Part shown: positions 1-64,000 of the stretch, in pieces | Position numbering within the stretch: the first letter of the stretch is position 1 | How the letters are laid out: the number at the start of each line of letters is the position of its first letter | NCBI RefSeq assembly: GCF_000787575.1 | Contig: NW_012236491.1 | Span: forward strand, 2,064 to 66,063 | From: Acytostelium subglobosum LB1 | Taxonomy: Eukaryota; Evosea; Eumycetozoa; Acytosteliales; Acytosteliaceae | Direction: 5' to 3' | Length of the DNA stretch: 64,000 nucleotides | Translations under genes and position numbers: made by a program | The notes under the pieces: generated by a model | What the model saw: only the letters and a program-made list of their open reading frames with translations | Told to the model about the DNA's origin: nothing | Databases searched by the model: none

Positions 1-512
1 CAAACTGATACAAACTCCCAAAAAGAGGATCAGTGTCCAAACAGGGAGTCGGGGAGTCGATGGTGGAAGAAATTCAAGAATACAAATAATTCTTTCTATT
101 ATTAAAAAGTTTCCACCATTGACTCCCCAACCTCCCTATGTCGATACACATACCCTTTTTCCCCAATTTCCCTATCCCTATTCCCCTCCCTTCCCTCCCC
201 AAGTTCCGACTGATACTCTTTTATCATTATCTCCCCATTCTCCTCCCCATCCTCCCCAAGTTAGTCGACACGTACTCTTTATTATTATTATTATTATTAT
301 TATTATCCTCCCTAGACTCCCCAAAAGAAATATAAAAGAATATAAAAGAGTAATAGAGCAAAGGAATGGAAGAGGCGAAGCCGATGCAATGGAGAAAGGG
401 GGCCCCCTGAGTTATACACACACCCTTTGAGGGTAACCTGACCATCAATAAGTATACTATTATAAGTATAATCAACGTCTAAAGGGTTGGTCAAGTCTGC
501 ATAGTAGTTGAA
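1..512. other. Non-coding flank, low complexity
   Basis: This stretch lies downstream of the minus-strand secreted-protein gene. It is pyrimidine-rich on the plus strand, with imperfectly repeated CTCCCCA blocks between about 120 and 315 and an (ATT)n run near 278-305. Open frames through it are compositionally biased (Pro/Ser/Leu/Ile only) and I do not consider them coding. It probably holds the 3' UTR of the neighbouring gene plus intergenic simple repeats. Confidence 0.5.
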
Positions 513-1579
513 TTAATATACGGATGTTGGGAGCATGAGGAGGTTGCCAGTGAATGCAAGTATTCCGGTCATTGAGCAGTTGCATCTTATATCTTTGGAG
601 GCACCCGTAGCGATGAATACCGGACGGGTACCGTCGGCGAGGTACTTGTTGTAATAGATGATACCTGCAACGAGTCCCTGGAAGTTGAATGATCTTGCTG
701 TGATGGACACTCCCTTTGAGAACCAGTAGCCAATATCCATATTGGTAGATGAGTCGTTACCTAGTTGGATATAGTCACCGGCCACCACCATCTTTCCACT
801 CATGGTCACGTTGGCATGGTCGTTGGTGAAGGTTCCACCAACATATATGTTTGATCCGACTGTTGTCCACAATGTGGCGCGAGGTGCAAGATACAGGTTG
901 CCGGTCACACTAACTGTACCAAGCTCGAGACCAGGAGCCAATGGCATAAACACTGCTGATTCCTCCTTCACTGGCCACGTTGACTTTGGCTGAATCAAGG
1001 AATATAACGTCGGATCCATTTACAAGTTTGATGCTGCCGATGGAAGTGAACTTGTAGTAGACCTTCAATGTGATGCCGTTGGCTGTCACCTGGGTTCGAC
1101 CTGATCGATCATAGTATGATCCGACAATAGTGTACTTGTTGAGTTCCAGGTTGGTATCGATCATGTCAATATTGTTTAATGTGGCGTATCCTTGGATCTT
1201 CACAGAGTTGACTGCGTTCATCCATCCACTGGCTTTTAGCTGGGCACCATAGAGGACTGACACGTTGGATGTTGGAAGTACTGTTCAGATTGCCAATAAT
1301 GTTCAAGTTGACAACGATGTACAGCGAAGTAGAAGTCGTGAGCGAATTGATCGTTAGGTTCTTGAGGCTGTTCACTCGGAATGGATTGATGGACACCTCT
1401 CCAGTGCCATTGATTACAAGGTCTGTTGTACTATTCAATAGAGTGGCATTATATAGTTGGTCAAGATCACAACTTTGAGCATTACATGACACTTGTACTA
1501 ATTGTGCATCATAGCAATATGTTGTCAATAATGACAATAATACAATGGTAGTTGTTAATATTACTGTTTGTTTAAACAT
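513..1579 (-). pseudogene. Secreted beta-helix-like protein gene with two frame breaks
   Basis: The frame opens at 1579 with MFKQTVILTTTIVLLSLLTT, a clear signal peptide, followed by short alternating hydrophobic/polar stretches rich in Asn, Thr, Ser and Val (for example DLVINGTGEVSINPF, SLYIVVNLNIIGNLNST). That is the look of a secreted right-handed beta-helix or similar repeat protein. The same style continues in a second frame (about 1263 to 965) and a third (about 985 to 513, ending at a stop at 513), with no plausible intron between them, so one- or two-base frame changes lie near 1265-1290 and 965-985. Either this is a decaying gene or the assembly has two small indel errors. Many N-glycosylation-type NxT/NxS sites fit secretion. 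The family is not recognised beyond this; function is unknown. Confidence 0.55.
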
Positions 1580-2160
1580 TGAGTGATGATGTATTTATAG
1601 ATTGAGTCATTGGATGATAGAGTGAGTGACCATGGTTACTGTACGACATACATGGATGCCTGAAATGAGGGAATGTTTGTCGCCATGTTGGGCAAGTGGC
1701 AGTCCCCATCCCAACTTGTTACTTGGAGTTAACAAGATTTTATTATGTTTGGATCTAGTTTGATCGTAACGTGACCTGATGAAATGAGCATTCTTGTTCA
1801 ACTAGTGAATGTTCAGTTCAATCAATCAGGTGACAATCAATACTTTATCAAACAAATAACTATGTTGAAAAGTTATGCAAAGTGATTGATGAGTTAGACA
1901 CTTGGACTCGACATCTGAGTAGTGAATGACACATTAGTTACGAGAAGCAGGTAACCTTACATTATTCATTCTTAACTACTTCTCTGGTCCGACATAGTAG
2001 TCCCACAAGTGGTCCAAAAGGACCTGCCCATCACCACACACTTCACTCACTCATCACCAATGATCAATCAATCAATCAATCACTCACTCAATCAATCGAT
2101 CAATCATACAACTAATACCAAAGACAAATAACAACATCAAACAAACAAACAATAATCATA
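1580..2160. other. Divergent intergenic region upstream of the GST-like gene
   Basis: This is the shared 5' region between the minus-strand secreted-protein gene and the plus-strand GST-like gene. The proximal 120 bases before 2161 are an A/C-rich leader with (CAAT)n and CACT repeats, ending in AACAAACAATAATCATA just before the ATG. No RNA gene or convincing open frame was seen. Confidence 0.5.
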
Positions 2161-2916
2161 ATGTCTGTGGAAGCCAAACTATATCATATACCATACTTTG
2201 TGTCATCAGTTACAGCGCTGTGTGTTTATGAACTTGGAATAGAGGACAAGGTTGAGGTGGTGATCGTTGGTCCCCAGGAGATGAAGGATGACTACCACTT
2301 CATGAAGCATCCACAGGGCAAGATACCATTCTACACCGAGGGCGACGACTTCACTCTGATCGAGTCGTCCGCCATCATGCTCTACCTGCTCGAGAAGTAT
2401 GACGCGGTTGACAAGCGCCTCACCAACTTTGCCGACCTGCACCAACGCGGCAAGTTCTACCAGTTCCTGCTCAACTGCCCCTCGCAGATCTATCCCAACT
2501 TTGTCCAGCTCTACTCATACCGCGTTCTGTTTCCCGAAGGACATCCTGCACGCAATGACAAGATGATCGCGACCAGCTTGGACGTTTGGCATCTGGAGAT
2601 CGCACCATTCCTCGTCGCAGAGTTGGGCAGCAAGCAGTACATCGTTGGCGATCAGTTCACCGCGGCCGACTGCCTCGTTGGCTACAACATTGTGTTGGCA
2701 GAGATGTTGGGTGAGCTGAGTGAGTACCCTACCTTGGTGGCATACCTCGAGCGAATTAAGTCACGTCCATCATTCACCAGGATCTTCAGCGAGGAGAACA
2801 AACAATACCTCTTCACACTTGAGCGTTATGGCGACTCCCTTGAGCGCAAGAACAAACACATCCAAGAGATGAGAGCGGCCAGAACGCAAAGACTCAGTGA
2901 GGCTTCATCAAAGTAG
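2161..2916 (+). CDS. Glutathione S-transferase-like protein
   Basis: This single-exon gene encodes 251 residues. Residues 5-82 have the thioredoxin-fold N-terminal GST domain: LYHIPYFVSSVTAL (a Ser15/Ser16 pair where theta/zeta-like GSTs place their catalytic serine), GKIPF at 53-57 with the cis-proline, and ESSAIMLYLLEKY at 68-80, the glutathione gamma-glutamyl binding signature. The C-terminal half is helical and contains FTAAD at 166-170, the N-capping box that is nearly universal in GST_C domains. Family knowledge predicts cytosolic glutathione conjugation or a non-catalytic (e.g. eEF1Bgamma- or prostaglandin-synthase-like) role; the substrate cannot be read from sequence. The ATG at 2161 follows an A-rich leader and is the first Met of the domain. 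The C-terminal tail after 215 is charged (KNKHIQEMRAARTQR). Confidence 0.88.
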   Translation: MSVEAKLYHIPYFVSSVTALCVYELGIEDKVEVVIVGPQEMKDDYHFMKHPQGKIPFYTEGDDFTLIESSAIMLYLLEKYDAVDKRLTNFADLHQRGKFYQFLLNCPSQIYPNFVQLYSYRVLFPEGHPARNDKMIATSLDVWHLEIAPFLVAELGSKQYIVGDQFTAADCLVGYNIVLAEMLGELSEYPTLVAYLERIKSRPSFTRIFSEENKQYLFTLERYGDSLERKNKHIQEMRAARTQRLSEASSK

Positions 2917-2966
2917 TAATAAATATCATCATTTATTTGTTTGTCCACTGATTGATTGAAATGATC

Positions 2967-3066
2967 GATCAAGATCTACGAGTGCACTGAACGATCAGAT
3001 CAAGATCTATGATCAAGATATATTGAGTGCACTGAATGATCACATCAAGATATATGATCAAGATAT
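2967..3066. repeat. Two-copy imperfect tandem repeat, about 50 bp unit
   Basis: Two imperfect copies of a unit built from GATCAAGATCTA and GAGTGCACTGAA lie head to tail between the GST-like gene and the end of the F-box-like gene. The second copy overlaps the last codons of the minus-strand gene, so the duplication probably supplied part of that gene's C-terminal end. Confidence 0.6.
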
Positions 3067-4613
3067 CGTCGGCAACGTATAATGTTATCTCTTTGAATGA
3101 TCTCATCAAAGAATGGCCTGGTAGATGGTCGTGGTTTGAATGGTTTCATCGTGTCTTCAAACTCTGCCTCCTCTAACCAATCATTGCCAGTCTTCTCCAA
3201 GGTACCAAAAAGTAGTCCAATCAGGAATATTGGATCATGTAGTTCAGCATGGATGTTGAACCTCTTCAGACTGCGACACTGACACATTGTTTCCAAAAGT
3301 TCATCGATCTTGTCCAAACCAAGATTTTTCGGTCGGATTGTTACTGATATGTTCTCCAATGTCTTGGTCCTACGTAATACATCGATGATGTGTTCCATAG
3401 GCATGATCAATATTGTTCTAAAATATGTCAATCCTTGGAACATGATGAGCGGGTCCTTGATCAGAGGCAGGCTCATATCACACATGTCATAGTATTGTAA
3501 CTCCTTGAGCGTGGTGTTGATGATGGGCTTGGACATGTCATTGGACGTGGACGTGATCTCTATCCTGTTCGACATGTTGATGCCGGCCTTGATCAGACGT
3601 GGGCACTTTTGGAAGAGATGGCGGACAAAGTTTGGACACACCTGGTTGGTGATGTCAACACTGGTCAATGTGTTGTGTTTGAGTAGGAATGAGAGCAGTT
3701 GCTCATTGGACTTGGTTGTCGGTTTCTCGTTGATAAAGTACAGTGTTTGGAGTTTGGACATGCGCGCCAAATGTTTGAATAGAGTGCCATTGTCGCCAAC
3801 TTGGTCGATGGTCAGGCCGAATGAGACCAATGTCTCTGCGCCAAACTCACTGATTGTCGATGTGATCTTATTGCGACCAGACTCGGATATGAGGCTGAGA
3901 TCGAGAACTATCTTCGTGAGCCATTGAGCGTGGCATGTGTCCAGACATTGAACAACCTCGAGTACCATGTTATCGGGCTCATTGGCGACTGAGTACTCGG
4001 TGTTATATCTCTCGAGATGGTAGATTGAGAATGAAACAAGTTGTCTTTGCTCGAATGATGCCACCAGATCAGCAAGTTGCTGACAACTCACAACATGGTC
4101 CACCTCCAACTCGACAGTCCGCTCATCATCCTCACCAAGATCACGATCAACGTGACGTATGATTGCTTGCAAGTCATCATAGTTTGCCCAATCATCTAGG
4201 TATAGTTGAAGATGATGTGCGCGTCTGATCAAGGGTTCAAAGTTGAGCATTCCATCGTCGTCAATGTCGTCCTCACCCGATAGTGTCAGGTTCCACTTGT
4301 TGTGATGCGCGAGTAGACAAGAGACGTTGGAGATGTGCGGGAGGTAGTCCAATATGTTTGAATTGTCCACTGATATACTAGTTGCTATGTTTGTTTGTTG
4401 TTCTATTGAGCATAGCATGGCGAACCATGACTTTGACACTGTCAACAGACCCAACTTCCATTTCAAACTACATCTCAATCTCCAACTATATCCAAGTATC
4501 TCCTTCTGAACTACCAATGGTACATCGTTAAGTGATATTGACGTTGTTTTGGTAGTACTTGTCTTTGTTGTTGTCATTGCTTTGATCTGATTGAGTGATT
4601 GAATCATGATCAA
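3045..4613 (-). CDS. F-box/leucine-rich-repeat-like protein
   Basis: This single open frame encodes 522 residues, or 510 if translation begins at Met13 (4577), which precedes a Thr/Lys-rich leader. After the leader, SLNDVPLVVQKEILGYSW followed by LLTVSKSWFAML resembles an F-box (LPxEILxxIL ... LxxVSKxW), the Skp1-binding module of SCF ubiquitin ligases. The rest contains irregular leucine-rich segments (HHLQLYLDDW, KLQTLYFINEKP, NTLTSVDITNQVCPNFVRHL, TLKELQYYDMC, RSLKRFNIHAELHD) typical of the large, divergent dictyostelid F-box/LRR family. Inference: a substrate receptor of an SCF-type complex; the target is unknown. The C-terminus overlaps a short tandem duplication. It could alternatively be an LRR protein without true Skp1 binding, because the F-box match is weak. 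Confidence 0.75.
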   Translation of the reverse strand: MIMIQSLNQIKAMTTTKTSTTKTTSISLNDVPLVVQKEILGYSWRLRCSLKWKLGLLTVSKSWFAMLCSIEQQTNIATSISVDNSNILDYLPHISNVSCLLAHHNKWNLTLSGEDDIDDDGMLNFEPLIRRAHHLQLYLDDWANYDDLQAIIRHVDRDLGEDDERTVELEVDHVVSCQQLADLVASFEQRQLVSFSIYHLERYNTEYSVANEPDNMVLEVVQCLDTCHAQWLTKIVLDLSLISESGRNKITSTISEFGAETLVSFGLTIDQVGDNGTLFKHLARMSKLQTLYFINEKPTTKSNEQLLSFLLKHNTLTSVDITNQVCPNFVRHLFQKCPRLIKAGINMSNRIEITSTSNDMSKPIINTTLKELQYYDMCDMSLPLIKDPLIMFQGLTYFRTILIMPMEHIIDVLRRTKTLENISVTIRPKNLGLDKIDELLETMCQCRSLKRFNIHAELHDPIFLIGLLFGTLEKTGNDWLEEAEFEDTMKPFKPRPSTRPFFDEIIQRDNIIRCRRYLDHIS

Positions 4614-4715
4614 GATTTTTTGATCAAGAAGAGTTGCAACTCGTTGATCATGTGAATTGTTTATAGTTGTCGTCTATACATTCATCAACGAGAGACATGG
4701 CGTGTATTCATTCAT

Positions 4716-5051
4716 TCATTCACCTCTTCTCTTCTCATGAGTGTTTGAAGCGATTCTCTCAAACATTGGTTGGACGATTGAGTATGGCAAGGAGATGGAG
4801 GAACTGGCTGATGCATTGCCTTCGGTATGTACATGGAAGTTGACTCTATTGCCATTGCGAGATTTGCTTGCTCCACTGTTACCAGAATCGGATGAGCCTA
4901 TCTCCTCTACAGCTCCAGCAATCAATTCAGAGAAAAGAGTACTAATGTCACCATCCTCAAACCCAATGTCATAATGTATCTTGATCCCTTGTTCCATCTC
5001 TATGACAAAGAATATAGAGTCATACTGTTGATAGCAATTGATAGACGTCAT
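4716..5051 (-). CDS. Small hypothetical protein, 111 aa
   Basis: The frame starts at MTSINCYQQYDSIFFVIEME and ends in a charged tail (ERIASNTHEKRRGE). The composition is ordinary for a cytosolic protein: acidic first half, then a Ser/Gly/Asn-rich linker (EEIGSSDSGNSGASKSRNG), then mixed beta-type sequence. There is no signal peptide, membrane span or recognised motif. Its ATG lies back to back with the start of the rightward frame at 5051, so the two genes, if both real, would share an extremely compact divergent promoter or overlap in their 5' ends. I do not recognise the family. Confidence 0.55.
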   Translation of the reverse strand: MTSINCYQQYDSIFFVIEMEQGIKIHYDIGFEDGDISTLFSELIAGAVEEIGSSDSGNSGASKSRNGNRVNFHVHTEGNASASSSISLPYSIVQPMFERIASNTHEKRRGE

Positions 5052-5452
5052 TGTTTTGTCATAACCAACCGAAACCGAAGTTTCCCTATATCCCTCGCAC
5101 TGCTTTTACTTCTTTGAAGATAGCAAAGGTTGTAAAGAGTTGGAATAATCACATCAATCTTAAGAAACAGCTTGTCAATGCAACGATCAATCACATTGAG
5201 GCAAGCCATCATTTGGGAATAATGTGCAAAGACAATGAACAGATCATCGACAAGACTATATGCGGAATGAAATCCCTAGGAGGACTTATCAACGACGAGC
5301 AACTCGCCCAGCTTTCATCTACACAAAGGATTAAAGCAGCATCATTATCGACCTCACTCGCACTTGCCGAAGTTATGAAAGCCCTCTGCTCAGAGGCAGG
5401 AATAGACGATATGCTTGTCTTCAGGACAAGAGATGCCTTACACAAACTCTAA
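5051..5452 (+). CDS. Hypothetical helical protein, 5' end unresolved
   Basis: The open frame from about 5051 to the stop at 5452 has natural protein composition, with helical, amphipathic stretches (TSLKIAKVVKSWNNHINLKKQ, AASLSTSLALAEVMKALCSE) and no low complexity. It has no ATG until codon 58 (MCKDNEQ, about 5222), and an upstream in-frame stop at 5042. The likely explanation is a small upstream exon: AG acceptors occur at 5043-5044 and about 5073. Alternatively translation begins at the internal Met, giving about 76 residues. No known domain is recognised. The coordinates given are those of the open frame, not of a proven start. Confidence 0.45.
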   Translation: MFCHNQPKPKFPYIPRTAFTSLKIAKVVKSWNNHINLKKQLVNATINHIEASHHLGIMCKDNEQIIDKTICGMKSLGGLINDEQLAQLSSTQRIKAASLSTSLALAEVMKALCSEAGIDDMLVFRTRDALHKL

Positions 5453-5623
5453 TAATTGATAGATTGATTGATTGGGTCCGAATGTAGTTAGTTGAGAATG
5501 AGTCAAAAGCCGTTGTCTCGCCCCATCATGATGAAGTGAACTTGAACAATCCTTGGAAAATGAGTTAAACTTCAAGTTGAACAACATCACCAACACAAGT
5601 TCAAAGAGAGAGATAGAGGAGAC

Positions 5624-8166
5624 ATGTCTGGCTTGGACACATTGGTGAAGAGTGTATTATGTAATAAAGTGTTTGGTGCAGGTGTATATCAATGGACAGG
5701 TCAGTTCAATAGGTTGTTAGAGGATGATTGTAGATCATTACGTGGTGCAGATATCATCACTCTACGTCAATGTCTTGTACATACTGGTGATGACCTTCAA
5801 CGATTCATTCAACTCTTCAATCGCATGTACACTGAATGCTCTGTAGGCCATCACCTGATACAGCAATCACTACAAAGCCTCAATCAATCATCTGATCAAT
5901 CATCATCATCAAGGTGAGTGAGTGTGATCACACTAGCCAATCAATCAATCTGGAATCATCAACTTACCATCACTCTCATACACGCCACGCCAGTACCCTG
6001 ATCGCAACATTCAGATCACTGTTTGTAAGAATGATGCAAGGAAACAGGTCTAAGCATGTGGCATACTTGATCACATACTTTAAACAAATGCTGGAGGAGG
6101 ACAAGCATGACATATTCATCTTGTTGTTGAATGATTTGATGTCGGCAGTCGGTGACATCAGGTTAAGCTTGGACATGATAGATACACTGTGCGATCACAT
6201 CCCCGACGAATCAATGACACAGCACATCTGTTATCAAATGGCCTTCGATGCACTATCTCAACACACCGACATCAAGACCTATCAACGTGTCCTCGATTCA
6301 TACCCAACGCATGCTCATGGGGTGGTCATATCGCTGCTTCGTCTCCAAAATGGCGCAGCCCACGAGCCACTGTTTGCCCGGCGACAGCCCACGATGGTGG
6401 CATCACCAGACATCCGCTCACTGATCACGTACTACCAGACTCAGCATGGCATCAAGTACGAGCAGCTCGATCTCCTGATGTGCGCGGCACTCAAGCATGA
6501 GCGATACGATATCTTCAAAATCGTGCATGACAAGTTGGCAAAGGAGAAGCCGCGCGCACTCAAGGACTGCGAGGAATACCACCGACACATGGCCGCCTAT
6601 GCCAACACGGACATACTGACACACACCAAGTACTCGATCAGTACCAAAGCGCCCAAGTACTACAAGCACCTCAATACGGCGGCCGGCAAGGGCAACCTGG
6701 CCATTCTGAAACTCGTGCGCCAGGAGCTAGCCACAGACTCATTCCCCACCGGCAACACAATCTTTGGCGACTCCTACATGTTGGACGGTGCACTGCGAGG
6801 CGGCTACATTGAATGTGCACGATACATACTCGATGAGTGGGGCGACGCCATACAATCAAAGCACAAGCGATGGGTGCGATCGAATCACAGCACTGACAAA
6901 TGGCCTGTCAACTCACTGGCCATCGACGAACACACACTAGAGGTGATGGATATGTTGTTGGCACGAGATCAAGATGTACTATGTGGCTTTAGCGACCTCT
7001 ATATAGACGCGATCAAGGCCAATCGATCGGACATTGTTGAGCGAATCGAGCAGCTGTGGAACGAGGCTGGCGGTGAACCCTCGAGTAGCATCTCTCCACC
7101 ATTTATCACATTATTCGATCACCAACTCGCCCTAAACACTGCCATTCAATTCAATCGTGCCACATTCATACCAGCGATCTTAGCACGGAGACCGGTGGGA
7201 TCAACATTCGAGGTCAACCTGGACAATCTTGGAAGGGCCAGTATCGACGTCCAGCAAGTCCTCATGTGCCACGCACAGCCAGGAATGATTATGATGGTGA
7301 ATATGGTCAACAACGTGTCTCTGTACTTGCTTGAGCTCATCACAGGGTACGGCCACTTTGCCAGACAACCAACAATGACTCGCTTCTGTCTGTTCATGCA
7401 CGCGACCAACCTACCAGACGCGTATCCACTCTTGGCCAGCATGTACGTACTATGTCGCGACACCATAGCGCAACACAGATGCATCGATCGTATATGCCGA
7501 GACAGCGGCAACATCAAATCAATCATGTTCCTTCAGGAGAATCGCTCGCATGGCAGTGTCGAGGAGTGGCTGTTCCAAGCGCTGGCCGCTGGCAACCTCG
7601 AGACCGTCGACTACCTTCTCTCGGGCACACTGAACACCAACAGGAGTAGCACAATCACGTCTGGCCACTTCTTGCCTCGCGACATACGCGACTTTTTCCG
7701 CATTCATAGCTTGGAGACGATCGCGCGACTGCGTCCTGGCGTCATACCATTCATTTGGAGCAGGTTAGATGAACACAAACGTACAGAAAGAGATTACATC
7801 AAGGACATACTATGCTCGGATGGATCTAAAGCATGCGCCAGTCCACAAATATACCAAGTTATTGTCGATGCCTTTGACCCTGACAAGACCTGTGTTAGTT
7901 TGTCCGGGAATGATATCCCATTCATTTGGCCACCATCCATTGACATACTGCGTCAACTCATACTTATTGATGCACATGATACTATAAGAGAGATAATCAA
8001 ACAATTCACAACTTCCTCCTCATCATCATCAACTCAACAATCAATCTTCATTCAATACTCAATTGAAGAACAACAACAAATTGTACAGATATTATTACAA
8101 CATGGTTGGCTACTACCATCACTACTACTTCAAGATCGCAACAACAATGATATCACTAAAGAATAG
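5624..8166 (+). CDS. Ankyrin-like repeat protein, cluster copy 1
   Basis: The model is join(5624..5913,5994..8166), 820 residues. Exon 1 starts MSGLDTLVKSVLCNKVF and ends in a Ser/Gln/Asn linker; the donor GTGAGT at 5914 and acceptor CCAG at 5990-5993 keep phase (AG|T gives Ser) and lead into TLIATFRSLFV, which echoes the exon 1 start. Divergent ankyrin-type units recur (AAGKGNLAILKLVRQEL, GALRGGYIECARYILDEWG, ALAAGNLETVDYLLSG), matching a large dictyostelid-specific family of degenerate ankyrin proteins. The role is probably protein-protein interaction; no enzyme motif is seen. Without the splice, translation would need a GTG start, which is implausible. It is followed 195 bp downstream by two related genes on the same strand, so the cluster arose by tandem duplication. 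Confidence 0.8.
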
Positions 8167-8361
8167 ATATCTTTGGTCAATCATTAAATCGTTCAATGTA
8201 CTTTACTTACTTGAGGGCAAGGGTTGAGGTTTGAGTGACCTGTTGGTCGAACTTTTGAAAAGCTGAACTTGCAAATTGAAGTTTGCTAGACCAAGATACT
8301 TGTCGAGCAGTGTGGTCTTTTGACTCGATTCATTCAAAGATAATGATACATACATATAGAG

Positions 8362-10397
8362 ATGGACAACTTATTGGATATTGTTGTACACTCAGTGTTT
8401 AGGAACATTGTATTGTGTAGGCAATTGATGCATTATGTCAATATAATACATATAAATTTCCTAAATAATAAGTTGGATTATAACTTGTTGAAGAATCGTC
8501 ATTATAACAATGATGATGATGATGAAGAAGATGATAAGATGACAAAAACAACTAAATTGGAATCAATAATCAAAGGAAAAGAGTTATGTACCAATGGTAG
8601 CTTGATTCAGATGTTAAAGTATCATGCTACACAATACTTTATTGAAGCGTTTGATAGTGTATCCAAGTCATACCCAGTCAACGATACATTGTTACCAGCG
8701 ACAATCAAATATAACAATATCAAAGCTTTCAATCATCTACTTAAGAATATGAACATGGTCCTAGTATCACCGGAATTGGAGATTCACAATGTTGTTCGCA
8801 ATGGATGTCATCTCGATATGTTGACAACTTTGCGATCAATGGCAAGAGAGAACGGTCGCGCACAAGAGATCAATCTAAATGTGGTGGACATTGGCAAGCT
8901 GGCAGGACGCGTCAATGCTAGATATATACAAACTTTGAACGAGAACCCAGGCATGAAGTTCGATGTCAAGGATATGAGATACCTGGGCTCAGGAGGACCG
9001 GTAGTCAAGGTGAGCATGCTGAGGACCCTCCACGGCATGAGTATACTCTACTCCAACGAGAACCTATGGAGACAGTTCTTGTTGCAATGTACCGAGCAAG
9101 GATGTTTGGAGAGCGTTCAGTTCCTACTGGATAACGAGCCGGTCTCCGAGCATGACGGGCTCGTATACGACACAGCAATCTTCACCGCAGCAACAATCGG
9201 TCACTTGGATATCCTGGTCAGACTCATGAACATATCCAACATCACGACCAACATCAATAAGATCATTTCACTTGCTGGCAAGCATGGACAAATTCATATC
9301 ATCGATCACCTGAAGAGGTGCCTGCTCGATGATGACTCGTGGACCATGGCAGCTTCACTCGAACCCGAAGTCGCCAAACTACGATCGGCACCGCCACCAT
9401 TACTATCCCTGGTCCTGAGACCAATGATTGAGATGGCCTCTGTGCTGAAGAATGGCAACCAGCACGCTGCGGAAGCCATCTTTGATTGGTACCCGCAGGC
9501 CTTTGGAAAAGACTCGCCTATCTGGGGCAACCTCACTCCTGAGCTATGTACGTTCATTGTCACGCGTCGACCAAACCATCCGCGATCCCTCAACTCGGCC
9601 AACCTATCATGGCTTATCGTGGCCATACGCGACAACACACTTCCAACCGATATTGGTTACAGCTACCTCACCAATTGCACTTACAGCTCTCACATCACCA
9701 ATGGTTTCGAGGACAATGCGTTGACTACATCAGCTGGAATCTCACTGCCACTCATGCTACTAGTTGCCAAAACAACGGGACAAGAACTAAATGGTGTGTG
9801 TCTAGTCAGGGCCATCACACGTGGATGCTACGAGACCATGAAACACCTACTCGAGGCCGGTCTCCAACCAAGCCAAGAGCATACTGGCAATGCATTGATA
9901 AACTTGGTGAGCATTGGATCGATTGAGTCGATTGAGCTTCTTCGACATCACAAGCCCTTGTTGTTCCAAAACAATCCCGGGATATGTATCCACGCCATCA
10001 AGAACAAACTGGAGGTGTTCCAACATGTACTGCTCAATATATNNTATCCAATGACAACGATAGTGGAGTACTTCATTCCAATATGGCAATCAAACTGGAC
10101 AATCCTCGTGCACTTGAAGTGTTGCGACCTCACTTCATTGAACATCGACCCAATATGAACTTCCCATACACGGACTCTTTAATCCAGGCAACCAAATCCA
10201 ACTCTTACAAAACATTGGAGTACTACTTTTCCATCAAATCAACAATAATCAATGACAATGTACCCAAGGTACACTTGCTCCGTATCATCCACACGATCAT
10301 TCAATCTGCATATGATCATGGTCACACACACATCATCCAGTTCTGTAACAAACAGATTGAGTCCATCAATCTCGTCCCATGGTATGTACTTGATTGA
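8362..10397 (+). CDS. Ankyrin-like repeat protein, cluster copy 2 (contains NN gap)
   Basis: The gene starts at MDNLLDIVVHSVFRNIVLCR and continues in one frame to the two undetermined bases at 10043-10044. After these the same protein continues in another frame (RALEVLRPHFIEHRPN...), so the NN is a wrong-length placeholder rather than a mutation. The product is about 677 residues with degenerate ankyrin units (EQGCLESVQFLLDNE, AATIGHLDILVRLMN, AITRGCYETMKHLLEAGL). An acidic run (DDDDEEDD) separates the N-terminal module from the repeats. IIKGKELCTNGSL...KYHAT parallels LIKGRQLLYNESL...KYGAT of the next gene, showing direct paralogy. The last codons overlap a good donor, GTATGT at 10382, that would join in phase to the next gene (see findings). 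The stop at 10397 is used only if that intron is not real. Confidence 0.78.
10043..10044. other. Two-base assembly gap (NN) inside a coding region
   Basis: Two undetermined bases interrupt an otherwise continuous coding sequence and shift the frame. The coding style on both sides is uniform, so the true spacing must differ from two bases by a non-multiple of three. Confidence 0.9.
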
Positions 10398-10494
10398 TTG
10401 AGAGACACCTGCGACTAAACACTAATACACCTCTCCTTTGGAACTACTCCACTCAATCGATAAATCAATCAATCAAAGTTCAAATGACATCGTC

Positions 10495-12246
10495 ATGGAT
10501 GAGGCTGAAGAGACTATTGCTTGCCGACGCTTGAATGTCGCTGCTCACTCAGTACTTGGAGATGCAAAGCTTTGCATGGCCATCATAGGTCATGTTAGTA
10601 ATATCTTCAGGGACAGGTTGGGAATCAACTCGAACAAGTTGATCAAGGGTCGACAACTGTTGTACAACGAATCACTCCACGACTACATCAAGTATGGCGC
10701 CACTGAGTGGCTGGTCAAATCACTCGACGATCACTATGCTGGACCCTCTCGTCCATATCCTTATCCCTTCAACAAAAAGCTAATGGATGTGGCCATCAAT
10801 CGATCCGACAATCATACACTCTCGACACTCTATGCCCTCCCATCATTGACAATGGGGATGGGGAATGGCACTAGGATCGTTGATCCCAAATACCTATCAC
10901 AATGCTCCGATCCAAGTTGGACCCAGATATTGGAGGATGTAATATGGATGTCACAGAGGAGGATTGAGATTGCTCCAAACTATATGGTCCAGCTGGATGA
11001 TCCATTATTCCTGCGTCAATGTATCTTGAGTGGCGTGGATATCAAGCCACTCAAAGAATACATCTACCCCAAGGATGTCAAGTACCTCTTCCCCTGGCTG
11101 ACCAAACCCTGGGCGATGGAGATGCTTCAACTCCTCCACGAGAAGAACATTGTCAACGACAAGTCAATGTGCACCATCCTCAGCATGTCAACCAAGGATC
11201 ATCTGCATCACATCACCAACTTCATTCTCCAACATTATCCAACGATACTGGAGACCAACCTTGAATATCTGGTACCCGAGTGCAGTAGTAATGGCAATCT
11301 AGAGTTGTTTGGAATAATGGCTGGCTCAAACGTCCTGTTGCCCGAGCACTTGGAGAACATATTCTCAATGGCATCAGCCAAAGGACACTTGGCCATTGTC
11401 ATAAATGCAAACAACATGCTACAAACGCTCCACAATTGGTGCTTCTCAATGCTGCCATACCTTGGAGAAGCTCTATCCAATGGACATCTGTACGTTGTCA
11501 ATTACATTCTCGGAGCTCCACCTGTTGAACGATCTACTGCAGTCAACGTTGCAGCGGAAATGTTCATTGTGGACATCCATCACTCAATAATATCGCTTGA
11601 CTTGATTGCTCGATTGTTCCAAGTGCCAAACCTCCACCATTCCTACAAAAATGTGATGGCGAGCGCCATCAAAGCAGGAGATCGAGAGGTTATCGAGCGA
11701 CTCGAGCAAGGACACAAATATCTCAAAACAGACTATTCGATTGCCTTGGGTATGGCGGCAATAGTTGGCGATGAGATCAGCGCTACGATGATCTTGGACA
11801 AGCATAAACATCTTTGCTTGCCCATAAAGCTCATGTCTGGCGCAACATTTGATCCAAAAGATTGGGCGTTGGTCCATCCCAATATTGGCATTATGATTGC
11901 CAATATCATCGACCCTGATAAACACCAGATCATGGTCGGACATGTGGTTTCATCACTCGACATCCCTGGTAGTAGGATGACCAAGAAGGTAGCGGCCAAA
12001 TTCGTCAACATCAAATCTCAAAGGGGTTCGCGCTACAATACGATGGAAGATGATGATACCTATTTTAATATCTATCTGTTGCCCTTCAAAGTGGACAATT
12101 ACAAGACAAAGGGTATTCCCATTGGGAAAGCTCTTGTCGAATATGCAGCACAAGGCAAGTTGGCCGAGATGCGCAATCTCTTTTATGAAGTTTCAAAAAC
12201 AAACAAGACTCTCATTGAAGAAATGTGGTTTTATTTGAAAAAGTGA
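10495..12246 (+). CDS. Ankyrin-like repeat protein, cluster copy 3
   Basis: From the first in-frame ATG (MDEAEETIACRRLNVAAHSV) the protein has 583 residues. The N-terminal module (AHSVLGDAKLCMAIIGHVSNIF) aligns with the start of copy 2 (VHSVFRNIVLCRQLMHYVNII), followed by LIKGRQLLYNESLHDYIKYGAT, again like copy 2. Divergent ankyrin-type units include CSSNGNLELFGIMAG, ASAKGHLAIVINANN, ALSNGHLYVVNYILG and AIKAGDREVIERLEQG. The open frame extends upstream without a stop to an acceptor at 10477-10478 (CAATCAAAG), which is why a splice from copy 2 is possible. Because the family N-terminus begins right after the ATG, a separate gene with a very short intergenic gap (about 97 bp) is equally plausible. 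Confidence 0.75.
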   Translation: MDEAEETIACRRLNVAAHSVLGDAKLCMAIIGHVSNIFRDRLGINSNKLIKGRQLLYNESLHDYIKYGATEWLVKSLDDHYAGPSRPYPYPFNKKLMDVAINRSDNHTLSTLYALPSLTMGMGNGTRIVDPKYLSQCSDPSWTQILEDVIWMSQRRIEIAPNYMVQLDDPLFLRQCILSGVDIKPLKEYIYPKDVKYLFPWLTKPWAMEMLQLLHEKNIVNDKSMCTILSMSTKDHLHHITNFILQHYPTILETNLEYLVPECSSNGNLELFGIMAGSNVLLPEHLENIFSMASAKGHLAIVINANNMLQTLHNWCFSMLPYLGEALSNGHLYVVNYILGAPPVERSTAVNVAAEMFIVDIHHSIISLDLIARLFQVPNLHHSYKNVMASAIKAGDREVIERLEQGHKYLKTDYSIALGMAAIVGDEISATMILDKHKHLCLPIKLMSGATFDPKDWALVHPNIGIMIANIIDPDKHQIMVGHVVSSLDIPGSRMTKKVAAKFVNIKSQRGSRYNTMEDDDTYFNIYLLPFKVDNYKTKGIPIGKALVEYAAQGKLAEMRNLFYEVSKTNKTLIEEMWFYLKK

Positions 12247-12393
12247 TCAAAACACCCAACAAAGCCAGTTTTGATTCAATTCACTGTTCACACTTTGATC
12301 AATTTCTTACATTGTTGTTAGTTTACACACTCCAATCATATCTATTATTTGTATAAATATTAAATAAATACCTATTATCATCATTAAACAAGA

Positions 12394-13291
12394 ATGAGTA
12401 AGTTATATAACCTATTTGACTCATCAGTTTGAACACCTCCCATCACTCACTCACTCACTTACTCTTTCAATCAATCAATCAATCAATCAATCAATGACAC
12501 CATAGGTACCGCCACTTCCAAATGCAGAAAGTGCTCAACAGAGATTGTTGGAGAGACAGTCCATGCCCTGGATGCTGATTGGTGCGCCAAGTGTTTCACT
12601 TGCAGCATGTGTAGGTAACAAAGGAAGCGGCAGGTGGAGCAGGTGTGCGGTTGGCAAGGATGGACAGGATGGGACAAGGTAGAGAGAGGGTCGATCGATC
12701 AATCAATCAATCAATCAATCAATCACAAATGGTTAACCAAACAACATGACAGGCAATCAACCATTGAAGTCATACTTCCTCAGCTCAGCTGGAAAACCAT
12801 TGTGCAAGGTGGACTATGAACGCACTGCGCTCGACAAGTGTGTCAGCTGCCACACACCAATCACTGGACAGAAGTTAACAGACAACATTGGCCAGCACTA
12901 CCATCCCGAGTGCTTCAGATGCACAACATGTAATATAGCGATGGATGGACAGTTCTTTGTCAGGAACGGACAGATCAAGTGTACCGCCTGCAACGAGCAT
13001 CTCAAGAACGAGGAGAAAAAGACCATTGGCAAGGAGATGGGTCCATGTGGATTCTGCACAAAGGGTTGCAACACTGCCGAGGGCACCGTCATTGTCATTA
13101 GTCCCGAGGAGAGATACCATAGACACTGTTTCAAGTGTGTCAAGTGCAAGAATGAGATACAAGGAGAGTTCTACACACTTGACAATGTCAAGTCCAGTAA
13201 GTACCTTGTGGATACATCCACCTCATTCCCCTACTAACACACAAGTGTCCTCCATTTGACAGAAGGATACACCTGCCAGAGCTGCAGCTAA
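12394..13291 (+). CDS. Three-LIM-domain protein
   Basis: The model is join(12394..12397,12506..12610,12753..13196,13263..13291), 193 residues; every junction is in phase. A four-base first exon (ATGA) gives M-S-T-A-T-S-K-C-R-K-C. LIM1 is CRKC...CAKCFTC|SMC...CKVD, LIM2 is CVSC...HPECFRCTTC...CTAC and LIM3 is CGFC...HRHCFKCVKC...CQSC, ending in CS. LIM1 uses Cys where the usual WH-x2-C places His. The second intron (donor GTAGGT at 12611, acceptor at 12751-12752) restores the LIM1 core Cys as T|GC. LIM-only proteins of this size in dictyostelids act at the actin cortex, substrate adhesions or as adaptors; the partner cannot be read from sequence. The alternative GTAAC donor after CSMCR is out of phase, which decides the splice choice. 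Confidence 0.88.
12470..12494. repeat. (AATC)n run inside a LIM-gene intron
   Basis: Six or so TCAA units sit just upstream of the first acceptor of the LIM gene. A similar run (about 12690-12725) lies in its second intron. These exemplify the tetranucleotide content of introns throughout the window. Confidence 0.8.
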
Positions 13292-13748
13292 TCGATTGGA
13301 TTGGATCATAATAAACATCAACATGAGTAACTTGCTTGTCTTCTATACCTGTGGAACTTTATTTCATTTTGTGTATGTTGCTGTTGGCTGGATGTTGTCG
13401 TTGTGTGTTGTGGATGTTGTTGTGGTTGATGGTAATGAAAAGGAGTGAAGGAGGAGGTGGAGTAGGAAAGAGGCTTTGTTATGAATGCATATGGTCTTGA
13501 ATCATTTGACCAGATGTTGACGAAGAGAATGAATGATGCTATGCTTTGATTTGCTTTGCTTTGCTTGCTGTGTTGTGTATAGAGTAGAGAGAGAAGAGAG
13601 CTATAATGAACATGAAACGCATATTGTCACAACGTTTGGTGATGGCGTCGTTGCTTGTTGAGCACACCCCAGGTGCGCAGTGATATTTGGGAAAGAGAGG
13701 GATGTGAAGAGAGAGAGATGGAATGACCTGGACATGGACAATGTGTGT
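13292..13748. other. Convergent 3' intergenic region
   Basis: This 457-bp gap separates the 3' ends of the LIM gene (+) and the tupA gene (-). An AATAAA-type signal (ATCATAATAAACATC) follows the LIM stop within about 25 bases. The rest is G/T-rich (TGTTGCTGTTGGCTGGATG) then purine-rich (GAGAGAGAAGAGAG). No gene was seen. Confidence 0.5.
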
Positions 13749-15719
13749 CTAGGAGTCATACTTCCAAAGTCTTGCTCTCGAGTCTCCACTGCCAGTGGCA
13801 AACAGACCGCCCTTGGGCGACAGGGCCACAGAGATGACTGAGTTCTTGTGTCCCTGCAGCATCATGTGAGTTGTGCCTGTCTTGGGGTCCCAGAATTGCA
13901 CTGATCGATCCTTGGAGCCAGAGATCAACCAATTGCCACATGGTGAGAAGGCCACTGACAGGACAAAGTCCTTGTGGCCAGTGAATGTGGAGCGACATCT
14001 TGAGCGCGACCTTGAGCCAGACAGATCCCAAAGCTTCAGTGTCTTGTCGAGACTGCCTGATGCCAAAGATTTTCCGTCTGGCGAGAAGGCCACCGAGTAG
14101 ACCGAGTCCATGTGACCCTCGTATCTCTCGAGGAAGTAGCCTGAATGGGCGTCCCAAAGTCTGACGATATTGTCGAGCGATCCAGCCGCCACCAAACGTC
14201 CATCAGGACTGATCGCAACAGAAGTGACTCCATTCTTTGGTCCTACCTCTTCATTGCCCAATGTGAATGCGCACTAATGTGATTGATTGAAAATGTGTCA
14301 GTAAGTTGTTTGATTGATCATGAACATTTGATTGATTGATTGATGTCCATACTCTTCCTTCCTTGAGATCCCAGATCTTTGCCTTCTTATCTCCACTGCC
14401 GGATACGATGAACCTGCCGTCTTGGGAGTAGTCCAACGAGTAAATGTCCAACTCGTGTCCGCTGAACTTCTGGTGCACCTTCTTGTGCGCAATGTCCCAA
14501 ACCTTGACAGTCCTGTCCTCTGCTCCTGTTGCCAGATACTTTCCATCTGGACTGAAACATACTGATCGAATGTAGAGGTCGCCCTCCTTATCTCCATCAT
14601 CATAGAATTGGCTAAGAGTTGATTATTGTTAGAATCTTGAAACCTGCGTGTGATTGATCGATTGGGTTACATACCAAACGTTTCTTCCTGTCTCAGTGTC
14701 GTATATTGTTGCATTTCTGTTGCAGCCTGATGCCAGGTACTTGCCGTCTGGACTGAACTTTACACAGCACACGACGCTGCCATGCATAAAAGTGTGCGCC
14801 AAATCTATGTTCAAGTTTGTTTGTACATTTGGATTGTATCCAACTAGCCAATCCTGTCCTTCCTTGGCATTATCATCTGCCTCGCTACTAATGTAGTTGT
14901 GTGGATGATGTTAGTGAGTGAGCTAGAATCGTCCAACATGTTGTTCAACATCAGCATCAACATACTATCTTCTTCTTTCATCTCCCATATTCTCCTTTGG
15001 ATGCTGTTGCTCCATTGGCTCAATCTCAACTCCCTTCTTTTCCTGTTTGAGTCGTTGGTCAATTGAGGACAGCGCTGGGAAGGAGGGTGCGCCGCCAACA
15101 CCACCACCACCCTGTTGTGGAAGCTGAGGTGGTTGACCTGGCTGCTGTGGATAGAACTCGCCGGAGCGTCTGCGCGGGGCTTTGTCTGGGATGGTTGGAG
15201 TCGGTGTGCTTCGGGCCTGGCCGACTGATGCTGGCGCCGGACTCTGTGATCTGAATGTGCTTGGGCTGTTCAGATCCCTCGATCCTGTCGCCTGCTCCAA
15301 CTGTTTCTTTAACCTCATAATCTCGTCCTCATATTGACCCTTGACCCTATTATGAGTTCTCTCCAACTCTATCAGACTTTGTTGTATATGTTGCAATTCT
15401 TGCATTTGACTTTGGACTGTTTGTTTTGTTTCGTTTCGTTTCGGGTAATGGTAATTTTAAGTTGATTGAAGTTCAAAAGTGATTGTTCGTTCGGCCCGAT
15501 TTGATTGGGTGAGTGAATGAGGGTGTTAGGTCCAATTGAAAATACGCGTTTAAATTGATCATTCAATTCAATCAATCAAACAAACTATGACAATTGCTTA
15601 CACTTTCGTTCGTATTCATCTTTATGTATCTTGTAAAGTCCTAAATCATGATTGAGGTTATCAACTTCATTCTTCAACTCGTTTAAGAGCTCGCCAGCTC
15701 TAGACCTAGCTTGATACAT
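13749..15719 (-). CDS. tupA: TUP1-family WD40 transcriptional co-repressor
   Basis: The model is complement(join(13749..14273,14353..14611,14675..14887,14966..15416,15602..15719)), 521 residues, with all phases closing. Exon 1 encodes [20 protein letters not shown], the Tup1 N-terminal tetramerisation/Ssn6-binding helix, continuing in exon 2 as a coiled coil ([20 protein letters not shown]). A Pro/Gln/Gly-rich linker follows ([17 protein letters not shown]). The C-terminal half is a seven-bladed WD40 propeller: [112 protein letters not shown] and [17 protein letters not shown]. The segment order and [14 protein letters not shown] are diagnostic of Tup1/TupA rather than generic WD40 proteins. 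It is a nuclear general repressor acting with a Cyc8/Ssn6-type partner; in Dictyostelium the trishanku/tup-type repressors act in development. Confidence 0.93.
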
Positions 15720-16206
15720 CTTCTTATTTATCTATTATTTGTCTATTAATTATATAATAATATACTCCTAAATAACCAATAAATAATAAATAGAGATATA
15801 AACTTATACTTATAATTATATTATATTATTTATATACAGATAAGAATTAGAGTTATAAAATAGTTATTAACAGATGTTATCTGTATATCTATATCTTATC
15901 TTATAACTGTTGAACAAAACAAATAAATGGATTGAATGATTGAATGATTGAATGATTGAATGATTGAATGATTGAAAGAATGAATGAATGAATGCAATAA
16001 TGATGATGCTGTTCAAACTTGGTTTTGTTGTTGGCATGCCTGTTGTGTTGTTTATTTGGAGCGAACCCTTTGAGTGTGAACAAACAGCCACCTATTTCAA
16101 AAAAAATTACTCACACATCCGTCATCCTTCTTCTTCAGCACAATTTTAAAATTATTAGAGGTGGTGGTCTGGCGTGTGGGAAGGTTGTTGAGGTATGAGG
16201 TGGGGG
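15720..16206. other. AT-rich promoter region of tupA with tetranucleotide repeat
   Basis: Very AT-rich DNA (15740-15900) immediately upstream of tupA is followed by (ATTGAATG)n at 15931-15994. No convincing coding sequence was seen before the 3' end of the small gene at 16207. Confidence 0.5.
15931..15994. repeat. (ATTGAATG)n / (AATG)n microsatellite
   Basis: The sequence is a nearly perfect run of ATTGAATG units passing into GAATGAATG, in the tupA upstream region. Confidence 0.85.
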
Positions 16207-16412
16207 TTAGGGAGTCATTCCTATCAAATTATGAACATGATTTCCGAATGGGGCAATGATGCGGGCACCATCTATTGGCTCAAGATCAAATACGAATGAA
16301 TCTGAATGTACAAATAAGTAAATAATATTGATGTTTTAACATGGTTACCAAGAATAATACATATTATTATGTGCTCACCTTGCTCATTGTCTTGCAATCT
16401 CTTATCATTCAT
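16207..16412 (-). CDS. Spliced 42-residue microprotein
   Basis: The model is complement(join(16207..16301,16379..16412)). The first exon reads MNDKRLQDNEQ and ends before a GTGAGC donor at 16378; the second begins after CATTCAG at 16302-16304. The G|AT junction restores frame, giving SFVFDLEPIDGARIIAPFG then NHVHNLIGMTP and a stop. The mixed, non-repetitive composition, correct splice phase and absence of low complexity argue for a real gene. It has no signal peptide or membrane span. I do not recognise it. The gene lies between tupA and the ABC transporter, both on the same strand. Both exons are too short to stand out as open frames alone. Confidence 0.6.
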
Positions 16413-16514
16413 CAATGATTGTGTTCATAAAGATAGAGGTAAAGATATAAAGGTAAAGTATAAACTATAACTTTATTGTTATATATAATAATTATAAACA
16501 TTCAATCATTCTTA

Positions 16515-19500
16515 TTATCTCTTCATATGACGAATGTAAGTGAGTGCAAAGTAACCAAGAATTATGAAACCAATGTTGTAACATGAAAGGATGAGAACAT
16601 TCCAGAACTGACGGGAAGGATCCAAACCGTAACGATCCAACATTGCATCTCCAAGTCTGATTGGACAGAAAGGTACTGTTGTGCCATTGTTAAATTGGAT
16701 CGGGAATGAACCCTCACCGTTTGGACAATCAAAGACGGCGCCATGCAACTCGGTGACACCCAGTGATTCAAAGGCGTATCGTGTAAATGTGAGCCAGTGC
16801 ATCCATATCCATCCACCGGGAATGTTGGTCCTTGGAATGAAGAATCCTCCAAACAGTCCGAGGAAGTTGAGTCCCATGCCTCCAAGCAGAACACCAACTG
16901 GTACCGTCGGCAGTACCAGAGCAAACACCACCATCATGTTGTCGTAGGCCATACAGACCAACAGATAGATGAGCAGGGTGAAGAAGAACTTCCATCCGTT
17001 GTGTCCTGGGTCCATGCCAGTGAGCCAGAAGAATGGAATCCAAAAGACAAAGGCGGTCAACATCATCATTGGTATATCGGTGATCACTGAGGCAATGATG
17101 TAGAGTACTGATGGGTAGGAGCCGGATGAGTTGTCACGGTAGTAGACAGCGCGGTCTTCGACAACGAGTGGGATCTTGGAGATTGAAGCCATGCCACCAA
17201 ACAAGAAACTGAGGAAGATCATTGCCAGTTTGTTTCTGGCGCCCGGTTGGTCATTGTCGAGACGCAAGAACATTGTGCCAACAACGAGTGCGGGGACGAT
17301 TGAACGGAGGAAACGGATCAAGATGGTCTGTGGACGACGGATGTGGTTGAGCCATGCGCGCTTGACCAGGACGTAAAGCTGAGTGCGGAAGGGTGCGGCG
17401 TAGTTAGAGCGGAACTTTGGAACGGTGGCATCCTCGGGGACGATGGTCTTGTTGGTGAGTTGTTCAACAGTGATGCGAGCCTCTTCGGATGAGCGGTAGA
17501 CTTCGATTGGGCTCTCTCCAGTGTTGCTGGTGGTCTCAGCAATCTCAAGGATGTGGTCGGATGGATTGCGGTCGGCATGCATCTGATGACCCTGGCGGGC
17601 AAAGTAGTCGACGACGATCTGGCTGTTGGTGCCAGTCTCGCCAAAGTAGATGACCTCACCCTTGGACAGGAGAAGCATCTGATCAAACTGCTCAAAGATC
17701 TCTTGGGATGGCTGATGGATGGTGCAGATGACGGTTCTTCCACTCTGGACGATCTTGCGGACACAGTTCATCACCTTGAGGGCGGCGGCAGAGTCCAGAC
17801 CAGAGGTGGGTTCGTCGAGGAAGAGCAGGCGGGGGTCAGAGGCGAGCTCAATACCAATGCTCACCTTCTTTCTGTTGGCCAATGAGATACCCATTGTTGG
17901 GTTGGGTCCAATCTTGACGTTGGCCAGCTTGGTCAAGCTGAGCACCTTGAGGATGTCGTCGACCAGCTTGATCTTGTCCTCGTTGAGGAAGGAGTCCGGA
18001 AGACGGCACAGGGCAGAGAAGTAGATGGCCTCCTTGACGGTGAGGTTGGCAGACAGCACGTCCTGCTGCTCAACGTAGGCGGCGAAACGAGTGATGTTGA
18101 TGTTCTCGATTGGCACGTTGTTGATCATGATATCGCCCTTGATCACACCAATGTTCTTGCGCTTGGAGAGCACATCGAGCAAGGTGGACTTGCCAGCGCC
18201 AGATGGACCCATCAGGGCCATCAAACCAGGCTTGACGAAACCGTTGATGTTCTTGAGCAACTGCAGTGTGACCTTCTCGTTCTTGCCAGTCTGGGCATTC
18301 TTGGCGGTCGAGTTGACTGTGTAGTTGAGGTTCTGGATGGTCATGTAGCAACCGCCAGTCATGGACTGCTTGGCATTTGCGCTCTTGTTGTCCTTCTTTG
18401 CCTTGATCTTCTTGGCCTGCATGGTTCTGGGTGGCTTCTTGACCTCGAACTTGACAAAGCGCAGTCCAATATAGAAGAGAGCAAAGAAGAATGCGGAGAA
18501 GCCGACCAGGATAGCGATGTCGATCCAACGCCAGTAGAAGTTGTTCTCAAAGCCAAACACCTTGAGGAAGTCCGAGCCAGAGTTCATTGGGCAGATACGC
18601 AGGGCACCCTCCCAGCCAGTCATGTTGGTGGGTGGGATCAGCTCGTTGGGCGCGCAGTGGAACGAGCGACCATACATCTCATTGGAGGCGATGGCGTCCA
18701 ACACGTACTTGAGTGGCGACAGGTAGTACATCCAGATCCACCAGTTGGGGATGTTGGGCTTAGGCAAGATGAAACCACTGAACACCATGAATAGGATGAC
18801 CACGGCGGGGGTCACCATCGATGTGACCAGTTGCGAGTCAGAGAAGGATGATGCCAATTGGAAGACGCCCTGTGCCACGACATTGACCAAGGCCATACAG
18901 ATGATGAACACAAAGAAGCTGTCGGCGCGTGCGCGGAAGCCAGAGATCCAGTAACATGTGATACTGAACAATGTGGCCTCGATCAATGACACGGGGAACT
19001 TGCTGACGACCATTGTGATGAAGTATGCGAATGTCCTGTAGAACTTGCCGTCCTTTTGTGCGTAGAAGATTGAACGCAGTTGGTAGAACTCCTCGACCGA
19101 ACCAAAGGTGGTCCAGATGTGGAGCACCATGGCAAAGTATAGTAGACCAAAGCGGTTCCTGCCATCAGCTTGAGTCTCGCCCATTTGGAAGAACAATGAG
19201 CCCAGCACGAAGCCCATGAATATAGCCTGGACGAAACGGACAATGTACTGCATCTTCATGATGCGCATGATCTTGATTTGGCGATCAAAGCACAACTTGA
19301 TATCATACCACAGAGGTGACATTATATTCTCCGACTGTGAATAGTCAACCAAAGGTGTCGATGGCAGCAGTCCTCTGATCCTTTCTTGAACATTTTGGTA
19401 ATCTGGATGGGTTGGCCATTCATTCAATATGTTAGTGAGTCTGGTCTTTAATTGATTGAGTGAATGGATAGTGATGGATACATACATGGTGATTGTTTAA

Positions 19501-20687
19501 ATAATACATCAAGTTGGATGGTGTTTGGTATGTTGCTGTCCAGCAACTCAGCTCTGTTTGAGGTTGATGAGTACTTGCGAGAGTCCTCAACCATGTCCTG
19601 GATAAACTCAGCCATTGGTTGATCCATGTTTGGTTTGAATCCAATTGATTCAAAGTCTGTTTGATTGATTGAATGAATGAATGTTAGTATTGATGGAACT
19701 ATCCCCCATTACATGCATGTCAGCTGACAGCATATACATACATGTAAGTATTTGATCTCTTGGTCCAAAGTATACAAGTTGTCCTTTCTCTCCTAGCAAC
19801 ATGATGTCATCAAAGAGATCGGTCAACTCTGGACTTGGTTGCAACAATGAGATGATGGCTGCAGCCTTGCCCTCTTGAGCGATGGTCTTGACCTTGTTGC
19901 AGACACTGTAGGCGGTGGCCGAGTCCAGACCAGTGGTGGGCTCGTCCATCAATATGAGGTTGGGGCACTTTGTAAACTCGCTGGCGATTGTGACACGTCG
20001 CTTCTGGCCTCCAGAGATTCCACGGAAGAACTGATTGCCAACGATGGTGTTTCTTGTGTGGCTCAGACCCAGCTCGCTGAGGATCATGTCGACACGCTCG
20101 CTCTTGGTCTCTTGATCGACAGTCGAGCCCATGTTGCACTGTGCTGAGAAGTCGAGCGTCTCTTGCACGGTGAGAAGTGGCACGTGCACGTCGTCTTGTG
20201 GCACGTAGATTGTGTCTTTGTGATGAGTGGCCTCGTCGGCCTCGTGTCCATTGAAGGTCAGCTCGCCCTCGACCTTGCCCTCGCCCAGACGGTTGGCCAG
20301 CACCTTGAGCAACACACTCTTGCCCGAGGCTGGCGCGCCCATCAGCAGGACCATGCGGCCTGGCTGCATGGTGAACGAGAAGTCCTTGATGAGGTAGGTC
20401 TTCTTCTCGTTGACAGTGGCGTGCTTGGAGGCCGATGTGTTGGCCACGTAGTATGACAGATTCTTGGCACTGACGTACATTCCAGTCTTTGCAGGGCTGG
20501 CATACTGTCTGATGTGTTGGGACAGATCAGTGTTGACCTCAATGGTCTGATGGTGACCATTATCAATCGATGTATCCTGATGTCCATGTGAGGATGTGGG
20601 TGTGGGTGGGGATGACATCACACCCATTTCCAATTCCAATGATGCTCCCTCCACTGGAGCTGGAGAACTTACAATCTCATTCTCCAT
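16515..20687 (-). CDS. Full-size ABCG (PDR-type) transporter
   Basis: There are three exons: 20687..19742, a second beginning at 19656, and a third that is open down to the stop at 16515, about 1,400 residues. Exon 1 encodes an N-terminal tail and NBD1 with Walker A GAPASGKS (117-124), signature ISGGQKRR and Walker B LILMDEPTTG. The first junction closes in phase (T|AC, giving TYFESIGF). The second intron is ambiguous: a GTATTA donor near 19515 or GTATCC near 19481, with acceptors near 19428-19424. Exon 3 carries TMD1 (six spans, from YIVRFVQAIFMGFVLGSLFF), NBD2 with GPSGAGKS, and TMD2 ending YFALTYIRHMKR. NBD2 has ISLANRKKVSIG where canonical domains have SGGQR, as in the dictyostelid ABCG family. 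The reversed (NBD-TMD)2 order is diagnostic of pleiotropic drug resistance pumps. The likely role is plasma-membrane or endosomal export of lipids or xenobiotics. Confidence 0.93.
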
Positions 20688-22450
20688 TCTCTATTCTATA
20701 TATATATGTTTTAAACTTTAATGATCAATGTTTGTTTGTTAATGTATGTTTGTGTGAGGGTATGATGATGGTATATATCTGTGTTTATGTGTTTGTTGAT
20801 CCAACAAGTAGGCTATTGATAAGATAAGGTCATGTGGATTGAATGATGATGATGATGAATGAGGTCCTAAGCATGTCCCCGGTCGAAGAAGATTAGAAGG
20901 GAAGGTCCTTCCCTTCGTCTTTTTGTTGTTTGACCAGACCCGCCCATCCATCCCCATCCACACACACCACAAAGATAAACATAACAAACGATTCTTTCTG
21001 AACACATGTATGTGGTTTGTGAATAAAAATAGCTCAATCAACGGGTTTTTATGTTTTGGTATGATTTAAAAAGACGAATTTGTTGGGGCTTTCCAAACAC
21101 TTCTGGAATGGGAAATAGTATAAGCTCCAATGGCAACATGGACATCCATATCAGGTTAGAGGTCTTAAGATTGCCTTCCTTGGTTGAAACAATACACACA
21201 CACTTATACACAAGGTAACGAAAATAAGTTGTAGGATCAGATGTTGATAATGATGGTTGGATTGAATGAACGAATGAATGAATGAAAGAACGAATGAGTG
21301 TAATTACTTACATGTTTGGGATATTGACAATTGGATTAACTAATTAACTAATTTGGAAAATAGTAAAAGACTTTAATATATTATATATAACTATTGTTTT
21401 TGGTATTGGACAATGTTGATGTTGCTTTGTGAGAAAGTAGTGAATTGGCGCGAAGTCGTCAAGCGCAGGAATGATGTTTTCTTGGTATTATAAGGTAAGA
21501 TAGGATAGGATATAGGTTTAATATGTGTATGTAACTGTAAGATCATATGCCAACAAGTAATGATGAAGACCTTTATATATTGGCTTGTTGTGATCGATGG
21601 ACTACCACTCTCGGGTAAGTTAAACATGTGGGATACGGCCAATCCATCATTCCCCCTTTAGAATGGAGGGGAAGCAAGAATCGAACGCCGAAGCACACTA
21701 AAATTTGAATTGGAGTTTTGGCAACATCTAAAAGTGCGCAAGGTTAGATGAGTGTATTGTTGGCTGGATGGCTGTCATCATGTCTGAAGGTGATCATGAT
21801 CATAATAATGTAATATATATGGATAGTCAATTGACCAATGTTCATAAATACGCCGAGATTACATTGGATCTCTCATACACACAGTGACGTCCATTTGATC
21901 AGGGCCGTGTAACCTTTAGACCTTATTGACGAGGGCCAAAAGGGGGACTCGGTCTGATCTCAAGGACCCAAGTCGAAATTTTGATCACGCCTGTTAAGAA
22001 CTCCTCAATCTAGAATACGAATGAAAACACGCCGTCCGTTATGGTCATTATTGAAGTAACTTCACTTCACTTTGTGTGCCATGTGCGTGACGTGATCAAG
22101 TGTTGGTGATTCTAGAAATCCACTCTCCATCCATTAATCAATCAATCATCAATCTAGATTGCTGTCATCAACCCTGTACATTTGTCTGATGGTTGACATC
22201 AACTGACCAGCCAGCCAGCTGGTTGACTGAGTGTACAGATTGGTCGGCGCTGGATAGATGAATGAATGGGATACCTGGATATAGTTATTATTATTATTAA
22301 TGATTATAATATTATAATACTACACAATCACCGAACCTGATCGATGTTTATGTTTGTGCTTGGGCTTGGTGCTGCTGCTGCCAATGATGCTGTTTGGTTG
22401 GCCACAGCCACTCGAGTGGCTGGCTGCTGGTATTGATTTGGCCAATCATT
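20688..22450. other. Long intergenic region (1.76 kb)
   Basis: This is the 5' flank of the ABC transporter and the 3' flank of the WIPI-like gene. It contains a 21-bp palindrome (20896-20916), GAATGAATG runs near 21270-21290 and AT-rich blocks. A unique stretch of about 21860-22060 is GC-balanced and not repetitive but has no coding frame. Weak minus-strand frames at 20739-21041 and 21391-21642 have no supporting features. A sequence resembling a tRNA T-loop near 21680 lacks a pairing stem. Confidence 0.45.
20896..20916. repeat. Near-perfect 10-bp-arm palindrome followed by T-run
   Basis: GAAGGGAAGG and its reverse complement CCTTCCCTTC are separated by a single T, followed by GTCTTTTTG. On the plus strand this is a hairpin plus T-stretch; the minus-strand ABC transporter gene starts about 210 bp away. 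Its role is unknown. Confidence 0.6.
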
Positions 22451-23676
22451 TTAGGATGCAGGTGTCTCATCATTCTCCATGAACTGCAGGGGACTTTCAT
22501 CTCTCTTACACTCGCCCTTGGCAAAGTCGTAAGTATACTTATAACATACACCTGACGCACATATCACTGTGATGTAGCAAGTTGATTGATTGATTGAGTT
22601 AGTGATTGATGCCAGGCCAAGCCAAGCCAAGCCAAAGTGATGTAATACATACCGATGATAGAGTTTGGAGCGGCACTAAATGCACATATTGACCTTGACT
22701 CTGGTATTTGAAACTGTACAGCACTCCATTCAGACTTGAAGTAGTTGGTTGGAAGTATATCACCCATGAAGGAGAAGCTTGATTGGCGGTTCTTGCCATC
22801 GGACTCTGGCTCGCGCACGGTGGCGGGCGCCGAGCGCGAGAGGTCAAAGATGTGGCCGGTGTTCTTGTCGCTGCTGACACATAGTGCTGTCGACTCGTTG
22901 TTGAACGCAATACTGTATATCTCTGCTCGGTGCGTGCCACGACGCACCTCCTTGATCTTCTCGCCGGTGGCTGTGTCAAAGATACGGATCAGCGTGCCCT
23001 TCTCGCTGGCCGTGGCCAGACGCGTGCCATCCTTGTTGAGGGCGATCTGTGAGAGCGCCGACTCGTGTGCGGCGATGATCTGTGTCTTCTTCTGGTCGTA
23101 GAGGTCGACGTGGACGTAGCCTGGTTTCAGACCGGGACACGCCAGCACGTTGGCCGCGCCCGGACACACGGCGCAAATGCCCTTGGGGTTGTTGGTGGTC
23201 TCTAGCTGGTGCACCAGTTGGAGGTCGGCAAAGTTGTACACATAGACCTTGTTCTCGAGCACCACGACGATCCTGTCGCGTCTCAACTTTACCGCCTTGA
23301 CCTCAGACTTGAACTCCAACTTTGCAATACATTTGTTCTGATAATCATCCCAAATCATCACCTGATTCGGTGTATACTTTGGCTTTGTACCTCCTCCAAC
23401 AATTGCCAAGATATTACATCTAAACAACATCTCTACAATTCCTACACCTCCATCGAATACTATTTGTTCCAATGATTGATTGATTTAGTGAGTGAATGAG
23501 TGTCAACTGATTGATTGATCATGTCCAATCATACCTCTTCCGAATCTCTCTTTGAATGGATCACATGAGAATATGAGGAATCCTCTCTCTGTTCCACTTG
23601 CGAAACAACTGTAATCTTGATTAAAGTTTGCAAACAATAAGTTTGGATGTTTATCTTTACAGTTACTCAAGTTCAT
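22451..23676 (-). CDS. wdr45l: WIPI3/WDR45B-like (Atg18 family) beta-propeller
   Basis: The model is complement(join(22451..22566,22653..23459,23535..23676)), 354 residues, with all phases closing. The sequence matches the PROPPIN family: [22 protein letters not shown], then [86 protein letters not shown], and [25 protein letters not shown]...VGGGxxPKYxPNxVMIWDD is characteristic of WIPI3/WDR45B more than WIPI1/2. PROPPINs bind PI3P/PI(3,5)P2 at early autophagic membranes through the two arginines of an F/LRRG motif; here the motif is VRRG (219-222), so both arginines are kept. The C-terminal exon encodes [22 protein letters not shown]-rich minisatellite lies in its upstream region. Confidence 0.92.
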
Positions 23677-23867
23677 TGTTGTTGTTATGTATATATGTAT
23701 ATCGATATATTGATTGATTGATTGATGATTGAATGGCAATGAGTGATGATGCTGCAAGTGAATGAATGAAGTGTGAATGGACCACAAACAGCATGAAAGG
23801 ACATTCATGTGGTAGTGTGAGTCAACTTGAGATTGGCAAAACAAAAGTATCCCCAGGATTGGAGACC

Positions 23868-23933
23868 AGGGCAAGGTCAAGGGCGAGGGCAAGGGCAAGG
23901 GTAAGGGTAGGGTAAGGGTAATGTAAGGGAAGT
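23868..23933. repeat. G-rich (AAGGGC/AAGGGT)n minisatellite
   Basis: Irregular AAGGGC, GAGGGC and AAGGGT units with many GGG runs lie between the WIPI3-like gene start and the PLD gene end. A closely similar array occurs at 56929-56986 inside an RBR-gene intron. The plus strand has G-quadruplex potential. Confidence 0.75.
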
Positions 23934-23976
23934 ACCAATCCATGAATAATGAATGAACTGTATTAAGAATACTAGA

Positions 23977-25575
23977 TTACCAGGTGGATACTGGAAGGGC
24001 GTAGGGTGAATCCCAGTCACGGTTAAAGATGGACTGGAGCTGTGCGGTAAAGTCGGCGTTGATGATGTTGTAGCTCAGTCCTCCGGTGTTGGTGAAGTAG
24101 TCTTCGGACCAATTGGATGTGCCAACATAGGATTGTTGCTCGGTCACCATGTACTTGGCATGATTGACACGAGTGTATGGGACTTGGGGCTCGAAAGGTA
24201 GGTCAGGAATCTGGAACCATCTCACGTCAATGTTGGTGACGGCATCCAGTGAGTGCAAGAACTGAGGGATGATCTTCATGTTGGTGCTGTTCCAATGACT
24301 GATGAGCATTCTGACACTGACGTGGCGGCTATATATTGATTGAATGAGTGAGTTAGGATGAGTGCGTGTAGTGCATGGATGAGCTTGAATGAACATACTT
24401 GAAGGCAGCGGCTCTGAGTGCATTGTCAATCACTGGCCAAAAGGTGTTGGGATAGTTGTAGAATGATGTTGGGGCGTAGTCCATAACAGAGATACACACT
24501 GATTGATTGGCTGCGTTGATGGCTGCGACCAAAGCATCAATATCTCCAGATCTGTGCTTCGAGACAAACTCTGGTGGGGACACGGCCAAGAACATCGAGA
24601 CGTCCTGTCCATTCAAGTTGAGTTGAGCCTGATGTGTTTGATTGTACTTGGCATCATCCCTGATGTGTCGTGTCCACAATGATTAGTCATTCACTCACTC
24701 AATCAATCACTCGTGTCCACACCTTCAACATACTTTGCTGGCCACTTTGGTGGCAATTGGGACATGTTGGCGGCATCCCAGTATTGCTCGAATGCGACCC
24801 TGGTGTCCTCGACCAAACTCTTGCAGTTCTCGACGATCACACCAAGTTCCTTGACCTGTGCCAGTGAGCGCCAGTCAAAGTTGGCACTTCCAACGTAGGC
24901 ATCTATGTTGCGCGAAGGTTATGATTAGTCCATCCATTCACTCGCTCGATCACTCAATCAATCAAACTCCAAGACATACTAATCCTGTCGACAACAATCA
25001 TCTTGGTATGAAGGATACCAGCGCCAACCAAGGCCTCCCAGTTGATGGTGCGTACTTGAGCGGCACCCATTGCAGCCAGTGCCTCAGTGTCGTTGGCTGG
25101 CATGCTGGCACTGGGCTCATTCTGAACGATTCTAATCTTGACGCCACGGTTGGCGGCAGTGATCAGTGCCTTGTAAAAGTTGGTTCCCATGTATCCACCA
25201 TACTCTGATGGGTATGATGCTCCATCCGTCAATGTCATATAGAACAATCCAAGATCTATAGTCTCCTGAGCATTATTGATCAATGACATCCAAGCATCAT
25301 AAGTCGACACATTAGTAGTCAAGTTGACAAAAAGTGGAATAGACTCTGCAATGTACATCCTTCCACTGTATGATTGATTGATCGTGAGTGAGTGAGTGAT
25401 TGAGTGAGTGAGTCCATCATGATCATGTGACCAACAAACAACAGGATAGTTACCCATCACATTTGTCTTGATTGTCATTGTTTGGGCGAATGACGACTGA
25501 GCTAACAGTCACCATGCTGCTACAGAGTATGATCGTTGCCAACACTGCAGTTGCAACAAATGTGTTCTGTATCAT
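23977..25575 (-). CDS. PLD3-like phospholipase D family protein
   Basis: The model is complement(join(23977..24328,24399..24659,24734..24902,24980..25365,25454..25575)), 429 residues, with all four introns in phase. Exon 1 provides a signal peptide or signal anchor, MIQNTFVATAVLATIILCSS. The first HKD motif is HTKMIVVD (160-167), followed by YVGSANFDWRSL. The second is HAKYMVTE (369-376), followed by YVGTSNWSEDYF; the Glu in place of Asp is the norm for the PLD3/PLD4 branch. Mammalian PLD3/4 are lysosomal 5' exonucleases and lipid transphosphatidylases, so a lumenal endolysosomal or secreted role is likely. Several NxT/NxS sites fit a lumenal enzyme. The nearest dictyostelid counterparts would be the short PldY/PldZ-type enzymes rather than the large cytosolic PLDs. 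Confidence 0.92.
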
Positions 25576-25780
25576 GTTTATGTATTTGTTTGAATGAATG
25601 AATGATTGAAAGATGAGTGAGTGAGTGAAAAGTAATAAGATTGAGATGGAAGGAGGTCGGTGTGGTGCTGGGGAGTGTGTGAGTCACTTTGCCTTTGATC
25701 TTTCTGATCAAAAACGACACCACACGCTAGTGTGATTGATGGGTAAACAATACAACAAACAATGAAAATGCTCGCGAGGT

Positions 25781-28087
25781 TTATTTGTTGGCATTATTGT
25801 TGTTGTTGCCACTGGCTGTCTGTAGACTGAGACGACTCAAGTCTAGAACATCTTGATCAATGGACAGCGGGGCCTCGGAAGAGAACGCCGCGTTGAACAG
25901 CTTGAGTGGCGGCGCAATCTTGCACAGTCGAACAAACTCGCCCACTTCGCTGTCTGACGTCTTGGACACGGAGCTGATGGCCGAGGCAAAGGCCGGCTCG
26001 TCATGTTCAATGGTCGATGGTATCTGTGAGTCGAGTCCTAGTCCTAGGCCCAGGCCAAGTCCACCCAGGCCCAGTCCATGACCTAGTCCATGTTCTTTGT
26101 GCGGGTCTGACAGGAGTAGAGGGCCATGTATCTGGCTGAGCTTGGAGTTGATCGAGCTCTTGAACGAGGAGGATGAGTGAGTGTTGTTGATGCCGCTGCT
26201 GGTCGAGATGTTTGAGTTGTTGCCACTGGGCGGCTTCTGTTGGCTAAGATGCGTCTCCCTGCTGTTGTTAAATGGAGGCGATACGCCAGTTGTGAATGAA
26301 TGTGGTGTGGCTTGGTATTGTTGGAGGTCGTTGATGCTTGGCTGCTTGGCGAATATTGGCTGAGGTGCCTGCTGGTACATCTGAGGTTGAGGGGCAATGG
26401 CGATGGGGGCAGAGGTCGATCTGTGTCTGAGTGCCGATGTGGGTGACACCTGATGTTGTGCTGCTGGTGATGGTTGAGGTGTAAAGTTGAGTTGTCTAAT
26501 GACCAAAGGTTGTTGTTGTTGTTGCTGCTGTTGTAGTTGCTGTTGTTGTTGCTGTTGTTGTTGTAGTTGATGTTGTTGTAGTTGCTGTTGCTGTAGTTGA
26601 TATTGGTATTGTTGTAGTTGACCTGGTGAGTTTGAGCTTGACTTTGGATTGGACGTCGAATATACATAGAAGGGAGGCGAGTGTGATGTGCCTGGTGTCG
26701 CATTGATGGGAGAAGCCAATGAACTTGGTGATTGCTTCTTATAACTATGTACATTGTTCGCAGAGTTTGGTATAATGATTGGATTGCTACTCTTGACGTC
26801 CTGTTGTTGTTGTTGTTGCTGTTGTAGTAGTTGTTGTTGCTGCTGTTGGAGTATTTGTTGTTGTTGCTGTTGCTGTTGTTGGTACATCATTCCACCGCCA
26901 CTGCTGTAGCTGCCAATGCCACTGCCACCAGAGTGAGTGTAGTAGTCGTATGAGTCATTGGAGCCAAATGAGGACGGTCTGAACGTGTCGCCCTTGCCAC
27001 TGCTACTGCTGTAGTATGGTGCGGGCTGGGGCTGATACTGTTGCTGCTGCGAGGTCTGCTTGATAGGCAGCGATGCGGTGGCTGGCATGGGGATGGGAGT
27101 ACTGCTGCCATAGCTGCTAGAGTAATGTCCGCTGGGTGGCGTGGACTTTAGTGGTGTGGATTGCTGTGGTGTCGTCGCTGACTCGTGTCTGTAATAGTTG
27201 TTGTTGTTGTAGTCCTTTATAATAAACTGTGAGTCCAGTCCCAGCTGTGAGCTGATGGATATCTCGCGCGTCAGATCCTCCTTGTATGCTACATCCATTC
27301 GCCACACTCCCAATGGTGTAGGTATATGTGTAAAGACAAATGATTTAGTTTGAGTGGCTATATAAGAGTGATCGAGTTAGTGATTGATTGAGTGAATGAG
27401 TGGACGCGAGAACACCTACATAATGCGAATGAAGGTGAGTGTATAGAGTTGACATCGCATATCCTAATCTGATACTTGATCTTTGATGTGGACGATCGAT
27501 TCTTTGTAAAGTTGCGATAGACTTGATAACATGGTAGGTTCCTCAATAAAGAGTACAATGCTCTAACTAATAATATAACGTTTCTATATAGCTTTGGTAA
27601 TTCGCATGTTGTATCCACATCCTTACTACACGTGCGGGACAATCATTGTTAGTCATTCATTCATCCAATCATTCAATCGATCAATCTAGGGGAGAGCAAC
27701 ATAACATACTATGGTTCAAAGATGAATCTCCATGACTCGACTAGAGTATTCAATCCTAGCATCTCGCCACCTTCGTCAAAGTGTATATCCAACAGGAACA
27801 AGGTACGTATACCATGCCTGGCAAAGATGATCGACTCTATAACCTTTTGAACTGAATCTGAGTCCTCAGTCTCAATGTGAAACTAAAGTGTAAGGTAGTA
27901 AGTATCATTGATTGATCAGTACAACACTGACATTGAGTTGACAACTACATACATGTTTGTTTATCTTCTTCTGTTGAGGCAGTATATCTACACGTGCTGA
28001 TAGTACCGATTGCACTACCTTTGATATACTCCTTCTGACCAACTCTTCTGTCTTCTCACGAAGAGTAGAAGATGTTGGATTCTCCAT
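25781..28087 (-). CDS. atg13: Autophagy protein Atg13
   Basis: The model is complement(join(25781..27357,27420..27625,27710..27882,27953..28087)), 696 residues, with all phases closing. Residues 1-190 fit the Atg13 HORMA domain: VRRSISKVVQSVLSARVDI, then SWRFIFEP|YKDVDTTCELPKLYRNVILLVRALYSLLRNLPCYQVYR, a strong family signature, and FTHIPTPLGVWRMDVAYKED (the safety-belt strand). The remainder is a disordered, Gln/Ser/Asn-rich region with three or more poly-Gln tracts (for example around 26510-26600 and 26800-26880), as expected for the Atg1- and Atg101-binding regulatory tail. A short GLG-repeat (HGLGLGGLGLGLGLGLD) lies near 26030-26090. Atg13 is the scaffold of the Atg1 kinase complex that starts autophagosome formation. 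It sits two genes away from a WIPI3-like gene, which acts at the next step. Confidence 0.9.
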
Positions 28088-28659
28088 CGTCCTGAACTAT
28101 ATATATATATCTATTTTAACTCCTTCTCTCTCTCTTCCTCTCTTTCTTGTCTCTATCACTATATATCAATCAATCGATCAATCAATCTTGTTATCTCGAG
28201 ATTCTAATTTATATTAATTAATTAATCTTAATCTTTATATGATAGATAATATATTATGTGTGTTTATCTTTATATGTTTCACAAGTAAATAAGTAATAAT
28301 AATGACGATTATACAAGTGAGTGGTTGTTAAGTTTGTTGTACAACTAACTACTTGTTGTTGTTGATTGGGTGTGACTCAAATGAAGTGTAGCGAGAAAGT
28401 GAGTGAACGAAACCCATCGAACTTCTCAATATTCATTAACCACCAATCAACGTGGTTTTCAACAATTATTCTTCTGGAAGTACACACTAAAGATACAAAT
28501 AGATAGAGATATATCATACTTAAGATCTTGTCAATTCTATATTCATTCATTCATTCATTCATTCATTCATTCATTCATTCATTCATTCATTAGGTGTCAA
28601 TAAAGTGATAGAGTTTATTGTATAAGTACATTTGGTTGGACAGGAAAGTATAGGACAGC
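28088..28659. other. Intergenic region upstream of atg13
   Basis: The sequence is AT-rich with TATATATATA just upstream of the atg13 start, TCTCTC pyrimidine runs near 28110-28150, and the (ATTC)n microsatellite at 28541-28591. No gene is supported. Confidence 0.5.
28541..28591. repeat. (ATTC)n microsatellite
   Basis: About twelve uninterrupted ATTC units lie just downstream of the mucin-like gene. Confidence 0.95.
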
Positions 28660-29436
28660 TCAGAATAGTATTGATGAGATTGTCAAAGTGATGAAGGACA
28701 TGACAATGAATGTAGGTACCGCTCCATGTACTTTTGAAGATGTCGATGGATGTTTATCAGTGTCAGTTGAGTGAGTGCTACTCGTTGTTGTTGTAGTTGT
28801 ACTGGTGACACTTGGGGAGTTGCTTGAAGTACTGGATGAAGTTGTGGAGGTAGTAGATGTGGACGTCGAGGGTGTGGCCGTGGTCGATGTTGTCGAGGAT
28901 GTCGAAGACGTCGAAGATGTCGAAGTGGTAGTTGAAGAGGTGGACGAAGTAGAAGATGTGGAGGATCCAGCAGAGGTCGAAGATGTACTGGATGTGGAGT
29001 TTCCAGTGGAGGTCGAGGAGGTCGAGGAAGTAGTTGAGTTGGACGTCGTAGATGTTGATGTTGAGTTAAGTGATGTGGATGTAGTAGTTGGTGATGTACT
29101 GGTAGATGTAGAGGTGGAGGTAGTGGTATCAGATGGTGATGTACTCGTAGATGTTGATGATGTTGATGATATTGTTGTCGGAGTGGTTGTACTGGTACCA
29201 TGGACTAGTCCACCATCACCAGATGTTATGGTAGTTATGATACTTGACGGGGCAGTAGATGTGCTGGTACCGTGTACAATTCCACCATCACCAGATGTTA
29301 TGGCAGTTACTATACCACCATCACCAGATGTAACTGCGGCACCGCCATCACCAGACTGGCAATGAACACTCACGGCCATCACCGCCAACAACATCATCAA
29401 TAATAAGAAGTAGAAGTTGTAAATATTCTTTGTCAT
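28660..29436 (-). CDS. Ser/Thr-rich, probably GPI-anchored cell-surface protein
   Basis: I chose the ATG at 29436 because it begins a clear signal peptide (MTKNIYNFYFLLLMMLLAVM...VHC) and gives 258 residues; the open frame extends 29 codons further upstream. After cleavage come four copies of a TSGDGG-type unit (AAVTSGDGGIVTAITSGDGG, then TSTSTAPSS spacers), followed by about 130 residues of almost pure Ser/Thr (STSSTSTGNS...). The protein ends in a hydrophobic tail, GAVPTFIVMSFITLTISSILF, with no charged residues after it, typical of a GPI-attachment signal. The expected product is a heavily O-glycosylated mucin-like coat protein, in the style of dictyostelid surface and spore-coat glycoproteins. 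Function beyond surface coating or adhesion is unknown. Codons for the Ser/Thr tract are varied (TCA, AGT, ACT, ACA), so it is conserved as protein rather than being a DNA microsatellite. Confidence 0.8.
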   Translation of the reverse strand: MTKNIYNFYFLLLMMLLAVMAVSVHCQSGDGGAAVTSGDGGIVTAITSGDGGIVHGTSTSTAPSSIITTITSGDGGLVHGTSTTTPTTISSTSSTSTSTSPSDTTTSTSTSTSTSPTTTSTSLNSTSTSTTSNSTTSSTSSTSTGNSTSSTSSTSAGSSTSSTSSTSSTTTSTSSTSSTSSTTSTTATPSTSTSTTSTTSSSTSSNSPSVTSTTTTTTSSTHSTDTDKHPSTSSKVHGAVPTFIVMSFITLTISSILF

Positions 29437-29870
29437 TGTATCTTTTGAAAGGAGTAAAAGCGGAAGTGGAAGTGGAGCACTCTTGATAAGTCTTGTCTTG
29501 TTGTAAGTTTGGTGAATGATCAATGATGGGTAAGGCGTGACATCACTTGAATCACCTTTTCATACTTTACGTCACAAGGATCAGGAGATTGTATGTCTGG
29601 AACGAACGGGGCCTGTGAATGGGCGTAACCTTGGTGCATGATTGTGTTATCTGATCACTTTTTGGTTCAAACGATGTGATGGTTAATCGTGGATGGGGGG
29701 ACAAGGACCCAATGTTGGGGGACATGGGTTGACCATCGATCAGCAGGTCACCAAAGGAGTTGTCACTGGTTAGGATAAGTTAAGTTAAGTTATAATTTAT
29801 TATAAATATATTATTATGTTATGTACAGATAAAGAGGAAAGAGGGAGGAGGAAAGAGGAAAGAGACCTCT
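29437..29870. other. Intergenic region
   Basis: This region is the upstream region of the mucin-like gene and the 3' region of the phosphatase gene. Non-repetitive sequence at 29530-29760 contains GGGG-runs (GGATGGGGGGACAAGG) but no coding frame. TTATAAATATATTATTATG near 29800 probably holds the 3' UTR signals of the phosphatase gene. Confidence 0.45.
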
Positions 29871-32692
29871 TCAGAAGCATTTGATTGGGGACACCTTTCG
29901 TGGTGAGTCTGACTGGTTGGCATCGTTGTCATCACCATCACCACCATTGTTGCTGGTGTTGTTGTTGTTGACGACGTTGTTGTTGCCACAGTTGTCTTGA
30001 CTCTCGCTGCCACTACTTTTGGTATTATTGTCTCCATTATCTTTGCTATCTGAAGAGTTGATACTGATGTTACTGTTGTTGTTGTTGTTGCCACTGCTGC
30101 CACTGTTGTTGTTGCTGAGCTGAGTGAATGATTGCAAGTTGCCATCACCTTCATGGTCATCATTGTTGGAAAAATTGAACTGGAGCTTGCTTCCACTATT
30201 GCTGCAGTTGTTGTTGCTATTGTTGTTGTTGTATATCAGGAAACTTGTGTTTCCAGACTTGGACTGTGGCTGTGACTGTGACTGTTGTTGTTGCTGTTGT
30301 TGGAGTTGTTGGTACTGTTGGAAAAAGGCATTGTTGGACACTGATGGCATTGTGAATCCACTGCTGAAACTAGACACCGAACTACTGCGCTGGTGGTGAG
30401 GTGACATTGCCTGAGGCTGGTAGAAGAGCTCGGACGTGGGCGTAGCGGTTGGCGTCGTGCAATTGAGTGAGTCATTGAGCAATTGTTGTGAAGAGGAGAG
30501 AGTGGACGTTGCCGAGGAGGGTGGGATGGTCAAAATGTTGGACGATGATACGTTCAACGGTGAAGGGATTCTGATCTTGGAGTTGGAGAACGGGTTGCCA
30601 CTCTCAAACTGCGACGACTGTGGGAACTTGAGCGTCTGGGTCATCTGCGTGATAATAGAGAGCGATGCGGCCGTCTCAGCCGACGACGTCATCGTAGAGA
30701 GGAACTCCTTGGGCGTGAAGTTGGCAGAGTGGCTCGAGTTGATGTCCAGACGGGGCATCGTGCGCACCATCTCACATGAGCGACGCTTGGTGGGCGAAGC
30801 CAGCGAGCGGCCCATGTCGTTGAGCACGTCGTTGATGACCTTGTAGATGAAGCAGTACTGCTCAAACGTCTGGACCATGCCGCGGCGCTGGCGACGCAGC
30901 TCCATCACAGTGTCCTTGATCGACACGTTGCAGTGTGGCTCGTTGTTGACCGATCGCTCGATCTTGGCCATGTTGATGTTGATGGCAATGAATGTGCCCG
31001 AGCGGCCAATGCCGGCGGAGCAATGCACGACCACGGGGCCGTTGGAGTTCTTGAGGTTGCCACGCTGCTTGAACGTGTTGACCAGCACAGACATTGTGCG
31101 GATGTGCGTGGTCAGTGCCGGTGCGCCGCTGTCGGGCCACTGGGTATAGTGCAGCAACACAACCTCGCGAGGGAACTCCTCTCCCTTGCGATACAGATGC
31201 AGGGAGCTGACTGCAATCTCCTTGAAGACCACCTTCTTGTACAAGTGAATCCAGAAAGGACCACAATTCTTTGGCTCGCTCGAGCTCTCTGGCCAATAAA
31301 TGTCGGCCTTCTTCTTTCCATCCTCCTCCAATCTTGTTAAACATACAATTACAGCTGATTTCTCTGTTTGTGATTGATTGATTGAATGATTAGTGAGTGG
31401 ACGAGTGATCAAGTGATCGAGTGATTGAGGATGGTTCACATACCTTCCCAGACCATTCTCCAAAAGTCCTTGATGGTCGATGGCAATGGAGCTTGACAGG
31501 CGATGTAGTAACGATAGGAGTTGGGCACTTCTCCGTTGATGTAGTTGGCGTTGATGTAGTCACCGTCGCCAGACTCGAGTGGCGTCAGACGCACACGTGT
31601 CGACTCGTTTGGCAACACATCGTGGTAACGGTTCTTTGAGTAGTTGTTTGGCTGCAGTGAGCTGAAGAACTTCTCCTCGTCGTGCTTGCGGTTGTCAAGG
31701 TCGTTGTGCGAGTAGTGGCGTTGGTGGTGCTTGTGCGACTTGCGCGAGTGTGACTCGGGCTTCTTGATGGACTCGAACTCGAAGCGCATGCGCTCGCGAT
31801 CCTCATCAAACAGCATGCTTGGGAAGCTGGTAGTTGGTGGTGGCGTGGTAGATGTGTTGGTGGGAGATGTGTTGTTGTTGTTATTGTTGTTGTTGTAGTT
31901 GCTGGGAGTGAAGGCTGCGGACGAGCTATGTGAAAATGGACTGTTGGCGCTGAGCAGTTGGCTGGTCGCGTCGGGCAGGACGCCCGTGAGCTTCAGGAGC
32001 GGGTTGATGCCCGTGCCCGATGATGTGGGCGACGTCGATATGGGCAGACCGTTATTGAACGATCCGCCTGCGCTGCTACTATTTGGAGTAGCCACTGCCG
32101 ATGACATGATGGCTTCGTTGAAACTTGACATTGATAATGATGAAGATGATGGTGATGATGAGTTGCTGCCTGCATTTGTCTCGACGACGTCGCTGCTGCT
32201 ATATTCTTTGTTATTGTTGTTATTGTTGCTGTCGCCTGCAGGTGGAGGAGGAAGGATTGACTGAGAGAACTTTAGATTGTTTGGTAACTTTTGACATGAT
32301 GATGTATCTTCAACGATAATCTCATCGTCATCGTCTGCCTCATCATTCTCCATTGGTGTGTCGAGATCCATCAGCATTGATGCCGTTGTGTTGTGTCTAA
32401 GTGGCGAGGGTGGCTTCTGGAAGTGGCAGGCCGACGTTGGCACCGTCGTCGATGACGATATTGGTATATTGATATGCGGGTTCATCGTCCCATAAAAGCT
32501 ATTGGTAGAGTGGCGATAAGAGTTCATTATAGACGCTGCTGCTGCTGCTACTACTACTGTTGCTGCTGTTGCTGCTGCTGCTGTTGTTGTTGTTGTTGAT
32601 TGAGTATGTTTATCAGGTGTAGCTTCACCTCTTGATAGTATTGATGTCAATGTATTTGATAATGATGTCGACGATGAATCTATTGTGGTCAT
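29871..32692 (-). CDS. ptpC: Classical protein tyrosine phosphatase, PTP3-like
   Basis: The model is complement(join(29871..31363,31444..32692)), 913 residues; the single intron lies in the catalytic domain and closes in phase (E417). The long N-terminus is Ser/Asn/Ala-rich and acidic in places. The PTP domain runs from about 310: RYHDVLPNESTRVRL, DYINANYINGEV (KNRY-type substrate loop), FWRMVWEEKSAVIVCLTRL, the WPD loop QWPDSGAP (WPD at 492-494), and the P-loop VHCSAGIGRSGT with catalytic Cys531 and Arg537, then the Q-loop region MVQTFEQYCFIY. All catalytic residues are present. The C-terminal 350 residues are Asn/Gln/Ser-rich. Length and architecture fit Dictyostelium PTP3, a phosphatase acting in development and STAT dephosphorylation; orthology is inferred from architecture only. 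Confidence 0.88.
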
Positions 32693-34568
32693 TAATATTA
32701 TCTTGATCTTTGAGTTCTGTTAAATGATTGATTGATTGATTGATTAATTGATTGATTGAATAAATAATAAATATTATATATATTATATAAATAAGTTAAG
32801 TTAAGTTATATTGATCTTGTTGTTTCCGCTGCTATAAAGATATATATATTATATGTATGAATAAATAATTATATATTATATCATTTGTTTGAATGATGAA
32901 TAAAGAATTAATTAGGATTAGTGTGACTGTGCATTCTCAAGACTTGTATTTATATTATTATAAATGAATGTGTGTACTTTGGAATGTGAGTGAAACAAAT
33001 AAAGAACAAACAAACAACAATGTATATGTGTATGAGTCAACAAGCAAGTAAAGTCCAGACGACCAACAAGAATGGATCAGGTCGCCCAGGATAGGTTTCG
33101 CGAACCACAACCAAACTCATAAAGTTAAGGTGAGTGGGTGGCTGTGGGTGTGGTGGAATAAATTCAAAATAATATCAAATGTTATCTGAGATGACCCGTT
33201 ATTTGAATTTCAATTCGGGGGTTGTGAATATGTGTGTGAGTGTGGGAGATGTGGGGGTATGAGAGTGTGTGAGTCGTGCAAAGAAAGTAAGTAGTAATAA
33301 TAAAGGCATGATTTACGTTTACGAGTTTGGTTTTTTGGTTTTTTTGGTGTGTGTAGGTTGGGGTGAGTGTGGGGTTGGGTTAGACGAATATGTCCTTTTT
33401 GGGCATTCGTTTCAAAGACAACAAGACGATTAAAAAAAGAAAATGAGGAGTTTGCAGAAATCAACGGAACTATCCTCGATACTATATGATAAACGATTGG
33501 TTGAGTGATCTGCAAATGGGTCAAATAAAGTAATATTGTTGGAATCCATTCAAGTAACCAACAACAACAACAAACACGGAATACTTGGTCTAAACAAGTA
33601 TAATATTATGTTGGTATCTCTCGATTCGAATTGAGTTGAGTGTGGATGGGAATGTGAATGTGAATGTTGTTGCGTGGAATTGTAATGTGGTGTCTGCGAG
33701 GGCATGTGTCTGCGAGGGTATGTCTGTGAGGGTATGATTGAAGTATCGACACTTACACAACTGATAATATTGCATTATTAATAAGGAGGAGAGAGTTATA
33801 ATATAACAACCTGTTGTTGTTTGTTTGATTGTTGGATTAAGAGTAATGGGAGGTGATTGGTTGATTGGTTGTTTCGTTTGATTGATTGATTTGAATGAAT
33901 GTTAAATTGAATGAGTATGGATTGATTGATTGAATGAATGTCTGACTTGTTGTTGCTGTTGTACAGGGTTGCAATTGCTACTACTTGTGGTTCTGGTTGA
34001 TTATTATATTTGACCAACAATACAAAGGGAAGGGATTCCGTGTGTCCAGCCTGGTTCGATGGTTGGTTGGTTGGTTGTTGGTATTGTACGGAATTGAATA
34101 TGTATTGTATTGTAATGTATTGTATGTAGGTAGTTGTTGTTGATTGTTGTTGTTGTGTAAATGATTAATTGAAAGTAATGTTATTAAAATGATTGCAATC
34201 AAACAATTACTCAATCAATCATTCAATCAATCAAGTTAGCAGCTTGCTCTCTTTCTGAGGATGGATGGATGGGGACTAGCCAGCACGATCAGAAGAAGAA
34301 TAAGCAGAAGTCGTTATTGATAAAGGTTGTGTTTGTTGTTGTTGGGTTCTCTGGTTGTGTGTGTGAGTGTGTGAGAGAGAGGTGTAAGGGGTGAGTGCTG
34401 ATCGAGTGAATGAATTCAAATAATGTATGATTGTTTGATTGTTTGATTGTTTGATGAGGTGAGTAGTAGTGTGTATTCTCATTCATTCACATCACTACTC
34501 CATGGCATTGCTGATCAAGTCACATGAGTGAATGACCCACACACCATTAACCTCACCTCATTTGTGAG
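32693..34568. other. Long intergenic region (1.9 kb)
   Basis: This is the 5' flank of the phosphatase gene and of the putative small gene at 34569. It is mostly simple sequence: (ATTG)n near 32725-32760, TATATA runs, GTGAGTGTG tracts near 33230-33270, and GGTTGGTTGGTTG near 34060. Short frames here (for example around 33031-33090) lack support from splice or composition. No RNA gene was recognised. Confidence 0.45.
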
Positions 34569-34801
34569 ATGAGTTCATTGAAGCCAAAGTACGATCGACT
34601 TTGTTATCACACGGACCCATTGCCTTGGGTGCCACCACCAACCAATGCATCTGTTATTGTAAAGCGTTTTGGTAAACATGCTCAAGCACTCAACACCCAT
34701 CACTCATTCATACACAAAAAAACAATCAAACAAAACACCACGCTGTTTGTGGGTTTCGATCATGGGTAGGACCAACTAGGCCATCGAAGATGATGCTTTG
34801 A
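34569..34801 (+). CDS. Putative spliced 44-residue protein
   Basis: Exon 1 (34569..34671) encodes MSSLKPKYDRLCYHTDPLPW then VPPPTNASVIVKRF. A GTAAAC donor at 34672 and acceptor GGTAG at 34765-34769 join in phase to exon 2 (34770..34801), encoding GPTRPSKMML and a stop. The unspliced frame is also open to 34769 but becomes compositionally poor (HTHHSFIHKKTIKQNT) after the donor, as expected for intron. There is no signal peptide or domain. The composition of exon 1 looks genuinely coding. I do not recognise it, and either start or splice could differ. Confidence 0.4.
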
Positions 34802-35193
34802 TGTGTGGGTGTGATGTGGTTGTTGGTTGGATGATGCCCATGGGCATTGTCATTTGTTCACCAAGGTTTAGATAGATATTCAAGATTGTTAGATGGTCGT
34901 TGGCGACCTGAGTTCAAGTAGGTCGTACCGGATCAAGTGTATTTGAACTGAGGGGCACTGCCCTTGTGCTCTACTCTGAGATTGTAGATCAAGGGGCACT
35001 CTCTTGATGTCGTCAGTCAGTCAGATGATTGATTGCTGATTCGGCTGGCCAGCCCAGCCCGATCACTTTGTTTGATCGAACTTACAACTCAAGATCATGA
35101 GATCGATTGGAACACACCGCACACACTACACAAATAATCATCAGACGAAGAAGTAGAGGAGGAGAAGAAGTACTAATGTGATCACAATAATAA
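34802..35193. other. Unique, possibly structured non-coding stretch
   Basis: The sequence contains the palindrome ATGCCCATGGGCAT near 34837, the inverted pair TTGGCGACCTG/CAGGTCG-like near 34900-34925, and two copies of AGGGGCACT about 45 bp apart (near 34953 and 34992), the second inside an ATCAAG...CTTGAT hairpin. It is more GC-rich and less repetitive than other intergenic DNA here. An RNA gene is possible but matches no class I know. Confidence 0.35.
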
Positions 35194-36446
35194 TCAATGT
35201 ATTGGATGCACGTTGGGTTGCGCCCTTTCGCCTGGTCTAGAGTTGTCCACTAGAGATGATGTAATGGCGGTGGCGGCGGCAGAGGATGGAGTCTTGGTCT
35301 TTTTGGAGGCGTGATGATGATACTTGGTGGCCATGGTGTCCAATGATTGTAGATGCGAGTAGTGTCCATGTGTTGCGTTGACCACTGTTTGAATGGAATC
35401 AGATACGGCGCGCTTCTTGAGCGACTGTTGCTGTTGTTGCAGTTGGATCTGCTGCTGTTGCATCTGTTGTTGCTGCATCTGCTGCAGTTGGAGCTGTTGA
35501 TGCAGATCCAGCTGTTGTTGGCGTTGTTGATGTTGTTGTTGCTGGATGTCCTTCAGGCCCAAGAGTATATTTACAAATGATTCTGTGTCCTCTTGCGTCA
35601 GCTCCTTCAGGGGAGTGGAGGCAGTGGCAGTGGCAATGGCAATGGCGGTGGCGTTGGCGGCCGCGTCAGGATACTGCACGTGGGGAGTGGGTGTTCCTGT
35701 TGATGATGTGGCCGTGACGATCACTGGACCAGTGGACTTTGAATAGTTTGGAGGTTGGATATAGGTCTTCTTTTGTTTCTTCTTCTTTGACGATGATGTT
35801 GGCGTTGATTTAAGCTTGTCCTTTTCCTTGTCCTTATCCCTGTCCTTGACCTTGTCTTTGTCCTTGTCCTTGTCCTTGTCCTCATTGTTTCCAGATGTCT
35901 TGCTTGACTTGCTACTCTTGCTGCTACTGCTCTGTTTGCTGCTGCTACTACTGCTGTTGCTATTGCTGTTGATTGAAGTATGTACAGGTGATTGATGGAG
36001 TGTTGGAGGTGGTATTGGTGGTGTCGATTGAAGTGATTGGAGCACTCCCAGGGGATTGTGATTGTGTTGCTCCTTGACGGACACACCCGTCAGACTCATT
36101 GGTGATTGTGTCCTTGTTGGGTCTATCATTGATGATGATCCGATCACGATTGGTGATGTTGGTGTGGCCAACGTCGATGTGGTCAGTGATTGCAGTGTAG
36201 GTGTGAGTGTAGTACTAGTTGATGATGGCTTTATATCAGTCTCTTGTTGATGTTGGTGTGGATGAAGAAGTTGTTGATGTTGATGTTGATTGTTGCTAGG
36301 CTGGAGTGGCTTCCTTGGTCTTTGTGTCCATTGTATTTCAAAGTTGTTTCCGTTGTTATTATTGTTGTTGTTGTTCATTATGTTGATGTTGCTGTGGCTG
36401 TGGTTGTCATTATCGGTGCTGCTTCTATTACTATTGCTACTACTAA

Positions 36447-36486
<40 letters not shown>

Positions 36487-36669
36487 ATGTGTCTGTGTAT
36501 TGTCTGTTGCGTTGCCATTGTCTTCTGAACCTCTGGATGAAGGTGACCTGACCAGATTTGAGATTGGGTAAGATGTTGCCAACAAGTGTGGGGGTGGTGG
36601 TGTCGACATGACCTGTGGCGGAACAGTTCCAGCCGCAGCTCCATTTCTCAACAAGAACTCAAAGTTCAT
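35194..36669 (-). CDS. Low-complexity Asn/Gln/Ser- and KD-rich protein
   Basis: This single open frame encodes 491 residues starting MNFEFLLRNGAAAGTVPPQ. It has several low-complexity blocks: poly-Asn (about 62-75 and 98-110), Ser/Lys (SSSSSKQSSSSKSSKSSK), an alternating KDKDKDKDKVKDRDKDKEKD run, and poly-Gln. A potentially folded or helical segment, LKELTQEDTESFVNILLGLKD, precedes the Gln tract, and KKRAVSDSIQTVVNATHG follows. Basic clusters (KKKKQKK, KKRA) could be nuclear localisation signals. No domain is recognised; a nuclear regulatory or RNA-associated protein would fit the composition, but this is inference. Codon mixture within the repeats shows they are not simple DNA slippage only. 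Confidence 0.65.
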
Positions 36670-38735
36670 TTTTGCTGTTATGTTTATAAGTTGTTAAAAG
36701 TTATAATTCCTGTTGTTGTTATAATATATATTATATTATATGATTGTAAATAATATATGTATGAATGTAAGATGTTGATGATGATGAGTAATTGCTTATG
36801 TTGCAGTTGTTGGGACCTTTGTACGTCAGTATGGTTCGTATGAATGAGGGGCTGGACCTGACACAATGAATGAATGACTGAATGACTGATGGATGTGGAT
36901 GGAGGCCCTAACCTGACTGATGGATGGATGGATGGAATGGAATGGAGTAGATGTGGTGTAGACACCTATGAGTGTGTGTTTACCCCTCTCTTTGGACGAG
37001 CAGCGGATGGTCCCAACTTCAGGCAATTGAGAGAGAAAAGACGCGTCAGGTGACAGATTGATGATGTTGGTCACCACACAACAGACCTCTCTCGAATTTT
37101 GAAAATGACTGGGTGAGTATGCTCTACTTTGAATTGAAATGATGCGTGAATGAATGACGGGATAGATAGATGGATGGTCCTCCTTTTTGATTATGTTGCT
37201 AATAATAGAATCTACAACAACACACAACCCGATGTCCAAAGTTATTGTTGATGTGATATTTGATAATATTATGATCTGTTGGGATAAAAGAAAATATAAA
37301 ATTATAAAATGTTTAAATGTTAATGATCTCGTTGATATAGATATATATATTTATAAGTAGATAATATAGATGTAGTAGTAGTAGTTATAAGTTGAGAATG
37401 ATTGAATGAATGAATGAATGAGTGATTGAGTAAGTGAGTGATGGTGTTACTGATCATTCATTTAGGAGTCATTCAGTCATTCATCTCAGTTCATACGAAC
37501 ATATCAGAGAGAACAGAGACACAACCAACAAAGAAGAAGGTCCAACTGACGGACTGATTCATTCACACGTGGTGCTGAGGCCGCATCATTATCTCCATTG
37601 ATGTGACACAGACATTATTGTTTGTTTGTTGTTGTTCGGATGGGGTACATTCACACACACTCTCATTCACTAAACACACACAAACAAACATTCATTCATC
37701 CGCGGAGCTCAATCACAGTTCCACCCCATCCCCCCATCCAATCGATGAACATTGGACCAGGCTCATCATGGGTCTCAACTGTTTACTATTGTTAAACGAA
37801 CAATTCCAATGAGTTTGAATATATATAAACTATTTTTATATTTATATTTATTATTAAAATTTTATAGTTGTTGGAAGAAGTAATATGAATGATCGTCCAT
37901 CAATTATACTCACACTCCATTCAAGTGGAGTGGTCATACCCCTGACCCCTCTTCTTCCAATTAATTAATTGAGTAGTAAGTACTATATTCCGGAATCATA
38001 AAATATCATTTTTGATTGAATGAATGGAAAGAAGTAGTATCTTCATAAGAGCCTAGATCCTTTTGGTGAACTCACCTTCAAAGAGACCAAAAGACAGAGT
38101 GAACAACCAGGCTCAACCAAAATGGGTTGGTGGGGTTAACACCCCACACCACAACCACAGCAACAACAAACAAGGACATGGTCGGCGAAAGTTGTCCCGC
38201 ATTTACTTCAAACCTCATACACACACTTATACACACACATACTATACTTGTATATCCATTTACACTCATCCATCCATCCATCCAAACATTCAAACACATA
38301 CACACCTCACTTCCGCATCTACCCTTTGACACTCATTGACACTTGTTGACACTTGTTGACACTTGTTGACACTTTTCCCTCATTATTCACTCATTCACTC
38401 TTTCACTCTTTCATTCATTCAATACATTCAATTCATTCATTCATCCATTATACAATGAGATGAGGATGTCCCGCTGTGATACACACACAATACATCTATC
38501 CACTACAACATACATAAACATCAACTACGTCTTCACTCTGCGAAGAGATAGAGAGAGATAGATACAGAGTTGGAGATAGAGATATAGAGAGAGAGAGGAA
38601 GAGAGGAATAGAGATCCAAATATCTCAAGACAGACATCTCAACTCAACCAAGTGATCGATCACTTGTATGTGTCCCAACAAGGACGCCAAAGAGATTGAA
38701 TTTCCCGAGGTAGTTAGTACATATACAGAATAATA
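36670..38735. other. Long divergent intergenic region (2.1 kb)
   Basis: This is the shared upstream region of the low-complexity gene (-) and the hybrid histidine kinase gene (+). It contains AT-rich blocks (36700-36760, 37250-37380, 37820-37870), ATTCATTC runs, a 10-bp tandem repeat at 38326-38374, and a purine-rich GAGATAGAGA tract (38540-38615) that is probably kinase 5' UTR. No coding frame is convincing. Confidence 0.5.
38326..38374. repeat. 10-bp tandem repeat, five copies
   Basis: Five head-to-tail copies of TTGACACTTG (the first ends in TCA) lie about 360 bp upstream of the histidine kinase start codon. Confidence 0.85.
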
Positions 38736-41700
38736 ATGGCAGATACTTTATCAGATGACAATGGTGCGGCCAGTAGCAGCAGTGGCACGATAACTAATGG
38801 CACTGGCAGTGGTGGTGGCAATGGCAATGGAGGTAACAGCAATAGTAGTGTATCAGACACCAGTGGAAGCAGTGGAAACGAAGGATCAAGCTACCACAGA
38901 TTGTTGAGCAATCAAGAACAACAACAGAATCAACAACAACAACAACAACAACAAAGTCAACAACAACAGCAACATCATCAACATCATAGCCAACATCCAA
39001 CTCAACAACAACAACAACAGATTGAAGAGGATGATGCATTTGATTTGAATACAATGTACAGCATACCACATCATTATGGATATTATGGAGGATTCTATGG
39101 CAATGGACCAGGGGCGCGACGAAGACACAGCTATGAGAAGGGCTCGAGCAACTCGCGACGACCCATGATCCCGATGTTCTCATGGAATGCCGGCCTGTCA
39201 TCATCTTCATCTTCTTCTTCGTCTCGCTCGCCATCACCTCATCTCTTTACAATACTGGGCGACAACAATAATAATAATAATAATAATGGACAGTCACTGC
39301 CAGGCGCGTCAATGCCCTCAATCAGCTCGAGTTCCACCGAAGGATCACCGCCACTCAATTCGGTGGGCGGCAGCAAGTACCTCAAGGTGCCATCGATGGA
39401 CAACTTTCTTCACTCAAACTCGGCGTCTCTGCCCTCGCCCCTGCCCGTGCAGTCCGACTCGCTGTACCCGCCACCCTTATCTACATCACACCAACCAACG
39501 CCTCCAATGACACTTCCGAGCTTTGGCGGCACCAGCGTAGCGTCTCATCACAAATCACATCAATCACATCATTCCCCTTCCACGCCAAACCCAACCCAAT
39601 CCGCGACCGTCACGCCATCGGGGCAGCAACAGCAACAGCAACATCACCACCGAACGCTCGAGATCAAACATCCAGTGTATGAAAAGACCATGTACTTTGT
39701 CCACTTCATCCTGTCAGTGGTGCTGCTGTTCAATGTCGTGCTGCTGGTCTCCAAGCACTTCTTTTACAAGCTGCAGACGTGGAGTGGCGAGCGCGACAGC
39801 GTCAAGAGTCTCCTGCTGTTCATCAATCCGTTCCACGTCGTCTTCTCTTTGGTGGTGCTCCTGTTTCTGTTCCTGCAGCTGAAGGTACGCATACTGTTTG
39901 AGCACAATATCCACACGCGCTCGCATTTGCATCATCAGATCACCAAGAAGGAACAGCGTCAGGCGAGGAACTCGAGTGAGCTCAGCGATCAGGACCAGCC
40001 CCCTATCATAGTCAATCAGCAAGCTGCCAGCGACCCATCCTCATCATCATCATCATCACAGTACAAGCCAATGTTCATTGCACGCTCCTTGGACTACATG
40101 TTCCTTGGCCTGGCACTCTCAGGCTTTGTTAACACCATCTTTATTCAATCATACTTCAACCCAAAGGATGATTCCTTTGACCACGATACAATATTCAATG
40201 TAAGTCACCGAACAATCAATCAATCGATCACTCATCACTTCTTGATCCTAACCATGATCACGCCAACATCTAGATTTGCTCAGCGGTTGAGTTCATATTT
40301 GTTGGAATAACATTGAACTTTGCAAGCTTTAGCGTGCGATCGACGAAGCAGCATAGACAACATACTCATCATAGAGGTGGCTCAACAACATCACATCATG
40401 CGCAGCAACAGCAACAGGAAGAGGAGCAGCCTCCCAAGGGCGGCACAGTAGCCCTGCGATTCATCAAGAAGTTTCTGGCACGAGTCTATCTCTCACTGGC
40501 AGTCCTCTACATCTTGCTTGTTGCACGCGTCAACTACGAGCCACTGGGCCGCCTGATCACAGCGATTGATCACAGCGATGACATCACACTCAATCATTTC
40601 CAGTTGCCCCTTTTGCTCATCATCTACTTCCTGCAGATTGTCCTTCTCTTCTTTGAGTACAGCCAGAACAACTCATATCGACTGGCGTCAATGATCATCT
40701 CGACACTGTTCGTGTGGCTCATCGCGTTTGACGCCACCCAATTCTCATTCAGGTCGTTCGAGTCCTTCCCGATGGAGCGCCTGGTGATGCGTCGGTGGAT
40801 CCGCTGCTTCGTCGTGGCATTCCCGTGCATCGGCACCTCGCTGGACTACATCGTCGACTGGAAGATAGTCAACAATCGTTACAATGACGTGCTGCATCAG
40901 ATGGATGGCGTGCTACAGGAGAACCTCCACTTCCAGGAGCGCATAGGCAATCAGAAGAGGAAGGTCGAGATCAACAATCAGTTCCTCACCAGCACACTCA
41001 GTCAGTTCAAGAAGACAATCAACTCGGCAAGTCCAATGATTGGCTTCCTGATGGACTCTGATGTGCAGCCTCATCAAGCGCCCTACCTCCAAAAGATATC
41101 CAAAGCCTTTGATCAACTCAATCAAATGTCTAAAGAGGTTCTCTACTTCTCCGAGATCAAGGCACTCAAGAGTTCGGACTGTGAGAGTAAGTTTAAAGCT
41201 GTCGCGCGGGCCATGCGTCGTCCACAGAGTGCATTACTAACATCAATCAATCAGGAACATTGTTTGGCGTGGAGGCATTGATGGAAGAGATAATTGCCAA
41301 TCCTACAACAAGGAGCTACTTTGAGGAGCGTGAGGTCGACCTCTGCTACTTGATCGCACCAAATGTACCGGCGACAATCACTGGCGACCCAACCAAACTC
41401 AAGCATATACTGCATCGACTCGTCAACACTGGACTCAAGACAACGTATCAAGGAGAGATCGTTGTGAAGGTCACAACACAGCCCGATCCGAACAGACCGG
41501 GCACCGAGTTGCTGTCATTCTCCGTGACCGACACTGGTTGTGGTGTCGAAGAGGATGTGATGCCGGCCATGTTTGAGCCCTACGTTTTGGCGATGGTCTA
41601 TGGCTTTGAGAATGAGTTTGGCATTGGCCTGGACATGCCCATCTGCTACCAACTCTCGGTGCTCCTGGGCGGCACCCTACAGTACGCCCCAAACATACCG

Positions 41701-44014
41701 ACTGGCAATCACTTTGTCCTCACCATACCATACGAGTCGCATCACGCTGGCAACACCGCCNNNNNNNNNNNNNNNNNNNNNNNNNNNNNNNNNNNNNNNN
41801 NNNNNNNNNNNNNNNNNNNNNNNNNNNNNNNNNNNNNNNNNNNNNNNNNNNNNNNNNNNNAGTGGCGGTAGCAGTATCATGAGGACTGCACAATCAAAAT
41901 GGGGCACAGGACACAAAGCATTGGTGGTGGACGATAACCTCAACATCATTGAAGCGATCGAGATGCACCTGGAGCCCATCGGTCTGACCATCGTAAAGGC
42001 GCCCAGCGCCATCATTGCCACGTCTATCCTGGGCGTCGAGAAGGATATTAGCATCATATTTATCGATGCAATGGTAAGTTACCAAATTGATTAGCATCAA
42101 TCAATCAATCAATTATTTAATTAATCAATCAATCAATCAATTATTTATAGTTGCCTGGATTGAATATCGATGAGATCAAGCAACTCAAGTCCGACCCGTC
42201 AAAGAGCAACAGGAATCCTCCCCTTGTCGTGATGTGTACCAACAAGCAAAAGAAATCCTTCTCCAACCAAGGTCTTCATTTCTTATTCAAACCTGTAAGT
42301 ATCACGCGAACGAATGATTAATGGCTTGGCCTTGAGTCCCAAGGATTCAATGGCCGTTAGGTTGCGACTCCTTGATGCAATGACATTACATCCGCTCGTT
42401 CATGTACTGACATGCCCCTCTCACATGCGCCCGCGCTGGCGTGTCGCTTCACACCAACATAGCTCAAAAAGGAGCAGCTGCTCACCATCACCCACTCGTT
42501 GATAACGAGCCACCAACCGACAAACCTGTACACGACAGCCACAGCCAATGTCACGCCGCACTATGCACCATCGCCCATGGCAACGAACATCATATCCCAG
42601 ACGACCAAGCCAGTGGCTGGCGCGCTGTATACACCCACGATCAAGCTGCCACAGATGCTTCAGAGCGGCATTGGCTCAACTAGAACAACAACACAGCACA
42701 ATGTCGCGCCGCTCTCGAGAGCGATGCAGCAGCTGTCCACCAACAACTCACCGCAGTCCAATCCCATCTCGCCGGCCAAGCAATCAATGGGCGACTCGAC
42801 CGCCGCTCCAACATCAGCAGCGGGATCATCCCTTGCCGCGTACTTCAATCTCAATACGGCCACGCCAACACACACACCGAGGCAAACGCCTAGGAACTCG
42901 CCCCTCGCATCACCAATACTGCTTTCGGCGCCTGTGCCACCACTCGCCTTGCTGCCGCCACAAGAGGACCTCCTGTCCAATGCCAGCAACCCGTCCACAA
43001 GCACTCATATGGACCTGCTGACGAATGGGCGGTGTCGATCCGACACCGCCCATCCCTCTGTTACCTGGCCTCAACGCATCCAACACCTCAGACGATGTGC
43101 CAATAGAGGTGACGCCTGCGTCCGCTTCTGTACAGACGAGCCCCAAGCTGGACGCGACACCCGTGCCCACCCTCCCCGAGATCGACTTTGACGACGATAC
43201 GACATCGTCCAACTCGGTGCACAAGCAAGAGTATGTCGAGCAGAAGCAGAACATGTCGCAGCAAAGCACTGGGCCGCAGACGCCTCGCAGCTACAGCTCA
43301 GTCAACATCATGTTGGTCGAGGACAACCCCGTCAACGCGAGGATTGCCACGACCGTGCTGCAGAAGCACAGCTTCAAGGTGGAGCTTCAGTCCAACGGAC
43401 AGCTGGCGCTCGAGAAGATCAAGATCGCGCACGCCACGTACGATCTGATCCTGATGGACATTCACATGCCCGTCATGGACGGCATCACCTGCGCCAGGAT
43501 GATCCGCAAGTTTGAGGGCGAGCACAACCTGCGCAAGATACCGATTATCGCGTTGACTGCCGACACGTCGGCAGGCCACAAGAGCATCTGTCTGGACGCA
43601 GGCTGCAACGAGTTCATGACCAAGCCACTGGACTACCCTATACTCATCTCCCTGTTAAAGACACTCATTGATTCGCCCGAACAGCAACAACTGATGCAGC
43701 AACAACTGATGCAGCAACAGCAACAGCAATTACAACAACAGACACAACAGACGCAGCACCAACAGCATCAACAGCAACAACATCAATTACAACAACAACA
43801 ACAACAGATACAACAACAACAGCATCAGATACAGCAACAACAACATCAGATACAACAGCAACAGCAACATCAACAACAACAACAGCAACAGCAACACGAT
43901 GTAGTCCTTCAGCAATCCTCCTCTAGTATACCCATCCTTCCAGCGACCCCTACTGGTCAGCACCAGACGCCTCTCCTAAACACTGCAGCAACAAGCATTC
44001 AAACGATGCCTTGA
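38736..44014 (+). CDS. Membrane hybrid histidine kinase with degenerate H-box and two receiver domains
   Basis: The exons are 38736..40199, 40274..41186, 41255..42073, 42151..42294 and 42463..44014; all four introns close in phase. The product is about 1,600 residues, with 100 N in exon 3 and a one-base frame change near 43026-43052. Order: Ser/Gln/Asn-rich tail; about eight membrane spans between 330 and 690; a HisKA-like helix pair (about 720-785) where the usual SHEIRTP reads LSQFKKT, so Ser731 replaces the phospho-acceptor His; an HATPase-like domain with DTGCG and GIGL but an atypical N-box (RLVNTGLKTT); receiver 1 (ALVVDDN, FIDAMLPG, FLFKP); and receiver 2 (IMLVEDN, LILMDIHMPVMDG, ALTAD, TKPLD) with all catalytic residues. 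A poly-Gln tail ends it. The family feeds the RdeA-RegA/cAMP phosphorelay. Loss of the His suggests a phosphatase or relay-modulating role, as proposed for DokA-type proteins. Confidence 0.88.
41761..41860. other. 100-N assembly gap in the histidine kinase gene
   Basis: Exactly 100 undetermined bases lie between the ATPase-like domain and receiver 1. The reading frame before and after differs, so the real gap length is not 100 or differs modulo three. A conventional-size scaffold gap is the simplest reading. Confidence 0.95.
43026..43052. repeat. Perfect 12-bp-arm inverted repeat at a frame change
   Basis: TGGGCGGTGTCG and its exact reverse complement CGACACCGCCCA flank a three-base loop ATC within the kinase coding region. 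Frame 1 (…STHMDLLTN) and the following frame (GGVDPTPPIPLLPG) meet exactly here. Confidence 0.9.
43681..43905 (+). repeat. CAA/CAG (poly-Gln) coding repeat
   Basis: This is a mixed CAA/CAG tract with ATG, CAT and ATA interruptions, encoding the Gln/His-rich tail downstream of receiver 2. Confidence 0.9.
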
Positions 44015-44451
44015 TAGATCGATCACTTTAGTTCGTTCATTCGTTCATTCGCTCGCTCGCTTCATTCCATTCATTCATTCATTCAATCAATCAGACACAT
44101 TGATTGTTAGTTAGGTCTTTTCCATCATCTCTCCACCTATTATCTATTTATATCATATTCTTGAGAGGTCAATAAATGTCCTCCATCCCATCCCCTCCCC
44201 TAACACTACCACCATCCACCAGCATGGTTGGTCTGAACGAGTGATCAAAAAGTGACTCCTGATTCGTCCATTGTTGTACTATTCAAATAAAATCTTTAAA
44301 ATCCACCAAAATTCAAACAAAGTGAATGACTCTTTGCAAGGGATCACCTCCCCCTTCACACCTTTCATTCTTTCATTCACTAATTCACAAATTCACTCAA
44401 TCATTCATATATAACAGTAACATCTTCATCTAGATTATATATATAAGGTGG
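44015..44451. other. Intergenic region
   Basis: The interval runs from the histidine kinase stop to the start of the ankyrin-VPS9 gene. It contains TTCATTCGTTCATTCG runs just after the stop, a polyadenylation-like AATAAA at about 44171 (GTCAATAAATGTCC) and another at about 44287, and a TATATATA block shortly before the next ATG. Confidence 0.5.
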
Positions 44452-47378
44452 ATGACGATGGAGAATAACAATAATAGTACATCTTCATCACCATCTCTAC
44501 AATTACAACAACAACAACAGACACTTCTGGGGAATGATGTTGACAGACTTAGTGATTCAAACTCAAGTTCATCGGTGGTCGACACTGATGACTCATTTCT
44601 AAGACCTCCTTCATCGTTGTCATCGGCATTGGCATTGGCTACAATGGACGATGATATAAGTGATACCAACAGTACATCAAGTCTAACAGATTCTATTGCG
44701 CCAATGAGTACTCTGTCGTCGTCTTCATCGACCACGACTACCACCACGTCTTCGTTGTCGACCAAGTTGGAGTTGGATCTGGCCACAGGGGACTCGGCAC
44801 CCAAGCCAAAGATAGACATAACTCTCGTGGGTGGTGGCGGCGGGAAGCCGATGCAACACAGCACTGGCGGTATCATCACGACGCCTGTCGGGGGTAGCGA
44901 GTCAAAGAGAGTGGATAGCGTGCGATCATCATCACTCGAGAAGATCATACATAATAGCAATCGACCACATGGCCATACGAGGACACACTCGACCAACGCC
45001 ACGCCCACGGCGACACAACCCAAGGACAAAGACAACGGTGCGCCCAAGAAGCGAACCAAGTTGGAGGAGATGATCATGGCGACAGAGTCAGGAAACACGA
45101 TATTCCTCGGACTAGCAATCAAACAGAAGCCCATTATATCATTATCCTACGAGCTGCCAGGCAAGTCGACATTCCTGCACGTGGCATGTTCCTCCCTCAA
45201 GATCACCTCAGTGATGTTCGTGCTGGAGGCCGCTGGCATGCTGCTCAATGCGCAGAACACTAAGGGTAGGACACCCCTGTATGTGTGCTGCGAGGCGGGC
45301 TTCTTCCACGCCGCCAACTATCTGCTCAAGTGTGGCGCATCACCCATGTTGGCAGACTATCACAAGTGGACACCTCTCCACAGGCTTTCATCCAAAACAC
45401 CAAAGACCACGACACCAGCCCCTAGTCTTGCGCCAGCATCTGCAGCCACACCAGACTCCAAGAGAGTTGGAGGCACATCTGGCGGCCCGTCTGACAAGGT
45501 TGGCTTCACCAAGGAGCTGCAATTGGAAGCTGCCACCAAGATACTCTCAATCAACCCATCGATCATTGCTGCCAAGGTAAGTAACTTACTGATGGGGATG
45601 AGACTCGCGAGACCAAACACTTACACCTCCCTCATTCTCAGACATCATCCAATCAGACACCACTGCACATTGCCATTTCCAATGGCAACTATCACCTTTG
45701 TAAACTCTACCTGCAACACTCAACAGCTCAATCACTCCTGGTCAAGGATGACAATGGCAACTCACCTCTTCACCTTGTAGCATACACAGTCCGATCAAAG
45801 GTAGGTCTCTGCAACACAACAATAGACCATGGCGCACTTACTAACACCTATGAAATAACAAACAGACATTTGCACAGTCGATACTTGATAAGCTAGCTGA
45901 TAGCTTAAGTGGAGAACAATTGATGGACTATATAGATGAGATTAACAATGTCTGCGCATCTGCCTTGCAGTTGTCGATGAAGAGAGACAATCAAGAGTTG
46001 TGTCGACTCATCATCAGATACAGATCAATGGCCGAGTCAAAGATACTGAAGGAGTACTTCTCGGACCTAAACGCATTGAATCCATCAGAGGCTACGCGCC
46101 TCCCACTTGACAAGATCAGCTACCTGGAGTCACCATTCAGAAGCTCACACTTCGGAATACTATTTAGAAAGATCATCACCATCATCAAGCAGCACTACGC
46201 CATCAACATGACGCATCAGAATGCCAATATCCTTCTCACGCGCACCAAAGACACCATCAAGAAGTTCTTTGGTATGTTTGATTGTTTAACCACAAAAGGA
46301 ATGATTCCATGCAACTAACATGCCATGCCCCACTTCTAGATTGGCTTGACAACAATGTCATGGACACAAACTATATCCGGTACTACAAAGAGACATTATT
46401 CTCTCAGACATACGACACCATCATTCACCTTTACCATGAAGTTGTAAGTTGTTATTGAACCAATCGTGTACCACACTCCACTCACTCATATATCTACTAC
46501 AGTACAAGTCCAGAGACCTATTCACACAACAGAGGATAGCAATGTATATTGATCTAAGCTATAGCGAGTTGGATATATCAGAGAGCAGTTGGGAGCAGAA
46601 TGTGGAGGCATTCCCAAGGGCTTTGGAGATAATGAAGAGGTTGCCAGAGAAGAGGACTCCATCGGACAAGATCGATGGTCTGAACGAAGCGACAAGCCAG
46701 ATTGTTAGAATGGACGCCAATGATCTGACGCCAATGTTTATGTTTTTGTTGATTAAGTCGGACCTGAAGAACATGGCATCCGAATATCAGTTCATGGACG
46801 ACTTCAAAGAGACACCAGAGCAGGAGCAGTACTTGGTGCTGTTACAGGGTTCATTCGACTACTTGGAAACACTAAACTACACGCTGCGCAACTCAATGAA
46901 TCAGGTCATGTCACTCTCTGGCATTGTCGACAGAACCATTGACAATGCGCTCTCATTGTGCGATGAATTCCAGAATGCAGGCGTTGGCGGAGCAGACATG
47001 GTCGAGGACTTGGACGAAGGACTGCGCATCCAGGATGAGATGGTCTTGTTGTTGATGATGGTCTCAAAACTGGCAAACAGGATGAGCAACGACATCATCT
47101 ACCTGCCGCTCAAATGGTCCGACATTGTGATGAAGTCCTATCACTTCAAGGCGATCGTCGAGCGACTGGGTGTGCGTCTCGATCAATCACTGGAGCTGCT
47201 CATCACTACTTCCTCTCCTATCCAAGAATTTGATCAGACAGCGCCCTCACCTGCCGATGCCAACACCATCATCAAGAAGAAAGGTGAGATATGTATTATA
47301 CTCGAGCATCCATACCCCCAGATGGTCTACCAGGTCATCGAAGAGAGTCTACGAAAGGCCCTGAACGAACACAAATAA
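44452..47378 (+). CDS. Ankyrin-VPS9 domain protein (putative Rab5-family GEF)
   Basis: The model is join(44452..45576,45642..45800,45866..46271,46340..46443,46503..47378), 889 residues, with all phases closing. The N-terminal 200 residues are Ser/Thr-rich and disordered. Ankyrin repeats follow at about 215-430 (STFLHVACSSLKITSVMFVL, GRTPLYVCCEAGFFHAANYL, WTPLHRLSSK, QTPLHIAISNGNYHLCKLYL, GNSPLHLVAYTV). The C-terminal half includes a VPS9-type segment around 665-720: DANDLTPMFMFLLIKSDLKN, then a FMDDF...QEQYLVLLQGSFDYLETL stretch, matching the conserved D-x2-LP...Y.Q.F core. VPS9 domains catalyse GDP/GTP exchange on Rab5/Rab21-type GTPases on early endosomes. In animal ANKRD27/VARP the VPS9 domain precedes the ankyrins; here the order is reversed. 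A helical domain lies between the two. The assignment of VPS9 is by motif, without alignment. Confidence 0.8.
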
Positions 47379-47484
47379 ACATGGCCCATTTTGGATAACA
47401 TGTTATCTTGTGTATATGTAACAATTTGTTGATTGGTTTATTGGTAACAATGTAGGTGATTGGTGGATGACTGAATGAAGACAC

Positions 47485-50060
47485 TTATTTCATTGTCAAA
47501 TACAACTGTATGTCGCCAATGTTGATGATGAACAATCCAGACTCGAGTGTAACCTTTGAATCTGGGTCGATGAATGAGAAGTCGAATGTATCCAGTGTGA
47601 GCTTGACCCTCTTGGTTTGCTTGGGACCAAGGTCTACCTTGGTGTATGCTTTTAGCAACTTGACCTCTGGTGTGGTCTCGGCATACACATCACTCAAGTA
47701 GCAAAGGACTGTATGCTTGCCTTGCACTGAACCAGTGTTGGTGATATCCAAGGTGACCGATACGCTATCGCCCAACTTGGAGGTGTAGTTGTTGTTCTTT
47801 GGACCAACCTTGTCGGCAGTGACACTCACCAATGAATAGTTGAATGTGGTGTAGCTGAGTCCTGTGCCAAACTGGAAAAGAGGTGCGGTGGCATCTACCT
47901 CTGAGTACTTGTGGTAGTAGGGCACTCCGATGTCACCACTCCTGGCGGGATAGGTGAATGGTAGGCGACCGGAAGGGTTGATCTTTCCAAACAAAATGTC
48001 GGCAATTGGTTGGCCTGCCTCGGAACCTGGCAAGTAGGCAGCAACAACAGCATCGACCTTGTTGATCAGGTCTGGATCCATGAGTCTTGGTCTGGACTCA
48101 ATAATAATAAGAATGACTGGACCCTTTGATGCCTGGACTACAACTTCGAGAAGGTCTGTGCAAGACTGGTCCATTGTCAAATCGTTGATGTTGCCCGGTG
48201 TCTCTGCCTCTGGTAGCTCACCAATTACAACGATGGATGCGTCGGCCAGAGAGGCATACTTGGCTGCTTCCTTGAGCATGGTTTCGTTCTTGACACCGAA
48301 TTGGGCACCGAGGCTGTAGGTCACCTTGCTTGAGTTCAAGTTTGACTTGACACCATCCAGGATGGTCTTGCCAAAGGGGAACTCATTGTCATAGATTGCT
48401 CCCTGCCAATGTACAGACCAACCTCCGTTTTGATTCTTCAAGCTGTGAGCAGATGGACCGGTGATGAACAGGTTGTTTAAACTTCCAGCCTTGAGTGGGA
48501 GGGTCTTCTTGTCATTCTTCAACAAAGTGATTGACTCGGCTACAATTGCTGCAGCAAGAGAACGATCAGCAGCTCCACCAACAGTTGGCAAGAATGGATT
48601 CTTTGGATCTGGATACGGGTTGTCAAACAGACCGACAGCGTACTTGGTGTTGAGGATCTTGCGGACACTCCTGTCGAGTCTGCTCTCGGGCACAACTCCA
48701 TAGTCAACCAGCTCCTTGAGCAAGATTGGGAATGAGTAGTCCAGAGGGACCATGGACATGTCGATACCAGCATCCAGGGCCATGATGATTGCCTCATAGT
48801 GGTTGCTCGCGACGTGGTGGTAGTATACCAACTTAATGATATCCTCCCAGTCGGTAACGATGAGTCCCTCAAACTCAAGTTCATCTTGAAGCAGATCGGT
48901 CAGGTACTTCTTGGTGGCGTGCATTGGGCGTCCATTGACCTCTCCTGAGTTGACCATGACAGTTCCCAATCCCTCATTGATGGCGGCGGCGAACGATGGA
49001 AGGAAGTAACGACGGAGCATAACATCTGGGATCCAAGCGGGAGTTCTATCCTTGCCAGATCTTGGATCAGAGTATCCAAAGAAGTGCTTGGCAGAACCGA
49101 CAACAGATGGACGTTTAATTGGGCCACGGGATGGGTCAACACCTCCTTGGAGTCCCTTGGTAGCGGCGGCGCCCATAGTAGCGGCGAGATGTGGATCCTC
49201 TCCAAAGGTCTCATAGAATCTTGGCCAAAGTGGGTTCATTCCACAGTCAAGAACAGGAGCAAAAGCCCAAGGAATACCAACAGCCGATGTATCCTTTGCT
49301 GTTACCATCGCCGATCTCCTAGCCAACTCTGGATTGAATGTTGCGGCTAATCCATTGTTCTATTGTAGATGAATTTCAATGTTAACATGCTGATATGAAG
49401 GAAGGAGAGGGAATGATTGACTTACGTGAGGGAAGAGTGTACTGCCATGGATATAGTTGGCACCATGCATTGAATCCAAACCGTATAACATTGGAATCTT
49501 GTTTGGACTGTTCTTTATCGATGCTTCTTGGATTGTTTTGAGATGATCCATCCATGTAGTGGTATTCATAGAGTACAAAGTATTATTCTCCAATCTACCT
49601 GGTGCGAATGGAGTGTTCAGGAAACTTCCAACCTTGTAAGTACTCGTAATAAATTCAAGGGCGGTAGTATTCAATTCCATCGAGTCTGGCTTTGTGATCA
49701 TTCCAATGTCCAACTAAATATAATTGATTGATTGATTGAGTTAGTGATTGTATCTCAAGAAGGAGATTGAGGATTAACATAACATACTTGAGTCATTTGT
49801 CCAATCTTCTCGACAATGGACATTTTGGATAGGAGTTGGGTGACAAATGCATCACGCTTCTTGGTGTACTTGGCTGATGCGAGTGTCTTTGGTTGTTTCT
49901 TTGTAGGGTACTTATCCATCTTGATCACCCTTTTGTTTACAAATATATTGGAATCATCTTTATGGATATGAACATCTATTCTTTCCTCTGTGGCCATTGT
50001 TACAAATGCCAACAAGGCAATAGATAACAATACCAAATAAATGAATGATTTATTCATCAT
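47485..50060 (-). CDS. gluA: GH3 beta-glucosidase, lysosomal GluA-like
   Basis: The model is complement(join(47485..49359,49426..49713,49788..50060)), 811 residues; both introns are phase 0. A signal peptide (MMNKSFIYLVLLSIALLAFV) is followed by a propeptide-like basic region. The GH3 TIM barrel contains MLYGLDSMHGANY, WAFAPVLDCGMNPLWPR, SAKHFFGYSD with the substrate-binding Lys-His pair (278-279) and GLIVTDWED with the nucleophile Asp357. The second alpha/beta sandwich domain (SITLLKNDKKTLPLKAG to AAYLPGSEAGQPIADILFG) and the C-terminal fibronectin-III-like domain (VSVTLDITNTG) complete the family plan. Length and layout match Dictyostelium lysosomal beta-glucosidase, an N-glycosylated enzyme cleaving beta-glucosides during growth and development. 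About 20 NxT/NxS sites fit lumenal targeting. The 3' end converges with the VPS9 gene at about 100 bp. Confidence 0.94.
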
Positions 50061-51587
50061 TCTTTAAATATATTTATATTATTTGTTCGAATAGAATACA
50101 GATAAATATTATTATTATTATTTATATGATATGTTATTATATATATATATATATATATATTATGAATGAGAGGGACAGAGAGTGATGTGTCTTTAGACAA
50201 CTTCAATAATAACAATAATAATAATATTATTTGTCTATTCAATGTCTAATTAATTAGTTGTAAGTGGAGCAACTAGGATGGATAAGATGGGATGCAAGGA
50301 TGAGATGGGAGATGGGAGATGGGAGAGATTGGGAGAAGATGGTAGGGAATGGGGTGCAGGGTAAGAAAGCCCCACCCCTCTCTAACCCATTCATCATCTA
50401 AACTTGTCATGTTAGGGAATGGGGATAGGGGATTGGTTGGACCAACCAATCAATGTCACCAGATGTGAGGTCCTCATGTTGTTGTTTGTTGTTGTTCATT
50501 TGTTCAATAAATATGATGTGCCTGCCTGCCCCCATACACATCGGTGATTGGATGTCATAATTATTAACGACGACGACGACAATGCTGAGCGATTCATGAT
50601 CTGACATCTACTGAAATGGTAATCCGACCATTGCACTGACATAACTTGACATGTGTGTGTGAATGTAGTTTGTGTGGTGTGTGGTGTGTGGTGTGTTAAC
50701 GTCTGTCTGTCTATCTCTCTGTCTGACGTCTGTTTGTAAGTTCAGTTTGTCCCGGGTGTGGTGGTTGGTTGGTAGTCATTCGATCTGAACAACATGAGTG
50801 AGGATGTTCTATCTCTGACATCACCCCACCCACTTCTGATGTATCAACCAGTAATACAGTCATCCATCCAGTAAAGTCACTTACTTTCATTCACACATCA
50901 TCCTACATATAATATGAATATATGTTCAATCGTGTTCTTTGATCTTGTTGTTGATTCTGACCATTCAATGATATACTCTTGATGTAGCTGGTCAGTTGAT
51001 AATTATGCATCCAGTGATTCGTACTCCAAGTTTTACTCATTGGACGATGATCTTCTACTTGGCGAGTCAAATGATTGTTTGATTGGTTGATTAGATTGGT
51101 TGATTGATTAATTCAATTGATCGATTGATTGATTGAGTGATTGAATGTTTGTCAACCTTCGAAGTCCTAAAGAAGATTCTCTTGCCTTTCAGAAGAGGTG
51201 TGAGTTGTTTATGGTTGGTAGGTGTTGTATGTTTTAGTAAGTTTGTTGATACTGTAATCATTCATTGTTGTTAAAGTTTGAAGAAGAGTATGTATTACTA
51301 CATTTAGTTGATATCATAGAGAGTGTACAAGGAATACTCCGAATTAATCTGTTTTGACCATAAGTGGAAATGATTACCAAAGTTGATGACAATTGAACTT
51401 CTAAGATTGGTGTTGTGTTTGGGTAACTCAAACAACCTCTCCTTTTAAGGTTATGATTGACCAAGTATAACAATCTGGAAACATACTCCATACTTAATGA
51501 ATGTATTCATTCATTCATTCATTCAATGAGAGAGATAAAGAATTGGTAGAGAGATAGAGATAGTAATAATAATAGTTAGTTAGTTAG
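50061..51587. other. Divergent intergenic region (1.5 kb)
   Basis: This is the upstream region of gluA (-) and of the basic protein gene (+). It contains a (TA)n run at about 50138-50160, GGGAGATGGGAGATGGGAG near 50306-50330, GTGTGGTGTGTGG near 50670-50695, and CAATC/ATTGATTG runs near 51080-51145. A minus-strand frame at 51258-51491 (77 codons) is not clearly coding. Confidence 0.5.
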
Positions 51588-52241
51588 ATGTTAATGATGG
51601 AGGAATTAGAGAACTTTGAACATTTAGATGATGAGGAGAATGAGAATGAGAAAGAGAAAGACAAATCAGATGTATTACTTTCAATTCCATATCCATTGCC
51701 AACAGTATTGAGAGCAACAGACAAGAATACGGTTAATAGGTATTCACAATACCTTGTTGTACTTGAGGGTTATGAGAAACCTGTGTGGGTCCCTTCAACA
51801 TTGGTTCCAATTCACATCAGGAAGGAGTATGACAAAGAAGTCACTACCAACAGATTCGGTGTCTACAAGAATACATCGTCCCGCTCTGCCACATCACTCC
51901 CGGCAAAGGAATCATCACGTCCTGCAGTTCCCAAGAGCAATCCTCCGGCGCCCAAGAAGACTCTCATGTCCCAAGTCAAGTTGGCAGCCAAGACTGTCAA
52001 GCAAGAGCATGCTCCACCCGTTCCAAAGGAAACACCTGCCAAGATAGTCAAGCCTCCTGCAGTCAAGACTGTGTCCTCGACACATCGAGCGCCAATCATG
52101 ACGGGTGTCATCAAGCCGGAGTATGCAATCCCAAAGACACATATTAGGTTCACCAAGCCAGCTGAAGTACCTATGCCATCATACAATCCGCTTGCTTGCT
52201 TTGACAATCCAAGGACTGTGAAGCTGACGACCAAGAAATGA
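51588..52241 (+). CDS. Unknown basic, Pro/Lys-rich protein
   Basis: This single exon encodes 217 residues starting MLMMEELENFEHLDDEENEN; the third Met (51597) is an alternative start. It has an acidic N-terminus, a central folded-looking segment (VLRATDKNTVNRYSQYLVVLEGYEKPVWVPSTLVPIHIRKEY) and a Pro/Lys-rich basic C-terminal half (SNPPAPKKTLMSQVKLAAKTVKQ, KPPAVKTVSS). YLVVLEGYEKPVWVPSTLVP resembles a chromo- or Tudor-like barrel strand pattern (chromodomain-type VxxIxxxRxxxGxxxYLVKWxGY...TWEP), but this is weak. A nuclear or nucleic-acid-binding role is possible. No homologue is recognised. Confidence 0.65.
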   Translation: MLMMEELENFEHLDDEENENEKEKDKSDVLLSIPYPLPTVLRATDKNTVNRYSQYLVVLEGYEKPVWVPSTLVPIHIRKEYDKEVTTNRFGVYKNTSSRSATSLPAKESSRPAVPKSNPPAPKKTLMSQVKLAAKTVKQEHAPPVPKETPAKIVKPPAVKTVSSTHRAPIMTGVIKPEYAIPKTHIRFTKPAEVPMPSYNPLACFDNPRTVKLTTKK

Positions 52242-52334
52242 ATATACCAACACCGATACTATGCTGGCCAGCATTGAATGATTGAATGATTGAATGATTG
52301 AATAATGATGGAGCATTTGAGGATGATGAATCGT

Positions 52335-55300
52335 TTACTTATTCTTCTTGAGTGTTCTCTGCTTTTCTGCATGTTGAACTAGCTTCTCCTCGACTGCCAA
52401 ACCCTTCCTCCTTCTGATCTTGTCCATGTATTGTCTGGCAATGTTGTTGCCCAAACTGGCTACGTTGGAGCCATGATCCTCCAGCTCCTCCTCGGTTGTG
52501 AGCTGGAAGAATGGGTCCTGCTCCAATGTCTCCCAGTGATTGTCAAAGTACAGCTGAGTGCTCGCTGAGCCCGATGTCTTGATCATAATCTGTTGTGAGA
52601 AGCCAAATGATTCGACGACGGGCAGGCGTGCCTGGATACAAAAGATGGGTGTGCCCTCCTTCATTCCCTCCTTGATGATCTGAGCACGACGTGATGCCAG
52701 CACCGAGTACATCTTGCCCAGTGCCGCCGACGACACTTGTATCTCGCACAGATAGAGTGCCTCCATCAGACGTTGTGGTCTCGCCTGGAAGGCATTGCGA
52801 CATGCCTCCTTCATGGTGGAGATGATCTGGCCAGAGATTGGACCGTACTTGTCAGAGTAGTCGCCCTCGATAAACTCAATGTCCTCGACGACCATGCAGA
52901 CGCCCATCATCGGCTCGTCGCACAGCGGGCCTGCGTATGTCGCCAGTTGGAATCCCGAGACAATGCTATTGTCCAGCTCCACTATCCTCTTGTACTTCTC
53001 GTCGCCCTCCAACAGATTGGTCTGCTTGGCAGACATCTCGCTCACACTGTTTGTGTCCTCGCTCTGCTGATCATCCTCTTCGTTGTCGCTGTTGGTGGAC
53101 TTGACTGCATCGTCGTCCTTCTGCTCCTCGTCTTGACTGGACTGTAGTTGTCGAACCTGCTGCTTTGTCTTCTTGAGACTCTGAATGCCACGCTGGAAGG
53201 CTGGTCTCCAGACGTCTGACTCTGCATAGCCTGGAACATGATTCAAGAGAATGTTGGCGCCAATGTGCTTGGGTCCAAAGGCCCAGACCTTGTTGACCTG
53301 GCTGGCCCACACATCGCCAGCCTTGATAAACTCGTCAGTGAGCTTCTTGTGGAACTCCTCGCGGGCTGTCTGCTCGGCCTCCTTCTTGCTGCCCTTCTCG
53401 TTCTCTAGCTGCTTGTCCTTCATCTTTCCACCAAGGAACAGGTCGCGCATGTTGTTCGAGTTCTTCTCGAGGAAGTCTGTGATGTTCTTGGGCAAGGGGA
53501 TCGCCTTCACCTTGACATTGACCATCCTGTTGGCAGTTCGCTGTATAATCACGTCTCCGTTGGTCGCAATCGGTGATTTGTTGGCATCGCCAATGACAAC
53601 GGTCTCGCGGAACGGCACGATTGGCGCCGAAACATTAACGTTGATCTTGGCAAACGTCTCCTTAAGGTCGCGGACACATCGCTCAAGATGCAACTCGCCC
53701 GTGGCGACAATGACGTGCTCGCCACTCTCCTGCACGTACACCTCTACCAGGGGGTCGGCCTGGTTCAGCATCTTCAGGCCGTGGATGAGCTTGGGCATGT
53801 CGATGATGTTTTCTGGCTCGATGGCCACCTTGACGATGGGCGATGAGACAAACATCATGTTGGCCAGTGGTGGGCATTGCAGGGTGGTGGTGATGGTGGC
53901 CGACTTGAGTACCAGGTTGCCAATCTCGCCACCGACACCACAGACATTGCCTGCGGGCACGGACTCGATCGGCTCAAGACTGCGACCCATCAGCAAGTAG
54001 AGATGGGTGATCTCAATCTCTACGACATCGTGTGTTGGCTTGAGTGGGTCGTATCTTGGTCCAAGCACAAAGACCTTCTGGCCCTTCCTCAGCGTGCCAC
54101 TGAACACTCTGACCACAGCAACAAACTCGCCTTTGTCCTCTGTCTGATTGGTGTTGATGTTGTTGTTAACTACTTGTGGAGGCATCCTCCTTGGGACCAC
54201 AACAGGTGCTGGTGCTGGTGCTGGGGTTGATTGCGTGTCCTGTGAGGTCTGTGATGTGCTTGTGGTAGCCTCGTTCAAGCTTGCCTGTGCCATTCGTTGA
54301 GCTAGAGGGACGGCTGATGGCTGGACACGACGTGGTGGCACAGTGCGCTGTACCGTGGCCGACACGCCACGCTTCTCATTCGAGACAAACACCTTGGCGA
54401 CGTAGGCCACGACATCTGTCTCCTCGCCCTGTTTGCACTCGCGACAATCCTTGAGCAGTGATTGTTGTTTCTCTTTCAGCTCCTCGGTGATGTTGGCCGA
54501 TGAGATCGGCTTGAATATCTTCTCCATTCGTCTGTTTTGTCCATCGATTGGATTGGGTAGACAGTCGACAACCATTGACAACACAGCCTCACTCAGTGGT
54601 AGCCATGCCTGCATCAATGCCTGCAGCAACACTGATGAATCCTTTGACGCCAGATCTCTTGGGTGTATCTTCAATCCAAGCATCGCTACTATCTTGTCCA
54701 CACGCTCCTTGTCACTATAGTTGTCGTGGTGTCGTGTCGCTGTGTCAGATTGATTGGCATGATTAATTGATTTTTGAGTGTACATACATCGAGTCGGCAT
54801 TGACCATCTTGTGTACCTCCCATATTGAGTTTAGGATGAATGTTACAAACATGGGCGACAGGTTACCCTTCTGTGTCTTGTAGATCTTCTTCTCCTTTGG
54901 ATGATAGTAGTAGTCGCCCCACAATGTCTTGGCCAATATATCCTTCTTGATTCCAGTCTCTATGTTTGATTGATTGATCGATGTGAACGAATGAGTGAGT
55001 GAATGAATGATTGATGCGGCCGATCGCCCATATGTATCGACATACTCTTGTGACAAAGATCGACAAACTGCTTGACTGTGAATCCCCAGCCTGAGAAGGC
55101 GGTGGTGAAGGCGACGTTGCCCTTCTCTGGTGAGAATAGGAATTCGTTTCCGATCGTTGTTAGGTTGGCAGTCTCTTCGTTGACTTCATCGCTAGCAGCG
55201 GCGTCATTGGTGTCAGTTGTCGTGCCCTGTGCTTCGTACTCGCTGATCTCCTTCAGAATGATCTCTTCTGATGACAGTGTTCCCGTGACGGCGTTGACCT

Positions 55301-55922
55301 GCTCAATCACCTTTTTGATGTGCTGGTAGGCTTCGAGAGGCGTCATGTTCACCTCTGTGATTAGACGATCGATCTTGTTGATGACCAGACATGGACGCAC
55401 ACGCTCTTGGTACGCCTGGCGCAGTACGGCGTGCGTCTGGATGCACACACCCTCGACGGCGTCGACCAGCACGAGCGCGCCATCTGTGATTCTAACAGCC
55501 GTCGACACTTCACTGCTAAAGTCTACGTGGCCTGGTGAATCAATGAGATTGATCAAATAGTTATTCTGTTGATTGGGGAACAGCAAAGAGATCGATGCTG
55601 CCTTCATTGTTATCTCACGTTCCTGCTCATCCTCCAAGAAGTCGAGATACCTCAGCTTGCCAGCCATATGAGGTGATATAATGCCATTAGATGATATCAA
55701 ACAATCAGATAATGTAGTTTTACCTGTTATTTAATTGAATGATTGATTGATTGATTGAGCGAGTGAGTGAGTGAGTGAATGAGGTCAAGAGTACGCGCAT
55801 GAGTTGTATGTATGTATCTTACCATGATCAACATGTGCCAATACACAGATATTCCTAATGTTTGATGTAAAGCCTTGTAATGAAGCCAGCAATGCTGGTG
55901 TGATCGATGTAATAGGAGGCAT
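52335..55922 (-). CDS. efl1: Elongation factor-like GTPase 1 (EFL1/Ria1)
   Basis: The model is complement(join(52335..54714,54788..54959,55046..55723,55823..55922)), 1109 residues, with all phases closing. The GTPase domain has G1 AHVDHGKTTLSD (29-40, split by intron 1 at HG|KTT), G2/switch I ITMKAASISL, G3 DSPGHVDFSSEV and G4 NKIDRL. An EFL1-type insertion rich in Thr/Asp/Ala and Glu (ISEYEAQGTTTDTNDAAASD) interrupts domain I/II, and KTLWGDYYYHPKEKKIYK is highly characteristic of EFL1 rather than EF-2. EF-G domains II-V follow (VRVFSGTLRKGQKVFVLGP, ALRQADPLVEVYVQESGEHV-like with VAIEPENIIDMPKLIHGLK, domain IV DVWRPAFQRGIQ, domain V GPISGQIISTMKEACRNAF). It acts with SBDS to release eIF6 from pre-60S ribosomal subunits. 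An extra acidic, low-complexity stretch lies at about 52985-53160 between domains IV and V. Confidence 0.94.
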
Positions 55923-56250
55923 CTTTTATATCTTTATATATAAAGTAAGTAAGTAAGTGTTATTATGTATGTTATTAATGTTATTACAACATATAAGTTA
56001 GTTGTGTTATTCGTTCGAACGTCTATATTTATATATATATATATATATTAATACTTGATGTATGTATGAATGTTTGGTTTCTCAATTAAACGATCATGAG
56101 TCGTGTTCATTCTTGACGATTTCCCTTGAACACACATAATCCCATAAATTGAGACTTGTAATGTAATCAAAAGCCAAGGTATTGAATTACTATGGCGAAT
56201 AGTTTGGCATATACATGTAATAATCTGGCAATTTATTACTACTCTGTCTG
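55923..56250. other. Intergenic region
   Basis: This region holds the 5' flank of efl1 and the 3' flank of the RBR ligase gene. It is AT-rich, with (TA)n around 56028-56050 and a GTAAGTAAGTAAG run close to the efl1 start. No gene is seen. Confidence 0.5.
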
Positions 56251-57878
56251 TTACTTGGCACAATTTGGATTAAGACATGGGAAGTTTCCTCCACATCGAT
56301 AACAACTGGATCCAGTTTGATTGTTTGATTGATTGATTGAGTTAGTATCACTTGTATGTTAACCATGCAAATACAATCCAAGCCAAATATAATGGTATAC
56401 TTACAAATGCCATTGACACCTGCAGGTCATGTGATTACAACCTTCTCTCTTCTCAACGGTAGCACTACACTTTGGACACTTTCTAAAACCTTTCTCTTGG
56501 ACGACCTTTTCAAACAGTGTATCACCTTGTCCATTCTCCTTGAGCCATTGTTGATACTTCTCACAACTAGTACCCTCATGATACGCTGTCTTGCACTTTA
56601 AACATTGAACCCTGTATGATTGATTGATTGAAATGTGAGTGAGTGGATTGATTCCATGTGGTGATCCAAGTTTGATTGATTGAGTGGATACCTACTTCTT
56701 ACACTTTGGACACTCGAATCTTGCCACATCACCTTCGTTGATGAATGCATATTCACAGTTTGGCGTTGTGCATAATGCAAAGTCGGCACTGGTACTGATC
56801 AACCTGTCCAAACATGATGTGCTGTACTTCAAGTACAACTCATCACCGACCAAGATCTGTATATCAATCGGTACGACCTCAGTCTTACAAGTAGGTGTTG
56901 GACACTAGGTTAGGGTGTGATGGTGTTAGAGCAAGGGCAAGGTCAAGGGCAAGGGCGAGGGCAAGGGCAAGGGTATGAGGGTAACTTACAACAATTGGGT
57001 TGGCTCTATCCTTTATCTTATCTTGACAATAACTCTGCATACATTCTACACAATACTGATGAGCACATCCTGATAGGGTATGTAAGTTATCAATCTCGTA
57101 GGTATTGAAACATATCTGGCATTCGACTGGCTCTTGCTCCACGACCAAACTAATATTTGTTTGTTTGATTTGATCATCTGATATTCGCATCCTTTCCAAC
57201 TCTACATAGGACATGTCTTCATCGAGTTGTTCTCTATACATTCTTGCCAATAACTCTTTATCCTCTTGTTCATCCTGTAGTTGTATTAATCTAATTTGTT
57301 CCAGGTCCTTCTTATCAATGTGTCCTCCATACTGATCGTCCAAACATAGATCCTTGCGCCAATCATACGGTGGCTCCACCGGTTCATCATCATCATCATA
57401 ATCATATTCATTATTATTAAACTTGTATGAACTACTTCTACTTGATGTTGTTGTTGTTGTAGTTGTTGTAGTTGTACCATTGATTTTGTTTGTTGTTGTA
57501 GACTTTGATGTAGTTGTTGATATTGATGTTGATTGTACACCATCATCATCTTCAAAGTATGTATGACCATAATCATCCATGTCATCATCTACTGTGACAA
57601 TGTTATCTGGTACATATAGAGCCAATGCATCCAGACATGCTACCAGTATATCATCAGACTTGTACTTGGACTGTACATACTCTGTAAGATTGTTAATAAA
57701 CTTAAGATCTAAGTCTTGTTTGTTGTCCAAGTTAGTTCAATCAATCAATCAATCAATCAATCATTCAATCAATCATATACATACTTATAGCAGTAAGATA
57801 TTGGTTTAGAGTACCATCATTGTTCAACAGGGTATTGGTCTTTATATAATCTTTGAGGACACTTGTTGTATCCTCCAT
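56251..57878 (-). CDS. RBR-type E3 ubiquitin ligase
   Basis: The model is complement(join(56251..56305,56405..56611,56696..56904,56990..57708,57785..57878)), 427 residues; all four junctions are in phase. The N-terminus (MEDTTSVLKDYIKTNTLLNN) is helical, followed by an acidic and Thr-rich linker. RING1 begins CQICFNTYEIDNLHTLSGCAHQYC (from about 228). The in-between-RING domain spans about 272-360 (CPTPTCKTEVVPIDIQ, CTTPNCEYAF, CPKCKKVQCLKCKTAYHEGTSC). RING2 is [31 protein letters not shown], with the catalytic cysteine expected at Cys399 (GCNHMTC). RBR ligases form a thioester with ubiquitin on this residue. The [15 protein letters not shown] layout resembles RNF14/ARIH types; no RWD or UBA-like domain is evident at the N-terminus. 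A GGG-rich minisatellite sits in the intron preceding the in-between-RING exon. Confidence 0.9.
56929..56986. repeat. G-rich (AAGGGC)n minisatellite in RBR intron
   Basis: AAGGGC and GAGGGC units with a GGTCAAGGGC variant, nearly identical in phrase order to the array at 23868-23933. It lies wholly inside the intron 56905..56989; the transcript strand is C-rich. Confidence 0.8.
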
Positions 57879-58608
57879 CTATTACTTGTAGTGTTTATGT
57901 GTCTGTTTGTAAAAGTGTATATATGTTTGGTATTATAACAATGTGTTATGATTGTTATTGATCCAAGCAAGATGAGTAGTATTAAGTTGGGTTTAGATAT
58001 TTGATCATCGGTCAATATTCTCTACTTTCCACCAGTTTTCCACATCACCCCACTTGACACTTGAAGAGAGTACTTTCGATCTCATCACCTGACATCACAC
58101 CAACAACAATCTGACTCGGCAATCAAAGAGTCGTCACTCACTTCAATTTCATTGACTTATCTTTTTTTATTTATTTGTATCTGTATACATATAATTACCA
58201 GTTTTAGAATTAACTCATCTTTATAATCGTGATGGGCTTTTGTGTTGTGTGTGAGTGTGGGGGAATTGATGATGCCCCTTCGTAACAATGAGATTGATGA
58301 GTACCCCCAACAGATCAATCAAAACAATTGAGTTGTTTCAACTTGGAGTTATGTTGACCACACACCATCAAGATACTCACAATGCTTCTCTGCCTTTATC
58401 TTGTTCGAATACAGTATCTCAACATTGGGCTCACACTCACACCTTTAACTCATTCACTTACTTGCTCTCATTTATCTCATCTCTATTCATACATACACCA
58501 AAGTATTAGTACTTCTTCTTCACTCTCTCTTAAGTTAGTTAGTTAGTTAGTATTGTATTTGTAGTAGTAGTAGTCGTAATAGTAATAGTAAATATATAAA
58601 TATATAAA
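57879..58608. other. Divergent promoter region between RBR and lipase genes
   Basis: Non-repetitive sequence at about 57900-58330 is followed by pyrimidine-rich, TTAGTTAGTTAGTTAG-containing DNA at 58530-58550 and an AT-rich leader (AATATATAAATATATAAA) ahead of the lipase ATG. No RNA or protein gene is supported. Confidence 0.5.
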
Positions 58609-59904
58609 ATGATTATTAGTAAAGTGATAATATTTGTTATTGTTGCAACAACTTTGTTGTGCTTGGTAACACCTTGCATAAATGCAACGATGATTAGACA
58701 TGGTGGCGATGATCTTAAAACATTCGTGGAGATAGTCAATGGTCATGGATATCCTTGTGAACAACATTATGCTACGACAGAGGATGGTTATATATTGGGT
58801 TTGTTCCGCATACCATATGGCCGTTCAGGTCCAAGCAACCAAACACGTCAGCCAGTGCTCCTGCAGCATGGTCTACTCGACTCATCCATCACATGGATCA
58901 TAAACGAGCCATCAGAGTCACTGGCCTACATCCTGGCCGACGCAGGATACGACGTTTGGATGGGCAACAACCGCGGCAACACATACAGCACCAACCACAC
59001 GACCATCCCCGTCACGGACAAGCGCTTCTGGGAGTTCTCGTTCGACCACATGGGCTGGTACGACCTGCCCACCACCGTCAACTACGTGCGCCTCGCCACA
59101 TCATACAACAGCATGCCCTACATCGGTCACTCCGAAGGCACGATCCAGGCATTCATTGGTTACATGCACAACGAGTCGCTGGCCGAGTGGGCGCCATTGT
59201 TCCTCGCGCTAGGACCCGTGGGCAACGTAACACACATCAGCAACAATGGTCTGCGACTGCTGGCGGACTTGCGTGCCGACGATCTACTGGCCCTGTTTGG
59301 CGAGGAGCGATTCCTGCCCACGCCCGAGAAGCTTCGCACGACCTTTGTCGACTTTTGTATCGCCTGTGACGAGTGCTGTGCCACCGTCATCGAGTTCCTC
59401 TGCGGTCCGCATCGTGGCGCCTTCAATGACAGTCGCATGCCAGTCGTCTCTGGTCATGAGCCAGCCGGTACCTCTGTTCAAAACATCCGTCACTGGGCAC
59501 AAGATGTCCGTAGCAAGCAATTCCAAATGTTTGATTATGGTCCACTTGGTAATTATGATCATTACAAACAGTATGTATATCAATCACTCAGGGATGGTAC
59601 CATCTCAATCACACACTAACATTCAATCAATCATATCAATCAATGAATGAATCATAGGTTGAAGCCACCAGTATATGATGTATCAAAGTTCCCAAGCAGT
59701 GTAAAGGTTGCTTTGTTCTCTGGTGGATTGGATGAGTTGGCTGATCCAGTTGATGTGGCAGACTTGGTCGCACAACTACCCCAACAATCAGTGATTGACT
59801 GGCAAAAGATACCAGACTATGCCCATTTAGACTATGTGTGGGCTTTGGATGCACATGAGATAATCTATCCAGTCCTAATCCAACTCATTCAACAATCATT
59901 CTAA
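58609..59904 (+). CDS. Acid lipase-like alpha/beta hydrolase
   Basis: The model is join(58609..59570,59658..59904), 402 residues; the intron closes in phase (CA|G). A signal peptide (MIISKVIIFVIVATTLLCLV) is followed by the AB-hydrolase lipase N-terminal motif (GYPCEQHYATTEDGYILGLFRIPYG), the oxyanion-hole region LLQHGLLDSS, GYDVWMGNNRGNTYS and the nucleophile elbow GHSEGT (Ser175; animal and fungal homologues mostly have GHSQGT). The catalytic Asp is in GGLDELADP (346) and the His in DYAHLDYVWAL (377), so the triad is complete. This is the family of lysosomal acid lipase and gastric lipase, which hydrolyse cholesteryl esters and triglycerides. Signal peptide and NxT/NxS sites place it in the endolysosome or outside the cell. 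Confidence 0.93.
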
Positions 59905-60077
59905 TTAAATTAACAATTAAATTAACAAACCACTGACAAGTTGACTTTTCCAAAAGATCATCCAGCCCCTAAACTTCTGGAAAATGGGCCCACCTGACTT
60001 CCATACCTGCCCAGCCAATCTTTCAAGGTTGGTGATGATGATCATTTGTTGATTAGCGAATTGATTGAATAGAGATA

Positions 60078-61044
60078 ATGAATAAAGAGAATCTGAGGAG
60101 CTTGATAGTCCTTGGAAGGACAGGTTAGTACTCATCCCTCCCTCAATCAATCAATCAATCACTAACTTAACTTTTTCATTTAATTCATGAAGGCAATGGC
60201 AAGAGTGCTTGTTGTAATGTAATTACTGGAACAGATTTGTATAAGGAGGCCAATGGGTTATTGAGTCAGAATATATTAGGGAAGTTCCAGACAGAGACTA
60301 TCCAAATAGGTGATCTATGGTACCAAGTCATTGATACCATGGGCATTGGCGGCCACGATTCTACTTTGCAAAAATCAATATCCGATCTGATCCAAACGCT
60401 TGTAACTCTTAATCAAGGTGTACATCAAGTGTTCTTTGTTATAAAGGATCGATTCTCTGATGTGGAGCAAATAGCCTTCCGCCTCCTAACCTCTGTAATC
60501 TTCAAAGAGGAGGTGTTGCAGTACGTGACCATCGTTTGTACAAACAGTAAAATCTTCAACAATCCCGCCAAGGTCGAACAAGAGTTGTCCGCCCTCAACA
60601 AAGATAATAAGATCGTAAGTCGATTGATCATGATCACAAACCAAACTCACTGTTCACTCATTCATTCATTCAATGTATCTATTATTATTAATCGAACAAA
60701 AGGGACCAATCATCAAAAGTTGCAACAAGATATTGTTTGTTGACAATCCTCCCATTAATGATGATGATGACGAGCACTCACAGGCCAATGCACAAAAGAA
60801 GAGATTGCGATCCAGAGAGATAATGCTTGACCATCTCAACAAGTGTGATACGCTATACGTACCAACGCTCAACACCTGGGAGACGATCAAACGGAGGATA
60901 GAATGTCTCAAGGGAGATTACCCGATGCTATCATACCTAATCGACGCTGTATTCCATCTTCTATTGGCACTGCTCTTCTCAAAGCTTGGAGCTGGTTTGG
61001 GAATTCTCGGTGTAATGCTCAACAGGGCATTTAGTCGACGATAA
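60078..61044 (+). CDS. AIG1/GIMAP-type GTPase with C-terminal hydrophobic region
   Basis: The model is join(60078..60123,60193..60614,60703..61044), 269 residues; both junctions are in phase. The first intron splits the P-loop, LIVLGRT|GNGKSACCNVITG (G1, GxxGxGKS at about 13-20). G3 is VIDTMGIGG, followed by the AIG1-like helix QKSISDLIQTLVTLNQGVHQVFFVIKDRF. The G4 position (VTIVCTNSK) lacks the classic NKxD, as many AIG1/GIMAP proteins do. The C-terminus has a hydrophobic stretch (YLIDAVFHLLLALLFSKLGAGLGILGVML) that could anchor it in membranes, ending in basic NRAFSRR. AIG1-type GTPases bind membranes and, in amoebae, form multigene families implicated in endosomal traffic. The specific role is unknown. 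Confidence 0.8.
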
Positions 61045-61241
61045 CTAATTATCATTATAATTATCTCTATCTGTTCATGTATTTATAAATGAGCTCAAAT
61101 GAATGAAAGAAGTTGTAAAATTTGCAATTTCTTCGTTTTTTTGAACACAACTTCATTCGAGATCACTTTCATTCATTCATTTATTTATTAAAAGAGATAA
61201 TACATTCATTCATACTTATAATAGTAGTAGTTATTAGTAGT

Positions 61242-63804
61242 ATGAGTTCAAAGCATCAACATCAGCAGCCGAGCATGATGGGCTTTGAGAGCTACTTGTT
61301 GAGCGAGAATGGTGATGGTGGTGGTGACGGCAGCCTCCTCAACAACTTCAATCCAAAGGATACATTGTTGTTTGATTACCTACCCTTTGTTCGATTCAAT
61401 CCAGATAGCAAACAACAACATCATCAACATAAAGGTGGATTCAGTTTCAGTAATATCAACAACAACAACAACAATAACAACAATGATAGTACTGGCGAAG
61501 GCGAAAACATGAACAAAACAAGTGATTCATCTTCATCATCGTCGTCATCAACAACAACATCATCATCATCAGCGGATGAACTTGGTGTACTCATGATTGT
61601 GATGATCAATGGTGACATCTACTTCTACCCAACCGATACCGAACGATTGAACATGTTGACAAGCAAGCTCACTCAGTCCCAATCCGCGACGACACAAGCA
61701 CAGACACAGACATCATCATCAACACCAACACAGACATCATCATCAACATCAACAAGTAATGTTGATTCAGATACAGGAGGCGACACAACAACAAAGAACA
61801 AGTATCAAAAGATGAATATAGCATTAAGTATGAATCAAGAGCATAGGGTACACACGATGGACTTTATAGAGGGCGATTCACAAGTGTCAACGACACCGGC
61901 ATCAAACGGTGTCGTGGGCAGTGGCGAGATCAACTCAAAGCTCAAGGACATCCTCTTCAACATCGACTCTCCCAATCCACCATTCCGTTATCGACGACCT
62001 CGCAAAGTACTCCTCTCACACGACAAGCGACTCCTATTAATCATTGGATGTTATTACAAAGGACTGCGATGTCTGACAGTGTAAGTCACACGTGACCCAT
62101 GATTGAGTTGATGAGTCAGTGAATGAATGATCACTAACTCAATCAATCATTCAATCAATCAAACATAGATACAAGATCAATGAGGAAGGACCGAACTACT
62201 TCCAGTTGATCTTTTATGATACAAGCATGGCTTACATTGACGCGTGTTTCTCATCGGACAGTCAGATGCTCGTGGCAATATTATCGCGATTCCCAAACTA
62301 TCTGTTCTTTCTCCAACTACCCATTGCCAAGAAGCTATCACTGGACGCATTGAAACTGCACAATCAGTATCGACAGCAGTTCTGCACGCACAATCAGTCG
62401 ACACCCGCGCCCCCCGTCGGCTCGGTCGACTTCACTGGCCTCTCAAACAGCCTGTATCAGCAGCAGAGCGCGTCATTTGACCTGTGGCTCAAGTCATCGA
62501 CGGTGAGCTACGACCCGCGCAAGATAGGCCCTCTTGCGATCATTGGCCCGGCCAAGAACACGTTCGGCCTGCCGTTCTGCCCGACACACATCTCTTGCAA
62601 CCCAACGCCACGACTGGACCGCATCGAGAACTTTGAGTACGTCACGTGGAACGACGATGGACTGGGCGAGTACTGCTTGTGGAATGTGTCACGCGAGTCT
62701 CAGTCGGCAGCCATTCTATCGAACAAGTCAATGCCCTCGCTCAAGTTTGAGTGGATGACACGTCTGATCGGACCCATTGTACCCGATCGCGTATGGATCG
62801 ACAAGGAGACATCGCCCAAGAACTACATCATCAACATGGAGTTCTCGCCCAAGGGCGATCTGGTGATGGTGATAGTCAAGCGCGAGAACCATGACAATCG
62901 ATCAAAGACAGCGAATGGAGTTGGAATGCAGGTGATCAGTGGCAACATCAAGGCGCAGCAGCAGCAAGGACGCGAGGAGTCTGCAGACGAGCAGCTCAAG
63001 CAGACGGGCATGGTTGGGGGCGATCCCGCCAGCCCGTGGATACACGTGGCCGACTCGGTCGACCAGATCCTTACGTCAAAGTGGACCGAGTCGTTGTTCT
63101 TTGGCAGCGGCGAGTCGCCCTCAGTGCTGATCCGCGGCGTGGGCATCTGCGAGATGGTGTCGCGGACCAGCTGCGCGCTGTTTACAAACGGCACCGACGA
63201 ATTCAATCACTGCTCCAACTACCTACAGCTGGGACGCTATCATCGACTGTGGATGAATCACATGTCCAACATCTATCTCATTACTCTGACGCCCAAACAC
63301 AACGACTACATCGAGTGGCAGCGCGTGTTTGAGCAGAAGGACAAGGCGCAGTTTAAACTGTCATTGAAGCTTGTTGGTTACAATCTGTTGGATGGCGGTG
63401 GCACCACTGGCTCGGGTGGCGCAGGCGGAGGCGCAGCCAAGAACGCCGACCACCACACCAACGGCCACCAACACCACGCACCTGCGCAACAGACCAAAGG
63501 CTCGAGCAAACAGGCGAACCAAAAGTTGATGAACGATATGCTGGCATTGTTGTCCTACAACAACAACACGATCTCTGAGCGCAATGGACGTGGCGAAGGC
63601 GATGCCTATCTGGGCGTCCAACTCTATCGATGCAGTTGCTGCAAGCAAACATTGGTGAAGCCATTGATCTGCGGCTACTGCAAAACCGTTGCATATTGCT
63701 CCAAGCAATGTCAACATGAGCATTGGGTCACACACAAGGATTCATGCAAGCAGACACCAGCCCCCAATCCTCCATCACTACAACAGCACTATGCGCAGAA
63801 ATGA
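61242..63804 (+). CDS. MYND zinc-finger protein
   Basis: The model is join(61242..62080,62169..63804), 824 residues; the intron closes in phase (GT|A). I chose the ATG at 61242 because the 40 upstream codons are biased, UTR-like sequence. The N-terminal 280 residues have Asn, Ser and Thr runs around a folded-looking core. The middle (FYDTSMAYIDACFSSDSQMLVAILSRFPNYLFFLQLP, MEFSPKGDLVMVIVKRE) has WD40- or propeller-like strand patterns. A Gly-rich linker (GTTGSGGAGGGAA) precedes the MYND finger at 768-806 (CSCC...CGYC...YCSKQCQHEHWVTHKDSC), a protein-interaction zinc module. It has no SET domain, so it is not a SMYD methyltransferase. The function is unknown. Confidence 0.82.
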
Positions 63805-63898
63805 TCATCGGACCCTCGACCCATAGATTATTAAACACACGTGCATGCAAGCGTTCAACACTTGGACAACCTCAATGTTCATTCATTCATTCTTTTAT
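63805..63898. other. Convergent 3' region
   Basis: Short gap between the MYND gene and a minus-strand gene entering from the right. It has a TTAAAC-type AT stretch for the former and, on the minus strand, AATAAA directly after the stop of the latter. Confidence 0.5.
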
Positions 63899-64000
63899 TC
63901 AATCAATCTTGGTATCCCTGTATCTTATGATACCTCCATTGTTCGTTCCAGATAGAACTAGAGCATTGTATTGGTCTAGTATCCTACATGTGATTCTTGG
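63899..64000 (-). CDS. 3' end of a gene running off the window (propeller-like C-terminus)
   Basis: On the minus strand an open frame enters at the right edge and ends at 63899-63901 after 33 codons: ITCRILDQYNALVLSGTNNG followed by GIIRYRDTKID and stop. The D..NALVLSGTNNGGIIRYRDTK pattern resembles the last blade of a WD40 repeat (x-SG-x-x-x-G-x-I-x-x-x-D). An AATAAA on the minus strand follows the stop within a few bases. It is too short to assign to a family. Confidence 0.5.
   Translation of the reverse strand, partial: PRITCRILDQYNALVLSGTNNGGIIRYRDTKID

Follow-up and report, generated by a model that had tools for sequence, protein, structure and literature searches.

Within the window, the 64,000-nt stretch of contig NW_012236491.1 from Acytostelium subglobosum LB1 to which all coordinates refer, lies a forward-strand gene of the hybrid histidine kinase kind that has lost its acceptor histidine. 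A preliminary description had placed this gene at 40274–44014; the locus is real, but the gene starts at 38736, carries three further membrane spans in its first exon, and is interrupted in the assembly by a run of 100 Ns and by a frame break. Exon 1 (38736–40199) is open from an ATG to a GTAAGT donor at 40200 and encodes a low-complexity N-terminal region, spans 1–3 as placed by hydropathy (39696–39752, 39810–39866 and 40089–40145), and the start of span 4. Exon 2 (40274–41186), set between a TAG acceptor at 40271–40273 and a GTAAGT donor at 41187, supplies the rest of span 4, spans 5–8, a coiled linker and DHp-like helices bearing the motif LSQFKKT. The hydropathy scan found eight hydrophobic 19-residue segments scoring ≥1.4, in line with the earlier estimate of about eight spans and with membrane residence. 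Exon 3 encodes a HATPase_c-like domain and runs from 41255 to 41760, where it meets the 100-N stretch (41761–41860), taken as an assembly gap within the gene whose real size is not given by the N count. Joined, the exons before the gap form 961 codons without a stop.

Downstream of the gap, receiver 1 is split between 41861–42073 (VVDDN, and FIDAM with the acceptor Asp) and 42151–42294 (CTN with Thr, FKP with Lys), with introns at 42074–42150 and 42295–42462, and it ends in a segment (42463–43029) that continues as a low-complexity linker; all four introns of the gene keep GTAAGT...AG. The frame is lost near 43025–43058, at an inverted repeat (43020–43058) with 18-nt arms, 89% complementary, around a 3-nt loop. 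The last open frame (43025–44014) holds receiver 2 (43307–43678) and a Gln/His-rich tail. Both receivers carry the acidic triads noted previously: receiver 1 retains Asp-Asp, Asp, Thr and Lys, and receiver 2 retains VEDN, LMD, ALTA and TKP. Against a Pfam cut-off of 30.2 bits for Response_reg, spliced receiver 1 scored 29.7 bits, slightly under the cut-off despite having all key residues, and receiver 2 scored 77.9 bits (E 8.3e-22).

The degenerate DHp (HisKA-like) hairpin occupies 40976–41170. As the preliminary description had reported, the acceptor His is replaced by Ser (codon AGT, 41000–41002, within LSQFKKT at 40997–41017), the N-box Asn is replaced by Thr (NTGLKTT, 41425–41445), and G1 is intact (DTGCG, 41530–41544). 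G2, also described there as intact, is present as FGIGL (41617–41631) but is only partly canonical, with another residue in place of the initial Gly of GTGLGL, and an F-box, FEPY, lies at 41572–41583. HATPase_c in exon 3 reached 54.0 bits against a Pfam cut-off of 26.4 (E 2.7e-14 to 1.2e-13). HisKA stayed below its curated Pfam cut-off (13.3 versus 26.9 bits), and a six-frame HisKA search of the genome gave 20 matches at E≤1, none of them at this locus. The concern that the region might fail to align with HisKA at all was not borne out: in a PDB search the spliced DHp-CA piece matched the solved histidine kinase 7z8n over query positions 30–250 (1.7e-18), with LSQFKKT set against SHE-x-RTP without a gap and Ser over His. 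An HMM trained on the 17 DHps of this genome that retain the His gave this DHp 15.0 bits, which 0 of 5000 shuffles reached; because its alignment covers the latter half of the hairpin (model positions 22–65) and not the H-box, the H-box register rests on the 7z8n and MAFFT alignments. AlphaFold predictions for exons 2 and 3 (mean pLDDT 48.0 and 49.6) were too poor for use.

The same genome contains a diverged paralogue, L037, which shares this layout and has Asn where the His would be. The two copies are identical at 92/125 residues (74%) in receiver 2, the best-kept part of the protein, 80/158 in CA, 33/71 in DHp and 38/132 (29%) in spans 5–8, and exon 2 is 30% identical to an L037 query covering spans 5–8 and the start of the DHp. 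With only 29% identity in the membrane part, the copies may not sense the same thing. L037 keeps the N-box Asn (NNSLKAT), G1 and a GLG G2, and its frame is broken inside receiver 1. Scored alone with the own-genome DHp HMM, the L037 DHp gave 1.3 bits, a value reached by 841 of 5000 shuffles, and its assignment rests on the ungapped DHp identity and on its place between the membrane part and HATPase_c. Both copies have Gln at His+1 and Lys at His+4, and both have a His near the hairpin turn (41072–41074 in this gene; VQPHQAPYL here and VQSHQVPYL in L037). We rejected mis-alignment of the N-box, as its register is fixed by the paralogue's NNSLKAT. A single sequencing error behind the His loss was likewise rejected: no fewer than two substitutions separate CAC or CAT from AGT, the difference extends over the entire H-box, and the absence of the His from the own-genome paralogue as well shows that base calling did not create the loss.

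Among 16 other hybrid-kinase genes of the genome, picked beforehand by HATPase_c and receiver matches, the His was kept in 17 of 17 cores, which were then located by a pattern that itself includes the His. Each gene gave one core except C52, which has two HATPase_c matches and gave two; the pattern match C43_2 was judged spurious and excluded, and seven weaker HATPase_c matches, none beside a receiver match, were left out. A tree from which AcrA was omitted joined this gene and L037 in one clade (support 100/100) on a stem of 3.1 changes per column, with branches of 0.89 for this gene and 0.65 for L037. Most simply, the His loss would predate the duplication. For the pair, DHp identity is 0.45 at a CA identity of 0.50, inside the DHp range of 0.26–0.69 spanned by 64 pairs of other own-genome kinases (CA identity 0.42–0.60, aligned length >85). 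Since the split, the DHp helices have diverged in step with the ATPase domain, as they do in active kinases, which favors a maintained pseudo-kinase over decay or base error. Between the copies, DHp dN is 0.41 and dS 1.52, receiver 2 dN is 0.21 with saturated dS, and CA dS is saturated. Receiver 2 is 31–42% identical to pattern-located receivers of seven other kinases of the genome, a partial comparison in that just 8 of the 18 fetched loci yielded receivers to the pattern. A contig scan for relatives with alignment A1 returned 98 pattern matches with none confirmed, a weak test because both patterns came from the membrane part; a PDB search with A1 had 7z8n as its top match, at 0.022.

Two RdeA-like Hpt genes are present in this genome, as is a RegA-like gene on C46, where a receiver match sits just upstream of PDEase matches as in RegA. 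With the His lost and the N-box changed, no ordinary autokinase is expected here, as the preliminary description had held. Its suggestion of a phosphatase, in the usual HisKA sense, is weakened: according to statements in PMC3510030, kinase activity needs an acidic residue at His+1 and classical HisKA phosphatase activity needs Thr or Asn at His+4, and such a role is disfavored because His+4 is Lys in both copies. Its other suggestion, a phosphate sink, stays compatible with the sequence by way of receiver 2. Our leading interpretation, to which we give nearly an even chance, is that the gene encodes a membrane-resident pseudo-histidine kinase, the second receiver of which may drain phosphate from an RdeA-type relay protein. 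Such a multi-span receptor of the hybrid-histidine-kinase kind would be incapable of autophosphorylation; the likeliest task of its DHp and HATPase domains would be to dimerise and pass on the membrane signal, and receiver 2 most likely would take phosphate from the RdeA-type phosphotransfer protein, followed by hydrolysis. Occupancy of the receptor by a presumed ligand would tune the phosphate reaching RegA, and with the sink open RegA activity would probably be lower and cAMP/PKA higher.

A phosphatase role in the RdeA-RegA relay is ascribed to several dictyostelid hybrid kinases, and inactive kinases of a comparable sort are already known in other proteins. By description rather than by sequence, D. 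discoideum DokA, DhkA and DhkM are phosphatase-acting hybrid kinases of this relay (as reported in PMC1420674, PMC5055082 and PMC4686194) and are held to lower RegA activity (PMC5055082, PMC4686194). Again by description, the multi-span kinases DhkB, DhkE, DhkK and DhkM resemble this gene: they are hybrid kinases linked to the same relay, and several are membrane-bound (accounts in PMC1420674, PMC5055082 and PMC4686194). RetS of Pseudomonas aeruginosa is presented in PMC5992135 as a hybrid sensor kinase without autophosphorylation whose REC2 takes the phosphate of its partner GacS, serving as its phosphate sink. A solved RetS HK region was the second-best PDB match to the DHp-CA piece (8.1e-14), but RetS retains the His and an HExxT phosphatase motif and has lost its G-boxes, whereas this gene has lost the H-box and kept G1; RetS-like working is possible, and we do not claim RetS-type membership. 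Another pseudo-histidine kinase, DivL of Caulobacter crescentus, has to our knowledge no receivers. Its acceptor His is likewise replaced (Tyr550), and PMC4211667 describes it as devoid of kinase and phosphatase activity; unlike the present protein it has PAS sensor domains, and it binds DivK~P and is described as moving no phosphate. The dictyostelid adenylyl cyclase AcrA is also among the nearest comparisons but has a C-terminal cyclase domain, which the pair lacks: the Pfam scan of this gene gave no cyclase match, and the last frame ends after receiver 2 and the Gln/His-rich tail. L038, tried as a third member of the pair, proved to be the AcrA-like cyclase of this genome and was rejected.

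On its own, the sequence is consistent with a sink and with a scaffold alike. A scaffold or reader, in which DHp-CA is kept only for dimerisation or for sensing a phosphorylated receiver and no phosphate flows through the protein, finds a precedent in the DivL activities reported in PMC4211667 but leaves unexplained why receiver 2, with all phosphorylation residues present, is the most conserved part; we consider it unlikely. Also unlikely, in our judgment, is that the pseudo-kinase blocks or tunes an active histidine kinase in mixed dimers, its own receivers being secondary. The retained DHp identity relative to CA agrees with such a role, and RetS is reported to inhibit GacS autophosphorylation (PMC5992135), but the gene has no close His-bearing partner, its best CA identity to an own-genome kinase beyond L037 being 0.32. 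HisKA dimers are usually specific.

Persistent autophosphorylation, whether on the Ser or Asn or on the hairpin-turn His, would find support in that turn His, which both copies have but which is missing at the aligned column from all 17 His-bearing cores, and in the N-box Asn, G1 and GLG G2 of L037. In DHp folds, however, a long stretch of helix bundle separates the hairpin turn from the position where the acceptor normally sits. The N-box Asn is moreover lost in this gene, and the His+1 Glu, which kinase activity requires according to PMC3510030, is replaced by Gln in each copy, so that we regard this alternative as highly improbable. Relaxed selection after duplication, with the locus heading to a pseudogene, would account for the frame break before receiver 2 and the one in L037, for the longer branch of this gene, and for its extra N-box and G2 losses; the intact introns, the 961 open codons and a receiver 2 that is 74% identical at saturated dS speak against it, and the break, at an inverted repeat in the linker, is at a plausible site of assembly error. 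We hold decay to be quite improbable. Counted against phosphate drainage are the frame break in each copy's assembly, which would matter if real, the low identity of the membrane part between the copies, and the long stem of the pair, which a weakly constrained gene might show as well.

If phosphate drainage by receiver 2 is correct, a receptor without a usable transmitter separates sink from kinase function, which could be tested with a single receiver 2 residue. The two copies also join AcrA as eukaryotic pseudo-histidine kinases that have been maintained. More tentatively, and with considerable doubt, the two copies may represent a small dictyostelid family of ligand-gated phosphate-drain receptors, with x-Q-x-K-K-T in place of H-E-x-R-T-P as its signature and only the terminal receiver moving phosphate, a eukaryotic counterpart of RetS that would have arisen through loss of the H-box and not of the ATP site. 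Given the two RdeA-like proteins in the genome, each of the drains may have a relay of its own.

The H-box of the hybrid-histidine-kinase-like gene reads LSQFKKT (window 40997-41017) and carries an AGT (Ser) codon at the acceptor His position (41000-41002), confirming the loss of the acceptor noted in the preliminary description. We aligned with MAFFT the HisKA-like dimerisation helices (DHp) of this gene, of its diverged paralogue L037 and of 17 cores taken from 16 further kinase genes in this genome, and found an alignment ungapped until the loop, with His in the acceptor column in 17/17 other cores, Ser in our gene and Asn in L037; these cores were found by a His-containing pattern in 16 genes preselected by HATPase_c and receiver matches, each of which yielded a core. 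The residue before the His is Ser in 16 cores and Cys in one. An HMM built from the 17 cores matched our DHp over model positions 22-65, past the H-box, at 15.0 bits (reached by 0/5000 shuffles), and matched the L037 DHp alone at 1.3 bits (reached by 841/5000 shuffles). The spliced piece comprising the DHp and the HATPase_c part (CA) matched the solved histidine kinase 7z8n (1.7e-18), with Ser aligned over His, and RetS 6dk7 (8.1e-14). Pfam detects HATPase_c clearly and HisKA below threshold. The N-box has Thr where Asn is expected, as previously described, and G1 and G2 read DTGCG and FGIGL. As for the two receivers proposed earlier, receiver 2 (REC2) is clear in Pfam and receiver 1 (REC1) falls slightly under the cut-off.

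The gene model, built by eye and homology, moves the start from 40274 to the ATG at 38736. It contains four introns (40200-40273, 41187-41254, 42074-42150 and 42295-42462, all GTAAGT...AG) and a stretch of 100 Ns (41761-41860). The frame shifts near 43025-43058, between the linker and receiver 2, coinciding with an inverted repeat (18-nt arms, 89%, 3-nt loop; window 43020-43058) that possibly marks a fault of the assembly, or else genuine damage to the gene; the open frame carrying receiver 2 spans 43025-44014. Eight hydrophobic segments of 19 residues have a Kyte-Doolittle score of at least 1.4, and exon 1 holds the first three of them. A long Gln/His-rich tail lies 3' of receiver 2 (window 43680-43910) and is missing from L037, which stops shortly past its last receiver. 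GC content is 0.38-0.53 in 30/32 2-kb bins of the window.

We searched the 30.73 Mb genome (56 contigs; window at C15:2064-66063) with the HATPase_c profile and obtained 27 matches, 20 of them in 19 kinase-like genes (one, on C52, has two cores); the remaining seven are weaker and none adjoins a receiver match. Sixteen of the 19 genes have His in every core found, our gene and L037 are without it, and L038, an AcrA-like cyclase gene, has a degenerate core. The kinase domain of AcrA has already been published as non-functional (PMC3188802).

L037 (C56:571500-579500) has the same order of parts as our gene: membrane region, DHp-like helices, HATPase_c and two receivers. Searching the genome with its spans 5-8 and DHp start returned only L037 itself and our locus (30%). 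Identity between the copies is 52/178 in TM1-4, 38/132 in TM5-8, 10/37 in the linker, 33/71 ungapped in the DHp, 80/158 in the CA, 27/54 and 27/43 in REC1, and 92/125 in REC2. L037 retains the N-box Asn (LLNNSLKAT) and has a frame break within receiver 1, immediately before its Lys (~5780-5803 of the gene strand). Only six of its segments reach a hydropathy of at least 1.4, compared to eight in ours, whose spans 4 and 6 align to stretches under 1.4.

The two copies group as a clade (support 100/100) in a 19-row tree of DHp+CA, and the stem leading to them, at 3.1 changes per column in the midpoint-rooted drawing, is so long that their place among the other kinases is uncertain. This stem could also be the trace of lengthy weak constraint. 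DHp identity between the copies is 0.45 at a CA identity of 0.50, within the range of 0.26-0.69 seen in 64 pairs of other kinases (CA identity 0.42-0.60, aligned length >85). We estimated dN and dS, respectively, at 0.41 and 1.52 in the DHp and 0.75 and 1.27 in TM5-8; in REC2 dN was 0.21 and dS was saturated. Since the split, the His-less DHp has thus changed no faster, relative to the CA, than those of ordinary kinases, a result that speaks for a maintained fold rather than decay, although this rate averages both lineages and is compatible with recent decay of one copy.

HisKA kinases are reported to require an acidic residue at His+1 for kinase activity and Thr or Asn at His+4 for phosphatase activity (PMC3510030). 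Both copies have Gln and Lys at these positions, so the transmitter is predicted to lack both classical activities, which weakens the phosphatase role suggested earlier, taken in its classical HisKA sense. Autophosphorylation on another residue is unlikely: close to the hairpin turn, at 41072-41074, both copies have a His, in a column free of His in all 17 His-bearing cores, but its geometry argues against a relocated acceptor. Receiver 2 is the best-kept part of the pair, with all phosphorylation residues present, and because the transmitter would be non-working, the simplest use would be a phosphate sink in which receiver 2 takes phosphate from an RdeA-type protein and loses it by hydrolysis. 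Such a sink would resemble REC2 of RetS, which takes phosphate from its partner GacS (PMC5992135), and the action of DokA, DhkA and DhkM, thought to lower RegA activity (PMC5055082, PMC4686194). Competing with the sink are inhibition through mixed dimers, a scaffold or reader role like that of AcrA or DivL (PMC4211667), the unlikely relocated acceptor, and decay of the gene.

An RdeA-RegA-type relay appears to be present in this genome. RdeA-like Hpt genes lie at C43:470989-471231 and C30:43601-43843, and PDEase matches on C46 have a receiver match directly upstream, the order found in RegA. The two Hpt genes have HSHDIKGSSSY in common, and their number matches that of the pseudo-kinase copies.

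Among the literature matches listed for Dictyostelium, Dictyostelia and Acytostelium kinases and pseudokinases, titles and abstract openings described no His-less dictyostelid hybrid kinase, which weakly suggests that ours is new; the core of AcrA is described within the text of a paper. Two published points count against novelty. Each of the 14 D. purpureum kinases is reported to have a D. discoideum orthologue, and the set is believed to be older than the radiation of dictyostelids (PMC3188802), so our gene may be orthologous to a named Dhk. One review (PMC7316887) gives D. discoideum 13 kinase genes that are functional and other sources count 14 to 16 kinase genes, leaving room for non-functional kinases already known. 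Elsewhere in the genome, L050 (C56:436500-444500) has the H-box CHEVRTP, with Cys replacing the usual Ser ahead of the acceptor His, and L045 (C52:1357500-1366500) combines two kinase cores and two receiver matches in one gene, a layout resembling that described for DhkD.
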